A model generated the notes under the pieces. The model was not told the origin of the DNA, searched no databases, and was given only the letters and a program-made list of their open reading frames with translations. From Bacteroidales bacterium (GTDB taxonomy: Bacteria > Bacteroidota > Bacteroidia > Bacteroidales > JAIPAP01), in the NCBI GenBank assembly GCA_021740045.1, contig JAIPAP010000009.1, positions 1 through 51,166 on the forward strand: DNA of 51,166 nucleotides, in the 5' to 3' direction. Positions 1 through 51,166 of this stretch are shown piece after piece (the stretch's first letter is position 1; the number at the start of each line of letters is the position of its first letter). A program made the position numbers and the translations under genes.

Positions 1-200
1 AGATGCCATGCACCATAAGAAAAAAGAATTGAAAACAATAAATCACTAGGGTAATAATCGAGTACAAGCTCATAGGTATTATCGGCATAAACCGATAAAT
101 AACACGACTTTAATTCACCTACAGACACTCCATACACTTCGGGTTCTTGAGCCATAGAAAGGTTTGAAACTGCCAGGAAAAATAATATCAGATATTTCAT
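1..200 (-). CDS. Partial secreted protein of unknown function (3' end outside window)
   Basis: An open reading frame begins with ATG at 200 (minus strand) and runs off the left edge, so only about 66 N-terminal residues are visible. It opens with a typical signal peptide (MKYLILFFLAVSNLSMAQ), with a likely cleavage after SMA. The rest (EPEVYGVSVGELKSCYLSVY and on) matches no family I recognise. It lies 22 bp downstream of the next leftward gene and is probably co-transcribed with it. Start and signal peptide are seen directly; export is inferred. Confidence 0.6.
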   Translation of the reverse strand, partial: MKYLILFFLAVSNLSMAQEPEVYGVSVGELKSCYLSVYADNTYELVLDYYPSDLLFSILFSYGAWH

Positions 201-222
201 ATTATCCAAACTATCAATTTTA

Positions 223-1143
223 TTACAGTCCATATTTTTTAACCAAAAACTCCTTCAAATCAATCATTTTGTTTATGTTATCCACTTTTGATGGTGAGAA
301 ATCATGTTGATTCATTTTGGAGCCCCAAAAAACACCTCCACATAACCAATAATGATTATGCGTGCCGCCACCGGAATATTCCAATAAGCTGTATAAAGCG
401 CAAGCTGAAGGTGGTACCTGTATACAATTCTGATCGGTATTGAAATTTATCCCCTTTAACTTTTTTCGAAGACGCTTAACATGACGTGGTTTCATGATTA
501 CACTATCTTCTTTGGCTATCCTGACGTCTGATGGGTTTTTGATCTCCAACAACTTATTATGAAATTTTGCTATATTGTTCTCTAATGCAACCCATCTTAT
601 TTTTAAGGAGTTCCCCTCATCTATACCCTCATCCAGTGTTATTAATCGTATAGCTGTACCTTCTTTTCTGCCAAACTCTGATGAGAATTCAACCTGGTTT
701 AAAAGAAACGAATATTCAAATTCAAGCCGAAAGATAAAGCGAGTGGCCGAATCCATTTCGTAATAGCTTCCCCTATTCCCCTGAAGATCATTGCCATCAA
801 AATAATTGTGAAGGGTATCAATCTTTGGGTCAGTTACATATTCCGGTTTAATTATGAACTTGTATCGCAATGAATCGAGTATTGGTCCTACAGAAAATGG
901 GCTGTGATCCTTCTTAAAGCCTTGGTATATATTTCCGGGCATGAAATAGCCAAATGGGCTTAGGTAGATAGTGAACCGGTATGGTTTATCATTTGAGATA
1001 AACACAATATGTTTTCGTTCTATTTTGTATTCAAGGGTGTCCTTGCCGGTATTATCGCTACTGTGTCCGGATGTATTAAAACCACACAGGCAAATTAAAG
1101 TAATGAGAATAGACATGCTTATTTTTCCGGTTGCCATAATCAT
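223..1143 (-). CDS. Secreted protein of unknown function, 306 aa
   Basis: I do not recognise the family. The protein starts with a hydrophobic N-terminal segment (ISMSILITLICLCGFNTSG), which suggests a signal peptide and export to the periplasm or cell surface. ATG codons at 1143 and 1137 are both possible starts. The body is mixed and charged, with a Lys/Arg-rich stretch (KPRHVKRLRKKLK) near residue 220 and a Gly/His/Cys-rich stretch near the C-terminus (GGGTHNHYWLCGGVFWG). It is one of three consecutive leftward secreted orphans downstream of the RHS remnant, a position that often holds immunity or effector-associated genes. That role is context only. Confidence 0.55.
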   Translation of the reverse strand: MIMATGKISMSILITLICLCGFNTSGHSSDNTGKDTLEYKIERKHIVFISNDKPYRFTIYLSPFGYFMPGNIYQGFKKDHSPFSVGPILDSLRYKFIIKPEYVTDPKIDTLHNYFDGNDLQGNRGSYYEMDSATRFIFRLEFEYSFLLNQVEFSSEFGRKEGTAIRLITLDEGIDEGNSLKIRWVALENNIAKFHNKLLEIKNPSDVRIAKEDSVIMKPRHVKRLRKKLKGINFNTDQNCIQVPPSACALYSLLEYSGGGTHNHYWLCGGVFWGSKMNQHDFSPSKVDNINKMIDLKEFLVKKYGL

Positions 1144-1217
1144 TTAATTAAATGCAACTGATATAATTAATTTTTTTGATTTACTAGGATATGGACTGCT
1201 TCTCCGGGGCTTTATGT

Positions 1218-1751
1218 TTATTCCTTTAGGTAATTAATTGTTATCCAGTTAGAAGATATTGTATCATTTATGCTCTTAATGTACAAAGCTTGTAATTGAT
1301 AAACTCCAAAATCTTTATTATCAATTTTGGCTTTACTAATATTAGTAATTGTTTCTGTTTTTGTTTTCAATGGTCTAAAATTGATTATATCATTAATTTT
1401 TAATGCTTCTTCCTTGCGCAATTTACATTTTTTTGGCATTGCTTCTTTTCCGTCTAAGAATGCATATTCATAAAATTTACCATTGTGACAAATATTTAAT
1501 CTTATCACATTATTTTCATATATGTCTTTAGTAGTTACAAGCATATTTTTGTTTATTCTTAAAGAAGACATACCCTTATTTGTTAATTCTATAGAAACAA
1601 CAATCTTATCTTCGGAATAATAACAAGTGTCAGTGTTGCTTGACAACTGGACTGTTAAATCATTATTTAACAGTTTTTTTTCATCACTTTGATGACTAAA
1701 TATATTAGTCAATGCCAATAATACTATCGTGATTATAAACTTCGTAGCCAT
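1218..1751 (-). CDS. Small secreted protein overlapping the RHS remnant, 177 aa
   Basis: This is an unrecognised protein with an N-terminal signal-like segment (MATKFIITIVLLALTNIFSH). A beta-rich, strongly AT-coded body follows, with the phrase ISIELTNKG-like (VVSIELTNKGMSSLRINKN), typical of an immunoglobulin-like or intracellular-proteinase-inhibitor-like fold; that resemblance is only impressionistic. Its ATG lies inside the last codons of the RHS remnant (19 bp overlap, +1 frame), so translation may once have been coupled. Genes directly behind RHS tips are often immunity genes, but a secretion signal would be unusual for a cytoplasmic immunity protein. Confidence 0.55.
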   Translation of the reverse strand: MATKFIITIVLLALTNIFSHQSDEKKLLNNDLTVQLSSNTDTCYYSEDKIVVSIELTNKGMSSLRINKNMLVTTKDIYENNVIRLNICHNGKFYEYAFLDGKEAMPKKCKLRKEEALKINDIINFRPLKTKTETITNISKAKIDNKDFGVYQLQALYIKSINDTISSNWITINYLKE

Positions 1752-1976
1752 TGTAAAAATGTATAATTAGTTAAATTACCAGGGCTTACCCCGGCTATAT
1801 TTGAATATTTTATTAATTTCTGCTGTAACCATAGATGCTGTTTGTACGACAAGCCATTTTGAAATGAATTATTTAGTTCCAATCGATACGCCCGACTGTC
1901 GAGAAATGCATAATATTCTGGATTATTCAGTGCATAGGAATAGCGGTTAAGGTTTTGGGTGTTTTCGGGGGCTTGT

Positions 1977-2010
1977 ATCCCGATGTCGCTACGCTTTTCG
2001 GGACAGGCGC
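1977..2010. repeat. Short palindromic insertion inside the RHS core (copy 1)
   Basis: TCCCGA (1978-1983) and TCGGGA (1998-2003) form an inverted repeat. On the coding strand it adds about 10 residues (GACPEKRSDIG) between LSPDN and IQAPEN, which are separated by a single residue in ordinary RHS cores. The insertion keeps the frame. Its coding-strand start, CCTGTCC, is shared with the second insertion at 2063-2086. Confidence 0.55.
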
Positions 2011-2062
2011 CGTTGTCCGGGCTAAGGAAACGTCCCATAACCGGGTCGTATACCCTGCCGTT

Positions 2063-2086
2063 TCCGCCTTCTAAGTGGCGGACAGG
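2063..2086. repeat. Short palindromic insertion inside the RHS core (copy 2)
   Basis: TCCGCC (2063-2068) and GGCGGA (2077-2082) form an inverted repeat within a 24-bp segment encoding PVRHLEGG. It sits exactly between LVNM and NGRVYDP, which are adjacent in typical RHS cores. The 24-bp length keeps the reading frame. Confidence 0.55.
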
Positions 2087-2469
2087 CATATTCACCAGGC
2101 GGAAGTTATCCGGATGTTTCCCATAAAAACGGGACAGGTGAAAATGGGTAAAACCGCAACCGGTAATACCATTGATGGCGTACCGGCTTATGGCTTGGTT
2201 TGAGGAATAAGTTATTTCCAAGCAGACCAGCCATTTGATTTCCAGTGGTGTTTTGCAGCTTTTCCCGGATGTGTTTAAAGAATTATTTTTCCCATGCCCC
2301 CGCTTATCCGTAAGACGAATTTGAGTTAAAACAGTTATGTTGGCTTTTGGGGGCGGCATATTTAATGGTTAATAAAACTTAAACCGTGGGAATAAAGGTA
2401 AGAAAATTCTGATTAATGGTATATTGCTTTTTGTGGTTTTTCGTGCTTAATGCATCACTTCAGTGTAAT

Positions 2470-3258
2470 TTAAATCATTTCTATCAAATTGTTTTTTATC
2501 AATTCATAAGCCTGATTTTGGCTGTATTCCACACCGGGTCGTAGTAAAGCATAAATGTCACCTTTAAAATCCGGGTCTTGCAGTTTTTCTTCCAGGTTGA
2601 GTATAAATTCTTTTTGTGTAGGTTGCTTCTCTACCGAAAAAGCCATGTAATTTTTATAAGACGCAATCACTTTTTTAATATCCAACTCAATATTTGTAAG
2701 GGCATGGTACAGGTCAAATAAGTCTCTTCCTTTTCTGCGTTGATAAAGTGCACGCAGCTTGGTGCCAAGCATTTCTTCGGCTTCAAATGAAATGATTTTA
2801 GCAGAGCCACGTGCCCATGAGTTTTCAATGCTATGCTTGACCTCTTTGTATCCCAAAACCGAAAAATGTTCTCTGCAATTGATCTCAATTTTCATGCGCA
2901 GTTTTATTATCGGTGGTATTTCTGATTCAAAACGATAGACTAATGTGTTGTTGTTTGCTTTTTGCTTTACCGATGGTTTGCTCATAAACTTCAGTTGCTT
3001 TCTGAGTTCGGATAGGGTATCTTTTATTGGTTCCGGTTTAATTTGAACCAGGTCAATATCTTCAGAATAGCGCACTTGCGGTTTCAGAAAGAGCTTGTGC
3101 AAGGCCGTACCACCCCTGAATGCCAATCGTTCTTGCAAGAAAGGGTTAGAATACAATTCCAGTAATGTTTTCTCAATAATAAGGTCTTGTTCCACCTGTG
3201 CATCTTCCGGCCAAGGTGCAAAAGCTTTCCATTCTTCTATGTATCGTTTTGGCACCAT
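2470..3258 (-). CDS. abiEii: AbiEii-type nucleotidyltransferase toxin
   Basis: This 262-residue protein is a nucleotidyltransferase of the AbiEii/AbiGii family, the toxin of type IV-like AbiE toxin-antitoxin and abortive infection systems; characterised members transfer nucleotides to tRNA or bind GTP. The active-site signature is visible as RGGTALHK (about residues 48-55) followed by RYSEDIDL (63-70), giving the GG(T/S)-x-DxD pattern. The later block TKLRALYQRRKGRDLFDLYH is typical of the family. Length is normal. Its ATG overlaps the stop of the antitoxin gene by one base (TAATG), so translation should be coupled and the antitoxin made first. The toxin assignment is firm; activity against phage is inferred. 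Confidence 0.88.
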   Translation of the reverse strand: MVPKRYIEEWKAFAPWPEDAQVEQDLIIEKTLLELYSNPFLQERLAFRGGTALHKLFLKPQVRYSEDIDLVQIKPEPIKDTLSELRKQLKFMSKPSVKQKANNNTLVYRFESEIPPIIKLRMKIEINCREHFSVLGYKEVKHSIENSWARGSAKIISFEAEEMLGTKLRALYQRRKGRDLFDLYHALTNIELDIKKVIASYKNYMAFSVEKQPTQKEFILNLEEKLQDPDFKGDIYALLRPGVEYSQNQAYELIKNNLIEMI

Positions 3259-4061
3259 TATAAGTCGATCGTAATGTTTTCAATTATTTTCCATCTTTTA
3301 TTTACCGAACTGGTTTTTCCTTTGTGTGTGAGTGAAAGTGGGACTTCTTTTGGTTTTTCACCTATTACCCTGTTAAGGGAGTTTACAAGAGATTCATTGC
3401 CCAATATGTCAAGCAAATACCCTAAGCGTTGAATGGTAGGTGTGTTTTGTGTTTTGGCTGATTTGGACAGAAGTGAGGGCTTCATAATCTCGGTTAAATC
3501 TTCGAGGATAGGCATTATACGGTTCAGTCCCCCAATCCGTTTGTGAAACCTTACAAGATCGATAGCCGTGAGTTCAGGAGAAGAAACCTTAAGATAGCCT
3601 GACTGGGTTTTCTTTTCAATAATTAAGTCTGAGGGCAAGTTTGTTTTCGTATAGTAGCTGATGTGCAGCTTTTCGTTTTTAATATTTCGAAGAGGCGGTT
3701 TTTTGGTCACAACCTGAAGTTCCATAGGTTGCTGGTGTCCGGCTCCCTGGAGTGCAGCTGCCGAGAAAAACCCAACGTAATACACTCTCTTTAGGAATCT
3801 CATCATATCATCAATGAAAAGAGTGGGAGGAATCATGCCCCTGTTTGAATACTGGGGCGGAATAATTACATAAAACTCTTTCCGCACTTGCGCCAGGTAA
3901 TGCTTGCGCTTTAGCCGGTAAATATTCTGCAATATGGCCTTTTCCGATACACTAAAGTGATTTCTGAGTTCCCCTAAAGTTACTGAATACACTCCTTTCG
4001 CCTGTCTTTCTCTCAAGTAGTTATCAATGTAGTTATATGTCGATTTTTCTTTCATATTCAA
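3258..4061 (-). CDS. abiEi: AbiEi-type antitoxin / transcriptional autoregulator
   Basis: This 267-residue protein is encoded immediately upstream of the AbiEii toxin, as in AbiE operons. The first 70 residues form a winged helix-turn-helix (VYSVTLGELRNHFSVSEKAILQNIYRLKRKHYL). They are followed by the conserved antitoxin body (YYVGFFSAAALQGAGHQQP and SSPELTAIDLVRFHKRIGGL). Known AbiEi antitoxins neutralise the toxin without stable binding and repress their own promoter through inverted repeats. A perfect 6-3-6 palindrome and a -7 element lie just upstream, which fits autorepression. ATG at 4061 is used; MKEK at 4055 is an alternative. Confidence 0.87.
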   Translation of the reverse strand: MNMKEKSTYNYIDNYLRERQAKGVYSVTLGELRNHFSVSEKAILQNIYRLKRKHYLAQVRKEFYVIIPPQYSNRGMIPPTLFIDDMMRFLKRVYYVGFFSAAALQGAGHQQPMELQVVTKKPPLRNIKNEKLHISYYTKTNLPSDLIIEKKTQSGYLKVSSPELTAIDLVRFHKRIGGLNRIMPILEDLTEIMKPSLLSKSAKTQNTPTIQRLGYLLDILGNESLVNSLNRVIGEKPKEVPLSLTHKGKTSSVNKRWKIIENITIDL

Positions 4062-4073
4062 CTTTGCACAAAA

Positions 4074-4103
4074 CTACATATTATGTAGCATATTGCAAAT
4101 ATA
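4074..4103 (-). promoter_or_regulatory. abiE promoter with palindromic operator
   Basis: On the minus strand TATATTTG (4096-4103) matches the Bacteroidota -7 element TAnnTTTG. Just downstream, around the expected transcription start, CTACAT-ATT-ATGTAG (4074-4088) is a perfect 15-bp palindrome. A repressor bound there would block the promoter, as expected for an autoregulating AbiEi antitoxin. Confidence 0.6.
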
Positions 4104-4456
4104 AAAATTTATTTTCTTCATCTGTGAGAACCAGGAATGATTGTCATCAAACTGCCAGAGCACAAGCTATCAGGATCTCCTGTGGCGAGTTCTTAAGCTG
4201 TCCTAACAGCATAAATAAAGAAGATATCTTTAGAATAGTAAGAAGGTAAGCTATATACCTAAATTGATTTCCACTTCGTTTTAACGTACCTTTGTGAAAA
4301 CTCAGTACCTTTTTGTTAAGCGATTACATAAATAAACGCTATTCGGAAAATGACTGAATATTATTACCATTGCCCATAGGAAGGATATCTACCGGTAATT
4401 ATAGTTCGTTGATCGAACTTATACCCATCTGATTTTCATTCGTAATGATGTCAGAC
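4089..4456. other. Intergenic stretch with one orphan rightward promoter
   Basis: No convincing gene lies between the abiE promoter and the next leftward gene. TTG at 4264-4266 and TACCTTTG at 4287-4294, 20 bp apart, make a good rightward Bacteroidota promoter. No rightward gene follows; the next gene is on the minus strand. The 70-codon frame at 4037-4249 has no recognisable content. Confidence 0.45.
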
Positions 4457-5110
4457 TTATTGGGGGGGCCGGTACACTTGTTCTGAAACAATTGTGATAT
4501 AGTGCACGGCAAATACCATTCGATTAACCTCCTTTTGAAAATCAACCACCCGATAATATTTCAGGAATTGTGCAATACTACCTGGAGAAATAGTGCCACT
4601 ATTTTGTAAATCGTTATAGTACTCCAATAAAAAAGTATTTTCTCTTCCCAATACTTCCAATAATTGCATATACTTTCCTTGTTGATTAAGTTCTAATTTT
4701 ACAGAGATAGTATCCTTAGTTTTAAAGTCATATCCATAACTATATTTCCAGATTTCACAGAATACTCCTTGGTTCTTCAGCTTTTTAATTAATGCTCTTG
4801 TATCATTTGAATTTGAAAGCCCAATATTTATCCTTAAATCTTCAATAGACTCTGAATTCTTTATCGTCTCAAAATATTGATAGTAAGATTGATTAATACC
4901 TTGGTCTTTTTCGGTCTTTTCTAATATAAATGAATCGAAAAAGTTGACAATCAATTCTAAAGAAGCAATCTCTTTTTTGTTGAATACCTTAAGTACAGCA
5001 GGATCCTTCATAAGTTCCATATGTGAAACTGGTGTACAAGAATGGTTAACAACCAATGACAAGACCAGCAAAATAGTAAATGATATTCTTATTTTATTTA
5101 TATAATTCAT
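4457..5110 (-). CDS. Putative lipoprotein of unknown function, 217 aa
   Basis: The N-terminus has a charged start and a hydrophobic core ending in Cys (ISFTILLVLSLVVNHSC), which is compatible with a lipoprotein signal, although the residues before the Cys are not an ideal lipobox. The rest is alpha-helical and charged (NKKEIASLELIVNFFDSFI, LEVLGRENTFLLEYYNDLQ) and matches no family I know. The gene is AT-rich like the other leftward orphans here. A run of G just before the stop (4459-4465 on the plus strand) could be prone to frameshift error. It stands alone between the abiE promoter and the MITE. Confidence 0.5.
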   Translation of the reverse strand: MNYINKIRISFTILLVLSLVVNHSCTPVSHMELMKDPAVLKVFNKKEIASLELIVNFFDSFILEKTEKDQGINQSYYQYFETIKNSESIEDLRINIGLSNSNDTRALIKKLKNQGVFCEIWKYSYGYDFKTKDTISVKLELNQQGKYMQLLEVLGRENTFLLEYYNDLQNSGTISPGSIAQFLKYYRVVDFQKEVNRMVFAVHYITIVSEQVYRPPQ

Positions 5111-5180
5111 TATGTGTTTATTAAAATTAAATGGATTATATTCTAAAGTACCTTTCGTACTTAATCTTTACCAATTATAT

Positions 5181-5189
5181 TAAAACAAT
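5181..5189 (+). repeat. Left target-site duplication of the MITE
   Basis: TAAAACAAT lies immediately outside the left end of the element and recurs exactly at 5420-5428 outside the right end. Confidence 0.75.
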
Positions 5190-5419
5190 CACTGGTGTCC
5201 GGTAAACATCAAGGAGATTCCTCGCTTCGCTCGGAAAGACAAGGGGTTTACGTAAATGGAGGCGAAGGGGGGCTGGGGGGGGTGCGGCGCGGAGGGCCGC
5301 ACTCCCCCAGCCCCCCTTCCCAGAACCATAACAACTTGTCATTCCGAGCTTTATGCCGATGATAATCGGCATGAAGCGAGGAATCTCCTTGCTAAATGCA
5401 TTTTTCCCGGACAACAGTG
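5190..5419. mobile_element. 230-bp MITE with terminal inverted repeats and 9-bp target duplication
   Basis: The left end CACTGGTGTCCGG (5190-5202) and the right end CCGGACAACAGTG (5407-5419) are inverted repeats with one mismatch. They are flanked by identical 9-bp direct repeats TAAAACAAT (5181-5189 and 5420-5428), the mark of transposition. Inside, a second pair of arms (from about 5211 and ending about 5394) and a very G-rich/C-rich central hairpin (5265-5288 against 5296-5318) make it almost one long palindrome. It carries no gene, so it would need a transposase in trans from an insertion sequence with the same ends. The IS family is not identified here. Confidence 0.8.
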
Positions 5420-5428
5420 TAAAACAAT
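5420..5428 (+). repeat. Right target-site duplication of the MITE
   Basis: TAAAACAAT abuts the right end of the element and is identical to 5181-5189. Confidence 0.75.
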
Positions 5429-5431
5429 GTA

Positions 5432-5746
5432 TTATTTCGGAATAACACCTTTGTGAATAACTTTACCATTGGAATCAATACTTAATGTAAGTTGGCCGGA
5501 TTTACCTGGTGGTAATTGATAATCAAAAAAAATCTCACTCTTAAATACCCATCTATTTTCAGGTTTGCCCATTATTGAAAGCACTTCTAATGTGTCCATT
5601 CCTATTTTAACATTTTGAATATTATCTAAATTCTTATTTCCCTTTTTAGCTGAATCGCTAAAATTACTATTGTATAATAGAATTAATAATATTAATAACA
5701 ATATTACTCCAGCGGTTATAAATAGTTTTTTTATCATATCTTTCAT
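5432..5746 (-). CDS. Small membrane-anchored protein with SmpA/BamE-like motif
   Basis: This is a protein of about 104 residues if started at MKDMIKKLF; an in-frame ATG at 5791 adds 15 residues that do not look like a signal. One N-terminal membrane segment (LFITAGVILLLILLILLY) is followed by a short soluble domain with IQNVKIGMDTLEVLSIMGKP. That spacing of 'IKxGMtxxEVxxxlGxP' is typical of the SmpA/OmlA (BamE-like) fold that forms small envelope lipoproteins. The C-terminus (LTLSIDSNGKVIHKGVIPK) is a plausible beta-hairpin of the same fold. The family call rests on this motif only. The MITE sits directly behind the stop codon. Confidence 0.55.
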   Translation of the reverse strand: MKDMIKKLFITAGVILLLILLILLYNSNFSDSAKKGNKNLDNIQNVKIGMDTLEVLSIMGKPENRWVFKSEIFFDYQLPPGKSGQLTLSIDSNGKVIHKGVIPK

Positions 5747-5865
5747 TTTAAGTATATGGTTCTCTTTTGTCCAATGTCCTTTTGAAATCATAAGGCCTCG
5801 ATGCCAATATTCATATTAGACTATAAAGATCGCAATAAATCATGTATCAATCTTACCCTCATAAA

Positions 5866-5894
5866 AAAAGGGGAACCCTCCGGGCTCCCCTTTT
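5866..5894 (-). terminator. Rho-independent terminator of the large T9SS cargo gene
   Basis: AAAAGGGGAACCC and GGGCTCCCCTTTT form a 13-bp stem with one mismatch and a 3-base loop. Read leftward, the stem is followed by a T-run (TTTTTTTAT). It lies 22 bp beyond the stop of the 5916-9758 gene. Confidence 0.8.
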
Positions 5895-5915
5895 CTTTTC
5901 GGTTTTATTTACGGC

Positions 5916-8900
5916 TTATTGTATTGAAATTTTCTTCGTTACAACGCCTGTTTCGGTTTCGAGCTGGATGAAATATACGCCGGCATCGAAATCCGATACG
6001 TTAATACGGAACTGCTTATCGGTAGCATCATTACTGTATACCAACTGACCAACGTGGTTCATTACGCGTACCGATTTAACGGTTACGTCTGACTCAACGT
6101 TTACAAAGTCGTTGGCAGGAACAGGATAAATGCTGAGCTTACCGGCTTCTACATCATCAATTCCGGTAATGGTTACCTCAACGGTATTGGAACCTTCCGA
6201 TTCGCCGGCATCATAAACAGCCGTTACATAGTACTCATAAGTACCTGTTGGAAGGTCTTGATCAGTGTACATGGTTTCGGTAACCAGTGATTCGTTGATC
6301 ATAGCATCATCGCGGTATACATTGTATCCCTGCAACGCCATCATCGGGCTGTAAATACCATCCTGCAGGCTAACTGCGGGCTTGCTTTGTACAGCGAATT
6401 CAGTGTTTCTGTCAACCTCAACATTATCTTCGAGGGTTGGCTGGGCCTGGATGGGGAATCCGCTCATATCGGCAACACCACCCTGGATGTTCCAGTTGTA
6501 ATCAAGGCCGTACTCATTCGACATCGATACCCATGAACTTCCAAGCTTGATCATATCACCGTAACCGGCTACAGCTGGTCCTTGGTCACATCCGGCAGGA
6601 TAATCACCGGCATCATAATCGATGGCGGCATAACCGAACCAAAGCTCCTCGCTGGCATCGATGGTGATCATCTGGTCGAGCATGATCTCATTCCAGGCTT
6701 CAATTTCAGGTCCATCAACCATTTGCTCATGAACAAGGTTAGCAGCATTTTCACCGGTCCATACCTTCAATTGGTAATCGGCGGTGAATCCATTCGGGAA
6801 GAAACGGATCTTGGTCAGCTTCATGCCGTCATAATCCTGCAACTGATCGGTATCGAAACGGATGGCTACTTCCATAGTACCACCGCTGGTTCCACCAATG
6901 GAGTTAAAGTTAGTACCGTCGTCGTAGTGGATCCACTCATCGGGTTCGCCGGGAGCTGTCCAGGTAAGCTCAACATCGCCATTCGAGGTGTTGGCTTCGA
7001 GGTTTGAAGGCGGAAGCAGGAGGGGCTCCTGAACGGTTACTTCAACCTCTTCGGCCGGTGATTCACCTTCATCATAAACAGCGGTTACACCATAGGTATA
7101 GGTACCCGGAGGAACATCGGTATCATCATAGAACAAGTCTTCAATCAACTGGCTGTTCAATTGTGAATCGTCACGGTATACATTGTAGCCCTGGAGCTCA
7201 GCCATCGGGCTATAAGTTGACTGGCTGGTTGCAGCTTCAACAACGGTTAAATCTTCGCTTTCATTGTTGAATTCGGTATTGGCAGGTTTGTTAAGTGCAA
7301 CCGGTTCAACGTCGGCTTGTTCAACATAAACCTGAACGTTCCAGTTGTAATCCAGGCCATATTGGGTTGACATAGAAACCCATGAACTACCTGTGTTAAG
7401 CATGTCACCGTAACCTGCTTCAGCGGGTCCACTATCGGTACCACCGGGATAGTCACCGGCATCGTGTTCGATAACTTCATAACCTACCCAGAGTTCCTTC
7501 GTAACATCCAAAGCAACCGGAGAATCCAGCGTGATCTCATTCCAGGCTTCAATTTCCAAGCCGCTAAGGTCTTGTTCATAAACAAGAGTACCGGCATTGG
7601 GGCCTTTTTGGATCTTTAGTTTATAATCACAGGTAAAACCTGCCGGGAAGATCTTCACCTTGGTAATGCTAAAGCCGTCGAAATCCATAATGTGACTTGG
7701 ATCCCACTTAGCAGCCAGTTCAAAGCTACCGCCACTGGTCAGTCCAATTGAGTTACCGTTGGTGCCGTCATCCCAATGGATCCACTGTGGATTGACGCCG
7801 GGAGTTTCCCAGGTAAGCATAACAGTATTACCGTCAACTTCGTATTGTACATTGTTCGGGGGATCGAGGTTGGGATTTTCAATCACAACTTCAACCGGAC
7901 CGGCAGGTGAGGATTCACCTTCGTCGTAAACGGCGGTAACGGTGTAGGAATATACACCCGGATCCAGTTCGAGGTCATCATAATCAGTTGCTTCTATTGG
8001 AGTATCAGTCAACAGATCACCATCGCGGTATACATTGTAACCGATCAAAGCACGTCCGCCCAGTGTATTCTGGATGGGTTCCTGATTATTGGTCGAAAGG
8101 GAATGAGTTCTTGCTGTCCTGTTTTCGGGATTGCTATTCAGCACTTTCTCATAACCATTGGGACCAACTTCAGCAAGCGTACCATCGGTATATTGAACAA
8201 TTGCACGGATCAGGTATGCCTCATTCCACTGCGACCATGAACTTGCATTATCAAAGTCCCAGCTACGGCCATTATTGAGGTTAGCATCATAACCAAGGTA
8301 AGTTGTGGCGTTAATAGAACCAAAGCCAACAACAAAATCACCATCAAAAGTTACGTTTTCACCGGAAATATCTACTTCCATCCAGTCACCATCAATAGCA
8401 GTTTCTGTTCCTGTATAGATAAGGTCGGTTCCGGGTTGTGAACCTTCCCATTCATATACATTCGTATTAAAGGTGTTGTCGCCCGATTCAATCGTGGTGT
8501 AATATTTCAGGGTAAGTACCTGGCAAGCACCAGATGGTGACATATGTGTTGCCATAGTATAGCCTTCGTAGCTATATGAACCTGTGCTTGTACCATTGTC
8601 ATAGATCAGCTCTTCGGTTTCACCGCCACCGCCGGGAGCATCCCAGTCGAGGTGAACGTCCATACCATCAACTTCGGCAGAAAGATTTTGCGGAGGATCG
8701 AGGGTCATCAGCGGATCACCTTCGTAAATAAGCATACCGCCGCTACCGGCAGTCACCCAGGTACCGCAAACAGCAGTTTCATTATCCCACCAATAATGTG
8801 CCTGATAAGGATAACCGGCTTCGAGGGTCGACCATGAATAACCACCGTCGGTACTGTATGACATACCTTCTGATCCGGGCTCGGAAGAAGAAGATACAAT

Positions 8901-9758
8901 GGTCATTTCAGTTCCGGGTACATGGGTGAAATAACGGGCGTACATATCGCCGTTTACGTTTACTTCTTCCCAGGTTTCACCACCGTCATTGGTTACATTG
9001 ATGGTGGGCTCGATACCCATATCGAGATATGAGCGGTAAGCAATACCATAATCGGCAGAAAGGAACAAGCAATCAACCGTTTCGCTGGTTCCGAATTGAG
9101 TTGTGGTTACATCCCATGTTTGGCCTTTATCTGTTGAATAAAATACACGGCCCATATTGGTACCGAACCAAATGTTATCACCTACGGCATCATAATTTCC
9201 GGTAATTCCATATTCGCCTGATAAAGGAGCTGGAATATCCTGCTCGGGAACACGGTTCCAGGTATCACCGCCATCGGAGGTGGTATAAAGCTCATAGTAG
9301 CCTCCAACCGGGTCACCCTGGCAAAAGCCGTCGGTATCGTTAAAGAAATGAACAACATTGGCGAAAGAAGAGGAAGCTCCGTAGTAATCCCCTACTTCAG
9401 TCCAGTTATCACCACCATCAGTGGTTTTATAGATACCCTTAGGACTTGAGTTCATTACCGTCCATGCTTCATTTTCATCAACGCCAAAGATCATCGATGG
9501 GGAAGGACTTGAAACGGGATTAAAATCACCGGCAGTCCATGATTGGCCACCATCAGTTGACATGGTGAACTCATCACCCAATGATCCGTCATCATTAATG
9601 GCAAGCGCCCATAACGCATCGGCATTATTCATGCTGGCGCTCACTTCACCGACACCCAGGCCGGTGCTGAGGTTGGAATTAACTTCCGACCAGTCTTGCT
9701 GAGCCATTCCGGCAAAACTTACCGCCAGAACAACTACAAATAGTAACAACCTTTTCAT
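5916..9758 (-). CDS. Large T9SS-secreted protein with BNR/YCF48-like propeller and repeated Fn3-like modules
   Basis: About 1280 residues. The signal peptide is MKRLLLFVVVLAVSFAGMAQ; the ATG at 9758 is preferred over upstream in-frame ATGs because the signal starts there. Residues about 30-360 hold repeated Asp-box-like motifs (TTDGGDNWTE, TSDGGDTWN, STDKGQTWD, TNDGGETWEE), typical of a sialidase/YCF48-type beta-propeller. Then follow a unique jelly-roll-like module and two near-copies of a unit of about 230 residues. Each unit joins an Fn3-like part (GYNVYRD...YGVTAVYDEGES) to a domain with WIHYDDGTN, FxAGF/FPNGF and AWNEI motifs. The C-terminus (LSIYPVPANDFVNVESD to TKKISIQ) is a type A T9SS sorting domain, so the protein should be exported and attached to the surface or released. 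Its ligand is unknown. Confidence 0.88.
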   Translation of the reverse strand: MKRLLLFVVVLAVSFAGMAQQDWSEVNSNLSTGLGVGEVSASMNNADALWALAINDDGSLGDEFTMSTDGGQSWTAGDFNPVSSPSPSMIFGVDENEAWTVMNSSPKGIYKTTDGGDNWTEVGDYYGASSSFANVVHFFNDTDGFCQGDPVGGYYELYTTSDGGDTWNRVPEQDIPAPLSGEYGITGNYDAVGDNIWFGTNMGRVFYSTDKGQTWDVTTTQFGTSETVDCLFLSADYGIAYRSYLDMGIEPTINVTNDGGETWEEVNVNGDMYARYFTHVPGTEMTIVSSSSEPGSEGMSYSTDGGYSWSTLEAGYPYQAHYWWDNETAVCGTWVTAGSGGMLIYEGDPLMTLDPPQNLSAEVDGMDVHLDWDAPGGGGETEELIYDNGTSTGSYSYEGYTMATHMSPSGACQVLTLKYYTTIESGDNTFNTNVYEWEGSQPGTDLIYTGTETAIDGDWMEVDISGENVTFDGDFVVGFGSINATTYLGYDANLNNGRSWDFDNASSWSQWNEAYLIRAIVQYTDGTLAEVGPNGYEKVLNSNPENRTARTHSLSTNNQEPIQNTLGGRALIGYNVYRDGDLLTDTPIEATDYDDLELDPGVYSYTVTAVYDEGESSPAGPVEVVIENPNLDPPNNVQYEVDGNTVMLTWETPGVNPQWIHWDDGTNGNSIGLTSGGSFELAAKWDPSHIMDFDGFSITKVKIFPAGFTCDYKLKIQKGPNAGTLVYEQDLSGLEIEAWNEITLDSPVALDVTKELWVGYEVIEHDAGDYPGGTDSGPAEAGYGDMLNTGSSWVSMSTQYGLDYNWNVQVYVEQADVEPVALNKPANTEFNNESEDLTVVEAATSQSTYSPMAELQGYNVYRDDSQLNSQLIEDLFYDDTDVPPGTYTYGVTAVYDEGESPAEEVEVTVQEPLLLPPSNLEANTSNGDVELTWTAPGEPDEWIHYDDGTNFNSIGGTSGGTMEVAIRFDTDQLQDYDGMKLTKIRFFPNGFTADYQLKVWTGENAANLVHEQMVDGPEIEAWNEIMLDQMITIDASEELWFGYAAIDYDAGDYPAGCDQGPAVAGYGDMIKLGSSWVSMSNEYGLDYNWNIQGGVADMSGFPIQAQPTLEDNVEVDRNTEFAVQSKPAVSLQDGIYSPMMALQGYNVYRDDAMINESLVTETMYTDQDLPTGTYEYYVTAVYDAGESEGSNTVEVTITGIDDVEAGKLSIYPVPANDFVNVESDVTVKSVRVMNHVGQLVYSNDATDKQFRINVSDFDAGVYFIQLETETGVVTKKISIQ

Positions 9759-9785
9759 CATAAATTTTGATTTTAAATTAGACAA

Positions 9786-10129
9786 TTGTTTAGAGATTTG
9801 TTTTCATATTGGTATATCGCAAATATATAACTTTTTTTCAACATTCATCTTTATAGTTAATTGCATTACATGATTGACCCTACTCAATATTATTTTCCAA
9901 AAATAAAATAAAATGCTGGAATTCTTCATAAATGGGGTGAAGTGTTTTTTAAATAAATTTTATTAAAAGTTAATAATCAGCTATTTCAAACCGTTAATCA
10001 AGTGTGGCAGAAGGTGAGAAAAGTTGGATGGATTATATTTCAAATCATTCATGTACCCAACAAACAGGGTAAAAATTCTTAACTTTGCAGGCCTTATTTT
10101 TGTAAGATGTTTAAAAGGAAATTCAACCT
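9786..10129. promoter_or_regulatory. Divergent intergenic region between the T9SS cargo gene and ffh
   Basis: This is an AT-rich gap of about 340 bp with no gene. It holds the leftward -7 element at 9820-9827 and, close to ffh, two rightward -7 matches: TAACTTTG (10080-10087) and TATTTTTG (10095-10102). Neither rightward match has a strong -33 partner. No SRP RNA gene was seen. Confidence 0.5.
9820..9827 (-). promoter_or_regulatory. -7 element of the large T9SS cargo gene
   Basis: On the minus strand TATATTTG matches TAnnTTTG, about 60 bp before the preferred start codon. I see no clear -33 partner. Confidence 0.45.
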
Positions 10130-11479
10130 ATGTTTGATAATTTAAGTGAACGACTCGAAGGTGCTTTTAAAGTCCTTAAAGGACAGGGACATATCACCGA
10201 GATCAATATTGCCGAATCTTTAAAGGATGTTCGCCGCGCATTGCTCGATGCCGACGTAAGCTATAAAATCGCCAAGCAATTTACCGACCAGGTGAAGGAA
10301 AAGGCGCTGGGTCAAAACGTACTGAATGCCGTTAAGCCCGGACAGATGCTGGTGAAGATCGTTCATGACGACCTGGCCGAATTGATGGGCGGCGAAAAAA
10401 GCGACATTAATCTAAAGGGAAAGCCTTCCGTTATTTTAATTGCCGGATTGCAAGGTTCGGGTAAAACCACTTTTACGGCCAAGCTGGCCAATTTCCTGAA
10501 GAAAAAGCAGGGCAAGCACCCTTTGATGGTTGCCGGCGACGTTTACCGGCCCGCTGCTATCGACCAATTGAAAGTGCTGGGCGAACAGATCGGTGTTGAA
10601 GTGTATACCGAAGATGGTAATAAGCAGCCGGTCAAGATCAGTAAAAAATCCATCGATTATGCCAAAGAATACGGCCATGACGTGGTGATCATCGACACTG
10701 CCGGTCGCCTGGCCATCGATGAGGAAATGATGAATGAGATCTCATCGGTGAAGAAAGCGGTTGATCCGCATGAAACTCTTTTTGTAGTCGACTCCATGAC
10801 CGGTCAGGATGCTGTGAATACGGCCAAAGCCTTTAACGATCGCCTGGATTACGACGGCGTAGTCCTTACCAAACTGGATGGTGATACCCGCGGCGGCGCC
10901 GCCCTTACGGTAAAGGCTGTGGTGAACAAACCCATTAAATTCATCGGTATAGGCGAAAAGGTTGATGCCATCGATGTTTTCCACCCCGAGCGCATGGCCG
11001 ACCGTATCTTGGGTATGGGCGATATTGTTTCCTTGGTTGAAAAGGCGCAGGAGCAATTTGATGAAAGTCAGGCCAAGGACTTGCAAAAGAAAATCGCCAA
11101 GAACAAGTTCAATTTCGAGGACTTCCTGAACCAGATCAAGCAGATCAAGAAAATGGGTAATGTGAAGGACCTGATGGGCATGATCCCCGGCATGGGCAAG
11201 GCCATTAAGAACATGGATGTGGATGATGATGCCTTTAAGGAAATAGAAGCTATTATTTATTCCATGACCCCCGAGGAAAGGGAAGACCCCACTATTTTGA
11301 ACGGAAGCCGCAGGAAGCGTATCGCAAACGGCAGTGGCACCAGCATTCAGGAAGTAAACCGCCTGATCAAGCAATTCAACGAAACCCGAAAGATGATGAA
11401 GGCGATGTCGGGTGGCGGCGGAAAGAATATGATGAAGATGATGAAGCAAATGCAGTCGCAAGGCGGCGGAATGAGATAG
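10130..11479 (+). CDS. ffh: Signal recognition particle protein Ffh
   Basis: Ffh is the GTPase subunit of the signal recognition particle. It binds 4.5S RNA and the signal sequences of nascent membrane proteins and delivers the ribosome to FtsY. The 449 residues show the N domain, then the G domain with GLQGSGKTT (G1, about residue 106), DVYRPAAIDQL (G2 region), DTAGRL (G3) and TKLDGDTRGGAAL (G4 and following). The methionine-rich M domain follows (NVKDLMGMIPGMGKAIKNM and a C-terminus full of MMKMMKQM). Length is typical. folD starts 20 bp downstream, so the two are probably one transcript. Confidence 0.97.
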   Translation: MFDNLSERLEGAFKVLKGQGHITEINIAESLKDVRRALLDADVSYKIAKQFTDQVKEKALGQNVLNAVKPGQMLVKIVHDDLAELMGGEKSDINLKGKPSVILIAGLQGSGKTTFTAKLANFLKKKQGKHPLMVAGDVYRPAAIDQLKVLGEQIGVEVYTEDGNKQPVKISKKSIDYAKEYGHDVVIIDTAGRLAIDEEMMNEISSVKKAVDPHETLFVVDSMTGQDAVNTAKAFNDRLDYDGVVLTKLDGDTRGGAALTVKAVVNKPIKFIGIGEKVDAIDVFHPERMADRILGMGDIVSLVEKAQEQFDESQAKDLQKKIAKNKFNFEDFLNQIKQIKKMGNVKDLMGMIPGMGKAIKNMDVDDDAFKEIEAIIYSMTPEEREDPTILNGSRRKRIANGSGTSIQEVNRLIKQFNETRKMMKAMSGGGGKNMMKMMKQMQSQGGGMR

Positions 11480-11499
11480 TTGGATAAAAAGCAGCAGAT

Positions 11500-12381
11500 A
11501 TGATTTTAATAGATGGAAAAGCCACCTCAAGTGTGATCAAAAATGAGATCGCCGACCGGGTTGCAGGCATGATCGATAAAACCGGCAAGCATCCTCACCT
11601 TGCAGCCGTTTTGGTGGGCGATGACCCGGCCAGCCAAACCTACGTGTCGCATAAAGAAAAAGCCTGTAAACAGGTGGGAATTGTCTCATCCGTATACCGA
11701 TATCCCGAAACCATTGCCGAAAAGGAGCTAATGGAGGTGATCGATTTTTTGAACAAGGATGACCAGATCGACGGTTACATTGTTCAACTCCCCTTGCCCG
11801 ATCACATATCGGACGATAAAGTGATCAGCGCCATCGATCCCACAAAAGATGTGGATGGCTTTCATCCCCAGAACTTCGGTCGCATGGCCCTGAACCAGCC
11901 GGCTTATCTTTCGGCAACTCCTTCCGGGATTTTAAAGCTTCTCGAGCGATATGATATCCAAACCGAAGGAAAACATTGCGTGGTGCTGGGCCGTAGCCAT
12001 ATTGTCGGGCTGCCCGTAAGTATCCTCTTACAGCGCAAGGCTTATCCCGGCAACTGCACCGTAACCATCTGCCACAGCCGCACACAAAATATTAAAGAGA
12101 TCACCGCCAGCGCCGACATCCTCATTGCCGCCATTGGGCAGCAGGAATTTGTTACCGGCGACATGGTAAAAGACGATGCCGTGGTGATCGATGTGGGCAT
12201 CCACCGCATCAAATCCGATAAAACCAAATCGGGTTATAAACTCATCGGTGATGTGAAGTTTGATGAAGTCTCCAAAAAAGCCGGCTATATCACGCCTGTG
12301 CCCGGCGGCGTAGGCCCCATGACCATCGTAGCTCTTCTTGAAAATACGGTGAAAGCAGCCTATCAGGAAGTGTATCAGTAG
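11500..12381 (+). CDS. folD: Bifunctional methylenetetrahydrofolate dehydrogenase/cyclohydrolase FolD
   Basis: FolD oxidises 5,10-methylene-THF to methenyl-THF with NADP+ and hydrolyses it to 10-formyl-THF, supplying one-carbon units for purine and formyl-Met-tRNA synthesis in the cytosol. The 293-residue protein has the substrate motif YVSHKEKACKQVGI, whose first Lys is the catalytic residue of the family. It also has KDVDGFHPQN, the Rossmann segment VLGRSHIVGLPVSILL and the C-terminal signature PVPGGVGPMTIVALLENT. Length and order are standard. The gene follows ffh by 20 bp. Confidence 0.97.
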   Translation: MILIDGKATSSVIKNEIADRVAGMIDKTGKHPHLAAVLVGDDPASQTYVSHKEKACKQVGIVSSVYRYPETIAEKELMEVIDFLNKDDQIDGYIVQLPLPDHISDDKVISAIDPTKDVDGFHPQNFGRMALNQPAYLSATPSGILKLLERYDIQTEGKHCVVLGRSHIVGLPVSILLQRKAYPGNCTVTICHSRTQNIKEITASADILIAAIGQQEFVTGDMVKDDAVVIDVGIHRIKSDKTKSGYKLIGDVKFDEVSKKAGYITPVPGGVGPMTIVALLENTVKAAYQEVYQ

Positions 12382-12450
12382 TGCGCTCCGGAAGCACTTG
12401 AATCAATAAATTATAAAGCCTTGATCTTTAGTGTTATGTGAGTAAGCTGG

Positions 12451-12471
12451 TAGTTGGTAGTTGGTAGTTGG
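12451..12471 (+). repeat. Three tandem copies of the heptamer TAGTTGG
   Basis: Three exact head-to-tail 7-bp units lie in the short gap between folD and the next gene. They have no coding context and may be a minisatellite of variable copy number. Confidence 0.7.
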
Positions 12472-12530
12472 TTTGTCTCTTTTCGGCACCTGGATAATAA
12501 AGGCAAGATTAACTTGATAAAAAAACCATC

Positions 12531-13772
12531 ATGAAGATACTGATAACACTCATAGCCCTTTTGCTAACGCCCTTTTTCACCAATGCCCAAGGCGGTTGCA
12601 CCGATCCCAATGCGATCAATTATGACCCCAATGCCCAAACCAACGACGGTTCATGCATTTACGAAACCACCTATTACACCCCCCAAACGGTGATCGATCC
12701 CTTACCTTCAACCCTGAACGAAACCTCCGGATTGATCTATTATAACGGTGGCTTATGGAGTCACAACGACTCCGGGGGCGATGCGGCCATCTATAAATTC
12801 GATACCATTAATGGAAACATCACTCAAACCATAACTATTGGCAATGGCGAAAATGTGGATTGGGAAGACATCGCCCAGGATGAAAATTACATCTATGTAG
12901 GGGATATCGGTAACAATGACGGCAATCGCACCGATCTGACCATTTACAGGCTTGCAAAATCGGAAATCCCGGCCCAGGGCGATGCCACCCTCGAAGCCGG
13001 TCTTATCACTTATGCCTATAGCGATCAGGATGATTTTACACCCTCGCACAACAATAATAATTTCGATTGCGAGGCCATGATGATCAAAGAAGAGCTTATC
13101 TACCTGTTTTCGAAAAACTGGGTAAATCAAAAAACAAAGCTTTACGGCTTTCCGAAGATACCGGGAAACTTCACCGCTGCCCTTATCGATTCACTGGATG
13201 TAAGTGGATTGATTACTGCTGTTGATTATAACAATCAGGATGAAGAGGTTACCCTGCTGGGGTATGAGAATTTCGCCCCGTTTATTTGGTTGCTTTTCGA
13301 TTACGATGAACAGCAGGGCTTTTTCTCAGGGAACAAACGCCGTATTGAACTATCAAACATTATGGGAACGCAAACAGAAGGCTTATCATACAGCTTTGGT
13401 AAAAGTGTTTTCATCTCCTCCGAATCAACCGCCCTGGTTGATCAATCGCTGTATAAGCTAAATACTTCCGAATGGACCGAGCTACCCCCCGTTATGATAC
13501 CGGAAACGGAAAAGCAATCAGGTGTCAGGATAATTCCTAATCCGGCGGATGAGCAATTCGTGGTTAGGGTATGGGGCAAAAAAGACCGCAAGCTTACCAT
13601 ACGTTGTTACACTCCTAAAGGCAATCCCGTTTATCATAAAGAAGTGAACTTCGATCCTATTCCATTGAACCTTGAGGTTAAAATAAATAGTAGAAACTGG
13701 AAAAAAGGAGTATATTTCATAAAAATCTCAGGAGATCACTTTTTCGAGGTGAAAAAACTGGTCGTTGAATAA
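12531..13772 (+). CDS. T9SS-secreted protein with a propeller-like body
   Basis: The 413 residues begin with a signal peptide (MKILITLIALLLTPFFTNAQ). The next segment, GCTDPNAINYDPNAQTNDGS, is a short Asp-rich module common in exported Bacteroidota proteins and resembling calcium-binding type-3 repeats. The body (about 50-330) has repeated beta-strand units such as ETSGLIYYNGGLWSHNDSGG, typical of beta-propeller enzymes or scaffolds; no catalytic signature is recognisable. The C-terminus (VRIIPNPADEQFVVRVWG through KGVYFIKISG to KKLVVE) is a T9SS type A sorting domain. The protein should therefore cross the outer membrane through T9SS. Its molecular function is unknown. Confidence 0.8.
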   Translation: MKILITLIALLLTPFFTNAQGGCTDPNAINYDPNAQTNDGSCIYETTYYTPQTVIDPLPSTLNETSGLIYYNGGLWSHNDSGGDAAIYKFDTINGNITQTITIGNGENVDWEDIAQDENYIYVGDIGNNDGNRTDLTIYRLAKSEIPAQGDATLEAGLITYAYSDQDDFTPSHNNNNFDCEAMMIKEELIYLFSKNWVNQKTKLYGFPKIPGNFTAALIDSLDVSGLITAVDYNNQDEEVTLLGYENFAPFIWLLFDYDEQQGFFSGNKRRIELSNIMGTQTEGLSYSFGKSVFISSESTALVDQSLYKLNTSEWTELPPVMIPETEKQSGVRIIPNPADEQFVVRVWGKKDRKLTIRCYTPKGNPVYHKEVNFDPIPLNLEVKINSRNWKKGVYFIKISGDHFFEVKKLVVE

Positions 13773-13830
13773 TAATCACTTGCTGGTGGGCTTTAATTAG
13801 AAAAGACTAAGTAAAACACATGCAACTGCT

Positions 13831-15783
13831 TTGAAGAAGTTTATCATTCATATCATTTTATTCGCCCTGCTTCCAGCGCTCACTACCTTGGGCCAGATCG
13901 ATCCCGATAAAGAGCTAACCACCGGTTCAAAAAGGGCCGAGCGAAAATATAGGGAAGGCGTTCAAGCTTACCGGCAACTTAAATATAAGCAGGCTGAAGA
14001 ATCACTCAAGCATGCCATTGCATTCGACCATGAATTTGTAGAAGCTTATTTACTGCTGGGTGACCTCTACCTTGATACTGATCAGCAACAACAAGCCATT
14101 AAAGCATACCGAAAGGCCATTGAAGTAAACCCTGATTTTTACATACCGGCCTTTAAAATACTGGGCGAGCTGGAACTGCAACAAGGTCAATACAAGCAAG
14201 CCCTTGACCGCTTCAAAAGGTTTTTGGATTATGAACACATCAGCAGGCGTGAGGAAAAACTCGTTAATAAATCCATTGAACAATGCCGGTTTGCGTTGCA
14301 TCAAATCGAGAATCCGGTACCTTTCGATCCGGTGAACATGGGTGATAGCATCAACAGCAAAGATGACGAGTATGTGAATGCCATTACCGCCGATGAGGAA
14401 ATGTTCATTTTTACGGTTAGAACCAAACCAAAAACTGCCGATTTCCCAGGTTATCAAAGTAAACAGGAGGATTTTTACATCTCACACCGTGTCGATGGCA
14501 AGTGGTCGGCAGCCACCGAAATAGGTTACCCGATCAATACCCCGGGGAACGAAGGCGCGCTTTGCCTCTCACCCGACGGGCAAATGCTGTTCATAACAGC
14601 CTGCAACCGTCCCAACGGTTTCGGAAGTTGTGATATTTATTATTCGCGCAGAGAAGGCGATAGCTGGAGTACCCCGGTTAACCTCGGATCAAAAGTCAAT
14701 TCAAGCCATTGGGATTCGCAGCCCTCCATTTCATCCGACGGACGGACCCTGTATTTTGCCAGCACCCGTTCCGGTGGATATGGTAGCTCGGATATCTGGA
14801 AAACCACTTACACCCGCGAAAGCGCATGGACCAAGCCCGAAAACCTCGGCCCAAACATCAACACCAAGGATGAGGAAATGGCGCCCTTCATTCACCCCGA
14901 CGATCAAACCTTGTATTATTCCTCGAAAGGCTGGATGGGAATGGGTGATGCCGATTTGTTTTACACCAGGCGAGATACCGCCGGAAAATGGCAAAAACCC
15001 GCCAATCTGGGGTTTCCTATCAACACACATTCGGCCGAGATCAATATCGTGGTAAATGCCGTAGGAAATAAAGCCTATCTCTCTTCCCACAAGCTGGGCG
15101 CAAAAGGGAACTTCGATATTTATCGTTTTAAGTTATATGATGAGGCTCAACCCAACCGGGTTACTTACCTCAAAGGGAAAGTCTTTGATAAAAAGACCGG
15201 CGAACCCCTGGAAGCCCATTTTGAGCTTCTCGATCTCTCGTCGGGAAAAACACGGGTGGAATCCTATTCCGATCCCAAAACCGGTGAATTCCTGGTTTGC
15301 CTGCCGGTTGACCAGAATTATGCCCTGAACGTCTCCAAAGAAGGTTACCTGTTTTACTCCGATCATTTTGCTTTAAAAGAGAGCCGTACCGAAAAGCCTT
15401 ATAAAAAGGATATCGCCCTTCAGCCCATCGAGGAAGGAGCCACTACGGTTCTGAATAACATTTTTTTCGATTTGGATGAATTTAAGCTGAAGCCACAATC
15501 CAAGATTGAGCTTAACAAAGTGGTGCGGTTTATGAAAAAGAACAACCGGCTACATGTGCGTATAGCCGGCCATACCGATAGCATTGGCAGCCAAGCATAC
15601 AACAGGGAGCTTTCGATGAAGCGGGCACAGGCTGTTTTCAATTACCTGAAAGATCAAAGCATTTCGAAAGAACGTTTGTCATACAAAGGCTATGGTGAAT
15701 CCAGGCCCATAGCCACCAATTCCACCGAAGCCGGAAGAGCCCGTAATCGCAGAACGGAATTTGTGATCATCAAGGATGAATAG
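13831..15783 (+). CDS. OmpA-family envelope protein with TPR, PD40 propeller and CRD (PorE-like architecture)
   Basis: The 650-residue protein appears to start at TTG (13831), because the upstream in-frame region has no usable ATG and the signal peptide (KKFIIHIILFALLPALTTLG) begins there. Domain order is TPR repeats (about 30-135: YRQLKYKQAEESLKHAI, YLLLGDLYLDTDQQQQAI), then a WD40-like PD40 beta-propeller (LSPDGQMLFITA, ISSDGRTLYFAST, IHPDDQTLYYSS), then a carboxypeptidase-regulatory-like fold (GKVFDKKTGEPLEAHFELLD), then a C-terminal OmpA peptidoglycan-binding domain (RIAGHTDSIGSQAYNRELS). This is the arrangement known for PorE of the Porphyromonas T9SS, which sits in the periplasm at the outer membrane. 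Paralogues with other roles exist, so the T9SS role is a good guess, not proof. Confidence 0.82.
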   Translation: MKKFIIHIILFALLPALTTLGQIDPDKELTTGSKRAERKYREGVQAYRQLKYKQAEESLKHAIAFDHEFVEAYLLLGDLYLDTDQQQQAIKAYRKAIEVNPDFYIPAFKILGELELQQGQYKQALDRFKRFLDYEHISRREEKLVNKSIEQCRFALHQIENPVPFDPVNMGDSINSKDDEYVNAITADEEMFIFTVRTKPKTADFPGYQSKQEDFYISHRVDGKWSAATEIGYPINTPGNEGALCLSPDGQMLFITACNRPNGFGSCDIYYSRREGDSWSTPVNLGSKVNSSHWDSQPSISSDGRTLYFASTRSGGYGSSDIWKTTYTRESAWTKPENLGPNINTKDEEMAPFIHPDDQTLYYSSKGWMGMGDADLFYTRRDTAGKWQKPANLGFPINTHSAEINIVVNAVGNKAYLSSHKLGAKGNFDIYRFKLYDEAQPNRVTYLKGKVFDKKTGEPLEAHFELLDLSSGKTRVESYSDPKTGEFLVCLPVDQNYALNVSKEGYLFYSDHFALKESRTEKPYKKDIALQPIEEGATTVLNNIFFDLDEFKLKPQSKIELNKVVRFMKKNNRLHVRIAGHTDSIGSQAYNRELSMKRAQAVFNYLKDQSISKERLSYKGYGESRPIATNSTEAGRARNRRTEFVIIKDE

Positions 15784-15831
15784 GTATTATTTACTCCTTT
15801 GGTATATTTAATAGATTTTATACCTGAATAA

Positions 15832-15861
15832 TTGCACACCTCTATTATTTGACTAAATTTG
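15832..15861 (+). promoter_or_regulatory. Promoter of the PAS/GAF sensor gene
   Basis: TTG (15832-15834) and TAAATTTG (15854-15861), 19 bp apart, fit the Bacteroidota -33/-7 pattern. The start would fall about 60 bp before the ATG at 15931. Confidence 0.6.
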
Positions 15862-15930
15862 TATGTGTTAATTATTGTTGACTTTCAAGCATAAGTACAC
15901 TGAAAATCAACGAATAAAGCTCGATAACCT

Positions 15931-18489
15931 ATGAGCATCAAGGAGGAAGAGGGTAAATTAGATGGCTTTTTCGAGCGCTTGCCAATAGGAGCTTATCGCA
16001 CTAATCCGGATGGACATATAATCCGGGTTAACGAGGCTTGCCTGCGTATGTTCGGATTTAAGAATATAGAAGAAGCGCTCAAATACAATGTCCGCGATTT
16101 CTATGCCAACGAAGAGGCTTATGTGTATTTCCAGGAACAGATGAAGACACAGGGCAAGGTGGAAGGCCTTCAAATTTCAATGTACCGCAAAGACGGTAAA
16201 ATTATCGAAGTATCGGAGTATGCCGCGGCGATTAAGGATAAAAATAACAACATTACCTGCTATGAAGGCACCCTGGAAGATATTACCCCATTAGATCTTA
16301 CCCGGAAGCGCATTCAATACCGTCTTGAGTTTGAAAACCTGGTCGCATCCATTTCCTCTCATTTTATTAATCTCCAAGCCTCAAAAGTAGATAAAGGCAT
16401 CGATACAGCTCTTCAACGTATCGGCTCATTTGTAGGCGTTGACCGTAGTTATGTGTTTCTGTTTAACGAAGATCAAACCCGGATTAACAACACCCATGAA
16501 TGGTGTGAGAAGGGAATTTCACACCAAAAAGAAAACCTGCAAGGAATTCCATCCTCAGAACTGCCGTGGTGGATGAAGCATCTGAAAAGAAAAAAGGTGA
16601 TCAACATCCCCGAGGTTGATGATATTCCGAGAAAAGGAAGTCGCGAAAAGGAAATTCTGAAGTCACAAAACATTCAGTCGCTGATTGTGGTACCTATGGT
16701 TTATGAAAATAAATTGAGGGGGTTTACCGGTTTCGATGTCGTTAGAAACAAAAGGAATTTCAGCGATGATACGGTAACCTTGTTACGCTTTGCAGGTGAA
16801 ATTTTTATTAATGCCATTATCAGGAAAGAATTTGAAGAACAGCTTGAATCTCATAAAAAGCGCCTCGAGGAGCTGGTGGAAGAACGAACCCGTGAACTTA
16901 AGGCATCCAATGAAAAACTCACCCAGGAGGTTGATGAGCGTAAACAGTTTGAAAAAGCTTTAAAAGAAAGTAAGCAAAACCTGCAACAGGTAATTGATGG
17001 AGCACCTTTTCCCATATTTATTATTGCCGCTGAAGAAGTGACCTTTGAGTATCAAAATCCAACAGCCCGGAAAAAACTGGGTTATGAAACACATGAGATC
17101 AACACACCGGAAAAATGGTTTTCAAACATCATTCCCGATCCATCGGAACGTAAAATGCATTATGACAAGTTTTGGTTAGACCTTACCAAAGTACGTGACA
17201 AGGGCGAAGAACTTGAAATAGCCTATGATGTAAGAGCAAAGGATGGAACCATTCTGAAAATGGTTTTCAATATCGTAAAATTGCCCAGTAACAAGATACT
17301 GGTAGTTGGCCAGGACAGAACACGGCAACTGCGTGCCGAGCAGAATCTGCGCTGGAGCGAGGCCCGTTTCCGCTCCCTGGTCGAAAATGTGAACGAATGG
17401 ATATGGGAATCCGATACACAGGGATTTATCACCTATAGTAGTCCCCAAGTGACGCACCTTATAGGTTATCACCCCAATGAGATCGTTGGGAAACATCTTA
17501 CTGAAATCCTTATCCTGGGAAAAGAGGAGAATACCGGCGAGAGGATTGCCAATTATATAGAAGCCCGGGTTTCGTTCCAGGGCATACAAAAAATCTGCAG
17601 TCATAAAAATGGTAAAGTGGTTTACCTCGAAAGCAGCGGTGTGCCCGTATTTAATCAAAACAATGAATTCATTGGCTTCCGGGGCGTCGACCGCGATGTG
17701 TCGGATAAGATACTGGTTGAGAAAAGCATAATCCAATCGGAACAAAAGCTTTCTTCACACATCCAACAAATGCCCCTCGGCTACATTGAATGGGATTTGA
17801 ACAAAGAAGTGCTCGATTGGAACCAAACAGCCCGCAAATTATTCGGATACTCCAAATCGGAAGCCATTTACACCAAAGTTTTCAACACCATTTTTACCGC
17901 TGTAAGCCGGAAAGAAATGGAAAAAAGCTGGGAACGCATCATCAATAATGAACAAGGATGTTCTTTTTCAACCGAAAATCTCACTAAGAAAGGAAACCTC
18001 ATCTTTTGCGAATGGTTTAATACACCTTTAAAAAATACCGACGGTAAAATCATAGGTATTGCCTCAATGGTACAAGATGTAACCAACAAGGTGAAATCGG
18101 AGCAGGAAAAAGACCGCCTTGTTTCCATTGTTCATAAGGCCGAAGAATTGGTTGCCATTTTAACGCCCGAGCAGAAAATTATTGAGATCAATGATGCCGG
18201 CAAATCGCTACTGGGCCTTCCTGACGGGGAACTACCCGATCATATTGACTTTACCCGGTTTCAAAACGAACACTCGTCAACTTATTTTTATAATGATATA
18301 TTACCCTCCGCTGAATTGAACGGCAAATGGGCTGGCAAAACAACCTTGCAAAATCAGAAAGGAAATGTTTTTTCGGTGATCGTTAAGATCATCGCTTATT
18401 ATAACCAAAATAAGGAAGTGGAGTACTTTTCGCTGATTGGTTGGCCCGAAGAGCGCTATTTAAATGAACTCGGTTACAATGTACAATAA
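15931..18489 (+). CDS. Multi-PAS/GAF sensor protein without an output domain
   Basis: The 852 residues are cytoplasmic (no signal peptide or membrane segment). In order I read PAS (about 12-115, ending YEGTLEDIT), GAF (about 150-300), a coiled coil (KKRLEELVEERTRELKASNEKL), PAS (350-465), PAS with PAC (475-590, ending GFRGVDRDVSDK), PAS (600-710, ending SMVQDVTNK) and a last PAS-like domain to the end. There is no HisKA/HATPase, GGDEF, EAL or HTH domain, although PAS/GAF chains of this kind normally feed one. It stops cleanly with TAA at 18487-18489 and is followed by a palindrome, so it is not an obvious truncation. It may signal by protein-protein contact with a separate kinase, for example the hybrid kinase at 40053, whose PAS domains are similar. 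Confidence 0.85.
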   Translation: MSIKEEEGKLDGFFERLPIGAYRTNPDGHIIRVNEACLRMFGFKNIEEALKYNVRDFYANEEAYVYFQEQMKTQGKVEGLQISMYRKDGKIIEVSEYAAAIKDKNNNITCYEGTLEDITPLDLTRKRIQYRLEFENLVASISSHFINLQASKVDKGIDTALQRIGSFVGVDRSYVFLFNEDQTRINNTHEWCEKGISHQKENLQGIPSSELPWWMKHLKRKKVINIPEVDDIPRKGSREKEILKSQNIQSLIVVPMVYENKLRGFTGFDVVRNKRNFSDDTVTLLRFAGEIFINAIIRKEFEEQLESHKKRLEELVEERTRELKASNEKLTQEVDERKQFEKALKESKQNLQQVIDGAPFPIFIIAAEEVTFEYQNPTARKKLGYETHEINTPEKWFSNIIPDPSERKMHYDKFWLDLTKVRDKGEELEIAYDVRAKDGTILKMVFNIVKLPSNKILVVGQDRTRQLRAEQNLRWSEARFRSLVENVNEWIWESDTQGFITYSSPQVTHLIGYHPNEIVGKHLTEILILGKEENTGERIANYIEARVSFQGIQKICSHKNGKVVYLESSGVPVFNQNNEFIGFRGVDRDVSDKILVEKSIIQSEQKLSSHIQQMPLGYIEWDLNKEVLDWNQTARKLFGYSKSEAIYTKVFNTIFTAVSRKEMEKSWERIINNEQGCSFSTENLTKKGNLIFCEWFNTPLKNTDGKIIGIASMVQDVTNKVKSEQEKDRLVSIVHKAEELVAILTPEQKIIEINDAGKSLLGLPDGELPDHIDFTRFQNEHSSTYFYNDILPSAELNGKWAGKTTLQNQKGNVFSVIVKIIAYYNQNKEVEYFSLIGWPEERYLNELGYNVQ

Positions 18490-18536
18490 TCCCACCCGGA
18501 TTTCGATTGAACTTTAGAATGATGGTTTTTGTTCCG

Positions 18537-18554
18537 TACCTGTTTAAACAGGTA
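18537..18554 (+). terminator. Palindrome after the PAS/GAF gene, possible terminator
   Basis: TACCTGTTTAAACAGGTA is a perfect 18-bp palindrome followed by TTTTATT. It could form a short hairpin with a T-rich tail 48 bp after the stop codon. Confidence 0.45.
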
Positions 18555-18575
18555 TTTTATTAGGTTTTGTTATTG

Positions 18576-18606
18576 TTTGCAAACGAAGCTTATTTCAATA
18601 TCTTTG
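18576..18606 (+). promoter_or_regulatory. Promoter of the thrS-infC-rpmI-rplT operon
   Basis: TTTG (18576-18579) and TATCTTTG (18599-18606), 19 bp apart, are a near-perfect Bacteroidota promoter, placed about 25 bp before thrS. Confidence 0.75.
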
Positions 18607-18631
18607 CCGCTAATTTTTAATTGAAGAAGTG

Positions 18632-20569
18632 ATGATAAATATTACACTGCCGGATAATTCGGTTAAGCCCTTTGAAGAAGGTGTTACAGGGCTTGATATA
18701 GCTAAGAGTATAAGTGAAGGCCTGGCACGCAATGTATTGGCTGCCAAGGTTAACGGACAGGTTATGGATGCAACGCGCTCCATTCGCGAAGATGCCAAAG
18801 TCGAACTCCTGACCTGGAACAACGATGAAGGAAAAGCTACCATGTGGCACTCCTCGGCTCACCTGATGGCCGAAGCGATTGAACAACTATACCCCGGCGT
18901 GAAATTTGGCATCGGCCCCGATATTGAAAATGGTTTTTATTACGATGTTGATTTTAACGGCTACGAAATTTCATCGGAAGATCTGCCCAAGATCGAAAAG
19001 AAGATGAAAGAGCTGGCCAAGGAAAAGCAAACCTTTACACGGAAAGATGTTTCGAAGAAGGAAGCCCTGGATTACTTTTCGAAAAAAGGGGATGAATACA
19101 AACTGGAATTGATCAACGAGCTGGAAGACGGTGAGATCTCATTTTATGAATCGGGCACTTTTGTCGACCTTTGCCGTGGCCCCCATGTCCCGGACACCGG
19201 CCATATCAAGGCAGTAAAACTAACTTCTATAGCAGGCGCCTATTGGCGGGGTAATGAAAACCGCAAACAACTTACCCGTATTTACGGCATCACCTTCCCC
19301 AAGAAAAAGGAGCTTGATGAGTACCTGGAACTTTTGGAAGAAGCCAAGAAACGCGATCACCGTAAGCTGGGTAAAGAACTTGAAATATTCACCTTTTCAC
19401 AAAGCGTTGGCTCCGGATTGCCCTTATGGCTGCCCAAAGGAGCTATCCTTAGGGAAAAGCTCGAGTCATACCTGAAAGAGCTCCAAAAACAAGGCGGATA
19501 TGATCCTGTTATTTCACCGCACATCGGTAATGTGAACTTATATAAAACCTCGGGACACTATCAAAAATACAGCGAGGATTCCTTTAAGCCTATTTCAACA
19601 CCTATTGAAGGGGAGGAGTTTTTCCTCAAACCCATGAACTGTCCGCACCACTGTGAGATCTATAAAGCCAAACCCCATTCATACAAAGACCTGCCCATAC
19701 GTTATGCGGAATTTGGAACCGTTTACCGTTATGAACAAAGCGGCGAATTGCATGGATTAACCAGGGTAAGAGGATTTACCCAGGACGACGCCCATATTTT
19801 TTGCCGTCCCGATCAGTTAAAAGAAGAATTCATCGGGGTAATGGACATTATAATGAAGATATTCAAGGCCCTTGATTTTAAAGATTATGTAACCCAGATC
19901 TCATTGCGCGATCCTGACCGTAAGGAAGATTATATTGGCAGCGACGAAAATTGGGACAAATCCGAGCAAGCTATTAAAGAGGTTGCCGATGAAGTTGATT
20001 TACCCAATGTGGTGGTTGAATACGGTGAGGCCGCCTTTTACGGGCCTAAAATGGACTTTATGGTCAAGGATGCTCTGGGCCGTAAGTGGCAGTTGGGAAC
20101 CATACAGGTTGATTACAACCTGCCCGAGCGCTTCGATCTGGAATATACGGGCAGTGATAACCAAGCCCACCGGCCCATTATGATTCACAGGGCGCCTTTT
20201 GGTTCCATGGAACGGTTTGTGGCGGTATTATTGGAACACACTGCCGGTAAGTTTCCGTTATGGCTGGCGCCCGAGCAGGTTAAAATCCTGCCCATCAGTG
20301 AAAAATATCATAATTATGGGCAAAAAGTTTTAAAATTCCTAAAAAATGCCGATATTCGCGCCCAAATTGATGAGCGCTCGGAGAAAACCGGCCGCAAAAT
20401 ACGGGATGCTGAATTGGAGAAAGTTCCGTATATGCTAATTGTGGGAGAAAAGGAAGAGGAGAGCAATAATGTATCGGTGCGCAAGCAAGGCGAAGGTGAT
20501 CTGGGATCATATGATATAGAAAGTTTTGTTACGTTAATTAACGACGAGATAAAAGAACAGCTCAAGTAA
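18632..20569 (+). CDS. thrS: Threonine--tRNA ligase
   Basis: ThrRS charges tRNA-Thr with threonine and edits serine mischarging. The 645 residues have the N-terminal TGS domain ([20 protein letters not shown]), the editing domain with [10 protein letters not shown] and the class II catalytic core. Motif 2 lies in the region [20 protein letters not shown], with the zinc-site MNCPHH and the conserved [14 protein letters not shown]-terminal anticodon-binding domain follows ([18 protein letters not shown]). ATG at 18632 is preferred over the GTG at 18629 that directly precedes it. It heads a translation operon and is followed after a 137-bp structured leader by infC. Confidence 0.97.
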
Positions 20570-20576
20570 AACTTTT

Positions 20577-20683
20577 ACCGGAGTGACCAAAAGTGAAACA
20601 ATTGTTGAATACGAACGGGACTCGTTATTATACTCCGGTTAAAGAAAAAGCAACCGTAGAGGTTCTTTTAGTTATTCCCGTTC
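20577..20683 (+). promoter_or_regulatory. Structured infC leader with interleaved inverted repeats
   Basis: Four segments alternate. ACCGGAGT (20577-20584) can pair with ACTCCGGT (20632-20639), and GAACGGGA (20613-20620) can pair with TCCCGTTC (20676-20683). The order 1-2-1'-2' means the two 8-bp stems can form a pseudoknot or exclude each other. The region lies between thrS and the infC Shine-Dalgarno, a place where IF3 or L20 feedback control operates in other bacteria. Confidence 0.5.
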
Positions 20684-20693
20684 AAAAAAGACT

Positions 20694-20709
20694 GGAGGAT
20701 TAAGCCATA
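20694..20709 (+). promoter_or_regulatory. Strong Shine-Dalgarno that fixes the infC start
   Basis: GGAGG at 20694-20698 is followed 8 bp later by ATA at 20707. No ATG, GTG or TTG lies in frame between the TAA at 20701 and the conserved IF-3 sequence. Strong Shine-Dalgarno sites are uncommon in this phylum, which makes this one stand out. Confidence 0.7.
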
Positions 20710-21276
20710 GGAGCACCATTTAAGAATTCAAGAGGAGGAAGAAGAAGACCTCAACCGCGGAGAAAGGAAGAACCGTATAGGATTAATGAACGGATAAAGG
20801 CCCCCGTAGTCAGGGTGGTGGGTGATAATGTTGAAAACGGCATTTATAATATTAAAGATGCTATTCAACTGGCCGATGAGCATGAGCTCGATCTGGTGGA
20901 GATTTCGCCCAATGCCAATCCGCCTGTTTGTAAAGTAACTGATTACAAGAAGTTCCTTTACGAAAAGAAAAAGAAGGAAAAAGAGATCAAGGCCAAAACC
21001 GCTAAGGTGGTTGTTAAAGAGATACGGCTTGGCCCCAACACCGATGATCATGACTTCAACTTTAAGTTGAAACATGCTGAAAAATTCATTCAGGATGGTG
21101 CTAAGGTCAAGGTTGATGTATTTTTCAAGGGCCGCTCCATTATATACAAGGATAAAGGAGAGCTGATGCTCCTTAATTTTGCTCACGAGCTATCGGAAAT
21201 TGCCAAAGTGGAGAAAAGACCGAAACTCGAGGGCAAGCGCATGATCATGATTTTAGCACCGAAAAAATCAAAGTAG
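20707..21276 (+). CDS. infC: Translation initiation factor IF-3, apparent AUA start
   Basis: IF-3 binds the 30S subunit, prevents early joining of 50S and checks the start codon and initiator tRNA. Sequence typical of IF-3 ([20 protein letters not shown], then [20 protein letters not shown] and [19 protein letters not shown]) continues well upstream of the first GTG at 20815, so the annotated start must lie earlier. The frame is closed by TAA at 20701-20703. The first suitable codon after it is ATA at 20707, preceded at 8 bp by GGAGG (20694-20698). That gives 189 residues, a normal IF-3 length. Rare start codons in infC are known to let IF-3 regulate its own synthesis. The exact start is inferred. 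Confidence 0.9.
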
Positions 21277-21307
21277 ATAAATCAATAATAACTAAATCAG
21301 ATTTGTG

Positions 21308-21502
21308 ATGCCGAAGATGAAAGTGAAATCCGGAGCCAAAAAGCGTTTTGGTGTAACCGGAACAGGTAAGATCAAAAGGAAGCATGCTTACAAGAGTCAC
21401 ATTCTGACCAAGAAGTCCAAAAAGCGTAAACGTAACCTCGGTTACTTTACCATTGTGGATAAGGCAGATGTGAAAAACGTTAGGCAAATGATCCAAAAGT
21501 AA
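21308..21502 (+). CDS. rpmI: 50S ribosomal protein L35
   Basis: A 64-residue, very basic protein beginning [20 protein letters not shown], the L35 signature, and ending VRQMIQK. It is a structural protein of the large subunit. ATG at 21308 is chosen over the GTG just before it because the family starts with MPKMK. It lies between infC and rplT as in most bacteria. Confidence 0.97.
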
Positions 21503-21519
21503 ACAAATGTAAAACTTGC

Positions 21520-21555
21520 TATTAGCTGAAAGATCCCGGTAACGGGGCGCTAATA
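21520..21555 (+). promoter_or_regulatory. Hairpin ahead of rplT
   Basis: TATTAGC (21520-21526) pairs with GCTAATA (21549-21555). Inside lies a second small stem, CCC (21535-21537) with GGG (21544-21546). The structure ends 16 bp before the rplT start, a plausible site for L20 autoregulation by analogy with other bacteria. No direct evidence of binding. Confidence 0.45.
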
Positions 21556-21571
21556 CAAAAAATGAGTAATT

Positions 21572-21919
21572 ATGCCAAGATCAGTAAATTCAGTAGCATC
21601 AAGACAACGTAAGAAAAAGGTCTACAAGGCGGTAAAAGGTCAGTTTGGAAGGAGAAAAAACGTTTGGACCGTCGCCAAAAATGCATACGAAAAAAGCCAA
21701 CAGTATGCATACCGTGACCGCAGGAATAAAAAGCGCAATTTCCGGGCATTGTGGATACAGCGCATCAACGCCGGCGCTCGCTTGTATGGGATGTCCTATT
21801 CCCAATTGATGGGAGCATTAAAGAAAAGCAACATCGAATTGAGCCGTAAAACCCTGGCCGACCTGGCCATGAACCACCCCGAGGCATTCAAAGCCGTGGT
21901 GGACAAGGCAAAGGCTTAA
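21572..21919 (+). CDS. rplT: 50S ribosomal protein L20
   Basis: A 115-residue protein with the L20 signature ([20 protein letters not shown], then [20 protein letters not shown] and [20 protein letters not shown]). It is an early assembly protein of the 50S subunit and, in other bacteria, a repressor of its own operon. It is the last gene of thrS-infC-rpmI-rplT and is followed by a clear terminator. Confidence 0.97.
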
Positions 21920-21939
21920 GACATTTACATAAAAATTTG

Positions 21940-21968
21940 AAAGCCGCTCTATTCAGGGCGGCTTTTTT
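21940..21968 (+). terminator. Rho-independent terminator of the rplT operon
   Basis: AAAGCCGCTC and GGGCGGCTTT form a stem with a TATTCA loop, followed by a T-run. Part of it (from 21949) also encodes the last codons of the convergent thioredoxin-family gene. Confidence 0.85.
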
Positions 21969-23349
21969 CATGTTCGAGAATCTGTTTTAGCTTTTCGGTT
22001 ATAATCCGCTTGGCAATAATGCGCTTATCTTCATCAAGCAGGTAAAAAGTCGGCGTGCTGTATATATCATAAGCCTCGTGATAATTAGTGCCCAAGTTCA
22101 GGCGGCTATGCACATTGATCCAATCCAGCTTGTTTTTGCTGATGAATTCCCGCCAGGCTTTTAAATCATTATCAGTACAAATGGCATACACTTCCAGGTC
22201 ATAGGCTTTAGCATGTTTATCATAGAATGTCTTTAATTTGGGGATTTCCCGCTTGCAATGGCCGCAGTCGGTATCCCAGAACACTACCAGCGTATAGTTA
22301 TGATCGACCCCATACAATGATTTGGGGTGATGATCAGGATTAAGCATCACCATATCGGGAGCTTTTTTACCCAGAAGAAGTGGCCTTATTTCATCGGCAC
22401 GCTCAATCAGGTTCTTTAATACCGTTTGATCCAGCCAGTCGATCTCCTCCCGGTTGAAATACGTATTCACCAAATGGACAAAGATCTTATCGAATCCCAT
22501 GATCTTGGAGGATTCATATTTGCGGGTAAATTCCCATAGCAGATATTGAAAGGTCTCTTCATTTTTTCGGGCTTGTTTTAAAATCCAGTCCACATTATGA
22601 ATGATAGAATCGGGTTGCTGATAAGTATATTGGTCGAGGAACCGCATAATGAACGGATGATAAACCGGTGTGCGGAGCATCTCGGGATCGCTAATATCCA
22701 TTCGGTCAAAATAATGATCCTGGATATACGCATAAGTATTTTGCTTTTCGATGCTATCGGGGATCTCCAGGTTCATCGAAGCCCTGATAAATTTTGCGGT
22801 AAACGTATTGGGATAATCCCGTATGATCTGCGCTTGCCTCTTTTTTACTTTATCGCCCATGTTATCAATGAGCAATTGAATGGAGTCTCCCTCCTGCCCT
22901 ATCGCAGCCTGCTTTTCTCTTTGCAGTTCCGAGGCTTCCTCTTGCCGGCTGTTCAAGAAATTAATGTATTCAAAAAAGATGCGGTTCTCTTTGGAGCCCT
23001 TAACAGTCATATGAGCCGTATAGTTAAGGGTATCGGTTTTTAATGTAAACTTCTGATCATCATTAAGTACAAGATCGAAATAACGTTGTTTGTCCTGACC
23101 GGTAATGATATACAAGCCTCCGGGAAGCAGCGTATCAGCTTTAAAAGCAAACTCTTCCCCGTTTTGATTTAAAGCCGTGTCTTGAATAAATTGCTTATCG
23201 CCATGATAATTGGCCAGGAAAAGAGCTGTATCGGAGCACTTTTCGATATGCACCTTAATGCTCATCTTGCTTTTTACCTGGGCAATAAGCGAAGGCGCTA
23301 ATAGAACAATAATGAGTGTAGATATGAGGTTTCGTTTGATCATTTTCAT
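21949..23349 (-). CDS. TlpA-like thioredoxin-fold protein (DUF4369/DUF5106 type)
   Basis: The 466-residue protein starts with a signal peptide (KRNLISTLIIVLLAPSLIAQ). An N-terminal beta-sandwich of the DUF4369 kind follows (LFLANYHGDKQFIQDTALNQ...GGLYIITGQDKQRYFDLVL), then a helical middle domain and a C-terminal thioredoxin fold. The redox motif CGHC is in VVFWDTDCGHCKREIPKL and the cis-Pro loop in YSTPTFYLLD. Such proteins act in the periplasm as thiol-disulfide oxidoreductases and are abundant in Bacteroidota; substrates are not known. It is 15 bp downstream of the DUF1684 gene and convergent with rplT. Confidence 0.88.
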   Translation of the reverse strand: MKMIKRNLISTLIIVLLAPSLIAQVKSKMSIKVHIEKCSDTALFLANYHGDKQFIQDTALNQNGEEFAFKADTLLPGGLYIITGQDKQRYFDLVLNDDQKFTLKTDTLNYTAHMTVKGSKENRIFFEYINFLNSRQEEASELQREKQAAIGQEGDSIQLLIDNMGDKVKKRQAQIIRDYPNTFTAKFIRASMNLEIPDSIEKQNTYAYIQDHYFDRMDISDPEMLRTPVYHPFIMRFLDQYTYQQPDSIIHNVDWILKQARKNEETFQYLLWEFTRKYESSKIMGFDKIFVHLVNTYFNREEIDWLDQTVLKNLIERADEIRPLLLGKKAPDMVMLNPDHHPKSLYGVDHNYTLVVFWDTDCGHCKREIPKLKTFYDKHAKAYDLEVYAICTDNDLKAWREFISKNKLDWINVHSRLNLGTNYHEAYDIYSTPTFYLLDEDKRIIAKRIITEKLKQILEHEKSRPE

Positions 23350-23364
23350 GATTAAGCAACAATT

Positions 23365-24000
23365 CTAGTGATGAAAAGCTTTTTCGCCGGCTTCGATGGC
23401 TACATCCAGATGATTCACCCGCGGCGGAACCGGGCATGAATAACCGGAGTTATAAGCGCAATAGGGATTATAGGCATAATTGAAATCAATAAGCAGGGAA
23501 TCGTTTCGCGGTAGCTGCAAATCGAGGTATCGGCCACCACCGTAGCTTTCATTTCCCGAGGTTTTATCGGTAAAGGGGATAAAAATGTAATCGCTGTATT
23601 CGGGTTTATTGAGCAGTTGCACGTTGCGGTATACCTCCAATGTATGCTGTTTTCCTTTAAGCGAAAACTTTGCTTTTGCATAACGGATATACTCAGGCTC
23701 ACGCTCGGTAGTCGTCGCCATTTTAAACGTATCTTGTTTTTCAAAGGGTTGCAGCACGGCTTTTATCCGGAAACTGCTATCCACCTCAAAATATTTTAAA
23801 CCCTCAAACTCATTTACCTGATCGCTTGTAAGGGGCGTTTTTTCAGTATTTAAGAACTCCTGGTTTTTTATTTTCCGGTAGTCCCGCACCTGTTGCCGGT
23901 AAGCTGAATCGGTATCGGTATTTGAGCAAGCTCCTAACCATAAAAACCCGGAGAGAATCGTGAGGTGAACCATTATATATTTTACACTCTTTATTGTCAT
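23365..24000 (-). CDS. DUF1684-family lipoprotein
   Basis: The conserved DUF1684 C-terminal block is visible: PFTDKTSGNESYGGGRYLDL, DFNYAYNPYCAYNSGYSCP and PPRVNHLDVAIEAGEKAF. The N-terminus carries a lipobox-like LWLGACSN, so it should be a lipoprotein. I take the start at 24000 (MTIKSVKYIM) because a -7 element at 24033-24040 lies over the more distal ATG at 24039; ATG at 24009 is an alternative. The biochemical role of DUF1684 is not established. It probably shares a transcript with the thioredoxin-family gene downstream. Confidence 0.82.
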   Translation of the reverse strand: MTIKSVKYIMVHLTILSGFLWLGACSNTDTDSAYRQQVRDYRKIKNQEFLNTEKTPLTSDQVNEFEGLKYFEVDSSFRIKAVLQPFEKQDTFKMATTTEREPEYIRYAKAKFSLKGKQHTLEVYRNVQLLNKPEYSDYIFIPFTDKTSGNESYGGGRYLDLQLPRNDSLLIDFNYAYNPYCAYNSGYSCPVPPRVNHLDVAIEAGEKAFHH

Positions 24001-24032
24001 ATAGATCATATCGCTGATTTGAATACTATTCG

Positions 24033-24040
24033 CAAACATA
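24033..24040 (-). promoter_or_regulatory. -7 element of the DUF1684 gene
   Basis: On the minus strand TATGTTTG fits TAnnTTTG, 24-32 bp before the two plausible start codons. It argues against use of the ATG at 24039. Confidence 0.5.
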
Positions 24041-24143
24041 TAAAATTATTCAGTGACGATTTATGAGCGGGTATCGATTTTGCAATTTTTAACAAACCAT
24101 TTAATGGTAAATGTTGTTTGCAAAACAAAACAATAAGGTAATT

Positions 24144-24785
24144 ATGACAGATTTTAAAAACACACGTAATGAATATAACAAGGGAGAACTGCTCGAAAGC
24201 GAAGCCGCCACTGATCCCTTTAAGCAATTTGAATCCTGGTTTGCACAAGCCAAAAACGCCAATGTGATCGAACCCACGGCCATGGTTTTATCGACGGTAA
24301 AAGCTAATAACACTCCTGCCTCCCGCACAGTATTGCTAAAAGGATTTGATAAAAGGGGTTTCCGGTTTTTCACCAATTTTCATTCGCAAAAGGGCTATCA
24401 ATTGGATGAACATCCTTTTGCAGCCTTGTTGTTTTTTTGGGGAGAACTCGAACGTCAGGTACGCATAGAAGGCAAAGTGGAAAAGCTCCCGGCCGAAGAA
24501 TCGGATGAATACTTTGGTTCCCGCCCCCGTGAAAGCCGCATAGGGGCATTAGCATCACCCCAAAGCCAAATCATCACCTCGCGCGATTACCTTGAGGAGA
24601 GGAAACGCGAGCTTGAAAAGCAATTTGAAGGCACCGATGAAATTCCCCGCCCTGAAAACTGGGGAGGATACCGGGTTACGCCCAATTTGTTCGAGTTTTG
24701 GCAAGGTCGTCGCAGCCGCCTGCACGACAGGCTCGAATACCGGCTTATCAATAACAGTTGGCGTATGCTAAGGCTGGCACCTTAA
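24144..24785 (+). CDS. pdxH: Pyridoxine/pyridoxamine 5'-phosphate oxidase
   Basis: PdxH uses FMN and oxygen to turn pyridoxine 5'-phosphate or pyridoxamine 5'-phosphate into pyridoxal 5'-phosphate. From MTDFKNTRNEY the protein is 213 residues, the usual length. Family motifs are PASRTVLLKGFDKRGFRFFT, SQKGYQLDEHPFAALLFFW and LERQVRIEGKVEKL, with the C-terminal signature WGGYRVTPNLFEFWQGRRSR and LHDRLEYR. A longer frame from 24111 adds 11 residues that are not conserved in kind. The last 4 bp overlap the convergent DUF1858 gene. Confidence 0.96.
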   Translation: MTDFKNTRNEYNKGELLESEAATDPFKQFESWFAQAKNANVIEPTAMVLSTVKANNTPASRTVLLKGFDKRGFRFFTNFHSQKGYQLDEHPFAALLFFWGELERQVRIEGKVEKLPAEESDEYFGSRPRESRIGALASPQSQIITSRDYLEERKRELEKQFEGTDEIPRPENWGGYRVTPNLFEFWQGRRSRLHDRLEYRLINNSWRMLRLAP

Positions 24786-25054
24786 GAATCCAGCTTATCC
24801 ACATTGATGTTTTTTTCCGGTTGCTGTTTGCTGTCGCCACCCTCGGAGGCTTTTTGGTTTAACTCATCCACGAATTGCTGTATTTGATCATCGTTAAACC
24901 CCTTTTCCTTGGCAGCTTCTTCAAGGGTGCCCCAGATGGGTTCACCGCATACAATACAACGTATGCCTTTTTCCGATAAATATTTTACGGCAAAGGGATA
25001 ATCCTCCGTTAAATCTTCAATGGGTATGTCTTTGGTAATCGCATTTTGGGCCAT
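24782..25054 (-). CDS. DUF1858-domain protein, 90 aa
   Basis: A small acidic cytoplasmic protein. Residues about 8-65 form a DUF1858 domain (DIPIEDLTEDYPFAVKYLSEKGIRCIVCGEPIWGTLEEAAKEKGF), including the CxxC pair CIVC. Relatives include the N-terminal part of hybrid-cluster-related and ScdA/RIC-like proteins, so a metal or redox role is possible but unproven. A strong AGGAGG site precedes the ATG. A 15-bp stem would cover both the Shine-Dalgarno and the start codon. It lies 94 bp downstream of the DUF4301 gene on the same strand. Confidence 0.8.
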   Translation of the reverse strand: MAQNAITKDIPIEDLTEDYPFAVKYLSEKGIRCIVCGEPIWGTLEEAAKEKGFNDDQIQQFVDELNQKASEGGDSKQQPEKNINVDKLDS

Positions 25055-25139
25055 GACTTCCTCCTGAATTTTTATTCATTTCACTTGCATTATGGTAACG
25101 CATACAAGGAAATTATGTTTTCAACAGGAAGAAGTCATG
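25052..25139 (-). promoter_or_regulatory. Stem that would sequester the RBS and start codon of the DUF1858 gene
   Basis: On the minus strand CATGACTTCTTCCTG (25139 to 25125) pairs with CAGGAGGAAGTCATG (25066 to 25052) over 15 positions, 14 Watson-Crick and one G-U. The second arm holds both the AGGAGG site and the ATG. The loop is 58 nt. There is no T-run, so it is not a terminator. It matters only if the transcript starts upstream of 25139, for example by read-through from the DUF4301 gene. Confidence 0.65.
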
Positions 25140-25148
25140 CCCTAATGA

Positions 25149-26699
25149 TTACTGATGTTGCTTGCGTAACAGGTCGTTAATGGTTTTTACCGGATTGAAT
25201 GTCGTAATGGGTACTTCCACAAATATGGTGTTCCAGAATGCCATGGCGCCGTTCCAAAGTCCCGGCAATTCCTGTGCTTTCAGGCTCCGCCCGTTTTTCG
25301 ATTTGGTGGAAATGAAACCCGTTGAAGGTTCGACAAAATCCTTCAAGTTGAAATTGTTGCCCTTGTAGTCGCGCAATCCGCATACCAGGTCCACCGGATT
25401 AAAATGAGTGGATTCATCCACTATTTTTTGCTGAACCTCACGATCGAGATCCATTTGCGATGATTCAACAATTTGCAGGGACTGTTGGCCGTATTTATCC
25501 TTTATCCAAAAAGGGCCACCGCCGGGTTCACCTTCATTTTTCACCATGCCGCATACACGAATAGGACGGTTCAGCTTTTCGACCAGGAATTTTCTTTTAT
25601 CGGCGGTTGAGCGAGTACTAAAATCCTCCGGCTTGATAATGTTCAACTTTTGCTCAGCAAATTCACCTATTTCAAGCAAACGACTATCATTGATTTCATC
25701 TTTTTCAAGCTCTTCAAGGTAACCAAAGGCTTCTTGCTGCAACTCGAGGAGATATCCGGCCAATACCTTTTTATACAAATAGGTGTCGGGCTTCATATCA
25801 TCGGGAACAACATTATCAATATTTTTGATGAAAACAATATCCCCTTTCAGATCATTGAGATTTTCGATCAAGGCACCATGGCCTCCGGGCCTGAATAAGA
25901 TGGTACCGTCCTCTTCCCTGAAAGGTTCATTGTCCATGTCAACCGCAATGGTATCGGTAGAAGGTTTTTGCTCTGAGAAATTAATGTTGTATTTCACCTT
26001 GAACATCTCTTCATAACGTTCAACCACATCATCGATCAAATCCTGAAAACTAAGGCGATGCTCAGGTGAGACCGTAAAATGCAGGTTCACAATCTGATTT
26101 CTGTCTGCGCAATAGTTTGCCCCTTCGGCCATATGCTCTTCCAGGGGTGTTCGAATCTGTCCGCCAACGTATGTATGAAATGGAATCAGTCCCTTGGGCA
26201 GATTCCCGAAATTCAGCCCTTTTTCAGTGAGCAAATATTCGAGTATAGGCCCGTATTCCTTATTGGCCAGCATATGATCGATATTAAGCCCGTCGCCTTC
26301 CATGGTTTTACGTAAATCATTAAAAAAGGGAAATAGTTTAAGGCTAAAGAAAAAATTATACACCGAATTGAAGCCTTTATCACTCAGGAGTTCTTTTTCG
26401 TTGGCCTCTTTATCGCGGTATTTCTCAAGGTAATTAAAAAGATGCTTGAACATGCGTGTGGCAGCACCCGAGGCAGGCACAAATTTAAGCAGTCCCCGGT
26501 CTTTCGAAGCCTTCTCATAATGACCGGCAAGGCGTTGTTCTTCGTCATCACCCAATTGGTCAATCCCTTTTCCTGGAGTGGCAGGGGCAACAAGTTCAAC
26601 CGCCGGGAAGCCCTGTCTGAAGTTTTCCAGTTGCTTATCAATGGTTTCACTGGTAATCCTTTTTTCCTTTATTTGTTCAAGATCTTTTTCTGTTAACAT
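25149..26699 (-). CDS. DUF4301-family protein
   Basis: A 516-residue cytoplasmic protein from MLTEKDLEQIKEKR; an in-frame ATG at 26729 adds 10 residues of low-complexity sequence. It carries conserved blocks of the DUF4301 family: KFVPASGAATRMFKHLF, the long middle domain with RPGGHGALIENLNDL and FIKNIDNVVPD, and the C-terminal CGMVKNEGEPGGGPFWIKDK. The phrases resemble nucleotidyltransferase loops (UTP-sugar pyrophosphorylase-like), but no function is established. It is probably in one transcript with the DUF1858 gene. Confidence 0.82.
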   Translation of the reverse strand: MLTEKDLEQIKEKRITSETIDKQLENFRQGFPAVELVAPATPGKGIDQLGDDEEQRLAGHYEKASKDRGLLKFVPASGAATRMFKHLFNYLEKYRDKEANEKELLSDKGFNSVYNFFFSLKLFPFFNDLRKTMEGDGLNIDHMLANKEYGPILEYLLTEKGLNFGNLPKGLIPFHTYVGGQIRTPLEEHMAEGANYCADRNQIVNLHFTVSPEHRLSFQDLIDDVVERYEEMFKVKYNINFSEQKPSTDTIAVDMDNEPFREEDGTILFRPGGHGALIENLNDLKGDIVFIKNIDNVVPDDMKPDTYLYKKVLAGYLLELQQEAFGYLEELEKDEINDSRLLEIGEFAEQKLNIIKPEDFSTRSTADKRKFLVEKLNRPIRVCGMVKNEGEPGGGPFWIKDKYGQQSLQIVESSQMDLDREVQQKIVDESTHFNPVDLVCGLRDYKGNNFNLKDFVEPSTGFISTKSKNGRSLKAQELPGLWNGAMAFWNTIFVEVPITTFNPVKTINDLLRKQHQ

Positions 26700-26729
26700 A
26701 TCGATATGTTTTTTGTGTTTCACTTTCAA

Positions 26730-27075
26730 CTATTAATAAACAATCCGAATCATGTTTGTTTTGCCCTATGGTTCGGATAATAAATTCAGCATTATACGTT
26801 TAACCCATAGCAATGGGAAAAAGTTTTCAAGAGCGCAAGCCAATAACAATACAGCAAGTTGTTTCATATTATTCATTAATGAAAGATACTAATACCATTG
26901 CCTTTGAGCACTAAAATACATATTTCGGAGGACTTTGGCGAAAATATGCCGAAATTTTTCCATCGGATATATTGAAATATACACAAATATTTTATTTTTG
27001 CAGTCGCTTAGCGCGGATAGCAGCAGCAAACGCGCATGAGAGCCGATGTTCTTTTACATACGATTTTAAAACAAT
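26730..27075. other. Intergenic region ahead of the tRNA-Leu array
   Basis: No gene is seen. The region holds the array promoter (26972-27000) and, at 27029-27054, a short remnant reading ACGCGCATGAGAGCC then GATGTTCTT. It resembles the D-arm and anticodon-arm part of tRNA-Leu(GAG) with its core deleted. Confidence 0.5.
26972..27000 (+). promoter_or_regulatory. Promoter of the tRNA-Leu array
   Basis: TTG (26972-26974) and TATTTTTG (26993-27000), 18 bp apart, fit the Bacteroidota promoter. Transcription would start near 27006 and cross the whole array. No internal promoter is obvious. Confidence 0.6.
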
Positions 27076-27206
27076 GCCCAGGTGGCGGAACTGCCCCGAA
27101 AAACCAGAAATTTTTAATTTCATAGTTTTTCGAGGGTCCTCGAAATGAAGCAAAATCACAGATTTTGATCATTTCGGGAGTAGACGCGCATTGGGATCAT
27201 CGTTCT
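27076..27206 (+). pseudogene. tRNA-Leu 5' part split by the 86-bp hairpin element (copy 1)
   Basis: Bases 27076-27093 equal the first 18 bases of the intact tRNA-Leu(GAG) gene at 27229. The 86-bp insert 27094-27179 follows. The tRNA resumes at 27180 (GTAGACGCGC) but decays at once into ATTGGGATCAT and CGTTCTT. The T-arm and acceptor 3' strand are absent, so it cannot make tRNA. Confidence 0.75.
27094..27179 (+). repeat. 86-bp double-hairpin element, copy 1
   Basis: It begins CCCCGAAAAAC and ends CATTTCGGGA. It folds as two adjacent hairpins, each with an outer stem, an internal loop and an inner stem. It is inserted between the two G residues of the D-loop (AACTG / GTAGAC), the same point as copies 2 and 3. 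Confidence 0.8.
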
Positions 27207-27228
27207 TAAAAAATATACTAATAAAAAT

Positions 27229-27312
27229 GCCCAGGTGGCGGAACTGGTAGACGCGCATGGTTGAGGGCCATGTTCCCGCTAGGGAGTGCAAGTTCGATTC
27301 TTGTCCTGGGCA
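27229..27312 (+). tRNA. tRNA-Leu (anticodon GAG)
   Basis: An 84-base intact tRNA. The acceptor stem is GCCCAGG with CCTGGGC, the D-arm GCG...CGC with GG in the loop. The anticodon stem CATGG/CCATG holds the loop TTGAGGG, giving GAG. The long variable arm CCC-GCTA-GGG is typical of leucine tRNA, and the T-arm has TTCGATT. CCA is not encoded. It reads Leu CUU/CUC codons. Confidence 0.95.
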
Positions 27313-27322
27313 CTATGTTGAT

Positions 27323-27402
27323 CCCGGGTAAGCAAGATTTTTACGCTATGACCAAAGGGTCCTCGAAATCTAATAAAATTAAAGATTTTGAGCATCCCGG
27401 GA
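27323..27402 (+). repeat. Diverged relative of the hairpin element (d1)
   Basis: It begins CCCGGG and ends ATCCCGGGA, then GTAGACACAC. It shares TCCTCGAAAT and AGATTTTGA-CAT with the 86-bp element but differs in the first half. The terminal complementarity is kept with other bases (CCCGGG with CCCGGG instead of CCCCGAAA with TTTCGGG). It lies directly behind the intact tRNA-Leu(GAG). Confidence 0.55.
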
Positions 27403-27440
27403 GTAGACACACTGGTCAGGTATACGTTCTCAAAAGTTTA

Positions 27441-27610
27441 GCCCAGATGGCGGAACTGCCCCGAAAAACCAGAAATTTTCAATTTCATAGTTTTTCGTGG
27501 GTCCTCGAAATGAAGCAAAATCATAGATTTTGACCATTTCGGGAGTAGACGCGCATGGTTGAGGGCCATGTTCCCGCTAGGGAGTGCAAGTTCGATTCTT
27601 GTCCTGGGCA
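27441..27610 (+). pseudogene. Split, chimeric tRNA-Leu(GAG) carrying the 86-bp insert (copy 2)
   Basis: Apart from the insert 27459-27544 this is a full tRNA-Leu: 5' part 27441-27458, 3' part 27545-27610 identical to the intact GAG gene. The first seven bases are GCCCAGA, as in the CAG tRNA, while the 3' acceptor strand is that of the GAG tRNA. Position 7 is therefore an A-C mismatch. With the D-loop split it is probably not a working tRNA unless the insert is removed or tolerated. Confidence 0.75.
27459..27544 (+). repeat. 86-bp double-hairpin element, copy 2
   Basis: Hairpin 1 pairs CGAAAAAC with GTTTTTCG and, inside, GAAATT with AATTTC around a TTC loop. Hairpin 2 pairs CGAAATG with CATTTCG and, inside, CAAAATC with GATTTTG around an ATA loop. 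CCC/GGG and TCC/GGA extend the two outer stems past a single bulged T each. Confidence 0.85.
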
Positions 27611-27620
27611 CTATGTTGAT

Positions 27621-27701
27621 CCCGGGTAAGCGAGATCTTTACGTTATGACCAAAGGGGGCCTCGAAATCTAATAAAATTAAAGATTTTGAGCATCCCGGG
27701 A
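27621..27701 (+). repeat. Diverged relative of the hairpin element (d2)
   Basis: Near-identical to d1 at an offset of 298-299 bp, with a one-base insertion (GGGGG instead of GGGT) and a few substitutions. It shows that a segment of about 299 bp was duplicated in tandem. Confidence 0.55.
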
Positions 27702-27739
27702 GTAGACACACTGGTCAGGTATACGTTCTCAAAAGTTTA

Positions 27740-27871
27740 GCTCAGATGGCGGAACTGCCCCGAAAAACCAGAAATTTTCAATTTCATAGTTTTTCGTGGG
27801 TCCTCGAAATGAAGCAAAATCACAGATTTTGACCATTTCGGGAGTAGACGCGCTGGTCCATAATCGTTCTT
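27740..27871 (+). pseudogene. tRNA-Leu 5' part split by the 86-bp element (copy 3)
   Basis: Bases 27740-27757 are a tRNA-Leu 5' end with one change (GCTCAG). The insert is 27758-27843. The tRNA resumes with GTAGACGCGCTGGT, matching the CAG tRNA, then degenerates to CCATAATCGTTCTT. There is no T-arm or 3' acceptor strand. Confidence 0.75.
27758..27843 (+). repeat. 86-bp double-hairpin element, copy 3
   Basis: Same length, ends, folding and D-loop insertion point as copies 1 and 2. It differs from copy 2 by about one base (CAC instead of CAT in the loop region). Confidence 0.8.
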
Positions 27872-27886
27872 AATTTTATCGCTAAT

Positions 27887-27970
27887 GCCCAGATGGCGGA
27901 ATTGGTAGACGCGCTGGTTTCAGGGACCAGTGGCCGCAAGGCCGTGCAGGTTCGACCCCTGTTCTGGGCA
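27887..27970 (+). tRNA. tRNA-Leu (anticodon CAG)
   Basis: An 84-base intact tRNA. The acceptor is GCCCAGA with TCTGGGC. The anticodon stem CTGGT/ACCAG holds TTCAGGG, giving CAG. The variable arm is GGCC-GCAA-GGCC and the T-arm has TTCGACC. CCA is not encoded. It decodes Leu CUG. Confidence 0.95.
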
Positions 27971-27985
27971 CAATTAGAAATTATT

Positions 27986-28026
27986 ATCCCCTAATTATCA
28001 ATGTTACGATTAATGGGGGATTTTTT
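27986..28026 (+). terminator. Terminator after the tRNA-Leu array
   Basis: ATCCCC and GGGGAT pair, strengthened by TAAT and ATTA. The stem is followed by a run of T (TTTTTT). It lies 15 bp after the last tRNA and would end the array transcript. Confidence 0.7.
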
Positions 28027-28225
28027 GTTGCGGTCAACTGGTAATACACAAAGAATCGTCTAATTCCCAGATAAACTTAATATAAAGAAATCCTCAATAT
28101 AGGGTTTAATCTTTTTATTCCTGCTTTTTTTAAAATGAAACGCAAAACTTTTTCAATTTCGGATATGCTTATTCCAATGGTTTTTCATATCTTTATGACA
28201 TTAATTTTAACTATTCTAAAAGAAT

Positions 28226-31200
28226 ATGATCAGTAAATCTCAATCAGTAACCCATTCATCAATACGAGATAATCGAGTTCGCGGTACAGTTGGCCAGTAC
28301 TTGAAGAAAAACATAATTGTTAACTCGAACTTAGCGATTGTTTCAGCATATTTCACGATATATGCATATAGCCAGTTAAAAGCTGAATTAGACAGCATAA
28401 ACCATCTGGATTTTCTTTTTGGCGAACCAACTTTCTTAAGGTCAATAGATCCTGGCAAAACTAATAAAAGAGACTTCAAAATTGAGGATGATAATATTAT
28501 CATACCTTTAGAAAAGCGTTTGATCCAAAAATCTATCGCTAAAGATTGCTCAAATTGGATTAAAGAGAAGGTAAGCATAAAATCCATGGTCAAGCCAAAT
28601 TTCTTACATGGAAAAATGTACCACATTACACAAGAAAGTGGAGTTGAAAAAGCAATAACCGGTAGTTCAAATTTTACTGTTAAAGGCCTGGGGCTTGGAG
28701 GAAAACCCAATATTGAGCTTAACTTAGTTGTTGATAGTGACAGGGATAGAATTGATTTGAAAAATTGGTTTTGTGAATTGTGGGGCAACAAGGAAGGGCT
28801 TGTTGAAGATGTAAAAGATGCAGTGCATAAATACCTGGAGCAGCTTTATGTTGAAAATGAACCTGAATTCATTTATTACAAAACCCTTTATCACCTTTTT
28901 GAGAAATACCTTGATGAACAGGCAAAAGGAGGTTTACTTACCGAACAAACAGGATTCTTTGAAAGTGAGATCTGGAATATGCTTTATGAATTTCAGAAAG
29001 ATGGAGTAAAAGGGGCAATTAATAAGATTTTAAAACACAATGGTTGTGTTATTGCTGATAGCGTGGGTCTTGGTAAAACATTTGAGGCTCTTGCCATTAT
29101 CCGATATTTTGAAATGCTGAATTATCGTGTCTTGGTATTATGTCCCAAAAAACTTTCCAGCAATTGGACAATATATCAGTCTTTTCATGGAAGTAGTTTA
29201 AATCCATTCAAAAAAGACAAATTTAACTATACAGTATTATACCATACCGACTTAGGAAGAGTGAGCGGACATTCTAAAGCCAATGGAATTGACCTCGAAA
29301 ATTTCAATTGGGGAGCGTATGATCTTATTGTAATCGATGAAAGCCATAACTTTAAAGGTAATCCATTAGAGAGAGTTACAGAGGATGGAACATCAAAAAT
29401 GAACCGACCAAAGTGGTTAATGGAAAAAATTATCAAGGAAGGTATACAAACCAAAGTTTTATTACTTTCTGCAACTCCTGTTAACAATAACCTTAAAGAT
29501 TTAAGAAACCAGATTTCATTAATCACTGAGGGAAATAATAGTGCTTTATACGATGCCACCGGCATTAAAGACATTGCACTTTCTTTGAAGAATGCACAAA
29601 CTTTGTTTACGAATTGGGCCGATCCAAAAAAAACTAAAGAAAGGTCAATTAAGCAGTTGATCGAAAGACTGGATTCTTCTTTTTTTAAATTGCTGGATGA
29701 ACTTACAATTGCGCGTAGCAGAAAACATATTAAAAGCTTTTATAAAGCAGAACAGGAAGTTGGGAAATTTCCCATAAGAAATAAACCGCTTTCTATCTAT
29801 TCGAATATTGATTTAAAAGATCGTTTTTATACGTATGATGAACTAAACAAAATCATTCTACAATATAAACTCTCGGTTTATAATCCTTCTGCATATGTGC
29901 TTAAAGGAAAACAATCAAAATATGAAGAATTGGCGAAAACATCCGGAGTGCTTGCTTTCAAACAAAGCGATCGTGAGCATTTTTTGATTGGAATGATGAA
30001 AGTTAACTTTCTTAAAAGATTAGAGAGTTCTATTGAATCATTTGAAATCTCACTGGACAGGACTATACAGAAAATTGAAAAGCTTGAGAAGAAAATTAGG
30101 GAGTTTCAGCAACTGGAGCCAAACTCAATGGAGGAAAGCCTTAAAGATATGGAACCCGATGAAGATGAAAGAGACGAAAACGAAGACGATCAGGAACAAT
30201 GGGAAGTGGGTAAAAAACTGAAATTTGACTTGGCTGATCTTGATCTGGAGACATGGCTCGAAGACCTCGAAGCTGACAGGCATGCTTTGAATAAACTATA
30301 TAATTTCTCCGTGGCGGTTTCTCCTGATAGAGATGCAAAGTTGAAAGAATTACAGAAACTTATAAAAAAGAAAGTTCAAAATCCCGTTAATTCTGATAAC
30401 AAGAAAATAATAGTTTTTACTGCATTTGCTGATACTGCAACTTATCTTTATGATTGCCTTAAAGATTGGTGCCAACAAGAGCTAGATATAAATATCGCAA
30501 TAGTTGCCGGATCAATAACCAAGACTACTTTTGGTAAAAATGATTTTGGCCACATTCTTACAAATTTTTCACCTGTTTCAAAGAACCGCGATAAAATCCT
30601 TTCAATGCCTGATGAAAATGAGATCGACTTGTTGATTGCAACAGACTGCATAAGTGAAGGACAAAACCTTCAGGATTGTGATTATTTGATCAATTATGAT
30701 ATTCATTGGAATCCGGTTCGCATCATACAGCGCTTTGGCCGTATTGACAGATTGGGAAGTAAAAATGAAAGTATTCAACTGGTTAATTTCTGGCCTACAA
30801 AAGATCTGGATAATTACATCAACCTCAAAGAAAGAGTGGAGGCCAGAATGGCTTTGGTAGATGTAACAGCTACAGCAGATGACAATGTTTTGTCAACCGA
30901 TCAGATAAATGACTTGATTGAAGATGACCTGAAATACCGGAACAAACAATTAAAGAAGCTGAAAAAAGAGATACTTGATCTGGAGGATATGGATGAAAGC
31001 ATCTCCTTAACAGATTTCACCCTGGATGATTTCCGAATAGAATTGATGAATTACATTGAAAACAATAAGGAGAAATTGGAAAATGCCCCTTTTGGATTGT
31101 ATGCTGTTGTCCCATCACCCTCAAATAACTATTCGAAACAATTGGACTTATTTAAATTTACCGAATCTGAGCGGGAAATCATAAAACCAGGAGTGGTATT

Positions 31201-31594
31201 TTGTCTAAAGCAAAAGGGGGATACTGAAGGTAATGAACAAATAAACCCGTTGCAACCATATTTCTTGGTATACATCCGGGATGATGGACAGGTGCGCTTT
31301 AATTATACTCAAGCTAAACACATTCTGGAGATTTACCGTTTGATGTGTGCCGGGGAAACAAAACCTTTTGAAGAACTTTGTGATTTGTTCAATGCAGAAA
31401 CCAACAATGGTGAAAAAATGGACAATTATACAGAGCTCTTGGGTAAAGCCATAGAACAAATTTCAAGGGTCTTTGAAAAAAGAAGCAACCAGAAAATCAC
31501 CGGTAATGACCGTGGGGCTGTGTTAATTCCCAAGAAAAAGCGTGTAAAGAATATGGATAATTTTGAATTGGTAACATGGTTGGTGATAAAATAA
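28226..31594 (+). CDS. PLD-nuclease/SNF2-type helicase fusion
   Basis: The 1122-residue cytoplasmic protein has two parts. Residues about 20-200 form a phospholipase-D-like domain with one HxK motif (FLHGKMYH, His128, Lys130) and the partner GSSNFT (146-151). Such single domains dimerise to make a nuclease site. From about 245 there is an SF2/SNF2 motor: Walker A DSVGLGKT (278-285), DESH (371-374), SATPVNN (415-421), and the C-lobe motifs ATDCISEGQNLQ and QRFGRIDRLG (about 800-840). A very acidic linker sits near 645. With the methyltransferase two genes on, it is the likely ATP-driven restriction subunit of a defence system. The coding sequence is AT-rich compared with the core genes. Confidence 0.85.
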   Translation: MISKSQSVTHSSIRDNRVRGTVGQYLKKNIIVNSNLAIVSAYFTIYAYSQLKAELDSINHLDFLFGEPTFLRSIDPGKTNKRDFKIEDDNIIIPLEKRLIQKSIAKDCSNWIKEKVSIKSMVKPNFLHGKMYHITQESGVEKAITGSSNFTVKGLGLGGKPNIELNLVVDSDRDRIDLKNWFCELWGNKEGLVEDVKDAVHKYLEQLYVENEPEFIYYKTLYHLFEKYLDEQAKGGLLTEQTGFFESEIWNMLYEFQKDGVKGAINKILKHNGCVIADSVGLGKTFEALAIIRYFEMLNYRVLVLCPKKLSSNWTIYQSFHGSSLNPFKKDKFNYTVLYHTDLGRVSGHSKANGIDLENFNWGAYDLIVIDESHNFKGNPLERVTEDGTSKMNRPKWLMEKIIKEGIQTKVLLLSATPVNNNLKDLRNQISLITEGNNSALYDATGIKDIALSLKNAQTLFTNWADPKKTKERSIKQLIERLDSSFFKLLDELTIARSRKHIKSFYKAEQEVGKFPIRNKPLSIYSNIDLKDRFYTYDELNKIILQYKLSVYNPSAYVLKGKQSKYEELAKTSGVLAFKQSDREHFLIGMMKVNFLKRLESSIESFEISLDRTIQKIEKLEKKIREFQQLEPNSMEESLKDMEPDEDERDENEDDQEQWEVGKKLKFDLADLDLETWLEDLEADRHALNKLYNFSVAVSPDRDAKLKELQKLIKKKVQNPVNSDNKKIIVFTAFADTATYLYDCLKDWCQQELDINIAIVAGSITKTTFGKNDFGHILTNFSPVSKNRDKILSMPDENEIDLLIATDCISEGQNLQDCDYLINYDIHWNPVRIIQRFGRIDRLGSKNESIQLVNFWPTKDLDNYINLKERVEARMALVDVTATADDNVLSTDQINDLIEDDLKYRNKQLKKLKKEILDLEDMDESISLTDFTLDDFRIELMNYIENNKEKLENAPFGLYAVVPSPSNNYSKQLDLFKFTESEREIIKPGVVFCLKQKGDTEGNEQINPLQPYFLVYIRDDGQVRFNYTQAKHILEIYRLMCAGETKPFEELCDLFNAETNNGEKMDNYTELLGKAIEQISRVFEKRSNQKITGNDRGAVLIPKKKRVKNMDNFELVTWLVIK

Positions 31595-31601
31595 ATTATA
31601 A

Positions 31602-32429
31602 ATGAAAAAATCATTAACAACCATAAACGTAAAAGATACACAGGTTTCTCTATTAAGAAGAGCAGATGCAGATTATATTTCCCTGACTGACATTGCCAAA
31701 TACAGAAACCGGGTTGAACCTTTTTCGATCATCAATAACTGGATGCGCACAAGAAGCACCATTGAATTTATTGGCTTGTGGGAAACGTTAAACAACCCTG
31801 TTTTTAAACCTATCGAATTCGAGAGGTTTAGAATTGAATCGGGCAGCAATTACTTTGTTCTGTCTCCTAAACGTTGGATAGAATCAACAAATGCAAAGGG
31901 TATCATTGTAAAATCAGGCAGGTATGGCGGTACATTTGCCCATAAGGATATAGCATTCGAGTTTGCTTCCTGGATTTCATCTGAATTCAAATTATACCTC
32001 ATAACTGAGTTCCAGCGACTAAAGGAAGAAGAAACAGACCGCCTCAAATTGGAATGGGACCTGCAACGGACCATTTCTAAAGTTAACTATCGCATCCATA
32101 CCGATGCCATCAAAGAAAACCTCATCCCGCCTGAGCTCAGCAAAAACCAAATTAACTTTGTGTATGCCAATGAAGCTGATATGCTGAACATGGCCATGTT
32201 TGGAAAAACAGCCAAACAGTGGCGGGATGAAAATCCCGATGCTCAGGGCAACATACGCGATCAGGCCACCATAGAGCAATTGGTGGTACTTTCAAACCTG
32301 GAGAGTATCAATGCCGTCCTGATCAGGCAAGAAATCCCGCAAAACCAACGCCTCGAACAATTAAACCAAATTGCGATCACACAAATGAAATCCCTGTTGG
32401 GGAACAAGAATCTGAAAAAGCTGAAATAG
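31602..32429 (+). CDS. KilA-N domain protein
   Basis: The 275-residue protein has an N-terminal KilA-N domain (about 5-145), a DNA-binding fold common in phage and large-virus proteins. It shows DADYISLTDIAKYRN, NWMRTRSTIEFIGLWE and the closing block GGTFAHKDIAFEFASWISSEFKLYLI. The C-terminal half is helical (YRIHTDAIKENLIPPELSKNQ, then a region rich in Asn/Gln). It starts 7 bp after the helicase and ends 2 bp before the methyltransferase, so the three genes are one operon. It may be a regulator or a DNA-recognition partner. The role is unknown. Confidence 0.85.
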   Translation: MKKSLTTINVKDTQVSLLRRADADYISLTDIAKYRNRVEPFSIINNWMRTRSTIEFIGLWETLNNPVFKPIEFERFRIESGSNYFVLSPKRWIESTNAKGIIVKSGRYGGTFAHKDIAFEFASWISSEFKLYLITEFQRLKEEETDRLKLEWDLQRTISKVNYRIHTDAIKENLIPPELSKNQINFVYANEADMLNMAMFGKTAKQWRDENPDAQGNIRDQATIEQLVVLSNLESINAVLIRQEIPQNQRLEQLNQIAITQMKSLLGNKNLKKLK

Positions 32430-32431
32430 AG

Positions 32432-35400
32432 ATGCCGGACAACAACCTAATAAGAACCAGGATTAAAGATGCCATTAAAAGATTTACCAGTGGTAATCTC
32501 ACTGAAAATGCATTGAACCTTTTCAAGGTATTGGGCTATAATAAGGAACGGCAGGCACCGCTGCAGGAAAAGACCTTTGAAGAGTTTAAGGATGATTTCA
32601 TTGAAGCACAAGAGTTTAATGAAGATAAAGCCCTGGTAAATGATTGGAGGTATGTTGACCTGCTTTTCCAGTTAACAAAAGAGGAAATCGCAAAACAAAG
32701 CTCCCTTTTCGATACCAGACAGGTGGACAACACTATCATAGAAACTTATTTGTTTTTTACCATCGACCTTACAGAAAATTCTTACACCCGAACAGCGCTT
32801 TCAAATATCACCCGGGAAATTAACAAACTGTTTCCCATGCCGGTAATGATTTTATTCAAGCATGGAGATACACTTACTTTATCAGTTATAAATCGCAGGT
32901 TACATAAACGTGATCAAACAAAAGATGTGCTTGAAAAGGTCACCCAGATAAAGGATATCAAAACAGACAATCCACATCGCGCACATATTGAAATCCTGTT
33001 TGACTTATCTTTTGAAGAGTTAAAACGTAAACATAATTTCACCAATTTTGTAGAACTGCATAATGCCTGGCAAAAAACACTTGATATTAAGGAGCTCAAT
33101 AAACAGTTCTATCAGAAATTATTTAACTGGTATCTATGGACGCTCAAAGAGGTTAAATTCCCACAAACTCGTCCTGAGAAAGATCTGCTTGATAATAAGG
33201 TCCATCAAAGCGAATCGCTGATCAGGCTTCTTACCAGGATGTTGTTTGTTTGGTTCATGAAAGAAAAGGGTTTGATCAATCATGAGTTGTTTAACCAAAA
33301 CCACCTGGTATCCATTTTAAAAGATTTTGAAGGTAAAAAAGGTGAAAACACCATTTTTTACAAAGCAATTCTGCAAAACCTCTTTTTCGCAACGTTGAAC
33401 AAACCCATTGTAAAAAGAAAAATAATTGATAAAGGCTTTAATCCCAAAGAATACGGTGACCCCTTGGTATATCGCTTTGATGAACTTTTTAAGCATCCAG
33501 AAAAGCTCTTGGATTATTTCCGAAACATTCCATTCCTGAACGGAGGGCTTTTTGAATGTCTTGACCAACCGAAAAGCAATGAGAATCCTGAAGAGATCAG
33601 GCTGGATGGCTTTTCAACTAAAAAATCCAAGCAGGTTCATTTACCTGATAAATATTTTTTTGGTGAACATACAGGTATTGACCTGAGTGAAGATTATGAT
33701 GATAAAAAGAAGAAGAATGTTACTGTTTTTGGTCTAATTGATATTTTAGATCAATACAAGTTTACAGTAGAGGAAAGCACACCCGTAGATGAAGAAATTG
33801 CCCTCGATCCTGAATTGCTTGGGAAGGTTTTTGAAAATCTTCTGGCCAGCTATAATCCGGAAACCAAGACAACAGCCCGTAAAAAAACCGGCAGCTTTTA
33901 TACACCACGTGAAATTGTAAACTATATGGTGGATGAAAGCCTGATTGCTTACCTGAAAAATACTGTTGATGACGAGGAAAGACTGCGTAAGCTATTTTCA
34001 TATAGTCACAAGGAAGAAGAAAATCCATTCAATCAGCAAGAGAGCAAACAACTTGTTGCAGCAATTGATGAATGTAAGATAATTGACCCTGCCTGTGGTT
34101 CCGGAGCTTTTCCAATGGGCGCCCTCCAAAAACTCACCCATATCTTGCATAAATTGGACCCGGAAAACAAAATTTGGTTTGATATGGTAATCAATAATCT
34201 GCCTCACTACATGCAGCCGGAAGCCAGGAAAAAGCTTCAAAAGGAAAACTGGAATTATATACGTAAGTTGGGAATTATACAGCAATGCATTTATGGAGTG
34301 GATATACAACCTATTGCTATACAAATAGCCAAATTGCGGTTTTTTATTGCTTTACTCGTAGATCAACAAGCAAAACCTGATGAACACAACTTAGGATATG
34401 AACCTTTGCCCAACCTGGATTTTAAGCTGGTTGCCGCCAACACATTGATCTCCGCCCCACAGAATGAAGCAATTGAAGCTTATGCAAAAGATGCTTTGGA
34501 TAGTTTTGAGAAACTAACCGATGAGTATTTCTCCGCTATAAATGAACGAAAAGCTGAAATAAAGGATGAGATTAAAAAGAATACCAACAAGATAGTTAAT
34601 GCTAATCGCGTAGTGATTAACCAGTGGTTAGACAAAATAAGGCGGGAAAGCAATTCTGTAAGCGCAGCAAAACAAAAGAAAATGCAGCAGCAAATGGTCA
34701 CCTTTCAAAGGGACCTTGAGCGCTGGAATACTTTCCGTAATATTTACAAAAATGAATCTGTGGCCTTTTTTGAGATAAAATATTTCTTTCCTCAAATTAA
34801 GGAGGGTTTTGATATTGTTTTTGGAAATCCTCCCTATGGCGCTAAAGTAAATGCAGTTGACAAGCCTTATTTTCAAAGAATGTACACCTCAGCTAAAACC
34901 ATAGCCGGAGTTCAAAAAGGCTCGTTAGACACATATACACTATTTATTGAATTAGGTCATTCTTTGTGTAAGTCAAATGCCAATCTGCATTATATAGTTC
35001 CTATATCAATCACGTCAAGTGACTCTGCTACTGGAGTTCATAAATTACTTGAAGATACTTGTAGCTTAATTAAGATTTCTTCTTATGCTGTTCGTCCAGA
35101 GCCAGTTTTTGAAAATGCAGTCGTGAATACAAGCATTATTTTTTTCAAAAAAGATAATATTTCTGTACAAAGTATTCTCTCTACCAAAATGTATAGAAAA
35201 AAGGGTGTTATAAATTTGAGGCATTTAGTTGAAAATCTTGAATTCATTGATGTGTCTGATGTCAAGCTAATAGGCAGATACCCCAAAATTAGTTTAGACA
35301 TTGAAAAGAAGATTTTAAAAAAAATATTAAACCAAAAAACAAAGATTGGTGATTGTCTAAAAACAAAAGGTAATAAAATCTATTATAGAACTTCAGGTGG

Positions 35401-35851
35401 CCGATATTTTAAAGTAATCACAAACTATTCTACCGGCTCTACTAAAGAAAGGTATTTGGTTCTTGATGAGAATATTGCTGACTCTATTGGGGCTATACTA
35501 AGTAGTAATTTATATTTTTGGTTTTATCAAATTTTTTCTAATAATCTTGACCTTAAGACATATGAGATAGTATCATTTGGCCTGCCATTAGATAAGCTAA
35601 GTGAAAATATTAATGAAAAGCTTGTAGAAATTTACTCAAAATATTTAAAAGATATTGAAAAAAACGCAAATGTTAGACAAACCACTAAATACAAAAATAT
35701 TGAATCATTTAAAGAATATAAAATTGGTAAATCAAAACCAATAATTGATCAAATAGATGACATTATTGGACAATTGTATGGTTTGAATAAAACAGAAGTT
35801 GATTTCATAAAGAATTATGAAGTTCAATTCAGGCTGCAATATGAAGAATAA
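32432..35851 (+). CDS. Eco57I-type N6-adenine DNA methyltransferase
   Basis: The 1139-residue protein modifies adenine in DNA using S-adenosylmethionine. The N-terminal 450 residues are a helical extension. The methyltransferase core starts with GSFYTPREIVNYMVDESL and has motif I DPACGSGAF (about 551) and motif IV GNPPYGAK (about 798). The last 300 residues (from about 830) are the presumed target-recognition part and are visibly richer in A and T than the core. No PD-(D/E)xK nuclease motif was recognised, so cutting is probably the job of the PLD-helicase. A single polypeptide methyltransferase of this size is typical of type IIG, ISP or BREX/PglX-like proteins; I cannot say which. Confidence 0.87.
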   Translation: MPDNNLIRTRIKDAIKRFTSGNLTENALNLFKVLGYNKERQAPLQEKTFEEFKDDFIEAQEFNEDKALVNDWRYVDLLFQLTKEEIAKQSSLFDTRQVDNTIIETYLFFTIDLTENSYTRTALSNITREINKLFPMPVMILFKHGDTLTLSVINRRLHKRDQTKDVLEKVTQIKDIKTDNPHRAHIEILFDLSFEELKRKHNFTNFVELHNAWQKTLDIKELNKQFYQKLFNWYLWTLKEVKFPQTRPEKDLLDNKVHQSESLIRLLTRMLFVWFMKEKGLINHELFNQNHLVSILKDFEGKKGENTIFYKAILQNLFFATLNKPIVKRKIIDKGFNPKEYGDPLVYRFDELFKHPEKLLDYFRNIPFLNGGLFECLDQPKSNENPEEIRLDGFSTKKSKQVHLPDKYFFGEHTGIDLSEDYDDKKKKNVTVFGLIDILDQYKFTVEESTPVDEEIALDPELLGKVFENLLASYNPETKTTARKKTGSFYTPREIVNYMVDESLIAYLKNTVDDEERLRKLFSYSHKEEENPFNQQESKQLVAAIDECKIIDPACGSGAFPMGALQKLTHILHKLDPENKIWFDMVINNLPHYMQPEARKKLQKENWNYIRKLGIIQQCIYGVDIQPIAIQIAKLRFFIALLVDQQAKPDEHNLGYEPLPNLDFKLVAANTLISAPQNEAIEAYAKDALDSFEKLTDEYFSAINERKAEIKDEIKKNTNKIVNANRVVINQWLDKIRRESNSVSAAKQKKMQQQMVTFQRDLERWNTFRNIYKNESVAFFEIKYFFPQIKEGFDIVFGNPPYGAKVNAVDKPYFQRMYTSAKTIAGVQKGSLDTYTLFIELGHSLCKSNANLHYIVPISITSSDSATGVHKLLEDTCSLIKISSYAVRPEPVFENAVVNTSIIFFKKDNISVQSILSTKMYRKKGVINLRHLVENLEFIDVSDVKLIGRYPKISLDIEKKILKKILNQKTKIGDCLKTKGNKIYYRTSGGRYFKVITNYSTGSTKERYLVLDENIADSIGAILSSNLYFWFYQIFSNNLDLKTYEIVSFGLPLDKLSENINEKLVEIYSKYLKDIEKNANVRQTTKYKNIESFKEYKIGKSKPIIDQIDDIIGQLYGLNKTEVDFIKNYEVQFRLQYEE

Positions 35852-36114
35852 GATATAAATAAACTAATTAGTCTATTACCTACATGATAATAGATTTAAA
35901 GAAGAAAAGGCTTTTGCTAGCTTTTAATAAAAATAACCAACATATCAATTTACAAATTGTATTTATCTAATAAATATAGAATCAGATGAGGCCAAGCTTC
36001 TAAAGCATTTAAACAACTTGCTTGAATTGACAGAACATGATGATGAAAAGAATCTAAAATTGATTGAAAAGGTGCAAAAAGAACTCTCAAACCAAACGCC
36101 CTGTTAGCATTGCC

Positions 36115-36210
36115 ATGTTTAAAATGGATACCATTGAAACAATAAGAATAATAGAAGAAAAAATAAAAGAAAGAACTAAAAGTGTTCTTATAATTGATTA
36201 CCTGCCTTAA
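36115..36210 (+). CDS. Possible 31-aa small protein
   Basis: ATG at 36115 opens a helical, charged 31-residue frame (MFKMDTIETIRIIEEKIKER ...). It lies 7 bp after the end of another small start-less helical frame. The two may be pieces of one decayed gene. No family is recognisable, and coding is uncertain. Confidence 0.2.
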   Translation: MFKMDTIETIRIIEEKIKERTKSVLIIDYLP

Positions 36211-36286
36211 AATATAAAAACTAAATACAAATTTCAGCATTCCTGCAACCCCTAACCCCACCACGCACCTTTTTGTGTGACATCGC

Positions 36287-36317
36287 TTGATTATTTAATT
36301 CAAATTACATACCTTTG
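36287..36317 (+). promoter_or_regulatory. Promoter of the Kelch/T9SS gene
   Basis: TTG (36287-36289) and TACCTTTG (36310-36317), 20 bp apart, match the Bacteroidota pattern. The leader would be about 100 bp. Confidence 0.65.
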
Positions 36318-36426
36318 AAAGCATCATTGGTATGTTTTCCACCTGAAATAAGAAAAGTTAGCTGTTTTGTTTCGTGGAAAGATATGCCAGGATCCAAATG
36401 AATCATTCATCTAAAAATTTACCATT

Positions 36427-37731
36427 ATGAAAACACATTTATGGCTAATTTCAGGTTTTCTTCTGATTTATATCGCTACCGCAGCCCAGCCTCCGGGAGA
36501 CATTCCCGAAGCCCGACACGGACACACCATGGTAACCCTACCCGATGGCACGGTTATGCTCTTTGGAGGAGAAGATGTAAGCGGGCATTTGTTTAATGAT
36601 ATATACACATTTGACAATGCCTGGAATGAAGTAGAACCAACCGGAGAACACCCTCCGAAAAGAAAAAACCATGCTGCCTGGTTTGAGGATCAAGAAATGT
36701 ATATTCATGGAGGTGAAGGGGAAGTCGACCTCCTGGATGACACCTGGCGCTACAACATTGAAACCAATGCGTGGGATCAAGTTGAACAATCAGGTGATGT
36801 TCCCTCGCCCAGGTATGGTCACACTGTGATCTCCGTTGGGGATAACGATTACCTTTATGGTGGTAAGGATAATTCCGGCTCGGATTTGATGGATTTTTAC
36901 AGTTATGACCCGGCAACGGGTCAATGGGAAGAAGACAATGGAATGCATCCTCCATCAACCGGACATGCTATCGGCGTGGCAGGAGAGCGTATTTATGCCT
37001 ATGGAGGAATACGCTGGAATGAAACTGATTACAGAGACGATGCCCGCTATTACGATACACCATTAGGCAGTGACTGGATGTTTTCTTACACTTCGGGCGA
37101 TATACCTTCACCCCTGGCGTTCATGTGCCATACCTTTGCTCAATTCGGCAACGATATGCTTATGTACATGTTTGGAGGAGAAAACGCTGAAAAAGGGCTT
37201 ACCGACGATTTTTATCAATTTGACATGGAAACCACCGAATGGACTAAGCTGCCAGACGGCCCACCATCAACATCACATGGAGCGATAGCCTTAACATGGC
37301 AATCGAAGGATAATCCAACTTTATTGCTTTTCGGCGGGTTAAACGAAACGGGTGAACCAACAGATCAACAATGGATGTACGATTTCAATGCAGGCGAATG
37401 GAATATGATAACCGGAATCGATCCCCGAGAGACAACTGGAACTAATACCCATGTTATGCTTCAGCCTAATTATCCCAACCCTTTTTCCAATAAAACAACT
37501 ATAGCCTTCTCATTACCCCGGAGCAGTAATGTTGAACTTGTAATTTTTAATGACTTGGGCCAAAAAGTTAAAACGCTTACAAATAAGTTCTATCAACAAG
37601 GAACACATAAGTTGAGTTGGACACGGCGCAATGACAATGGAGAAACGCTTCCCCCGGGCATGTATATTTATTCCCTCAAAGTTGATGATCAAACTTTGGT
37701 TACACGGAAATGCGTTTCGATAAATAATTAA
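36427..37731 (+). CDS. Kelch-repeat protein with T9SS/FlgD-like C-terminal domain
   Basis: The 434 residues start with a signal peptide (KTHLWLISGFLLIYIATAAQ). Residues about 30-330 hold six or so Kelch units (RHGHTMVTLPDGTVMLFGGE, NHAAWFEDQEMYIHGGEGE, RYGHTVISVGDNDYLYGGKD and others), which build a beta-propeller for protein or glycan binding. The end (PNYPNPFSNKTTIAFSLPRS to LKVDDQTLVTRKCVSINN) is the sorting-domain type resembling FlgD Ig-like domains and marks export by T9SS. A surface adhesion or carbohydrate-related role is possible, but no enzyme motif is seen. Confidence 0.86.
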   Translation: MKTHLWLISGFLLIYIATAAQPPGDIPEARHGHTMVTLPDGTVMLFGGEDVSGHLFNDIYTFDNAWNEVEPTGEHPPKRKNHAAWFEDQEMYIHGGEGEVDLLDDTWRYNIETNAWDQVEQSGDVPSPRYGHTVISVGDNDYLYGGKDNSGSDLMDFYSYDPATGQWEEDNGMHPPSTGHAIGVAGERIYAYGGIRWNETDYRDDARYYDTPLGSDWMFSYTSGDIPSPLAFMCHTFAQFGNDMLMYMFGGENAEKGLTDDFYQFDMETTEWTKLPDGPPSTSHGAIALTWQSKDNPTLLLFGGLNETGEPTDQQWMYDFNAGEWNMITGIDPRETTGTNTHVMLQPNYPNPFSNKTTIAFSLPRSSNVELVIFNDLGQKVKTLTNKFYQQGTHKLSWTRRNDNGETLPPGMYIYSLKVDDQTLVTRKCVSINN

Positions 37732-37805
37732 GCATCCAGCAAAACAGATGAATAAATATAGGTGGAACTAGTTATCCTACTATCGCTCAATTAACGCAAA
37801 ACCTC

Positions 37806-37813
37806 TACCTTTG
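37806..37813 (+). promoter_or_regulatory. -7 element of the CNNM/CBS gene
   Basis: TACCTTTG matches the -7 consensus and ends only 7 bp before the ATG at 37821, so the transcript may be leaderless or nearly so. Confidence 0.5.
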
Positions 37814-37820
37814 CCATCAT

Positions 37821-38894
37821 ATGAATCTGTTGTTTTTATATTTATTCATCGCATTGGCGTTTTCATTTCTCTGTTCACTGCTCGAGGCGGTTATATTGAG
37901 TACTACCCCCAGCTATGTGAACATGGTGCATGACAAGGGGCTGCGCTATGGGAAAATACTAAAGAAATTCAAAGACGATATTGACCGGCCCCTGGCGGCC
38001 ATACTCACCCTCAATACCCTGGCGCACACCGTTGGAGCAGCAGGAGTTGGTGCACAGGCCCAGCTTATTTGGGGTAAGGAGGTCTTATCCATTGCTTCGG
38101 CCCTGCTGACCATATTAATATTGGTATTTTCCGAGATAATCCCCAAAACCCTGGGTGCCGTTCACTGGAAAAAGCTGGCCTCTTTTTCGGTGTATACACT
38201 GCAAATCCTGATATTTTCACCTTTGTATCCCTTTATTTTGATCAGCCAGGTGATCACGCGATGGCTCAAACAAGGCCACGGCGAACACCCAGTTAGCCGC
38301 GACGAGCTCTCGGCCATGGCCCGCATGGGAACCACCGCCGGAATTTTTAAGCAAAAGGAATCATTGATCATTCAAAACCTCATGCGCTTCGATTACTTGT
38401 TGGTACGCGATATTATGACTCCCCGTATAGTTGTGCATTCGGCCGAGGAAAACACCCCGGTAAGATCGTTTTTACACAATATTTCCGATATCCACTTTTC
38501 GCGTATACCGGTTTATAGCCAGGATAAGGAAAACATTACCGGTTATGTGCTCAAAGACGATCTGATGCTAAAAATGGTTCATAACCAATATGGCGAGCCA
38601 TTAAGCGCATTTAAGCGCAATATAATGGTAGTAACCGAATCAATGCCACTTTCATCGCTATATGAAAGGTTTATTACCGAAAAAGAAATGATCGCCATGG
38701 TAGTGGATGAATATGGGGGCATGTCGGGTATTGTAACCATGGAAGATCTCATTGAAACCATCCTGGGCCTTGAGATCGTCGATGAGTACGATACCATTGA
38801 TGATTTGCGTAAGATGGCCCGCCAAAAATGGGAAGAGCGTGCGCGGCGTTTAGGATTCTGGCCTGGCGATGAAAACGGTGAATCCCAGGAATAA
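37821..38894 (+). CDS. CNNM/CBS-domain membrane protein (hemolysin/CorC-like)
   Basis: The 357 residues form an N-terminal DUF21/CNNM transmembrane domain with four hydrophobic segments (about 1-25, 55-80, 85-115, 115-145) and the motif LEAVILSTTPSYV. A pair of CBS domains follows (about 190-325: DIMTPRIVVHSAEENTPVRS and MIAMVVDEYGGMSGIVTMED). CNNM proteins transport or regulate divalent cations such as Mg2+ or Co2+; bacterial members are also annotated as hemolysin-like. The usual C-terminal CorC/HlyC domain is missing, so this is the short form. It sits in the inner membrane. Confidence 0.9.
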   Translation: MNLLFLYLFIALAFSFLCSLLEAVILSTTPSYVNMVHDKGLRYGKILKKFKDDIDRPLAAILTLNTLAHTVGAAGVGAQAQLIWGKEVLSIASALLTILILVFSEIIPKTLGAVHWKKLASFSVYTLQILIFSPLYPFILISQVITRWLKQGHGEHPVSRDELSAMARMGTTAGIFKQKESLIIQNLMRFDYLLVRDIMTPRIVVHSAEENTPVRSFLHNISDIHFSRIPVYSQDKENITGYVLKDDLMLKMVHNQYGEPLSAFKRNIMVVTESMPLSSLYERFITEKEMIAMVVDEYGGMSGIVTMEDLIETILGLEIVDEYDTIDDLRKMARQKWEERARRLGFWPGDENGESQE

Positions 38895-38939
38895 ACCCAT
38901 ATTTAGTAATCCTGTCAATGCCAACCCCTAAAAAACTCC

Positions 38940-38947
38940 TATATTTG
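38940..38947 (+). promoter_or_regulatory. -7 element of pepE
   Basis: TATATTTG fits TAnnTTTG, 33 bp before the preferred start at 38981. This supports the shorter pepE start and not the ATG at 38918. Confidence 0.5.
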
Positions 38948-38980
38948 GATCATAAAACAATCATTAAAAAAATCAATATT

Positions 38981-39712
38981 ATGACGAAAAAATTATTGCT
39001 GATCAGTAATTCAACCATGGCGGGTGGAGAATACCTGGGCTGGCCCCGCCAGAATATCAAGGAATTTTTGGATGGCACTGATGCCAAAAAAGTGCTATTT
39101 ATCCCTTATGCCGGTGTTGGTCTGGCAGCTGAAAGTGTTGAAAAATCATTCGATGTTTATGAGGAAAAAGTGAAAAAGGTTTACCAGGAAATTGGTTATG
39201 AGCTTTATTCCATCCACAAGGAAGCCGACCCTGTTAAAGCTGTGGAAGAAGCCGAAGCTATTGCTGTGGGTGGTGGGAACACCTTCCACCTGGTGATGAT
39301 GCTCCATAAGTTAAAGCTGGTTGAACCTATCCGCAAAAGATGTGAAGAAGGCCTGCCGTATATGGGCTGGAGCGCAGGAGCAAATGTGGCCTGTCCCACC
39401 ATGAAAACCACGAACGACATGCCCATCTCCGAACCGGAAAGTTTCACCACCTTTAATTTGATCCCTTTCCAGATCAACCCACACTATCTTGATGCTCATG
39501 CCCAGGGTCATGCAGGAGAAACCCGTGAGCAACGTATCGATGAATTTACCAAAGCAAACCATGATATGTATGTGGTTGGATTGCGCGAAGGCTGTTTGTT
39601 TGAAGTTACCGGTAATGATTTAAAACTGGTTGGCCCCCACCCTATTCGTCTTTTCAAATATGGCGAAGAATTCAGGGATATTAAAGAGGATTTCAGCTTT
39701 CTGATGAAGTAA
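38981..39712 (+). CDS. pepE: Peptidase E (alpha-aspartyl dipeptidase)
   Basis: PepE splits dipeptides with N-terminal aspartate in the cytosol (family S51). The 243 residues from MTKKLLLISNSTMAGGEYL have AVGGGNTFHLVMMLHK, the nucleophile site GWSAGANVACP with its catalytic Ser, and NPHYLDAH, the usual His region. The frame can be read 21 residues further upstream, but that part would overlap the -7 element and lacks the family start. It follows the CNNM gene but probably has its own promoter. Confidence 0.93.
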   Translation: MTKKLLLISNSTMAGGEYLGWPRQNIKEFLDGTDAKKVLFIPYAGVGLAAESVEKSFDVYEEKVKKVYQEIGYELYSIHKEADPVKAVEEAEAIAVGGGNTFHLVMMLHKLKLVEPIRKRCEEGLPYMGWSAGANVACPTMKTTNDMPISEPESFTTFNLIPFQINPHYLDAHAQGHAGETREQRIDEFTKANHDMYVVGLREGCLFEVTGNDLKLVGPHPIRLFKYGEEFRDIKEDFSFLMK

Positions 39713-39735
39713 ATTGCTATATATTATAAATAACC

Positions 39736-39821
39736 ATTCCCTTTTCCTGGAGATATTGTAGCTGTTAAATATTTGTATTGCAATCCTGAAATGCATGTAT
39801 AGGACACCAGGAAAAGGGAAT
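39736..39821. repeat. 15-bp perfect inverted repeat after pepE
   Basis: ATTCCCTTTTCCTGG (39736-39750) and CCAGGAAAAGGGAAT (39807-39821) are exact inverted repeats with 56 bp between them. No T-run follows on the plus strand beyond ATTTTT. It could be a bidirectional terminator or a small mobile remnant. Confidence 0.6.
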
Positions 39822-39944
39822 TTCATTTTTAATATATTTCAGAGATTATATACTTAAAATCCGTACTTATTTTCTGTTTTTCTAAATACATCGGTTTATT
39901 TTATTTTTTCATATTTTTCACTGTCAAAGCTATTGATTATTTCC

Positions 39945-39952
39945 TAATTTTG
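39945..39952 (+). promoter_or_regulatory. -7 element of the hybrid kinase gene
   Basis: TAATTTTG matches the -7 consensus, about 100 bp before the ATG. I see no clear -33 partner. Confidence 0.45.
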
Positions 39953-40052
39953 TAAGAGCTAATTCCTTACTAAATTAACTACAGGTTTTCGATATTACTG
40001 ATCAATATTAATTCTGGCTTGTTAATAACATACATAATAAGGGCGTTTATTT

Positions 40053-43000
40053 ATGAACAACATAAACTCACCGGGTCGATACTCCTCTTTTCTCCAGGAT
40101 AATACCCTGAAAATAATGGATAAGGCCGGTTTTGCCATTTCCTACCAAAAAATGCTCTTTAATGAAAAGCATATTCCAGTTGATATCGAATTCATTGATG
40201 CAAACTCCGCTTTCGAACAATTAAGCGGATCCTCCCATGAAAATTTGATCGGGCAGAATTTAAGCAAGATCACCAAAGGCAACAACCAACAGGTATATCA
40301 ACTGCTTGGGTTCATAAATGAAGCAATAAAGGATCGACCGTCCATACAACTTGATTTTTATGTAAAAGAATCGGAGCAATGGCTGAATATTACCATTACC
40401 GGATTTTCCAACAATGAATTCGCGGCTATTATTCAAGACCTCTCGGTAAGACATAATCAAGGAGAAATTTCTCTTGGTAATATGCAGTTGTTCAATCAAA
40501 TAGAAAATTCCAAGGATGACCGCTTCCGGAAACTGGTTGAAAATTCTACCATAGGCCTCTATCGTACATCACCCGATGGAAAAATTTTAATGGCCAATCC
40601 TGCTCTAATACGATTAATGGGATTTAAATCATTTGAACAATTATCGCAACGCAATCTCGAAAAAGAAGGTTTTGAGCCAAGTTATTCGCGCAAACAGTTT
40701 AAAAAGAAACTTGAAGAAAATGGGGAAGTGCGGGGATTAGAAGCAATTTGGAAAAAACGTGATGGAAGCTGGATTGAGGTGAGGGAAAATGCCCGTACTG
40801 TTAGAAGTAATGATGGAACGGTTTTGTATTACGAAGGAACGGTTGAAGACATAACGGAAAAGAAAGCCGCCGAGCGCCAGCTAAAAAAGCTTAACAATAT
40901 TTTCTATGAGCTGGGCACCGATCCTTTTGAAAACATGCATCTGATTGTACGTAAAACCAATGAGATACTGGGAGGAGTAGCTTCATTGTACAACCGTTTG
41001 GATGAAGCATCCAAATCTCTTGTCGCCTGGTCATCACACAACTTACCCAAAGGTTATAAAAAAGTAGATTCTCCTGACGGGCACATATGTTATAATGCCG
41101 TAATTCAGGGTGATAAAACGCCTGTGGTGCTTGAAGAGCTTAAAGGAACCAAATTTGAAAAAACTGATCCCGGGGTAAGAAAATATGGCCTGAGAGCTTA
41201 TTTAGGCTATCCGGTAAATGTGTATAACAAAACCATTGGCGCCCTCAGCATTGTTGACGATAAACCCCGCAAATTCTCCACCACCGAAGTTGAGATCATC
41301 ACCACACTGGCTAAAGCTTTATCCTTAGAACAGGAACGCGGTGAAAACATCCGCAAGCGCAATGAAAGCGAAAATGCTTTGAGGCAATTCATTCATCAAT
41401 CAAAAGATAGTATTGTGATTATTGATGAAGACCTGAAGATAAGTGAATGGAATATAGCTGCTGAACAACTTTTTGGTTTAACCAAAGAACAAGTGATCGG
41501 AAAAAATGCCTGGGAAGTACATTACAAGTTGGTTCCCGAAGAGCGCAAATCCCAGGTAACTCCCAATGATCTTTACCACCGGTTGATGAGCTTGCGTGAA
41601 AGCAAAAACCCCCCGCCGAATCCGGCAGAACATAAGATACAGTCACCCGGGAAAACAAAGATCGTTCAAACCCATGAATTTCTTATAACCACCGGAGACA
41701 CTACACGGATAGGTTCTATCAGCAGGGATATCACCCGGCAAAAAGAGGCGGAAAACATCATCAAAGCAAGCGAGGAAAAATTCAGGCGGTTTATCAAGGA
41801 AGCGCATGACGGTATGATCCTGGTCGACGAAGAGGGTAAGGTCATTGAATGGAATAAAGGGGAAGAAAATATCACTGGCTACAAAAACGAGGAGGTTGTG
41901 GGAAGAACAATAACGGAGGCTTATGATCTGCTGGTTGATGAGCAACATAAAGATCATAAGCTGTATGGATCTATGAAACGATTTTTACAGGGACAATCAA
42001 GCCCGGAACAATCAAACTTCTACAATCAAGCTTTGGAATCCGTTATTCGTACTAAAAATGGGCAGATCAGAACCATACAGGCAGTAGCATTTCCTTTCGA
42101 TACCGGTAAAGGAACCCGCATCGGAATTGTTCATCACGATATAAGCAGCTTAAAAGAAGCCGAAAAGTATTTGCGGCAAGCCAAGGAAGAAGCTGAAAAA
42201 GCCAGTGACGCCAAAACACGTTTCCTCGCCAATATGAGCCATGAGATCCGTACACCGCTCAATGCCATTATCGGATTTACCGATGTTTTATCGAGCATGG
42301 AGCAAGACGAGGAAAAATACAAGATGATCTCTACCATACAAAACTCAGGGAACTCCTTGCTGGACATTATTAACGACATACTCGACTTATCCAAAGTTGA
42401 AGCCGGACGGCTATCGCTGGAAAAAGAGAATTTCGATGTGGTTCGGTTGATCAGTGAAGTGCGGGAGCATTTCTTACTGCTGGCTGAATCCAAAGACCTC
42501 ACATTGGACTTTAAAAACAATAACGGCAATGAATTGATAATACACCAGGATCCGCTTCGACTACGGCAGGTCATCATGAACCTGGTGAGCAATGCCATCA
42601 AATATACCTCTGAGGGCAGTATTGTTATTTATCTTAAAACCGTTGAGAAAGAAGATAATGGTCATTTTGTGTACATTGCCGTTGAAGATACCGGCATGGG
42701 GATAGGGGAAAATGACCTTGATATAATCTTTTCCGATTTTTACCAGCTCAAACATACTATTACCCGATCAAAACAGGGTACGGGCCTGGGACTAGCCATT
42801 GTGAAAGTATTGGTTGATAAAATGGGGGGAACTGTAAACGTGAAAAGTCAACCTAACAAAGGAAGTACTTTTTCATTTGAAATCCCTTATGAAAAACCTG
42901 TTGGTGAAAAACAACCCAAAGAGGCTTCTACAACGGAAGCAGATGAAGCCAATGATGAAAAACTTAGCCTGCTGTTAGCAGAGGATACCAAATCGAGCCG

Positions 43001-43337
43001 CGATCTAATGAAGGCCTTTTGCAAAAGACAAAATTGGGAACTCGATATTGTGGAAAACGGCAAAGCCGCCCTGGAAAAATTGAGAGAACGCAAATACCAT
43101 CTACTGGTTCTCGATATTCGCATGCCTGAAATGAATGGCTATGAAACCATAAAACAAATTAGGGCTATCGAAAAAGAGTCGGGTGAACGCTTGCCCATAT
43201 TAGCATTAACAGCTTACGCCATGGAATCGGACCGGCAGCATTGCCTGAAGCTGGGGGTTGATGAATATGCAGCCAAACCCCTTCGGTACAAGCAATTTAC
43301 AAATCTCGTAACCAAACTGGTTAAAAATCAATCATAA
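40053..43337 (+). CDS. Hybrid histidine kinase with PAS/GAF sensors and receiver domain
   Basis: The 1094-residue cytoplasmic protein carries a PAS-like domain (about 15-145), PAS-PAC (160-275, ending YYEGTVEDITEKK), GAF (285-430), PAS (445-555) and PAS (565-700). A HisKA domain has the phospho-His in FLANMSHEIRTPLNAIIGF (about 731). HATPase_c follows (MNLVSNAIKYTSEGS, VEDTGMGIGENDL, GTGLGLAIV). The C-terminal receiver has the acceptor Asp in LLVLDIRMPEMNG (about 1020). It passes phosphate His to Asp internally; no HPt or output gene is adjacent. The PAS part is similar in style to the orphan sensor at 15931. Its last 10 bp overlap the convergent peptidase gene. Confidence 0.93.
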   Translation: MNNINSPGRYSSFLQDNTLKIMDKAGFAISYQKMLFNEKHIPVDIEFIDANSAFEQLSGSSHENLIGQNLSKITKGNNQQVYQLLGFINEAIKDRPSIQLDFYVKESEQWLNITITGFSNNEFAAIIQDLSVRHNQGEISLGNMQLFNQIENSKDDRFRKLVENSTIGLYRTSPDGKILMANPALIRLMGFKSFEQLSQRNLEKEGFEPSYSRKQFKKKLEENGEVRGLEAIWKKRDGSWIEVRENARTVRSNDGTVLYYEGTVEDITEKKAAERQLKKLNNIFYELGTDPFENMHLIVRKTNEILGGVASLYNRLDEASKSLVAWSSHNLPKGYKKVDSPDGHICYNAVIQGDKTPVVLEELKGTKFEKTDPGVRKYGLRAYLGYPVNVYNKTIGALSIVDDKPRKFSTTEVEIITTLAKALSLEQERGENIRKRNESENALRQFIHQSKDSIVIIDEDLKISEWNIAAEQLFGLTKEQVIGKNAWEVHYKLVPEERKSQVTPNDLYHRLMSLRESKNPPPNPAEHKIQSPGKTKIVQTHEFLITTGDTTRIGSISRDITRQKEAENIIKASEEKFRRFIKEAHDGMILVDEEGKVIEWNKGEENITGYKNEEVVGRTITEAYDLLVDEQHKDHKLYGSMKRFLQGQSSPEQSNFYNQALESVIRTKNGQIRTIQAVAFPFDTGKGTRIGIVHHDISSLKEAEKYLRQAKEEAEKASDAKTRFLANMSHEIRTPLNAIIGFTDVLSSMEQDEEKYKMISTIQNSGNSLLDIINDILDLSKVEAGRLSLEKENFDVVRLISEVREHFLLLAESKDLTLDFKNNNGNELIIHQDPLRLRQVIMNLVSNAIKYTSEGSIVIYLKTVEKEDNGHFVYIAVEDTGMGIGENDLDIIFSDFYQLKHTITRSKQGTGLGLAIVKVLVDKMGGTVNVKSQPNKGSTFSFEIPYEKPVGEKQPKEASTTEADEANDEKLSLLLAEDTKSSRDLMKAFCKRQNWELDIVENGKAALEKLRERKYHLLVLDIRMPEMNGYETIKQIRAIEKESGERLPILALTAYAMESDRQHCLKLGVDEYAAKPLRYKQFTNLVTKLVKNQS

Positions 43338-45454
43338 GCCGGCTCTACGCCCAAATTCCGGAAGATAAAAGCCCATTTATCAGTTTGCTCATCAATGATC
43401 TTAGAAGTGGGCTTTCCGGCACCGTGTCCGGCCTTGGTTTCTATCCTGATGATCACCGGATCGCCGCCCCTTTTCTTTTCTTGTAAGGTGGCTGCAAACT
43501 TGAACGAATGTGCCGGTACCACCCGATCGTCGTGATCGGCTGTGGTGATCATAGTTGCGGGATATTCAATGCCTTCTTTCAAATTGTGCAGGGGAGAATA
43601 GGCATAAAGATATTCAAACATCTCCTTCGAATCCTCGCTGGTACCGTAATCACCGGCCCAGGCCCAGCCAATGGTGAATTTATGATATCGCAACATATCC
43701 ATAACTCCTACAGCAGGTAATGCAACCCGAAACAATTCAGGGCGCTGTGTCATACAGGCTCCCACCAGCAATCCGCCATTTGAACCACCGGCAATGGCCA
43801 GTTTCTCCGAAGAGGTAAAACCCTTATCAATCAGGTATCCGGCAGCTGAGATAAAATCATCAAACACATTTTGCTTGTTCATTTTAATTCCGGCTTGGTG
43901 CCATTCTTCACCGTATTCACCGCCACCCCTGATATTGGGCAGGGCATAAATGCCGCCGTTCTCCAGAAACACCAAATTACTCAGACTGAAAAACGGGGTA
44001 AGGCTTACATTGAATCCACCGTATCCATATAGCAAGGTAGGATTGGAACCGTCTTTTTTTAAGCCCTTTTTATGGGTAATAAACATGGGCACTTTGGTTC
44101 CGTCTTTGCTTTTGTAAAACACCTGCTCGGTTACAAAGTCATTAGGATTAAAGTCGATATCCGATTCATAATAAACCGACGATTTATTCTTTTCCACATC
44201 ATATTTGTAAATGGTAGCCGGAAAGGTAAAGGAAGTGTAAGCATAAAAAGCAATGTTTTCTTCCTTCTTGCCACTGAAACCAGCCAACGTTCCCAGTCCG
44301 GGCATTTTGATTTCGTCAAGCTTTTTGCCATTATAGGAATACACATAAGCTCTGCTGCTGGCATCTTTCATATATTCGGCTATGAGTTTGCCGCCGGCCA
44401 GGGTTACATCCTGCAATACAATATCTTTTTGCGGGAGGATGGTTTCGCGGTTTTCTTTTCCGGGATTTTCAGGATTGATCAAAACGAGCTTATTTCGGGG
44501 AGCATCCTGGTTGGTCATCATCAGCAGCTTATCACCGATGTTATCGATCACCCGGTTTTCGTGATCAAAGCCTTCCATGATCTTGATAAACTCCGCATCC
44601 GATTTAGACAGATCTTTACAATAAACGGCGTTGCCATGGGTGGATTCACTTTCATTAATGATCAAAAAGTGTTCATCTTCGGTAACCTGCGCATAGTAGT
44701 TGCGAAGTGGCTTTTCTTTGTTTTCGAAGATCAGAATATCTTCACTTTGCTCGGTACCTGCGCGGTGATAATAAACCTTGTGGAATTTGTTCTGTGATGA
44801 TAGCTCCTCGCCTTCTTCCGGCTCAGCATAGCGACTGTAATAAAAGCCACCGTCCTTCCAGGCAATGCCCGAGAATTTCACCCATTCCACCTTATCATCC
44901 AGTTTTTCACCCGAAGGGATCTTACGAATGTGTATCTCCGTCCAGTCGGAACCTGCACGGTTAATGGAATAACCCATGTATTTGCCATCGGTAGAAATGC
45001 TTACCGAGCCCAGGGCAACGGTTCCATCTTTCGATAATTTATTGGGATCGAGGAAAACCCGGGGTTCGGCATCCAGATCATCCTGAATGTACAACACGCT
45101 TTGATCCTGCATGCCGTCATTCTTACGGAAGAAGTAATGATCGCCTCCTTTAAAAGGTACACTGTATTTGGGATAGTCCCAGATGTTTTCAAGACGATTC
45201 CTTATCTTGTCGCGAAAAGGGATGCTTTCAAGATAATTAAAAGTAACCTTGTTTTGCTTTTTAACCCAAGCCTCGGTTTCCGGCGCCCGGTCATCTTCCA
45301 GCCACCGGTAAGGATCGGCCACCTTGGTGCCAAAGTATTCATCAACCGTATCAACCTTCCGGGTTTCAGGATACTCCAGAGGATTTTGTGCGTTCATATG
45401 TTGCGCCATACCAATTGCCATTAATACCAATACTAACTTCGTTATCCTTTTCAT
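43328..45454 (-). CDS. Prolyl oligopeptidase (family S9A)
   Basis: The 708-residue protein starts with a signal-like segment (TKLVLVLMAIGMAQHMNAQN), so it is probably periplasmic. An N-terminal propeller domain (from PYRWLEDDRAPETEAWVKKQ) covers about 70-420. The alpha/beta-hydrolase domain follows, with the nucleophile in AIAGGSNGGLLVGACM (Ser about 558), the acid in TTADHDDRVVPAHSFKFA and the catalytic His in ETKAGHGAGKPTSKII. It cuts after proline in short peptides. The length is typical of the family. The gene stands alone, convergent with the hybrid kinase. Confidence 0.94.
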   Translation of the reverse strand: MKRITKLVLVLMAIGMAQHMNAQNPLEYPETRKVDTVDEYFGTKVADPYRWLEDDRAPETEAWVKKQNKVTFNYLESIPFRDKIRNRLENIWDYPKYSVPFKGGDHYFFRKNDGMQDQSVLYIQDDLDAEPRVFLDPNKLSKDGTVALGSVSISTDGKYMGYSINRAGSDWTEIHIRKIPSGEKLDDKVEWVKFSGIAWKDGGFYYSRYAEPEEGEELSSQNKFHKVYYHRAGTEQSEDILIFENKEKPLRNYYAQVTEDEHFLIINESESTHGNAVYCKDLSKSDAEFIKIMEGFDHENRVIDNIGDKLLMMTNQDAPRNKLVLINPENPGKENRETILPQKDIVLQDVTLAGGKLIAEYMKDASSRAYVYSYNGKKLDEIKMPGLGTLAGFSGKKEENIAFYAYTSFTFPATIYKYDVEKNKSSVYYESDIDFNPNDFVTEQVFYKSKDGTKVPMFITHKKGLKKDGSNPTLLYGYGGFNVSLTPFFSLSNLVFLENGGIYALPNIRGGGEYGEEWHQAGIKMNKQNVFDDFISAAGYLIDKGFTSSEKLAIAGGSNGGLLVGACMTQRPELFRVALPAVGVMDMLRYHKFTIGWAWAGDYGTSEDSKEMFEYLYAYSPLHNLKEGIEYPATMITTADHDDRVVPAHSFKFAATLQEKKRGGDPVIIRIETKAGHGAGKPTSKIIDEQTDKWAFIFRNLGVEPAYD

Positions 45455-45552
45455 GATTCATGTTTTTGTTATAAGACTTCGAAATTAGGGAAAATTGGGG
45501 AATATAAATCAGGATTACACTGAAAACATGGTTACAGTCTTTATGTTTTTGT

Positions 45553-45640
45553 TTCAGGCTTTCAGCCTGAAGGGTTGATTGTTTGATTTTACCACACAGG
45601 GCTTCGCCCTGTGCTGTGATGCAAGAGCCTTTCAGGCTCT
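45553..45640. repeat. Three tandem hairpins in the gap after prolyl oligopeptidase
   Basis: TTCAGGCT-TTC-AGCCTGAA (45553-45571), CACAGGGC-TTC-GCCCTGTG (45595-45613) and AGAGCCT-TTC-AGGCTCT (45624-45640) are perfect hairpins, each with a TTC loop. The last is followed by TTTTTG. They look like members of one REP-like family. Confidence 0.7.
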
Positions 45641-45742
45641 TTTTGTTCAAATAACTGAATACTTTATAGGTAGATTTTTACGATGCCTGAGCTAACTGTT
45701 TTAATTTGCTAAATAAAGAATTTTATTTTCATAGCAGTAACC

Positions 45743-45847
45743 ACAACTTTAAACTTTAAACTTAAAACTTTAGACTTGAAACTCGGAACATGGAACTTGG
45801 AACTCGGAACTCGGAACTTGGAACTTGAAACTTGAAACTCGGAACTC
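45743..45847 (+). repeat. Degenerate heptamer tandem array (GAACTTG-like)
   Basis: About fifteen head-to-tail 7-bp units run as variants of AACTTTA, GAAACTT, GGAACTT and GGAACTC. No coding content is seen. Similar units in inverted orientation lie at the right end of the window (51121-51166). Confidence 0.75.
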
Positions 45848-45898
45848 AATAGATATTTTTTACCTTAGCATGCTTCAAATAAATACAACAATAGAAGT

Positions 45899-46789
45899 AT
45901 GGACAAGAAGATCAAATCAATAACCCTATACCGCATTGATGAGATGCCGGGAGATGAAAAGGATGAGAATACCGTTAAGTTTCGCTATTCGGAATACGAT
46001 GAGAAAGGAAACCTGGTAGTGGAAGAAAACTATGATCAGGAAGGGAATTTTACCGAGCGGTATGAACGAAATTATGATACGGCGGGAAGGCTCATTGAGG
46101 AAGTATATTACCTTGAGGAAGATGAAATGGCCGAGCATAAAACTTATGAGTATGATGAAAACGGAAGGGTAATTAAAGCCCGAAAGCATTATGTGGAAGG
46201 TGAACCGGATGAGATCATCCATGAATACGATGAGAGCGGGAATTTAACCGAACGCATTACGATTAATGAAGATGAGGAACAAGAAGCCCGGGAGCTATTT
46301 GTCTTTGAAAACGGCCGGTTGGTCAAGGAGCAGTATTTTGACGAGGACAATGAGTTGGTTTCGGAGCGGCTCAGTAAATTCGATGAGAATGGAAACCAAG
46401 TGGAATATACGGAATGGAACGCCGATGACCATACCACCACCCGCGAGGTTTATGTGTATGATGATGGCCGGCAGATTGCATCAAAACGTTACAACAATAA
46501 AGGGGAGTTGCTGGAAAAACTTACTTTTGAACTGGATGAAAAAGGTAACCGCAACCGCATAGTTCAGCAATTACCCGACGGGGAAAGCACCATCGTAATC
46601 GAACGGGATGACAATGGGCATGTGGTGAAGCAGGAGGAATACAACAGCGATCAGGAATTAAACAACCGCATTGAGCGGGAACTGGATGAACACGGCAATG
46701 TACTGGAATCGAGGGTTTTTATCGGTAGCCCGGAGCCTGGCATAGGAAAGAGCTACACCATACGCTATGCGTACGAGTACCATGAGTAA
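45899..46789 (+). CDS. Acidic YD-repeat-like protein, 296 aa
   Basis: It has no signal peptide, so it is probably cytoplasmic. It is built of about twelve repeats of 20-22 residues around YDENGRV/YDEKGNL/YDESGNL (FRYSEYDEKGNLVVEENYDQ, KTYEYDENGRVIKARKHYVE, IHEYDESGNLTERITINEDE). This resembles RHS YD repeats and MORN/YwqK-type repeats. The protein is very acidic. Such repeats form beta-ribbons or shells that bind other proteins. No RHS core, toxin tip or catalytic motif is present, so an RHS toxin role is unlikely. The function is unknown. Confidence 0.65.
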   Translation: MDKKIKSITLYRIDEMPGDEKDENTVKFRYSEYDEKGNLVVEENYDQEGNFTERYERNYDTAGRLIEEVYYLEEDEMAEHKTYEYDENGRVIKARKHYVEGEPDEIIHEYDESGNLTERITINEDEEQEARELFVFENGRLVKEQYFDEDNELVSERLSKFDENGNQVEYTEWNADDHTTTREVYVYDDGRQIASKRYNNKGELLEKLTFELDEKGNRNRIVQQLPDGESTIVIERDDNGHVVKQEEYNSDQELNNRIERELDEHGNVLESRVFIGSPEPGIGKSYTIRYAYEYHE

Positions 46790-46859
46790 AATTTAAGTTA
46801 TGAACTAATTGAGGAATAAGGACTATTACCCAAATTGAACGATTCTCGCTCAACGCCTG

Positions 46860-47010
46860 CCCCGATCCCGAAAACTTTCGGGACGGGGATTAAGAAATTG
46901 TAAGCTTTTCACCTCACCCATTCGGTGAAAAGCAACAATTTCTAAATCGGTCCCGACGCTTCGGGATAAGTAAAGCGATTTTTTCCCGATTAGTCGGGAT
47001 TCAAATCGCT
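46860..47010. repeat. Cluster of four palindromes
   Basis: A: CCCCGATCCCGAAAA with TTTCGGGACGGGG. B: AGAAATTGT/ACAATTTCT around GCTTTTCACC/GGTGAAAAGC, a 19-bp stem with a two-base and one-base bulge. C: TCCCGA-CGCT-TCGGGA. D: AGCGATTT/AAATCGCT around TCCCGA/TCGGGA. TCCCGA...TCGGGA recurs in A, C and D and in the RHS insertion at 1978-2003. Confidence 0.65.
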
Positions 47011-47125
47011 CAACTTAGGTATTAGAGAGAATATCTGCCGTTCTTCTTCTTATCATATCAACTATTTGTCGCTTCAATCCTATAAGCGATCCGGCTTCAT
47101 CGACAAAATCAGTATTTTCATCGAA

Positions 47126-47133
47126 TATTTTTG
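47126..47133 (+). promoter_or_regulatory. -7 element of the lipoprotein-lytS-lytTR operon
   Basis: TATTTTTG fits TAnnTTTG, 55 bp before the ATG at 47188. The -33 partner is unclear. Confidence 0.45.
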
Positions 47134-47187
47134 CAATCCGGACTTACGGATGCTTCTTTTGCTTACAGAACATAAAAACATTCAATT

Positions 47188-47823
47188 ATGAAAGCAAAAA
47201 GCATAATATTAATCGGAATCATGGGACTTCTGTTTAGCGGTTGCCTGGTAAAGTCGCTTCATCCTTATTATGAGGAAAGAGATGTAGTATTTAAACCGGA
47301 ACTATTGGGAAGCTATATGGATGCTGATGAAACAGCCTGGAAAATAAGCCGGTACAGCTTTTCAAAGGGATTTATGAAAGGTGATAGTATAGACAATTCC
47401 TATCTTGTGGAAATGCAACAAAAGGATGCCAAGCGCGTATCACGGTTCAACGTTCACCTATTTGAATTGGAAGGCATCAACTACCTTGACTTTGCCCCTA
47501 TTCGTGAAGACCGTGATGAGGTTCTCATGGAGCTTCACCTTGTTCCGGCCCATTCCATTGCCCAAATCGAGATTATTTCCGATAATGAAATTACCATCAG
47601 TTGGTTTGAAGAAGAGTGGCTTACTGATTTATTCAAGGAAAACCGGGTAAAGATAGCTCATGAGGTAATAACTTATACTGATGAACTTGAACCCACTCAA
47701 TATGTGCTAACAGCCGGAACCAGCGAACTGCAAAAATTCCTCATAAAGTATGGCAAGACCAAACTGCCGGCCGAGTGCGATGAATATAACAGCGTATCAT
47801 GCACTACACTAAAGCGCAAGTAA
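47188..47823 (+). CDS. Lipoprotein of unknown function, 211 aa
   Basis: The signal ends in a good lipobox (IGIMGLLFSGCLVKSLHPYY), so the protein should be lipid-anchored after processing at Cys. The body is of mixed composition (GSYMDADETAWKISRYSF, LDFAPIREDRDEVLMELH), and I do not recognise a family. It overlaps or abuts the LytS-type sensor, whose preferred start is 2 bp after this stop. The three-gene order suggests the lipoprotein could influence or be controlled by the sensor-regulator pair. Confidence 0.75.
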   Translation: MKAKSIILIGIMGLLFSGCLVKSLHPYYEERDVVFKPELLGSYMDADETAWKISRYSFSKGFMKGDSIDNSYLVEMQQKDAKRVSRFNVHLFELEGINYLDFAPIREDRDEVLMELHLVPAHSIAQIEIISDNEITISWFEEEWLTDLFKENRVKIAHEVITYTDELEPTQYVLTAGTSELQKFLIKYGKTKLPAECDEYNSVSCTTLKRK

Positions 47824-47825
47824 TA

Positions 47826-48890
47826 ATGAAGATCTTTATGAGAAAATACCTTTTGGCATTTATTCGCAACAGTTTCTCCCAGCATTTGTTATTCTGGGCT
47901 GTTTCGGGCTATGTATTGATGAATATCTTTTCCTTATCAAGTAGTTTTCAACGTATCGATTATCTCTATACGGCTATTTTTATCTTTACCCTGGTTATTC
48001 CGGTGGAGCTGAATCTTTTGGTGTTTATCCCGCGTTTTCTGAAAAGAAAGCATTACATTGTCTATGCTTTGCTATTTATCGCAAGCCTGCATTTTTTTAG
48101 CTTCTTCAACCAATTATTCTTCCGTCATCTTGTCGATTACATATTCCCCGGCTACTATTTTATATCCTATTACAGTTTTAGCGATATCCTGAAATTTTTC
48201 CTGGTATTTATGGGACTAACTACCTTGCTTCATTTGTCGAAGGAATGGTTTGAACTTAATGAGGCCAGGCAAAAACTTATTATTCTTGAAAAAGAAAAAA
48301 CCGAAGCCGAATTGAGAGCCCTGATCAATCAGGTTAACCCGCACTTTTTATTTAACAGCTTGAATGTATTATACTCACTTACCAAGAGCAAGCGGAAAGA
48401 GGCTCCTGAAGCCATACTTAAATTATCGGATATTTTGCGTTATGTTATTTATGATTCCTTGATGGAAGAAATAAAGCTCGGTTCGGAGATAAAACTGATA
48501 AATGATTATATTGATCTTCAACGTTTTCGTACAAATGCTGACAATAGTATTTCTTTCAAAACCGAGGTGGATGATGATCAGATGATGATAGCTCCTATGT
48601 TATGTTTACCTTTGATAGAGAATAGCTTTAAACATGGGTTAAAAGCTGAGGTTAAGGATATCTTTTTAATTGCCATGATGAAAGCAAAAAGCGGAATTTT
48701 CAGGTTTGAGGTGGAAAACAATAGGGGATATGTCGATGAAATGCTGGATAAGGACCCGGGAGGAGTTGGGCTTAAGAATATTCAACATAGACTGGAATTG
48801 CTCTATCCCGGCAGGCATAGCTTTACCATAAGGAAGACCAACAGGGTATTTAAGGTCATAATGGAAATACAGAAAAACAAATTAAGTTAA
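47826..48890 (+). CDS. LytS/YehU-type membrane sensor histidine kinase
   Basis: The 354-residue protein from MKIFMRKYLLAFIR has four membrane segments in the first 150 residues (LLFWAVSGYVLMNIFSLSS, IFIFTLVIPVELNLLVFI, IVYALLFIASLHFFSFF, ILKFFLVFMGLTTLL). A coiled linker follows, then a HisKA_7TM/His_kinase domain with the phospho-acceptor in ALINQVNPHFLFNSLNVLYS (His about 172). The ATP-binding half has APMLCLPLIENSFKHGL and PGGVGLKNIQHRLELLYPG. It relays a signal to a LytTR regulator. ATG at 47799 would overlap the lipoprotein gene by 25 bp and is less likely. It is followed by its regulator after 80 bp. Confidence 0.9.
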   Translation: MKIFMRKYLLAFIRNSFSQHLLFWAVSGYVLMNIFSLSSSFQRIDYLYTAIFIFTLVIPVELNLLVFIPRFLKRKHYIVYALLFIASLHFFSFFNQLFFRHLVDYIFPGYYFISYYSFSDILKFFLVFMGLTTLLHLSKEWFELNEARQKLIILEKEKTEAELRALINQVNPHFLFNSLNVLYSLTKSKRKEAPEAILKLSDILRYVIYDSLMEEIKLGSEIKLINDYIDLQRFRTNADNSISFKTEVDDDQMMIAPMLCLPLIENSFKHGLKAEVKDIFLIAMMKAKSGIFRFEVENNRGYVDEMLDKDPGGVGLKNIQHRLELLYPGRHSFTIRKTNRVFKVIMEIQKNKLS

Positions 48891-48970
48891 GGTGTAACTT
48901 TGATTCTTGGAAAGTAATATAAACCATACAAAGATTAATAAGGTAAGCTTAACATAAAAGGATTAACGGA

Positions 48971-49666
48971 ATGACTTTGAGTTGCATTATTGTTGAGGAT
49001 GAGCCGGTATCGCAGGACTTGCTAGAACAATACATAAAGGATACACCAAATTTGAAGCTGTTGGCTACCTGTAACAATGCCTTCGAAGCCAGGGATGTCC
49101 TGCTTGAGCAAAAGCCTGATCTTATGTTCCTTGATATTAATATGCCAAAGTTATCCGGTATGAGTTTTTTCAAGTCCCTGACCAAACCTCCAATGGTAAT
49201 TTTTACAACAGCCTATCCCGAATATGCCATTGAATCCTATGAGGTTAATGCTGTGGACTATCTAATGAAGCCCTTTTCTTTTCATCGTTTTCTCATGGCT
49301 GTGGATAAGGCTTTTGAGCGAACAAAAAAGACAAATGGCATCAAAAACGAAGAATCCTATGTTATGCTCAAGGCTGATAAGAAGGTATACAAGGTTCCCG
49401 TAAAGCAGATCACCCATCTTGAGGCTATGGGTGATTATGTGAAAGTGCATTACGATAATACCTATATCCTGGTTCATGATACCCTTCAACATTTGCTAGA
49501 AGAGATTCAATCGGGCGATTTAGTCAGGGTGCATAGATCATGGGTGGTTTCAATAACTCACATTAAATATATTGAAGGTAATCAGGTAACCATCAACAAG
49601 CAGGAAATTCCTGTTGGTAAAAGCTACCGGGAGGAATTTTTAAAGAAATTTAACGCTGAGGAATAA
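48971..49666 (+). CDS. LytTR-family response regulator
   Basis: The 231 residues comprise a receiver domain (about 1-120) with the acceptor Asp in PDLMFLDINMPKLSG, the Thr in VIFTTAYPEYA and the Lys in YLMKPFSFHRF. A LytTR DNA-binding domain follows (about 135-231: ITHLEAMGDYVKVHYDNTYI, LVRVHRSWVVSITHIKYIEG). It is the partner of the kinase just upstream. LytTR regulators usually bind paired sites and control envelope, quorum or virulence genes. The target here is not visible. Confidence 0.93.
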   Translation: MTLSCIIVEDEPVSQDLLEQYIKDTPNLKLLATCNNAFEARDVLLEQKPDLMFLDINMPKLSGMSFFKSLTKPPMVIFTTAYPEYAIESYEVNAVDYLMKPFSFHRFLMAVDKAFERTKKTNGIKNEESYVMLKADKKVYKVPVKQITHLEAMGDYVKVHYDNTYILVHDTLQHLLEEIQSGDLVRVHRSWVVSITHIKYIEGNQVTINKQEIPVGKSYREEFLKKFNAEE

Positions 49667-49695
49667 GATAATCCAACGAAAATATTCTTCAAGCT

Positions 49696-51090
49696 TTAGG
49701 GCGACGAATCCGTTGGCCCGGGGCCGGGATGCATCAATTCACTTTTTGGGGTTGCATCATGCTTTACCACCACCTTTCGTTTCCAGCGTCCGGTGAGATA
49801 ATATCCAAATCCGATCGCCATACCGATAAACCATCCCATGGGCATGGACCACCAAATACCGGTGGCACCCAACTCATTGGAAAGGAAATAAGCAGCCGGT
49901 ACACGGATAAGCCAAAGAGAAAAAAGCGTGATAAACATGGAGGAAAGAGTATCGCCGGCCCCACGCAATACCCCGTACATAATAAACATGGCGGCAAATA
50001 CAACGTAAAAAGATGAAACAATGGTGAGTAGATTCCGCCCTATGGCAATCACCTCGGCATCATTGGTGAATAAGCTCATTAAAAAATCACGCAACAAAAT
50101 AACCACTCCGGTTGTCACCAAAGCCACGCTGGCCGACATCAGGAAAGTAGCTCTGAGGCCTTTCTTTACCCGCTCGGGTTTATTAGCGCCCAGGTTCTGG
50201 CCTACAAAAGTAGACAAGGCCGAACCAAAGTTCATGGCCGGAAGCGAGACCAGCGAATTGATACGCATACCCACAGTATAAGCAGCAATGGTAGCCGTGC
50301 CGAAGCCATTCACAAATCGTATCAACACAAGGAAAGCCAACGCTACAAAGGATTGCTGAAAACCTGAAGGTAATCCGATACGAATGGCTTTGTTGAATAT
50401 CTCTTTGGAGAAATAGTACTTCCTCACGGTAAGCTTAACAACTTCATGGGTTCGATTAAGGTAAAGAATAGCTGTAATGAACGCGCCCCCCTGTGAAACA
50501 ATGGTAGCAATAGCTGCCCCTGCAATACCCCATTCAAATACAACCACAAACAACAGGTCGAAAAGCACGTTGGCTACTGTGGAAATGATCAGGAAATAGA
50601 GCGGGGTTTTGGAATCGCCAAGACCACGTAAAATGGCACTGGTCCCGTTAAATCCGAAAAACAATACGATACCCCCCAGAAAAATATTCAGGTAGATCTT
50701 GGCCAAAGGCAACACCTCTTCGGGAAGGTCGATCAGTCGGAAGATATCATCAGAAAAAATGATGCCCAAAATACTGACCAGCACCCCGGAACCCAACATA
50801 AACAAGTACATGGTGTCCACCGACTTCTGAACGCGCTTCATATCCTTGGCTCCAAAATACTGGGCAATGATGATGGTAAAACCGGAAGCCACACCAATAA
50901 TGAAGGAAATCAGGGTGAAGATCAACGGAAAGGAGGCCCCCACGGCAGCCAAGGCTTCCTTACCCAGGAAGTTCCCCACGATCACACTATCGACGATATT
51001 GTACAATTGCTGGAACAAATTGCCGATAAGCAATGGTGTTGCAAAATTTAATATCGTCTTCCCTTCTTTTCCTTCCGTTAAATCTTTCAT
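49696..51090 (-). CDS. MATE-family multidrug/Na+ exporter
   Basis: The 464-residue inner-membrane protein has about twelve hydrophobic segments in two homologous halves, as in MATE exporters that expel cationic drugs or metabolites using Na+ or H+. Signatures are FATPLLIGNLFQQLYNIVDS and VIVGNFLGKEALAAVGASFP in the first half and GLPSGFQQSFVALAFLVLIR in the second. The C-terminus is a short charged tail with His and Pro. ATG at 51090 is used. On the minus strand TACCTTTG at 51101-51108 is only about 10 bp upstream, so the 5' leader is very short. Confidence 0.93.
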   Translation of the reverse strand: MKDLTEGKEGKTILNFATPLLIGNLFQQLYNIVDSVIVGNFLGKEALAAVGASFPLIFTLISFIIGVASGFTIIIAQYFGAKDMKRVQKSVDTMYLFMLGSGVLVSILGIIFSDDIFRLIDLPEEVLPLAKIYLNIFLGGIVLFFGFNGTSAILRGLGDSKTPLYFLIISTVANVLFDLLFVVVFEWGIAGAAIATIVSQGGAFITAILYLNRTHEVVKLTVRKYYFSKEIFNKAIRIGLPSGFQQSFVALAFLVLIRFVNGFGTATIAAYTVGMRINSLVSLPAMNFGSALSTFVGQNLGANKPERVKKGLRATFLMSASVALVTTGVVILLRDFLMSLFTNDAEVIAIGRNLLTIVSSFYVVFAAMFIMYGVLRGAGDTLSSMFITLFSLWLIRVPAAYFLSNELGATGIWWSMPMGWFIGMAIGFGYYLTGRWKRKVVVKHDATPKSELMHPGPGPTDSSP

Positions 51091-51100
51091 ACAGCTAGTA

Positions 51101-51108
51101 CAAAGGTA
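51101..51108 (-). promoter_or_regulatory. -7 element of the MATE gene
   Basis: On the minus strand TACCTTTG matches TAnnTTTG, just ahead of the ATG at 51090, which implies a very short leader. Confidence 0.5.
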
Positions 51109-51120
51109 TGGTTATTCTTT

Positions 51121-51166
51121 GGGTTGAAGTTTCAAATTCTTAGTTCCAGGTTCTAAGTTTCAAGTT
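51121..51166 (-). repeat. Heptamer repeats at the right edge (cut by the window)
   Basis: Read on the minus strand this is a run of AACTTGA, AACTTAG, AACCTGG and AACTAAG units, the same kind of array as 45743-45847 but in the other orientation. It continues outside the window. Confidence 0.6.

Follow-up and report, generated by a model that had tools for sequence, protein, structure and literature searches.

The window analysed here, a stretch of 51,166 nt from a Bacteroidales draft genome, carries between 27076 and 27971 an array of complete and partial tRNA-Leu genes, in which ARAGORN and Rfam found only two uninterrupted ones, tRNA-Leu(GAG) and tRNA-Leu(CAG) (Table 1). Three copies of an 86-bp sequence, which we call the plug, are present in this array; copy 2 shares 95% and copy 3 97% identity with copy 1. 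All three are located between G18 and G19 of tRNA-Leu 5′ parts (AACTG/GTAGAC), and since the plug begins right after AACTG and stops right before GTAGAC, the insertion is clean, with no base lost or duplicated. Folded as single-stranded DNA, the plug forms two adjacent hairpins with an energy of −25 kcal/mol (z = −8.5; none of 200 shuffled sequences equalled it). These data agree with the preliminary description, which had reported the same insert at one D-loop site starting at 27094, 27459 and 27758, a fold of two adjacent hairpins and two uninterrupted tRNA-Leu genes. Its statement that the inserts lie in tRNA-Leu copies holds for all three sites, with the restriction that copy 2 alone interrupts an otherwise complete tRNA-Leu. 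Copies 1 and 3 interrupt 5′ copies that are truncated after the D-arm and are followed by a linker of 35–40 nt and the next tRNA; the 18 nt of the truncated copy in unit A match the start of tRNA-Leu(GAG) exactly.

The array contains a tandem duplication in which segments 27247–27554 and 27545–27853 are about 98% identical. Its left edge is the exact D-loop site and its right edge falls within the 10 nt (GTAGACGCGC) 3′ of the plug, which places the breakpoint of the array-enlarging duplication at the site of plug insertion. The same duplication accounts for the otherwise complete interrupted tRNA-Leu, and a decayed double hairpin is found both after the intact GAG gene and after the interrupted gene. 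Ahead of the array, TATTTTTG fits TAnnTTTG, the consensus of the Bacteroidota −7 box, and the same motif also precedes units at three loci in other genomes. No integrase gene was found in the array and no GIY-YIG gene in the window. The next gene (28226–31594) encodes an HKD+Snf2 helicase. Together with genes for a PDC-S22 family protein and a type IIG restriction-modification-like protein, all of them PADLOC matches, it forms a candidate operon for anti-phage defence at 28226–35851, directly downstream of the array. An AbiEii/AbiEi toxin–antitoxin pair is located on the minus strand at 2470–4061.

Table 1. Features of the tRNA-Leu array and its borders (positions in the window)
Feature	Position	Strand	Basis
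Bacteroidota-type −7 promoter box TATTTTTG, ahead of array	26993–27000	+	sequence reading
Truncated tRNA-Leu 5′ copy, unit A (acceptor 5′ strand and D-arm 5′ strand)	27076–27093	+	sequence comparison
Double-hairpin plug copy 1 (CCCCG...CGAGGG/TCCTCG...CGGGA), D-loop	27094–27179	+	search and folding
D-arm 3′ strand and linker with boxA-like GTTCTTAA, up to intact tRNA	27180–27228	+	
Intact tRNA-Leu(GAG)	27229–27313	+	ARAGORN, Rfam
Tandem duplication of about 299 bp, shared 10-nt GTAGACGCGC	27247–27853	+	repeat comparison
Decayed double hairpin (TCCCGGG...CCCGGGA), then GTAGACACAC	27322–27402	+	sequence reading; recurs at +299
tRNA-Leu 5′ part, unit C	27441–27458	+	
Double-hairpin plug copy 2	27459–27544	+	
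Remainder of tRNA-Leu(GAG), fused to plugged 5′ part via tandem duplication	27545–27612	+	
Second decayed double hairpin, duplicate of 27322–27402	27620–27701	+	
Truncated tRNA-Leu 5′ copy, unit D	27740–27757	+	
Double-hairpin plug copy 3	27758–27843	+	
D-arm 3′ strand and linker with boxA-like GTTCTTAA	27844–27886	+	
Intact tRNA-Leu(CAG), array end	27887–27971	+	ARAGORN, Rfam
Terminator-like hairpin, then T-run	27986–28028	+	sequence reading

When the 86-bp sequence was used as a query against relatives, 6 of 99 genomes matched, and the places that we read were mostly beside tRNA-Leu, tRNA-Ala or tRNA-Gly genes. From the shared features we derived the pattern YSCCG-arm-CGWGSR/TCCWCG-arm-CGGGA; an initial general pattern with TAGAGC after the insert had been too narrow and gave false positives. 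Of the 393 genomes searched within the order, 21 (about 5%) contained the new pattern, with up to 14 matches each, and the reversed control pattern gave a single match in all 393. None of about 100 genomes of the same class outside the order was positive, and most matches in a scan farther out in the phylum look like chance GC-rich ones, two genomes excepted. The feet of the first hairpin covary: in 108 elements filtered for palindromic arms only, the pairs TCC/GGA, TGC/GCA and CCC/GGG occurred 51, 39 and 17 times, with one exception. Arm length and arm sequence are variable, so that conservation concerns the palindromic structure and its fixed core. In Rfam only the two uninterrupted tRNAs of the array were matched; the insert is covered by no Rfam family, and coverage by one, which the preliminary description had named as a refutation, is thereby ruled out. 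The stretch of tRNA plus plug had no match in either a plasmid or a phage collection. Near-identical copies of the double hairpin occur at several places of one genome, and it is also found outside tRNAs, within arrays of degenerate 7-nt repeats (e.g. CAACTTT, GGAACCA) at seven loci and others, which suggests that the plug may be an independent palindrome recruited by a tRNA-associated system. At two tRNA-fMet loci the double hairpin lies in the D-loop in reversed orientation.

We then considered the 56 non-redundant copies with a recognisable tRNA copy. The plug occupied the D-loop in 46 and the T-loop in 10. In 43 of the 46 D-loop cases an intact tRNA of matching type stood downstream; two of the other three are those of the window array, where the script paired the upstream GAG gene though the CAG gene follows. 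T-loop plugs were all inserted between G53 and T54, and all ten had the intact tRNA upstream. The insertion point within the D-loop varied, being after position 15, 18, 19 or slightly later. The general layout is thus a D-loop-plugged 5′ half followed by an intact tRNA, or an intact tRNA followed by a T-loop-plugged 3′ half; at one locus both kinds of plugged half are present. More than a dozen tRNA types are affected. The preliminary description had offered a small palindromic element with tRNA-Leu as its target, and this comes closest of its readings, except that the insertions are not specific to tRNA-Leu, use T-loops as well and involve unrelated palindromes too.

The same anatomy was seen when GTDB genomes were scanned for a D-loop joined to the element. 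Among the 64 loci recovered, 48 matches were followed by an intact tRNA, which usually shares its 5′ end with the plugged half. These loci belong mostly to Bacteroidales and other Bacteroidota, including Draconibacterium orientale FH5T, an isolate with a complete genome. Two tRNA-Val loci in Magasanikbacteria (Patescibacteria MAGs) have the same D-loop-plug anatomy, which suggests horizontal spread between phyla; a few matches in Duganella, Rubrobacter and Cellulomonas look like chance.

In the host of the window, 6 of 24 further tRNA genes tested (Met, Tyr, Val, Gly, Asp and Arg) are accompanied by partial copies, all with a palindrome in a loop or in the anticodon arm. Some form tandem half-copies, namely five 53-bp units at Val and four units at Tyr in which a hairpin replaces the anticodon arm. 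Plugged half-copies of this kind were recorded at six loci of the host genome, on contig C36 and on other contigs. Palindromes unrelated to the 86-bp element fill the same tRNA loops in the host and in its relatives.

Reading the spacers between plugged half and intact tRNA revealed small GIY-YIG ORFs at many loci. We listed GIY-YIG domains regardless of tRNAs in 28 genomes, 16 of which had been picked for holding the element. A tRNA gene was found no farther than 800 nt from 41 of 67 distinct small GIY-YIG ORFs, and every one of these 41 shares the strand of the tRNA; stretches this close to a tRNA gene make up roughly 1.6% of the host genome (36 tRNA genes in 3.9 Mb), and about 2% would be expected by chance. 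About 37 of these ORFs also have a partial copy of that tRNA, as a rule on the side that faces away from the tRNA gene, and in many of these copies a palindrome occupies the D-loop, the T-loop or the anticodon arm. Such palindromes are often unrelated to the 86-bp element, for example CCTGCCTGCCGGCAGGCAGG or a single TCCCG...CGGGA hairpin. The end of the GIY-YIG ORF can reach into the tRNA. None of the tRNA-Leu loci examined has a GIY-YIG gene. An Rfam scan of GIY-YIG loci with no tRNA nearby yielded one further RNA gene only, a tmRNA, directly after which three GIY-YIG genes stand in tandem; tmRNA thus seems to be a further target.

The encoded proteins are 80–130 aa long and contain no known DNA-binding domain. 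Four tRNA-linked ones matched PF01541 with E-values of 5e-14 to 4e-18, and the aligned family conserves the Y of the first motif as well as Y.G, R, H and E positions. The closest solved relatives by sequence are of the UPF0213 type (PDB 1zg2, 1ywl), to which similarity is weak. In a tree built on few columns, so that single branches are uncertain, the tRNA-linked proteins form groups apart from most small GIY-YIG proteins located elsewhere. When this tree was labelled by tRNA target, 19 label changes were counted vs 34.4 in shuffles, none of 200 shuffles being as low. Four tRNA-Ala nucleases from four bacterial families fall into one group, and tRNA-Asn and tRNA-Arg nucleases group likewise. 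This indirect evidence points to target-specific nucleases that are sorted by tRNA across bacterial families. The GIY-YIG identity between two loci was not accepted as horizontal transfer, because the whole 1755-bp overlap of their contigs is 100% identical, which indicates cross-binning; the contigs come from the host genome and from a draft genome of a different family.

Taken together, these results make it probable, in our judgement, that the plugged tRNA copies and the GIY-YIG genes linked to them belong to a family of tRNA-targeting selfish or mobile elements. The plugged half-copies would be the outer ends of its units, and a full-length unit would hold a free-standing GIY-YIG gene between the plugged half-copy and the intact tRNA. 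Where the tRNA gene is split in the D-loop, the original 5′ half would be pushed upstream and plugged; where it is split in the T-loop, the original 3′ half would be pushed downstream and plugged. The unit would supply a replacement for the displaced end, and an intact tRNA would therefore always remain. Features expected of GIY-YIG homing elements are present, namely a catalytic domain, occupied and empty alleles and, by indirect evidence, target specificity. The window array is best read as a nuclease-less, tandemly amplified form of this element, which may be mobilised in trans.

The main alternative is a REPIN-like palindrome that is moved by a RAYT (TnpA-REP, Y1) transposase via single-stranded DNA and lands in tRNA loops, the tRNA halves being decayed tandem tRNA genes. 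Such an element would be expected to consist of a bulged pair of hairpins in inverted orientation, to be dispersed outside tRNAs as well and to occur in near-identical copies within a genome, as is the case for the plug with its copies in 7-nt repeats, and RAYT subclass 2.6 of Bacteroidetes has atypical secondary structures at its flanks (PMC6006769). The plug resembles REP, BIME and REPIN sequences (PMC3733652, PMC6006769) in being short and dispersed and in combining two imperfect, inverted hairpins that have a bulge near the foot; unlike these, it lies mostly inside tRNA loops, with no GTAG/GGAG or CGTC foot tag seen and no link to a RAYT gene. Its feet pair TCC, TGC or CCC with GGA, GCA or GGG, as opposed to the GTAG/GGAG of REP sequences, and the GTAG that follows the insert in the window is part of tRNA-Leu, other sites having TTGG, CTAG or TTCG. 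None of 30 Y1 loci had the element within about 1.5 kb, weak similarity being seen at two only, and Y1 genes are present in 7 of 12 element-negative genomes; a Y1 transposase as the driver, examined in 30 genomes, was rejected as unsupported. A RAYT origin would also leave unexplained the fixed polarity, the half-copies, the GIY-YIG genes and the unrelated palindromes in the same loops, and we consider it unlikely.

We judge it less likely still that the plugged half tRNAs are functional leader or trailer RNAs that act in cis on the folding, processing or antitermination of tRNA transcripts. Several observations would suit such an RNA: almost every unit has the orientation of its tRNA, the D-stem persists around the plug, the hairpin feet covary, and the one interrupted copy that is otherwise complete can still adopt a cloverleaf whose D-arm is enlarged. 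BoxA-like motifs occurred in 8 of 37 linkers (1.2 expected) and in 13 of 37 leaders (2.9 expected); this enrichment is only moderate and the motifs are probably copied leader, so that boxA was discarded as the core function. Data from one genus showed that the tRNA-His gene is empty in two genomes and bears a GIY-YIG plus double-hairpin unit in a third, and that two more genomes have ORF-less units with other hairpins. Such presence and absence at the same tRNA among species of one genus speaks against a general function, as do the occurrence of the double hairpin in only about 5% of the genomes of the order, the use of both upstream and downstream positions, the unrelated plug sequences and the reversed copies in tRNA-fMet D-loops. 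The idea, put forward in the preliminary description, of a structured RNA built from a tRNA half captures the anatomy and misses the GIY-YIG genes and the genus-level presence and absence.

An intron-like insert that is spliced or excised from the transcript to give a joined tRNA, another of the early suggestions, is very improbable. The copy at 27441–27612, which is complete except for the insert and folds around it, would suit this explanation; it is, however, accounted for by the tandem duplication, and nearly all interrupted copies are half tRNAs that lack one acceptor strand and adjoin an intact gene of the same type. The insertion point also varies within the D-loop, and unlike group I introns, which are ribozymes found in tRNA anticodon loops, the insert is 86 bp long, lies in a D- or T-loop and matches no Rfam intron. 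Chance does not explain the insert either, and an assembly or binning artefact, which the preliminary description had named as a possible refutation, is in substance excluded: the window does belong to a draft genome of 161 contigs and cross-binning occurs, as the 1755-bp overlap shows, but the element recurs elsewhere in the genome, the same anatomy is present in many genomes, among them the complete genome of the D. orientale isolate, and the copies within the array have diverged from each other.

For the tRNA-targeting GIY-YIG element we propose, tentatively, a cycle in which the plug serves as protection. The nuclease would cut an unplugged tRNA gene at the D- or T-loop, and recombinational repair would copy the unit into the cut gene. 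The plug would then shield the outer half from renewed cutting, and repeated cutting or recombination at the intact copy could give rise to tandem arrays. Since the intact tRNA within the unit keeps the supposed cut site, self-cleavage must be avoided in some way. A recognition site that spans the flank would spare the unit, as the inner tRNA has a new flank and the outer copy has the plug.

Islands and satellites that integrate into tRNA genes by means of tyrosine integrases carry a piece of the tRNA that restores the interrupted gene. The units described here share this carried tRNA piece and differ from such islands in having no integrase, a split point in the D- or T-loop, a size of 50–450 bp and a palindrome at the junction. 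Free-standing GIY-YIG homing nucleases beside tRNAs are already known from phages, and in the literature on tRNA-associated GIY-YIG elements the only near case that we found for bacteria was SegB; the portion of a 2006 GIY-YIG survey accessible to us mentions no association with tRNA genes. According to the available part of the report on phage SegB (PMC13096335), this free-standing, tRNA-associated GIY-YIG nuclease is implicated in cleavage inside tRNA sequences. It drives the tandem amplification of a tRNA segment whose breakpoints fall in short stretches of homology shared by the 5′ end of a tRNA and the 3′ end of the nuclease gene. As far as these sources go, SegB and other GIY-YIG homing endonucleases of T-even phages resemble our elements in being small free-standing nucleases that adjoin tRNA genes. 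Unlike SegB, the genes found here are chromosomal in Bacteroidota, one of them being at a tmRNA, and they are accompanied by half-tRNA copies with plugs, by a palindrome at the outer junction and by derivatives that lack the nuclease; for SegB, that part of the report (PMC13096335) describes none of these features. Rickettsia palindromic elements, in the excerpt available to us (PMC3733652), are like the plug in being palindromes inserted inside genes, and neither duplication or rebuilding of the host gene nor a linked nuclease is described there. In the literature searched we found no description of tRNA splitting with loop plugs, and an element family that combines the two is apparently undescribed.

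In its widest form our proposal would be of a new class of selfish element, whose GIY-YIG nucleases cut the elbow loops of tRNA and tmRNA genes, whose carried fragment rebuilds the tRNA, whose palindromic plugs immunise the displaced halves, and whose units without a nuclease, mobilised in trans, occupy tRNA loci throughout the genomes of Bacteroidota carriers and extend to Patescibacteria. We put this forward with some reserve; it would mean that a dozen or more of the host's 36 tRNA genes have been filled by nuclease-less units. tRNA genes are the best known landing sites of mobile DNA, which enters the 3′ end by way of integrases and the anticodon by way of introns. Splitting at the D- or T-loop that leaves an intact gene and a plugged remnant would, if true, be a new kind of parasitism of essential RNA genes that the host survives. 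The units account for a class of tRNA fragments that annotation tools miss, and those at Ala, Asn, Arg, Pro, His and other tRNAs offer natural pairs of nuclease and target for testing the specificity of minimal GIY-YIG proteins. Such units may also reveal how arrays of tRNA genes grow.
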